Shown: positions 1 through 10,761 of the stretch, piece after piece | How the letters are laid out: each line of letters begins with the position of its first letter | Numbering within the stretch: position 1 is the stretch's first letter | Source: Clostridiales bacterium | GTDB taxonomy: Bacteria; Bacillota_A; Clostridia; Oscillospirales; Oscillospiraceae | Length of the DNA: 10,761 bases | NCBI GenBank assembly: GCA_019410105.1 | Contig: DXTB01000028.1 | Location: forward strand, 2,977 to 13,737 | Direction: 5' to 3' | Made by a program: the position numbers and the translations under genes | The notes under the pieces: model-generated | The model's database searches: none | The model's input: the letters and a program-made list of their open reading frames with translations, nothing else | Told to the model about the DNA's origin: nothing

Positions 1-1336
1 GGAGCGGATTCCCAACACTACATTTGAAATCCGCCGTATGGACGACGCCCTGGTGGGTACCGTGACAACAGACCGAAACGGCCGGGTGTTCCTGTCCCTG
101 GAGAATGGATCGTACTATGCCGTGGAAACCGAGAGCGCGGAAGGCTTCCACATGGACGATACGCCCCACTATTTCGAGGTGGAGAACGGGGAGACAACCA
201 CCCTCCAGGTGGAGAATACGCCGGTCAGCGCCATCCTCATCCACAAGACGGACAGCGCCACCGGCGAGGGCATCTATGGGGTGCCGTTTATCCTCTATGA
301 CAGCACCAACACCCCCGTTGGCCAGTACACTTCGGATAACGAGGGGTATGTACTGATCGAGGGTCTGGAGGCCGGGCGGTATTATCTCAGAGAGTTAGAG
401 AATGAGGGCTATGTTCCTGACACGGAGAAAAAGACCGTCTATGTGGAGTCTGGGGAGACCACCGAGGTGGAGTGGGAGAACACCCCCATCACTGGACAGA
501 TCCAGATAACAAAGACCTCCGCGGACTACAACAGTGTCAACGGCTGGCCCGCCGGCACCCCCATCCCCGGCACAGAGTTTGAGATCTACAACGCCCGGAC
601 CGGCAACTTGGTCGATACGGTTGAGACGGACAAGAACGGCGTTGCATCCTCCCGGCCTCTCCCCCTGGGCCGCTACAAAATCGTGGAATCCAAGGCCGCA
701 GACTTTTACGGCCTGGACAAGACCCCCATCGAGGTGGAGATTGAGTTTGAAGGGCAGATCGTAAAGGCAGCCATGACCAACAAGGGCCTCTACACCAATG
801 TAAGCATCCAAAAAACCGGCTATGTGGAGGTCATGCCCGGCCAACAGATCCGCTACGATTTCGGAGGCATCGGCAACAACTCCACCACCAGCCTTACATC
901 GTTCTATTGGCGAGACACTCTGCCCGGCCAGGCGGTGCGGCTGGACAAGATTGTCACTGGCACCTACAACGTGCCGGGCAATTATAAGGTGGTCTACAAG
1001 ACCAACCTGAGTGGCGGCACTTGGCGCACCTTGGCGGACAACCTGAGCACCCAGCAGAACTATGTATTGGACGCCTCCAGGGCCGCCCTGGGCCTGGCCT
1101 CCAACGAGTACGTCACCGAATTCATGGTGTCCTTCGGCGTGGTGCCCGCCAACTTCCGGCAGGTGGAGGCGCCCCAGGTCTATGCCACCGTCTACGCCTG
1201 GCTTACCGGTGGCAGCCAATTCGTCAACCAGGCGGATGTGGGCGGCGTGTACAACGGCCAGTGGATTATGGCCACCTCCCGGTGGGTGACCAAGGTCTAC
1301 AAGCCCGCCGAGCCCCTGCCCCGCACCGGCTATTGA
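1..1336 (+). CDS. Cna-B (SpaA-type) surface protein, 3' part, ends LPRTGY
   Basis: The frame is open from the first full codon at position 2, so the gene begins upstream and only the last 444 residues are present. Three Cna-B-like repeats can be seen, ending near 223 (VENTP), 487 (WENTP) and 783. Each begins with a strand carrying a Lys (IHKTD, ITKTS) and contains a Glu-rich middle (YYLRELE, YKIVESK), as in domains that form intramolecular isopeptide bonds. A final domain, roughly 786-1300, is unlike Cna-B (IQKTGYVEVMPGQQIRYDF, FYWRDTLPG) and matches my memory of the C-terminal domain of large ICE-borne Cna-B proteins. Such proteins are thought to act as cell-surface adhesins that help mating contact. 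The protein stops at LPRTGY (1316-1333): the sortase-like motif is present, but the hydrophobic helix and basic tail are absent. It leads the operon seen here, 68 bases before the pilin-like gene. Confidence 0.85.
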   Translation, partial: ERIPNTTFEIRRMDDALVGTVTTDRNGRVFLSLENGSYYAVETESAEGFHMDDTPHYFEVENGETTTLQVENTPVSAILIHKTDSATGEGIYGVPFILYDSTNTPVGQYTSDNEGYVLIEGLEAGRYYLRELENEGYVPDTEKKTVYVESGETTEVEWENTPITGQIQITKTSADYNSVNGWPAGTPIPGTEFEIYNARTGNLVDTVETDKNGVASSRPLPLGRYKIVESKAADFYGLDKTPIEVEIEFEGQIVKAAMTNKGLYTNVSIQKTGYVEVMPGQQIRYDFGGIGNNSTTSLTSFYWRDTLPGQAVRLDKIVTGTYNVPGNYKVVYKTNLSGGTWRTLADNLSTQQNYVLDASRAALGLASNEYVTEFMVSFGVVPANFRQVEAPQVYATVYAWLTGGSQFVNQADVGGVYNGQWIMATSRWVTKVYKPAEPLPRTGY

Positions 1337-1358
1337 TTCCAGCAAACTATCGTTAGAA

Positions 1359-1381
1359 GGGCCGCCCCAGTCGGGCGACCC
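1359..1381 (+). promoter_or_regulatory. Intergenic hairpin between the Cna-B and pilin-like genes
   Basis: GGGCCGCCC (1359-1367) pairs with GGGCGACCC (1373-1381) with one C-A mismatch, around a CAGTC loop. It is followed by TCCAATTTTA, which has only four T residues in a row. It could be a weak terminator or attenuator, or an RNA-processing or stabilising hairpin ahead of the highly expressed pilin-type gene. Pairing was done by eye. Confidence 0.4.
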
Positions 1382-1404
1382 TCCAATTTTATGGAGGTGT
1401 CAGA

Positions 1405-1746
1405 ATGAGTATCAGAAAAAAGGGCATCCGGGTGCTGCTCCTGGCCCTGACGGTGGCCGCCCTGTGCATGGTCCCGGCCTTCGCCTCCTCCGCCGGCAAT
1501 GTGGCGGACGCCGTGGAGCAGACCTGGACGGATGCCGCCGGCCAGATTAAGACCGTGGTGGATACTGTGGTGTTCCCCGCCCTCACCATGGTGCTGGGGA
1601 TTGCATTCTTTGTCAAGGTGGCACTGTGCTTCTTCGACTATCGCAAGCACGGCCAGTTTGAGTGGACGGGGGCGGCCATCCTGTTCGTCTGCCTGATCTT
1701 CGTGCTGCTGGCCCCCAATTACATCTGGAATATCGTAGGCATCTGA
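1405..1746 (+). CDS. VirB2-like pilin/small T4SS membrane protein
   Basis: A 113-residue protein with the layout of a VirB2/TrbC-type subunit. A basic, hydrophobic signal peptide (1-27) ends in AFA before SSAG. A short polar stretch follows, then two membrane segments at about 52-77 and 88-104 joined by a basic loop (DYRKHGQF). VirB2-type proteins form the extracellular or trans-envelope part of the conjugation channel. The ATG at 1405 is well supported by GGAGG at 1393-1397, seven bases upstream. Its position just before the VirB6-like gene matches the small pilin-like proteins (Maff2/DUF3852 type) of Clostridia ICEs. I cannot choose between those family names from the sequence alone. Confidence 0.75.
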   Translation: MSIRKKGIRVLLLALTVAALCMVPAFASSAGNVADAVEQTWTDAAGQIKTVVDTVVFPALTMVLGIAFFVKVALCFFDYRKHGQFEWTGAAILFVCLIFVLLAPNYIWNIVGI

Positions 1747-1760
1747 GGCGGTGAAGGCGA

Positions 1761-2648
1761 GTGTTTATTTGGGACTTTGTGGCCAATCCGGTGATGGAGT
1801 CCATCCTGGACTGGTTTTACAGCCAGATGGTGGGCTTCCTGGGCGCCTTCTTCGCCCAGATGGGAAACATGGGGGTGGAGCTGTTTGACCTCTCCTGGGT
1901 GCGGTCAGTGGTGCGCTTCTTCTCCCAACTGGGCTGGGCCCTCTTTGCCGTCAGCGTGGTGGTATCTGCCTTTGAGTGCGGCATTGAGTACGCATCTGGC
2001 CGGGGCAATCTCCAGCAGCCCGCCCTCAACGCCCTCAAGGGCTTCTTTGCCGTCAGCCTGTTCACCACTGTGCCCGTTCGGCTGTACGCCCTCTCCGTCT
2101 CCCTCCAGGGTACCTTCGCCATGGAAATCACAGGGGCGGGAAAGAGCATCGGGGAGCTGGGCAATGAAATCCTCACAGGCCTTGAGGGGGCTGGCCTGAC
2201 GGATATCGCGGCCCAGGCCAAATGGGGCCTGGGTACCAACCCCATCATGCTCCTCTTCGCCATGATCTTCATGGCCTATGCGGTAATCAAGGTGTTCTTC
2301 TCAAACTTGAAACGGGGCGGCATCCTGCTCATCCAGATCGCGGTGGGCTCCCTGTACATGTTCTCCATCCCCCGGGGCTATACGGACGGCTTCACCCAGT
2401 GGTGCAAGCAGGTCATTGGCCTGTGTCTCAGCGCCTTCCTCCAGGCCACCATTCTGGTGGCGGGGCTTATGGTGTTCAGCGACAAAGCCCTCCTGGGGCT
2501 TGGCCTCATGCTGGCCGCCGGAGAGGTGCCCCGCATCGCCGGGGCCTTCGGCCTGGACACCACCACCAGAGCCAATATCATGAGCGCCGTCTACACCGCC
2601 CAGGCTGCCGTCAATACCACCCGCACCATTGTCCAGGCGGTAAAATGA
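1761..2648 (+). CDS. VirB6/TrbL-like conjugal transfer membrane protein (CD1112-like)
   Basis: A 295-residue polytopic membrane protein. Hydrophobic segments lie at about 52-72, 94-113, 160-181, 186-204, 217-238 and 242-256, with a possible further one at 22-36. A soluble loop with ITGAGKSIGELGNEIL lies between the third and fourth. This is the usual layout of VirB6/TrbL proteins, which form the membrane channel of type IV secretion systems, and the position after the pilin-like gene fits. The GAGKS in the loop is not part of an ATPase fold. The start is a GTG at 1761 preceded by GAGGCGGTGAAGG, 14 bases after the previous stop. The C-terminal end is soluble (TTTRANIMSAVYTAQ). The stop codon overlaps the next start as ATGA, so the methyltransferase is probably translationally coupled to this gene. 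Confidence 0.8.
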   Translation: MFIWDFVANPVMESILDWFYSQMVGFLGAFFAQMGNMGVELFDLSWVRSVVRFFSQLGWALFAVSVVVSAFECGIEYASGRGNLQQPALNALKGFFAVSLFTTVPVRLYALSVSLQGTFAMEITGAGKSIGELGNEILTGLEGAGLTDIAAQAKWGLGTNPIMLLFAMIFMAYAVIKVFFSNLKRGGILLIQIAVGSLYMFSIPRGYTDGFTQWCKQVIGLCLSAFLQATILVAGLMVFSDKALLGLGLMLAAGEVPRIAGAFGLDTTTRANIMSAVYTAQAAVNTTRTIVQAVK

Positions 2649-3409
2649 CCCTTACCCTCGGAAGCTTGTTTGACGGCATCGGCGGCTTTCCGCTGGCCGC
2701 CATACGGCAGGGGATCACCCCACTGTGGGCCAGCGAGATTGAGCCCTTCCCCATTCAAGTCACGAAACATCATTTCCCGGAGACGCTCCATATGGGGGAT
2801 ATCACCAGGCTGGACGGGGCGAAGCTGCCGCCGGTGGACATTATCTGCGGCGGCTCACCCTGTCAGGACTTATCCGTGGCATCCTGTACCCGCGCCGGAC
2901 TGGCCGGCGCACGGTCCGGGCTGTTCCTGGAGCAGATCCGGGTGACAAAGGAGATGCGGGATGCGGATATACGACGAGGGCGGACAGGCAAGTCTGTTCG
3001 CCCCAGATGGTTCTGCTGGGAGAATGTCCCCGGCGTGTTCAGCAGCGGCTTCCCTAAAGGGGAGGACTTCCGGTTCGTCCTGGAACAGATCGCCGGAATT
3101 GCAGACAATTCCATACCTTTCACTCGACCTCACCCCTGGGGCTGGCAACCTGCTGGGAAATTACGAGTGGGAGCTGCATTCTCCCTGGCGTGGAAGGTCT
3201 TCGACGCTCAATACTGGCCCGGCACCCCCCAGCGGAGACGCAGGGTGTTCCTTGTCGCTGATTTTGCAGGACAATCCGCCCCGAAAATACTATTTGACCA
3301 GGAGAGCCTGCCTGGGCATTCTGCGCAGGGCGAAGGAGCGGGGCAAGCCTCTCCCGCCCCAGCTCCATGCGGCCCTCCTGGTGCAGGCGGGGCTGGCCGC
3401 CTGGGATGA
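2645..3409 (+). CDS. C5-cytosine DNA methyltransferase, N-terminal/catalytic part (motifs I-VIII)
   Basis: This 254-residue frame carries the AdoMet-binding and catalytic half of a C5 methyltransferase. Visible motifs are I (GSLFDGIGGF, 6-15), II (SEIEPF, 30-35), III (GDIT, 51-54), IV (GGSPCQDLS, 69-77, with catalytic Cys73), VI (WENVPG, 125-130) and VIII (TPQRRRRVFLVAD, 194-206). Methylation of cytosine-C5 within a specific site is the expected reaction. No target-recognition domain and no motifs IX or X are in this frame. The last 20 or so residues turn into a low-complexity Ala/Gly/Pro tail before a TGA at 3407. The missing half is in the +1 frame, in the gene starting at 2961, which overlaps this one by 449 bases. 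This resembles split enzymes such as M.AquI (alpha and beta chains). The alternatives are a recent frameshift or +1 ribosomal frameshifting. The ATG at 2645 overlaps the VirB6 stop. Confidence 0.85.
   Translation: MTLTLGSLFDGIGGFPLAAIRQGITPLWASEIEPFPIQVTKHHFPETLHMGDITRLDGAKLPPVDIICGGSPCQDLSVASCTRAGLAGARSGLFLEQIRVTKEMRDADIRRGRTGKSVRPRWFCWENVPGVFSSGFPKGEDFRFVLEQIAGIADNSIPFTRPHPWGWQPAGKLRVGAAFSLAWKVFDAQYWPGTPQRRRRVFLVADFAGQSAPKILFDQESLPGHSAQGEGAGQASPAPAPCGPPGAGGAGRLG
2947..2963 (+). promoter_or_regulatory. Ribosome-binding site and ATG of the second methyltransferase frame
   Basis: AAAGGAG (2947-2953) lies seven bases before the ATG at 2961, inside the first methyltransferase frame. The match and spacing are as good as those of the undisputed genes here. 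It argues that the second frame is translated on its own from this point rather than only as the remnant of a frameshift. In the first frame the same bases encode TKEM. Confidence 0.65.
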
Positions 3410-4175
3410 GTGCGGCCTGGCGGATACCCGGGATATTACAGCCGGGTTTTCCGCCGGGGCGGGGGCCAGCGCGGGCAGTATTGGATACTCGGAGCGTGCG
3501 GCGCCCACCCTGAAGGCCGGCCAGAGCGGCAACCGCATGCCCTCCGTGCTCTGCCTCAACGACCAGGGCGGCAGCGTCATGGACTGCACTGAAGATAAGA
3601 CCGGAACCCTGCGGGCACAACAGCACGGGCATCAGCCCCTGGTTTTTGAGAACCACGGCATTGACAGCCGATACACTGGGCCGCATCCGATCGTGCCCAC
3701 ACTATCCGCCAGGGCTGGTACCGGAGGCAACAACCTGCCTCTGGCCCTCCAGCCGGAGCCGACTATGTGTATCTGCGGCAATGCCATTGACCGGCAGCCC
3801 CGCAATGGCGGCAACGGCATTGGCATCCAAAATGATGTGGCCTATACCCTGACCAGTGCGGACCGGCACGCCATTTTTCGCCGCCAGCGGGTGGACAAAT
3901 TCAGAGAGGACGATACCGCCTCCACCCAGAGTGCCCGTCAGGGGAAGGATGCCACCGATCTGATCTGCCAGCCAAGCCGTGATACACTGGCGGTTTTCCT
4001 GATCCGGCGTCTCACTCCACTGGAGTGTGAGCGGCTTCAGGGGTTCCCGGATGGGTGGACAGACCTGCCCGGCGCCTCGGACTCCGCCCGGTACAAGGCC
4101 TTGGGTAATAGTGTCCCAGTGCCATGCGTGGAGTATATCATGGCGGGCATCGCCCGGGCGGCGGAGGGGGGCTGA
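2961..4175 (+). CDS. C5-cytosine methyltransferase, second chain: overlapping N-terminal domain, target-recognition region, motifs IX-X
   Basis: A 404-residue frame, +1 relative to the first methyltransferase chain. Residues 1-149 lie over that chain's gene, yet carry motifs I recognise from phage and ICE proteins: SLFAPD..AGRMSPA (11-25), YLSLDLTPGAG (52-62), SLSLILQ (97-103), then KYYLTRRACLGILRRAKERGKPLPP (109-133). Residues 150-340 are the likely target-recognition region. It has four TL-centred repeats (APTLKAGQSG, TGTLRAQQHG, VPTLSARAG, YTLTSADRHA). Residues 349-391 hold motif IX (RRLTPLECERLQGFPDGW) and motif X (ALGNSVPVPCVEYI). The catalytic Cys and AdoMet motif I are absent, so this chain cannot methylate alone. 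Presumably it pairs with the 2645 product. The ATG at 2961 has its own AAAGGAG site. If the split is instead damage, the joined enzyme would shift +1 somewhere between about 3250 and 3410. Confidence 0.75.
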   Translation: MRIYDEGGQASLFAPDGSAGRMSPACSAAASLKGRTSGSSWNRSPELQTIPYLSLDLTPGAGNLLGNYEWELHSPWRGRSSTLNTGPAPPSGDAGCSLSLILQDNPPRKYYLTRRACLGILRRAKERGKPLPPQLHAALLVQAGLAAWDECGLADTRDITAGFSAGAGASAGSIGYSERAAPTLKAGQSGNRMPSVLCLNDQGGSVMDCTEDKTGTLRAQQHGHQPLVFENHGIDSRYTGPHPIVPTLSARAGTGGNNLPLALQPEPTMCICGNAIDRQPRNGGNGIGIQNDVAYTLTSADRHAIFRRQRVDKFREDDTASTQSARQGKDATDLICQPSRDTLAVFLIRRLTPLECERLQGFPDGWTDLPGASDSARYKALGNSVPVPCVEYIMAGIARAAEGG

Positions 4176-4284
4176 CATTGTTGCTTATGCTTGCTTTCCG
4201 GCAAAATCTTTGTTGCTGTTGGTGATGGCTATTTACCGCCGGGATCGATATACTTGCGTTACCAAACAGAAGGGGGGCCAATCC
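4176..4284 (+). promoter_or_regulatory. AT-richer spacer with a possible weak promoter
   Basis: This 109-base gap is noticeably more AT-rich than its neighbours. A TATACT box at 4249-4254 resembles a -10 element, but no convincing -35 lies 16-18 bases upstream (TGGCTA at 4226-4231). A promoter for the ribbon-helix-helix gene is possible but weakly supported. Confidence 0.2.
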
Positions 4285-4722
4285 ATGGAAGAAAATGTGA
4301 AGAACCTCTGTGCACCCATCCCCGCCGGGCTTCACGCCCGGGTGCGGGAGGAGCAGGAGGTATCCGGAAAAACACTGGGCCAGTATATGGCCTGGTTGAT
4401 CCAAACATTTTACGACAATCAGAAGGAGGAAACTACGATGAGCGGAGACAAGAGAACGGTGGCATTCCAGGTGCCCGGCGAGCTGTTCGAGCGATTTAAG
4501 GACTACCTGCAGGAGAAGGGCATCAAGCAGAACGCCTTCTTCCTGGACTGCATCCACAGGGCCCTGGCGGAGGCCCAGGAGGAATGTAAGGCTGCAGGGG
4601 ATACCGCCAACGAGGGGCACGTGGAGCAGGAGGGCCGCCTCCCGGAGGAAGCCGTTGCAGAGACCGAGGGGGAAACAGATGGATGTGACGAGGATACGGA
4701 AGAAAGCAGTACAGAAGGATAA
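4285..4722 (+). CDS. Tandem ribbon-helix-helix-like protein with acidic tail
   Basis: A 145-residue protein that appears to contain two ribbon-helix-helix-like units in tandem. Unit one is about 6-44 (KNLCAPIPAGLHARVREEQ then SGKTLGQYMAWLIQTFYD). Unit two is about 56-97 (KRTVAFQVPGELFERFKDYL then GIKQNAFFLDCIHRALAEA). Each has a short strand with alternating residues followed by two helices, as in Arc/MetJ-type DNA-binding proteins and relaxosome accessory factors. The tail from about residue 105 is very acidic. A role as a DNA-binding regulator or transfer accessory protein is inferred from fold and context. The ATG at 4285 has AAGGGGGG upstream. A longer start at 4225 lacks a ribosome site. 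A second in-frame ATG at 4438 (Met52) has an excellent site, so a 94-residue single-unit form may also be made. I recall similar tandem proteins at this place in other Clostridia ICEs, so the fusion is probably old. Confidence 0.7.
   Translation: MEENVKNLCAPIPAGLHARVREEQEVSGKTLGQYMAWLIQTFYDNQKEETTMSGDKRTVAFQVPGELFERFKDYLQEKGIKQNAFFLDCIHRALAEAQEECKAAGDTANEGHVEQEGRLPEEAVAETEGETDGCDEDTEESSTEG
4423..4440 (+). promoter_or_regulatory. Internal in-frame ribosome site and ATG
   Basis: AAGGAGGA (4423-4430) is followed seven bases later by an ATG at 4438. It lies in frame inside the ribbon-helix-helix gene, exactly at the junction between its two units. The match to the anti-Shine-Dalgarno sequence is better than that of the gene's own first start. 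Confidence 0.6.
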
Positions 4723-4726
4723 ACTG

Positions 4727-4769
4727 CAGGAAGGGATCCGGCCGGACAGGCTGGGTCCCTTCCTGTTTT
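4727..4769 (+). terminator. Rho-independent terminator-like hairpin inside the operon
   Basis: CAGGAAGGGA (4727-4736) pairs perfectly with TCCCTTCCTG (4756-4765). The stem can extend inward to 4741/4751 with G-T wobbles, leaving a nine-base loop, and four T residues (4766-4769) follow at once. This is a classic intrinsic terminator layout, five bases after the ribbon-helix-helix stop. The ribosome site of the next gene (GGAGG, 4770-4774) directly follows the T-run. It could therefore act as a partial terminator or attenuator between the methyltransferase cassette and the downstream secretion genes. Confidence 0.65.
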
Positions 4770-4781
4770 GGAGGTGTTTTC

Positions 4782-5048
4782 GTGTTCATCTACCCAGACA
4801 ACCTGAAGGCCAAGGCCACCCTGTGGCTGTGGCAGCTGCGGGACGTGGCCATTATCGGGGTGGCCTTTCTGCTCTCTGTATTGGCGCTGGCCCAGACGGG
4901 GACCATGCTGCCCCTGGTGGGTACCGTGCTGTACGCCTTCCTCGCCATCCAGGTGGAGGGCTCCAGCGTCCTGGACTTCCTGCGGCGGGCGGCCTGCTTC
5001 CTGTTCCTGCAGCAGCAATACTATGAATGGGGGCAGAACAATGAATAG
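4782..5048 (+). CDS. VirB3/PrgI-like small membrane protein
   Basis: An 88-residue protein with a short N-terminal region (YPDNLKAKATLWLWQLRD), two membrane segments at about 21-38 and 42-57 separated by a short turn, and a charged C-terminal end (LRRAACFLFLQQQYYEW). This is the usual size and layout of the PrgI/VirB3 proteins encoded just before VirB4 in Gram-positive conjugation systems, where they are thought to help anchor VirB4 to the membrane channel. The GTG start at 4782 is supported by GGAGG at 4770-4774. The stop overlaps the next start by eight bases. Confidence 0.7.
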   Translation: MFIYPDNLKAKATLWLWQLRDVAIIGVAFLLSVLALAQTGTMLPLVGTVLYAFLAIQVEGSSVLDFLRRAACFLFLQQQYYEWGQNNE

Positions 5049-5625
5049 AAAGGAACAGCAGTTCCTGCGTCAGCGGCAGACTACCCGGCAGCTCATGGGT
5101 GTCACCCGCCTGACGGAGCACGGCGCGGTGTGCGGCAGGGACGAACTGCTCTTCTACCTGCTCCGGCCGGACAACCTGTCCATCCTGTCCCCGAAGGGTA
5201 TCCGGGGCCGGGTGCGGGCCCTCACCGGGCTTCTCCAGGGGATGGCATCCCTGGAGCTGCTGGCCCTGGACTCCAGGGAGTCATTTCTGAAAAACAAGCA
5301 GTATTACCAGAGGAGGCTGGAGGAGGAACCGTCTCCCGCCCTGCGGGAGCTGCTCCGGCAGGATATGGAGCACTTGGACGCACGCCAGTCCTCCACCGCC
5401 GCCTCCCGGGAGTTCGTCCTGGTCTGCCGGCTGGACAGCAAGGCCGCAGAGGATCGGGAGCTGCCCCGGCGATTGGAGAAGCAGATCCAGGATCACGGCT
5501 TTCACGTTTGCCTGGCCGGGGAACAGGACGTGAAGCGCATCCTGGCGGTGTACTACCAGCAGGACGTGGTCACCGAGCACTTTGAGCAAGTGGATGGAGA
5601 GAGGTGGGTGACCGATCATGGCTAA
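5041..5625 (+). CDS. Conserved T4SS protein between VirB3 and VirB4, possible detached VirB4 N-terminal domain
   Basis: A 194-residue soluble protein. It has a basic N-terminus (MNRKEQQFLRQRQTTRQLMG), then a strand-rich stretch (ELLFYLLRPDNLSILSPKGI, 35-54), a helix with LLQGMASLELLALDSRESF (64-82), a charged helical hairpin (90-125) and a second strand-helix half (FVLVCRLD, then DHGFHVCLAGEQDVKRILAVYY, 151-172) ending in DGERWV. The PDNLSIL plus LELLALDS pattern resembles the N-terminal region of VirB4/TraE proteins. Since the following VirB4 is only 611 residues, this may be that domain encoded separately. This is inference; homologues occupy the same place in related ICEs as I remember them. 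The ATG at 5041 was preferred over one at 5023, which lacks a ribosome site. It overlaps the upstream gene by eight bases and virB4 by eight bases. Confidence 0.65.
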   Translation: MNRKEQQFLRQRQTTRQLMGVTRLTEHGAVCGRDELLFYLLRPDNLSILSPKGIRGRVRALTGLLQGMASLELLALDSRESFLKNKQYYQRRLEEEPSPALRELLRQDMEHLDARQSSTAASREFVLVCRLDSKAAEDRELPRRLEKQIQDHGFHVCLAGEQDVKRILAVYYQQDVVTEHFEQVDGERWVTDHG

Positions 5626-7453
5626 AGCACAGAAAAAGCGGAAAAAGCCGGTGGAAAAACCGGTGGAGACGCACCAGCCCAAGGACTTCCTGGACCTGAT
5701 CGCCCCAGCAGCCGTGAAGTTCAACACGGACTCCTACGTGCTGGGCGGCCTGTACCGCTGTGTCCTGGCCCTCCGGGGTTACCCCGCCGTCACCGAGGAG
5801 CTGGCCCTGCTCTCCCACATCTGCAACCGGGCCGGCGTCACCCTCCATCTCTATGCCCGCCAGGTGACAACGGCGGAGGAGGACGCCATCTACCACAAGG
5901 CCGTCAACAAGAACCGGCTGGACCGGAGCAGCCAGGACAACCTGAAGCGGAGTGTCACGGCGGAGGCCAACCTCCAGGATGTGGCCGCCATCATTGCCGG
6001 CGCCCGGAAGAACCGGGAGCCCCTCATCCACTGCGCCGTGTTCCTGGAGCTGGCCGCCCAAACCCCCGAGGAGCTGCGGCTGCTGCGGGACGAGGTGGGC
6101 GCCGAGCTCACCCGGGCCAAGCTCAGTGCAGACCCCCTGCTCCTCCGCCAGCGGGAGGGCTTCCTCTCCGCCAACCCGGCGGGGCGGAACGCCCTGGGCG
6201 CCCAGTTTGAGCGGGTGCTGCCCGCCAGCTCCACCGCCAACCTGTACCCCATCAACTACTCCGGCCGCAGCGATCCTCACGGGTTTTACATCGGCAATGA
6301 CCACTATGGTGCGGACATCCTGCTGGATCTGGACCGCCGCACACCGGACAAGACCAATTCCAGCGTGCTCATCCTGGGCAACTCCGGCGAGGGCAAGAGC
6401 TACCTGCTCAAGCTGCTCATCTGCAACCTGCTGGAGAGCGGCAAGACGGTGATCTGCTTAGACCCGGAAAATGAGCTGCACTATCTCTGCGGCAGGTTAG
6501 GCGGCTGTTACGCAGACCTCATGGGCGGGCAGTTCCGTATCAACTTTTTGGAGGCCAAGCGGTGGGATGTGGATGGAGAGGACAATCTAGACACGCCAGA
6601 GGCATTCCGGCAGAAATCTCCCCTGTCCCAGCACATCTCCTTCCTCAAGGACTTTTTCCGGGCCTACAAGCCCTTCACCCATCAACAGGTGGATACCCTG
6701 GAGCTGATGCTGGAGCAGCTGTACCGGAAATGGGGCATTTCGGACAAGGCGGACTTCTCTGCCATGGGGCCGGAGGACTGGCCCATTGCGGAGGATCTGT
6801 ACGCCGTCCTGGAGGACGCCTACGAGCACTATGACCGGGAGGACAGCCCTCTGTATCCCAGGGAGCTGCTGCGGGAGCTCCTGCTGGGGCTCCACTCCAT
6901 GTGCCGGGGGGCGGAGAGCGTCTACTTCAACGGCCGCACGAACATCACCAGCGCTAGGTTTCTGGTGTTTGGCGTCAAGGACCTGATCCATGCCAACTCC
7001 TCCGTCAAGGACGCCCTGCTGTTCAACCTGCTGTCCTACCTCAGCGACCAGCTCCTTACCAAAGGCAACACCGTGGCCGCCCTGGACGAGCTCTACCTCT
7101 GGCTGTCCAACCTGACCACCATTGAGTACATCCGCAACTGCCTCAAGCGGGTGCGAAAGCGCAATTCCGCCCTGATCCTATCCAGTCAAAATCTGGAGGA
7201 TTTTGACATCCAGGGGGTACGGGAGCTGACCCGGCCCCTATTTGCCATCCCCACACACCAGTTCCTCTTCCATGGTGGCAAGGTGGACAAGAAGTTCTAC
7301 ATGGACAACCTGCAACTGGAAAGTGCCGAGTACGACCTGATCAGTTCCCCCAATAACGGTGTCTGCCTGTTCAAATCCGGTGCGGACCGCAACCTGCTGG
7401 ACGTCCACGCCCCGCCCCACAAGCATGCACTGATCACAGGAGGCGGAGGATAA
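5618..7453 (+). CDS. virB4: VirB4/TraE-family conjugation ATPase
   Basis: A 611-residue cytoplasmic ATPase that powers assembly and DNA export by the type IV secretion channel. The Walker A motif is GNSGEGKS (254-261) and is followed by the VirB4-typical LDPENEL (281-287). Walker B is VAALDELYLWLS (486-497, Asp490 and Glu491). A later SSQ sensor-like motif lies in ILSSQNLEDF (520-529). The N-terminus is Lys/Pro-rich with a short KPVE duplication encoded by a 12-base near-repeat (about 5645-5668). The protein is at the short end for VirB4, consistent with the preceding gene supplying the N-terminal domain. The start overlaps that gene by eight bases. The stop and the next ATG share one base (TAATG), with GGAGGCGGAGGA just upstream serving the next gene. 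Confidence 0.95.
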   Translation: MAKAQKKRKKPVEKPVETHQPKDFLDLIAPAAVKFNTDSYVLGGLYRCVLALRGYPAVTEELALLSHICNRAGVTLHLYARQVTTAEEDAIYHKAVNKNRLDRSSQDNLKRSVTAEANLQDVAAIIAGARKNREPLIHCAVFLELAAQTPEELRLLRDEVGAELTRAKLSADPLLLRQREGFLSANPAGRNALGAQFERVLPASSTANLYPINYSGRSDPHGFYIGNDHYGADILLDLDRRTPDKTNSSVLILGNSGEGKSYLLKLLICNLLESGKTVICLDPENELHYLCGRLGGCYADLMGGQFRINFLEAKRWDVDGEDNLDTPEAFRQKSPLSQHISFLKDFFRAYKPFTHQQVDTLELMLEQLYRKWGISDKADFSAMGPEDWPIAEDLYAVLEDAYEHYDREDSPLYPRELLRELLLGLHSMCRGAESVYFNGRTNITSARFLVFGVKDLIHANSSVKDALLFNLLSYLSDQLLTKGNTVAALDELYLWLSNLTTIEYIRNCLKRVRKRNSALILSSQNLEDFDIQGVRELTRPLFAIPTHQFLFHGGKVDKKFYMDNLQLESAEYDLISSPNNGVCLFKSGADRNLLDVHAPPHKHALITGGGG

Positions 7454-8535
7454 TGGCCGCTCCAGCCCTGGTGCTCAAGGCTGCTGCATCTATTCTCGCC
7501 AATGAAAAGAGCCGGAAGGCCGTGGGGTGGGTGCTGATAGCCGTACTCTCTCCCATCATTCTCCTTCTGGCCTTCTTCTGCACCACCTTCTCAGGTGGGG
7601 CGGAACACAACCGCACTGTGGCGGATCTGTGCTTTCACGGCGGGGCCGTCCCGGAGGGCACCCCGGAGGAGTATCAGGCATACATCCAGGAGATGCGGGA
7701 CAGCTTTGTCCTGCTGGATGCCGCCATGCAGACCGTAGAGGGGCAGATGGAGGACGGGGACGGCCTGGATGATGTCCGAGTCAAGGCGGTGTTCTTCGCT
7801 CTGTACTTCGGCGCGGATGACCCGGCGGCCCACGCCGGGCAGGCCTTTGTGGATTGCTTTGTCACCTATGAGGAGCGCACCCGCACGGTGACCACTGTGG
7901 ATGAGGAGGGGAATGAGGTGGAGACCCATGAGACCTATACCGTGGCCGTCTCAATCTCAGATTTCCAGCAGGTCTGGCAAAACATCCGGCATCTTACCGG
8001 AGCGGAAGCCACACCGGAACAGCAGGCCAACGCGGACAGCGTTTACAATGTCGTGAAGTACGGTGCATCTACTGGAACGGAGGGCTGGATCCCCGGCACC
8101 GACGTGCCCTTCATCGGGGCGGACGGCTTCTGCTCCCCCATTGGGGCGGGCTGGGAGAGCCGGGTCACCTCGGAGTTTGGCTACCGGAGGGACCCCTTCA
8201 CCGGGGAGACCCGGGGTCATACCGGCATGGATTTGGCGGTACCCACCGGCACCCCCGTCCGGGCCGCCCTGCCCGGCACCGTCACCGCCGCCCAGTACCA
8301 CAGCAGCTACGGCTACTATGTGATGATCGACCATGGTAACGGCCTGTCCACTCTCTACGCCCACAACTCTCAACTGCTGGTGCGGGTGGGCCAAACGGTG
8401 GAGGCCGGCGACATCGTATCTCTGTCCGGCAGCACCGGCCGATCCACCGGCCCCCACCTCCACTTCGAGGTGCGGGTCAGCGGACAGAGAACAAACCCCA
8501 GATACTACCTGCCAACCACATCATACGAGGAGTGA
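7453..8535 (+). CDS. Membrane-anchored M23 (LytM-type) peptidase, CD1108-like
   Basis: A 360-residue cell-wall hydrolase expected to open peptidoglycan locally for the conjugation channel. A single membrane helix lies at about 24-46 (AVGWVLIAVLSPIILLLAFF). It is followed by a conserved extracellular region (50-200) containing DDVRVKAVFFALYFG and FVDCFVTYEERTRTV, typical of CD1108-like mobile-element proteins. The catalytic M23 domain is about 225-350. Zinc ligands appear complete: HTGMD (His256, Asp260) and HLHFE (His335, His337). His304 in LYAH is the likely additional catalytic residue. There is no lysozyme-like or NlpC/P60 domain, unlike two-domain relatives such as Tn916 Orf14. The gene shares one base with virB4, implying coupled translation. 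Confidence 0.9.
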   Translation: MAAPALVLKAAASILANEKSRKAVGWVLIAVLSPIILLLAFFCTTFSGGAEHNRTVADLCFHGGAVPEGTPEEYQAYIQEMRDSFVLLDAAMQTVEGQMEDGDGLDDVRVKAVFFALYFGADDPAAHAGQAFVDCFVTYEERTRTVTTVDEEGNEVETHETYTVAVSISDFQQVWQNIRHLTGAEATPEQQANADSVYNVVKYGASTGTEGWIPGTDVPFIGADGFCSPIGAGWESRVTSEFGYRRDPFTGETRGHTGMDLAVPTGTPVRAALPGTVTAAQYHSSYGYYVMIDHGNGLSTLYAHNSQLLVRVGQTVEAGDIVSLSGSTGRSTGPHLHFEVRVSGQRTNPRYYLPTTSYEE

Positions 8536-8541
8536 GAGAAT

Positions 8542-9141
8542 ATGAACTCAATCCAGAATACGGCTTGCCTTATTGCCGCCTATGAAACGGCGGCGGGGCT
8601 GCCGGACAACGAACGGATCACCCGGACAGATGGTACATGGAGGCCGGGGGTGACGGAGCAGCAGGCGGCGTCACTTTACCGGCAGGCACAGGCCCTGCTG
8701 GCTCCGGAGACCAAGCTGCTCTCCACAAGCCGCGAGTCACTGATCGACCAGATGCGGGACGCTTTGCTGTCCAGGGAGCTGTCCGTGGGAGACACGGTGC
8801 TCTTTGCCGCCACAGAACCCTATGGCGGTCCTGGAGACTTTGCCCTCCGTGGCGGCGTCATCCAGTCCATTGACCCGGAACGCAAAACCTGCTCCGTACA
8901 GGGACGTTTTTTCCCGATGGACGACGTCCCTCTCCACTATGTGCTGGGGAGCTATGACCGCAGCGTTTCAGAGGAACACTACGGCTTCCCACACATCCGC
9001 CCTCTGCTGGGGGAACACCCTGAGCTGGCGGAGCGGTATCTGCGTGAAGCAGAGGCCCGGTGGAACACCCTATGCGGGCAGCCTGCAGTTTCATCCGAGG
9101 TTCCGAAAAACACAATGCAGGCGATGGGAGGCATGAGCTGA
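8542..9141 (+). CDS. Unrecognised ICE protein, 199 aa
   Basis: I do not recognise this protein. It looks soluble, with no signal peptide or membrane segment. Residues 1-75 are helical (CLIAAYETAAG, then EQQAASLYRQAQALL). Residues 79-138 form a strand-rich core (LSVGDTVLFAA, FALRGGVIQSIDPERKTCSVQG, PMDDVPLHYVLGSYD) that looks like a small barrel. Residues 150-180 are a helical tail (PELAERYLREAEARWNTL). It starts six bases after the peptidase stop, with GAGGAG and GAGAG just upstream, so it belongs to the same operon. A cytoplasmic accessory role is all the context suggests. Confidence 0.7.
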   Translation: MNSIQNTACLIAAYETAAGLPDNERITRTDGTWRPGVTEQQAASLYRQAQALLAPETKLLSTSRESLIDQMRDALLSRELSVGDTVLFAATEPYGGPGDFALRGGVIQSIDPERKTCSVQGRFFPMDDVPLHYVLGSYDRSVSEEHYGFPHIRPLLGEHPELAERYLREAEARWNTLCGQPAVSSEVPKNTMQAMGGMS

Positions 9142-9143
9142 CT

Positions 9144-9404
9144 ATGGAAAAAACAGAACTGACGGTGAGCATGGAACCGGAGCGGCTGGACGCGCTCCGG
9201 TATTTTCTGGCCGCTAAGAACAAGCGCACACCCCAGAAGGAGCTCCAGCGGGCGCTGGAGGAGCTGTACGAGGCCTATGTACCGGCGGAGACCCGGGCCT
9301 ACCTGGACGCCCGGTGCCGGCCGGACCGGGACAGGCGTCGGCGGCCGGCGGCATCCAAGGCTACACAGATGCAGAAGGAGGAAGCGACAGATGGAGACCA
9401 TTGA
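9144..9404 (+). CDS. Small ribbon-helix-helix-like protein with basic tail
   Basis: An 86-residue protein starting with TELTVSMEPERLDALRYFLAAKN, a strand followed by a helix. A second helix (QKELQRALEELYEAYV) follows, and then a strongly basic tail (RCRPDRDRRRRPAASKA). The front half fits a ribbon-helix-helix-like fold and resembles small ICE proteins grouped as DUF6103, though I cannot confirm that family. DNA binding is plausible from fold and charge. It starts two bases after the previous stop, within GGAGGCATGAGCTG. Its end overlaps the next gene by 14 bases. Confidence 0.65.
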   Translation: MEKTELTVSMEPERLDALRYFLAAKNKRTPQKELQRALEELYEAYVPAETRAYLDARCRPDRDRRRRPAASKATQMQKEEATDGDH

Positions 9405-10749
9405 ACTGAGCGGCCGCACTGGACAGGAGGTCTATGAGGAGCTGAAGCACCGGTTGGAGGGCATGGGCTATCTGCCGGACGAGTATTTTCTGCTGGACGC
9501 CGACTGGGAGGACAGAAGGGTGATCCCCAGGAATGCGGATCTCTTCTGCACTACGGACTACGGGGACAGCGAGGGGATTTACCTGGATGTGTACCTGAAG
9601 TGGTACGGGGAGGACGGCAAGCCTGTGATCAAAAGCTTCGCCACGGGCAAGACCCTGGGCGAGAGCGGCTCCGACATGGACCGGATGTTCCTCATCTCCT
9701 CCGCCATTACCAAGGCGTTTCACGGTGAGCAAGGTGCCTATGCCAGATACCGGCAGATGGAAGACAGCACGAAAGCGGAGGGCGTGGTGCTCCATCTCAG
9801 TCCGAAGGAGCAACGGGTACTCATGGATGCGCTGCTGGAACAGCGGATGCGGCAGGAGGCACAGATGACGAATACGGAGCAGCTCCTGCGCCGTATGACC
9901 GGCAGCATCACCGCCTATATGGACGAGGTGGGCGCCCGCCCCCTGCGCATGAGCACGGCGGACCGGGCGGTGCTGGCCATCCGGGATGGGGAGCTCTATG
10001 CGTTTTCCTCCCTGGCAGTTCAGATCACGAAGCCGGAAGAGCGGGGCAGCCTGCTGGCCGCAGCGGCAGGCAGGCCAGGCCCAGTGGGCAAACGGATGGC
10101 CAGACTGATGCTTGGGACAAAGTCACCCTACCCGGAGGACGTCTGGTTGGATGCCTGCAAACGGGCGGTGGACACCGGGGATCTCCAGCGGGTGCAGATG
10201 ATGCTGGATCAGACAATGGACAAGGTGGCCAATCCGTCCCCCGCCCTGCCCGGTGAGGTGCTCCGGTACGCCTTCGGGCAGAACCGCGCCATGGCCAGAG
10301 AGCTTATCCGCTGGGCCACGCCGGAGCAGGTTGCCGCCGCACCCTCCAGGCTGCTGTGCGGCGCCGCCTATGCCCATGATCTGCCCATGCTCACGGAGCT
10401 GCGCCAAAAGGGCCTCCAGCCGGGTGACCAGGCCGCCCCCCTGCTGCGCCCTCTGCTCGCTGCATACGACGAGCAGAGGGTAGCACATCTGCTAAGGGAC
10501 AGCCTGCGGGTGCAGCCGGAGGACTATGAGGCGATGAACGTGTGTCTGCGGGCGCAGGCGCAGGCGGCGGCGGAAGCCCTGCTGGAGCGGGGTATGAAGC
10601 TGGACGGCTACCTGGCGTGGGCGGCAAAACAGGACGTCCTTCTGGACACGCAGGCCCAGGAGATCCTGGACTGCCTGGCGGAACAGCAGGCCCAGGTAAA
10701 CAGCGTGCCGGAGCAGAATGGGCCTGTACTGGGAGGGATGAGCCTGTGA
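9391..10749 (+). CDS. Conserved ICE protein with helical-repeat C-terminus, 452 aa
   Basis: I do not recognise a named family. The N-terminal part (1-150) is a mixed fold with conserved-looking blocks (GRTGQEVYEELKHRLEGMGY, FCTTDYGDSEGIYLDVYLKW, SFATGKTLGESGSDMDRMFL). It resembles accessory proteins found after the transfer genes of Clostridia ICEs. Residues 130-240 are largely helical. Residues 250-405 look like paired-helix repeats of roughly 33 residues (WLDACKRAVDTGDLQRVQMMLD, LCGAAYAHDLPMLTELRQKG, LLAAYDEQRVAHLLRD, AAAEALLERGMKLDG), similar to ankyrin or related alpha repeats. A cytoplasmic protein-binding role is inferred. The start at 9391 was chosen because AAGGAGGA lies just upstream. 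A longer open frame from 9277 runs through the coding region of the previous gene and was rejected. Confidence 0.75.
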   Translation: METIELSGRTGQEVYEELKHRLEGMGYLPDEYFLLDADWEDRRVIPRNADLFCTTDYGDSEGIYLDVYLKWYGEDGKPVIKSFATGKTLGESGSDMDRMFLISSAITKAFHGEQGAYARYRQMEDSTKAEGVVLHLSPKEQRVLMDALLEQRMRQEAQMTNTEQLLRRMTGSITAYMDEVGARPLRMSTADRAVLAIRDGELYAFSSLAVQITKPEERGSLLAAAAGRPGPVGKRMARLMLGTKSPYPEDVWLDACKRAVDTGDLQRVQMMLDQTMDKVANPSPALPGEVLRYAFGQNRAMARELIRWATPEQVAAAPSRLLCGAAYAHDLPMLTELRQKGLQPGDQAAPLLRPLLAAYDEQRVAHLLRDSLRVQPEDYEAMNVCLRAQAQAAAEALLERGMKLDGYLAWAAKQDVLLDTQAQEILDCLAEQQAQVNSVPEQNGPVLGGMSL

Positions 10750-10761
10750 GTGTTCCCGTAC
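10746..10761 (+). CDS. Possible start of the next operon gene (GTG)
   Basis: A GTG at 10746 overlaps the preceding TGA as GTGA. GGGAGGGA (10731-10738) lies at suitable distance upstream. Only five codons (VSVPV) are visible before the window ends, so nothing can be said about the product. Confidence 0.35.

Follow-up and report, generated by a model that had tools for sequence, protein, structure and literature searches.

The gene for the beta chain of M.EcoHK31I lies inside the gene for its alpha chain, in another reading frame. One account (PMC3404938) describes this enzyme as a natural two-polypeptide C5-methyltransferase whose small chain contains motif IX only, and describes M.AquI as carrying motifs I–VIII in one chain and the distal variable region and motifs IX–X in the other. 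Out-of-frame ORFs are also known within phage methylase genes, as in a report on ShiLan, where an HNH ORF in actinobacteriophage methylases is treated as an inserted homing endonuclease with a disjunct distribution (PMC11855218). The dmt methylase gene of phage P1 was scored as non-essential in a CRISPRi screen (PMC10695390).

In the 10,761-nucleotide stretch of Clostridiales DNA that we analysed (the window), the C5-methyltransferase (PF00145) motif set, including PCQ and ENV, is present and is spread over two overlapping chains (Table 1). Alpha residues 5–134 matched positions 3–117 of the PF00145 profile, beta residues 305–397 matched positions 228–322, and TIGR00675 was divided between the chains in the same way, which bears out the original prediction that motifs I–VIII lie in alpha and the recognition region and motifs IX–X in beta; the segments that we take to be the individual motifs are listed in Table 1. 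The gene boundaries and reading frames in that prediction were also correct, as were the spacing of 7 bases between AAAGGAG and the beta ATG and the alpha/beta overlap of 449 bases. The alpha ATG shares the sequence ATGA with the trbL stop codon, and the alpha TGA occupies positions 3407–3409. A TrbL_5 gene before the pair and a gene for a VirB4-type ATPase after it indicate a conjugative element, and the layout is inherited across elements of the Oscillospiraceae, in keeping with the setting proposed earlier. An AlphaFold model of beta alone was poor (pLDDT 34.6).

Table 1. Positions of the methyltransferase chains and associated features in the window.
Feature	Position	Strand	Remarks
trbL (TrbL_5)	1761..2648	+	directly upstream of alpha
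Alpha chain, C5-methyltransferase motifs I–VIII	2645..3409	+	254 aa; carries GSPCQ, WENVPG, TPQRRRRVFLVA
Shine-Dalgarno sequence AAAGGAG of beta	2947..2953	+	spelled by alpha Lys-Glu codons, KEMR segment
Beta chain: nested-gene domain, recognition region, motifs IX–X	2961..4175	+	404 aa, +1 frame
Overprinted segment (beta residues 1–149)	2961..3407	+	homologous to ORF nested in phage C5-methyltransferases
Nested-domain profile match	3168..3386	+	includes core KYYLTRRACLGILRRAKERGKPLPPQLHAAL; core motif at 3288
PF00145 match in beta	3873..4151	+	includes motif IX (RRLTPLECERLQGFP) and motif X (YKALGNSVPVPC)

The division of motifs resembles that of M.AquI and, by sequence, nine sister loci carry the two parts as tandem separate genes; unlike in M.AquI, however, beta of the window starts inside alpha and has an additional N-terminal domain of ~149 residues derived from overprinting. 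M.EcoHK31I, which we compared by description only, differs in that its small chain has motif IX only, whereas beta of the window has both IX and X. Split C5-methyltransferases and overprinted genes are each known; here, an overprinted gene has turned into a domain of a split enzyme.

We propose, with a probability of roughly 80%, that a functional C5 methyltransferase of two chains is encoded here and that its beta chain arose by a frame change that joined a nested gene to the C-terminal half of the enzyme. Alpha would supply the SAM-binding and catalytic lobe (motifs I–VIII); beta, made from its own Shine-Dalgarno sequence and ATG within alpha, would supply the recognition region and motifs IX–X; and the two would assemble after translation in the manner of M.AquI. 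The first ~149 residues of beta would trace back to a small gene overprinted, in the +1 frame, on a large family of C5-methyltransferase genes in phages, where it would make a separate protein of about 130–160 amino acids. In the lineage of this conjugative element, a change of frame shortly beyond the nested core would have placed the C-terminal half behind the nested start, and a sister clade would later have removed the overlap. The original prediction had likewise called for a functional two-chain enzyme with the beta start inside alpha. That part is strengthened by the inherited layout, by purifying selection and by the tandem sister genes, with activity still a prediction, but the origin of beta residues 1–149 was missed. 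As judged from the alignments and profile matches described below, these residues are not a side effect of the overlap but form a domain whose homologue is an overprinted gene in single-frame phage methyltransferases.

Many beta homologues among the best 120 of 8,000 scored candidates span 98–100% of beta, with identities of 46–100%, and their inclusion of residues 1–149 indicates that the two-frame layout is more than chance. In an alignment of 17 chosen homologues, the N-terminal segment was strongly conserved (LDLTPGxGNLLGxxYWE, LNTG, SLSxIL, and KYYLSxxACLGILRRAxERGKxLP). Beta was matched at E 0.001 by 114 of 400 family genomes, some through the C-terminus only. We compared layouts, mostly in Oscillospiraceae, at 58 loci (52 regions hand-chosen from the listed beta matches, five viral loci, and the window), a set in which the fused share is biased upward because loci were selected by similarity to beta. 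The C-terminal half is in the nested frame at 38 of these (29 overlapped, including the window, and nine not overprinted), 13 have a single-frame methyltransferase plus a nested ORF, and at seven the C-terminus is absent from the region analysed. The 29 overlapped loci include L305 and L327, both without an intact alpha in the region analysed, and L294 and L317, which were classed as overlapped after their frames were read, although a pattern had listed both among 11 non-overprinted loci. The original prediction gave weight to whether homologous elements keep the two-frame arrangement, and 28 of the 57 relatives, chosen by similarity to beta, do. It also named close relatives with motifs I–X in one uninterrupted frame as counter-evidence. 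Such relatives exist, namely the 13 single-frame loci, which reach 69% identity to the window in alpha, but two chains in the lineage of the window are not refuted by them. The nested +1 ORF in these 13 loci proves little alone, because the set was fetched by beta similarity; the independent test is the set of 160 viral loci described below.

Apart from the window, 31 loci were classed as overlapped in the survey of start sites, and each has a beta start codon with a Shine-Dalgarno match, although starts were picked for the best such match, a choice that favors finding one; AAGGAG-N7-ATG occurs in 22 of the 32 listed overlapped loci, window included. The C-terminus of TrbL was found at 38 of the 58 loci (the window and 37 of 57 relatives), several regions being too short to tell. 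Loci of like layout grouped together in a 68-row tree (20 viral loci and 48 of the 58 loci, with those lacking a C-terminus labelled by nested-frame length), which requires five changes of layout compared to a mean of 27.8 after shuffling; many of its deeper branches are weak.

Parts of the first 143 residues of beta matched phage and phage-plasmid records that have a single-frame methyltransferase. Two of these, Ruminococcus phage NatCom_3870 and a Citrobacter phage-plasmid, have the match in the +1 frame within an intact methyltransferase gene; dmt of phage P1 holds a homologous nested ORF of 162 amino acids at positions 2486–2974 of locus L087; and there are further matches in P7, SJ46, and other records. 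These enzymes belong to the same methyltransferase subfamily as that of the window and have the homologous +1 ORF in the same place, but all of their motifs are in one frame and the nested ORF ends alone shortly past the core. The Citrobacter nested protein was matched by 142 of 50,697 phage records at E 1e-4. So that the nested ORF itself played no part in the selection, we also fetched 160 loci from a viral collection by using only the methyltransferase segment upstream of it, in two subfamilies, each represented by the best 80 of a larger, capped set and with some contigs shared with the earlier scan. Of these loci, 148 offer 700 bases of room or more, and all 148 contain the nested domain: 145 have it in the +1 frame, two in the +2 frame, and one in the frame of the upstream methyltransferase segment. 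The methyltransferase is a single frame in 134 of the 148, its C-terminus being part of that ORF. Among the 12 shorter viral loci, the domain was found in seven and not in five. By contrast, it was not found in 29 of 30 generic C5-methyltransferase loci fetched by PF00145 alone, and the one control locus that has it carries the alpha N-terminal segment of the phage subfamily (E 8.7e-38). Compared to the HNH ORF of ShiLan, the nested ORF overlaps the enzyme's own ENV-to-motif-VIII region and occurs throughout the loci with room for it.

In 299 genomes of the phylum, 15 of which had a match, all 20 nested-profile matches listed sit on a methyltransferase, 19 of them in the +1 frame and a weak one (L409) in the methyltransferase frame itself. 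For the nested ORF, 41 of 45 Firmicutes-type loci have an ATG with a Shine-Dalgarno match; P1-type loci have an ATG in 37 of 37 cases, but only 13 have one with a recognizable Shine-Dalgarno sequence. Of 68 nested proteins, 30 matched the phrog_16143 profile, which is labelled only as DNA methyltransferase, with a best E value of 2e-10, and a literature search found no published report of the nested gene. We think it probable that P1 dmt and many C5-methyltransferase genes of phages and mobile elements hide a second coding gene, in the +1 frame from ENV through motif VIII and beyond, and that its product is real, works with the methyltransferase, became the N-terminal domain of beta in gut conjugative elements, and was freed from overlap in one clade. 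That the nested protein was fused to the C-terminal half and kept there suggests a role in binding or regulating the methyltransferase. Should P1 express the nested gene, one of the most widely used laboratory phages has an unannotated gene inside dmt, and many "DNA methyltransferase" annotations conceal a second protein.

The nested frame itself bears the marks of a coding sequence. For 82 de-duplicated single-frame loci, we fixed the start 15 bases past the upstream methyltransferase segment and read until the core was complete. Reading in the +1 frame met no stop in 78 of the 82 (42 of 45 and 36 of 37 by subfamily), where synonymous shuffles predict 5.7; for the part before motif VIII alone, the figures were 78 of 82 and 11.8. 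In the other four phage loci, a stop codon interrupts the nested frame after the expected start and ahead of the core. The +2 frame was open over the full stretch in none of the 82. When the stretch was instead bounded by the nested ORF itself, all 82 were open by construction and the shuffled expectations (5.65 and 12.0) were unaffected. Profile scores of the nested reading were at least 63.7 bits, compared to a maximum of 43.8 in 410 shuffles. Up to motif VIII, amino-acid identity was 0.60 in the methyltransferase frame and 0.36 in the nested frame, and past motif VIII it was 0.60 in the nested frame and 0.30 in both the methyltransferase and the third frames, with identities of 0.63/0.70/0.42 at nested codon positions 1/2/3. 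Selection thus switches from the methyltransferase frame to the nested frame past motif VIII. In an upstream control region, the methyltransferase frame had the usual coding signature (0.72/0.82/0.37 and 0.74/0.83/0.39 in the two subfamilies). Methyltransferase third positions before motif VIII were at 0.48 and 0.66, compared to 0.37 and 0.39 in the control, and the N-terminal part of the nested gene therefore also looks constrained. The same codon pattern was observed in 49 loci picked by the nested motif. As expected for an overprinted pair, purifying selection acts in both frames over the shared DNA.

In overlapped fused loci, the median dN/dS was 0.088 for the motif I–IV region of alpha (114 pairs, maximum 0.459, with 22 of 27 loci usable) and 0.236 for the last 140 codons of beta (101 pairs, maximum 0.669). 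Pairs that include the window gave 0.10–0.30 for alpha and 0.13–0.48 for beta. These low values indicate that both chains are maintained.

The nine loci without overprinting provide a different view of the same domain. Alpha stops just past motif VIII in these loci, and the start of beta lies at this junction or close to it, with a stop/start overlap of 1–4 bases in six cases, a 2-base gap in one, and overlaps of 31 and 44 bases in two; for L306 and two loci with GTG starts, we chose the start ourselves. The non-overprinted form is a single clade of eight rows in the 68-row tree (support 100/99). This clade has lost the segment that mirrors ENVPGAFSS in overlapped forms and has kept LDLxxGHxDLxGxxYWxxRS..LNTGxAPR. 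Identities at codon positions 1/2/3 of the N-terminal part of beta were 0.77/0.79/0.46 in the nine non-overprinted loci, 0.75/0.63/0.63 in 28 overlapped fused loci, and 0.75/0.52/0.66 in 13 single-frame loci, groups from which three partial loci were left out and in which five loci without a C-terminus were not placed. The N-terminal domain of beta thus retains the codon pattern of a coding sequence in loci where it no longer shares its DNA with a methyltransferase frame, which makes it most likely that beta is a chain with a start of its own. The existence of this clade means that the constraints of the two frames are separable and, if our reading is true, makes it a natural before-and-after of an overprinted gene.

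The nested frame might owe its conservation to the methyltransferase motifs that it overlaps, with the phage ORF making no protein, and it is true that the methyltransferase frame is the better conserved of the two up to motif VIII and that SLSxILE is motif VIII read in the +1 frame. We rejected this idea because synonymous shuffles reproduce neither the open frames nor the profile scores, because past motif VIII the methyltransferase frame does no better than the third frame while the nested frame is conserved with its third position evolving fastest, and because the domain persists in the non-overprinted clade, where it overlies no methyltransferase frame. For the core, the idea is already refuted by the codon-position data, and we regard it as highly improbable overall. 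Nor is it at all likely that a methyltransferase gene is decaying here and has left alpha and beta behind as remnants, open by chance or through recent divergence. An inserted stretch does interrupt alpha in Flavonifractor sp. An10 (L001/L327), where beta is still open, and the loop after PCQ in alpha of the window has one added residue (VASCTRAGL, where VAGxRxGL is usual), with PCQ and WENVPG both readable. However, dN/dS is well under 1 in both halves over many pairs, the layout is inherited, beta starts follow Shine-Dalgarno sequences, and the re-organized non-overprinted clade stays open and constrained. Of the alternatives listed in the original prediction, sequencing error is rejected for the family by the inherited layout, and a pseudogene by the low dN/dS.

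A further alternative raised there, programmed +1 ribosomal frameshifting that fuses alpha to beta, with the internal ATG secondary, would fit a beta frame that is +1 of alpha and an alpha stop just past motif VIII. It is disfavored, and we consider it quite improbable, because in the 29 overlapped fused loci the alpha stop falls as early as 88 bases ahead of the core end and as late as 92 bases beyond it, a spread that does not suggest a fixed shift point; because beta has its own start with a Shine-Dalgarno sequence; because seven of the nine non-overprinted junctions are of the short stop/start type, with the nested domain kept in beta; and because the nested ORF ends separately in single-frame relatives. 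Beta could also work independently of alpha, perhaps regulating or binding DNA by means of a recognition region that it has captured, as might be suggested by the loci in which beta is open and alpha interrupted and by the separate nested ORF of phages. This possibility is an unlikely one, and the two-chain enzyme better accommodates the strong purifying selection on alpha in overlapped loci, the alpha frame that runs through motif VIII upstream of beta in all nine non-overprinted loci, and the retention of motifs IX–X in beta of the window.

Thirty of the 68 nested proteins, the predicted products of open reading frames in the +1 frame inside C5-cytosine methyltransferase genes, match phrog_16143, a PHROG named DNA methyltransferase, and some existing 'methyltransferase' families may therefore be built in part from this hidden frame. 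In the Mycobacterium phage Thibault (L329), the match to the nested domain is spanned by gp104, which is annotated 'hypothetical protein'. According to a note on phage Schatzie (L328), the phage methylase, in Thibault as in Schatzie, is split by an HNH endonuclease gene whose intron boundaries are unresolved. At two other viral loci (L010, 3476-4228; L049, 3659-4456), N-terminal methyltransferase matches lie in-frame with the nested core and the remaining enzyme is in another frame; the split point is different.

The loop that follows PCQ in the alpha chain of the window (2852-2910) reads VASCTRAGL, one residue more than the usual VAGxRxGL, and a compared locus (L276) has a loop close to this form, VASGTRAGL. 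At both Flavonifractor sp. An10 loci (L001 and L327), alpha is split by an insert of ~3.4 kb, which contains an open reading frame whose sequence reads like that of a tyrosine recombinase, and beta is still open.

Additional feature of the window, upstream of the transfer genes
Feature	Position	C-terminal end
Surface protein with SpaA prealbumin-like repeats	2-1336	PLPRTGY
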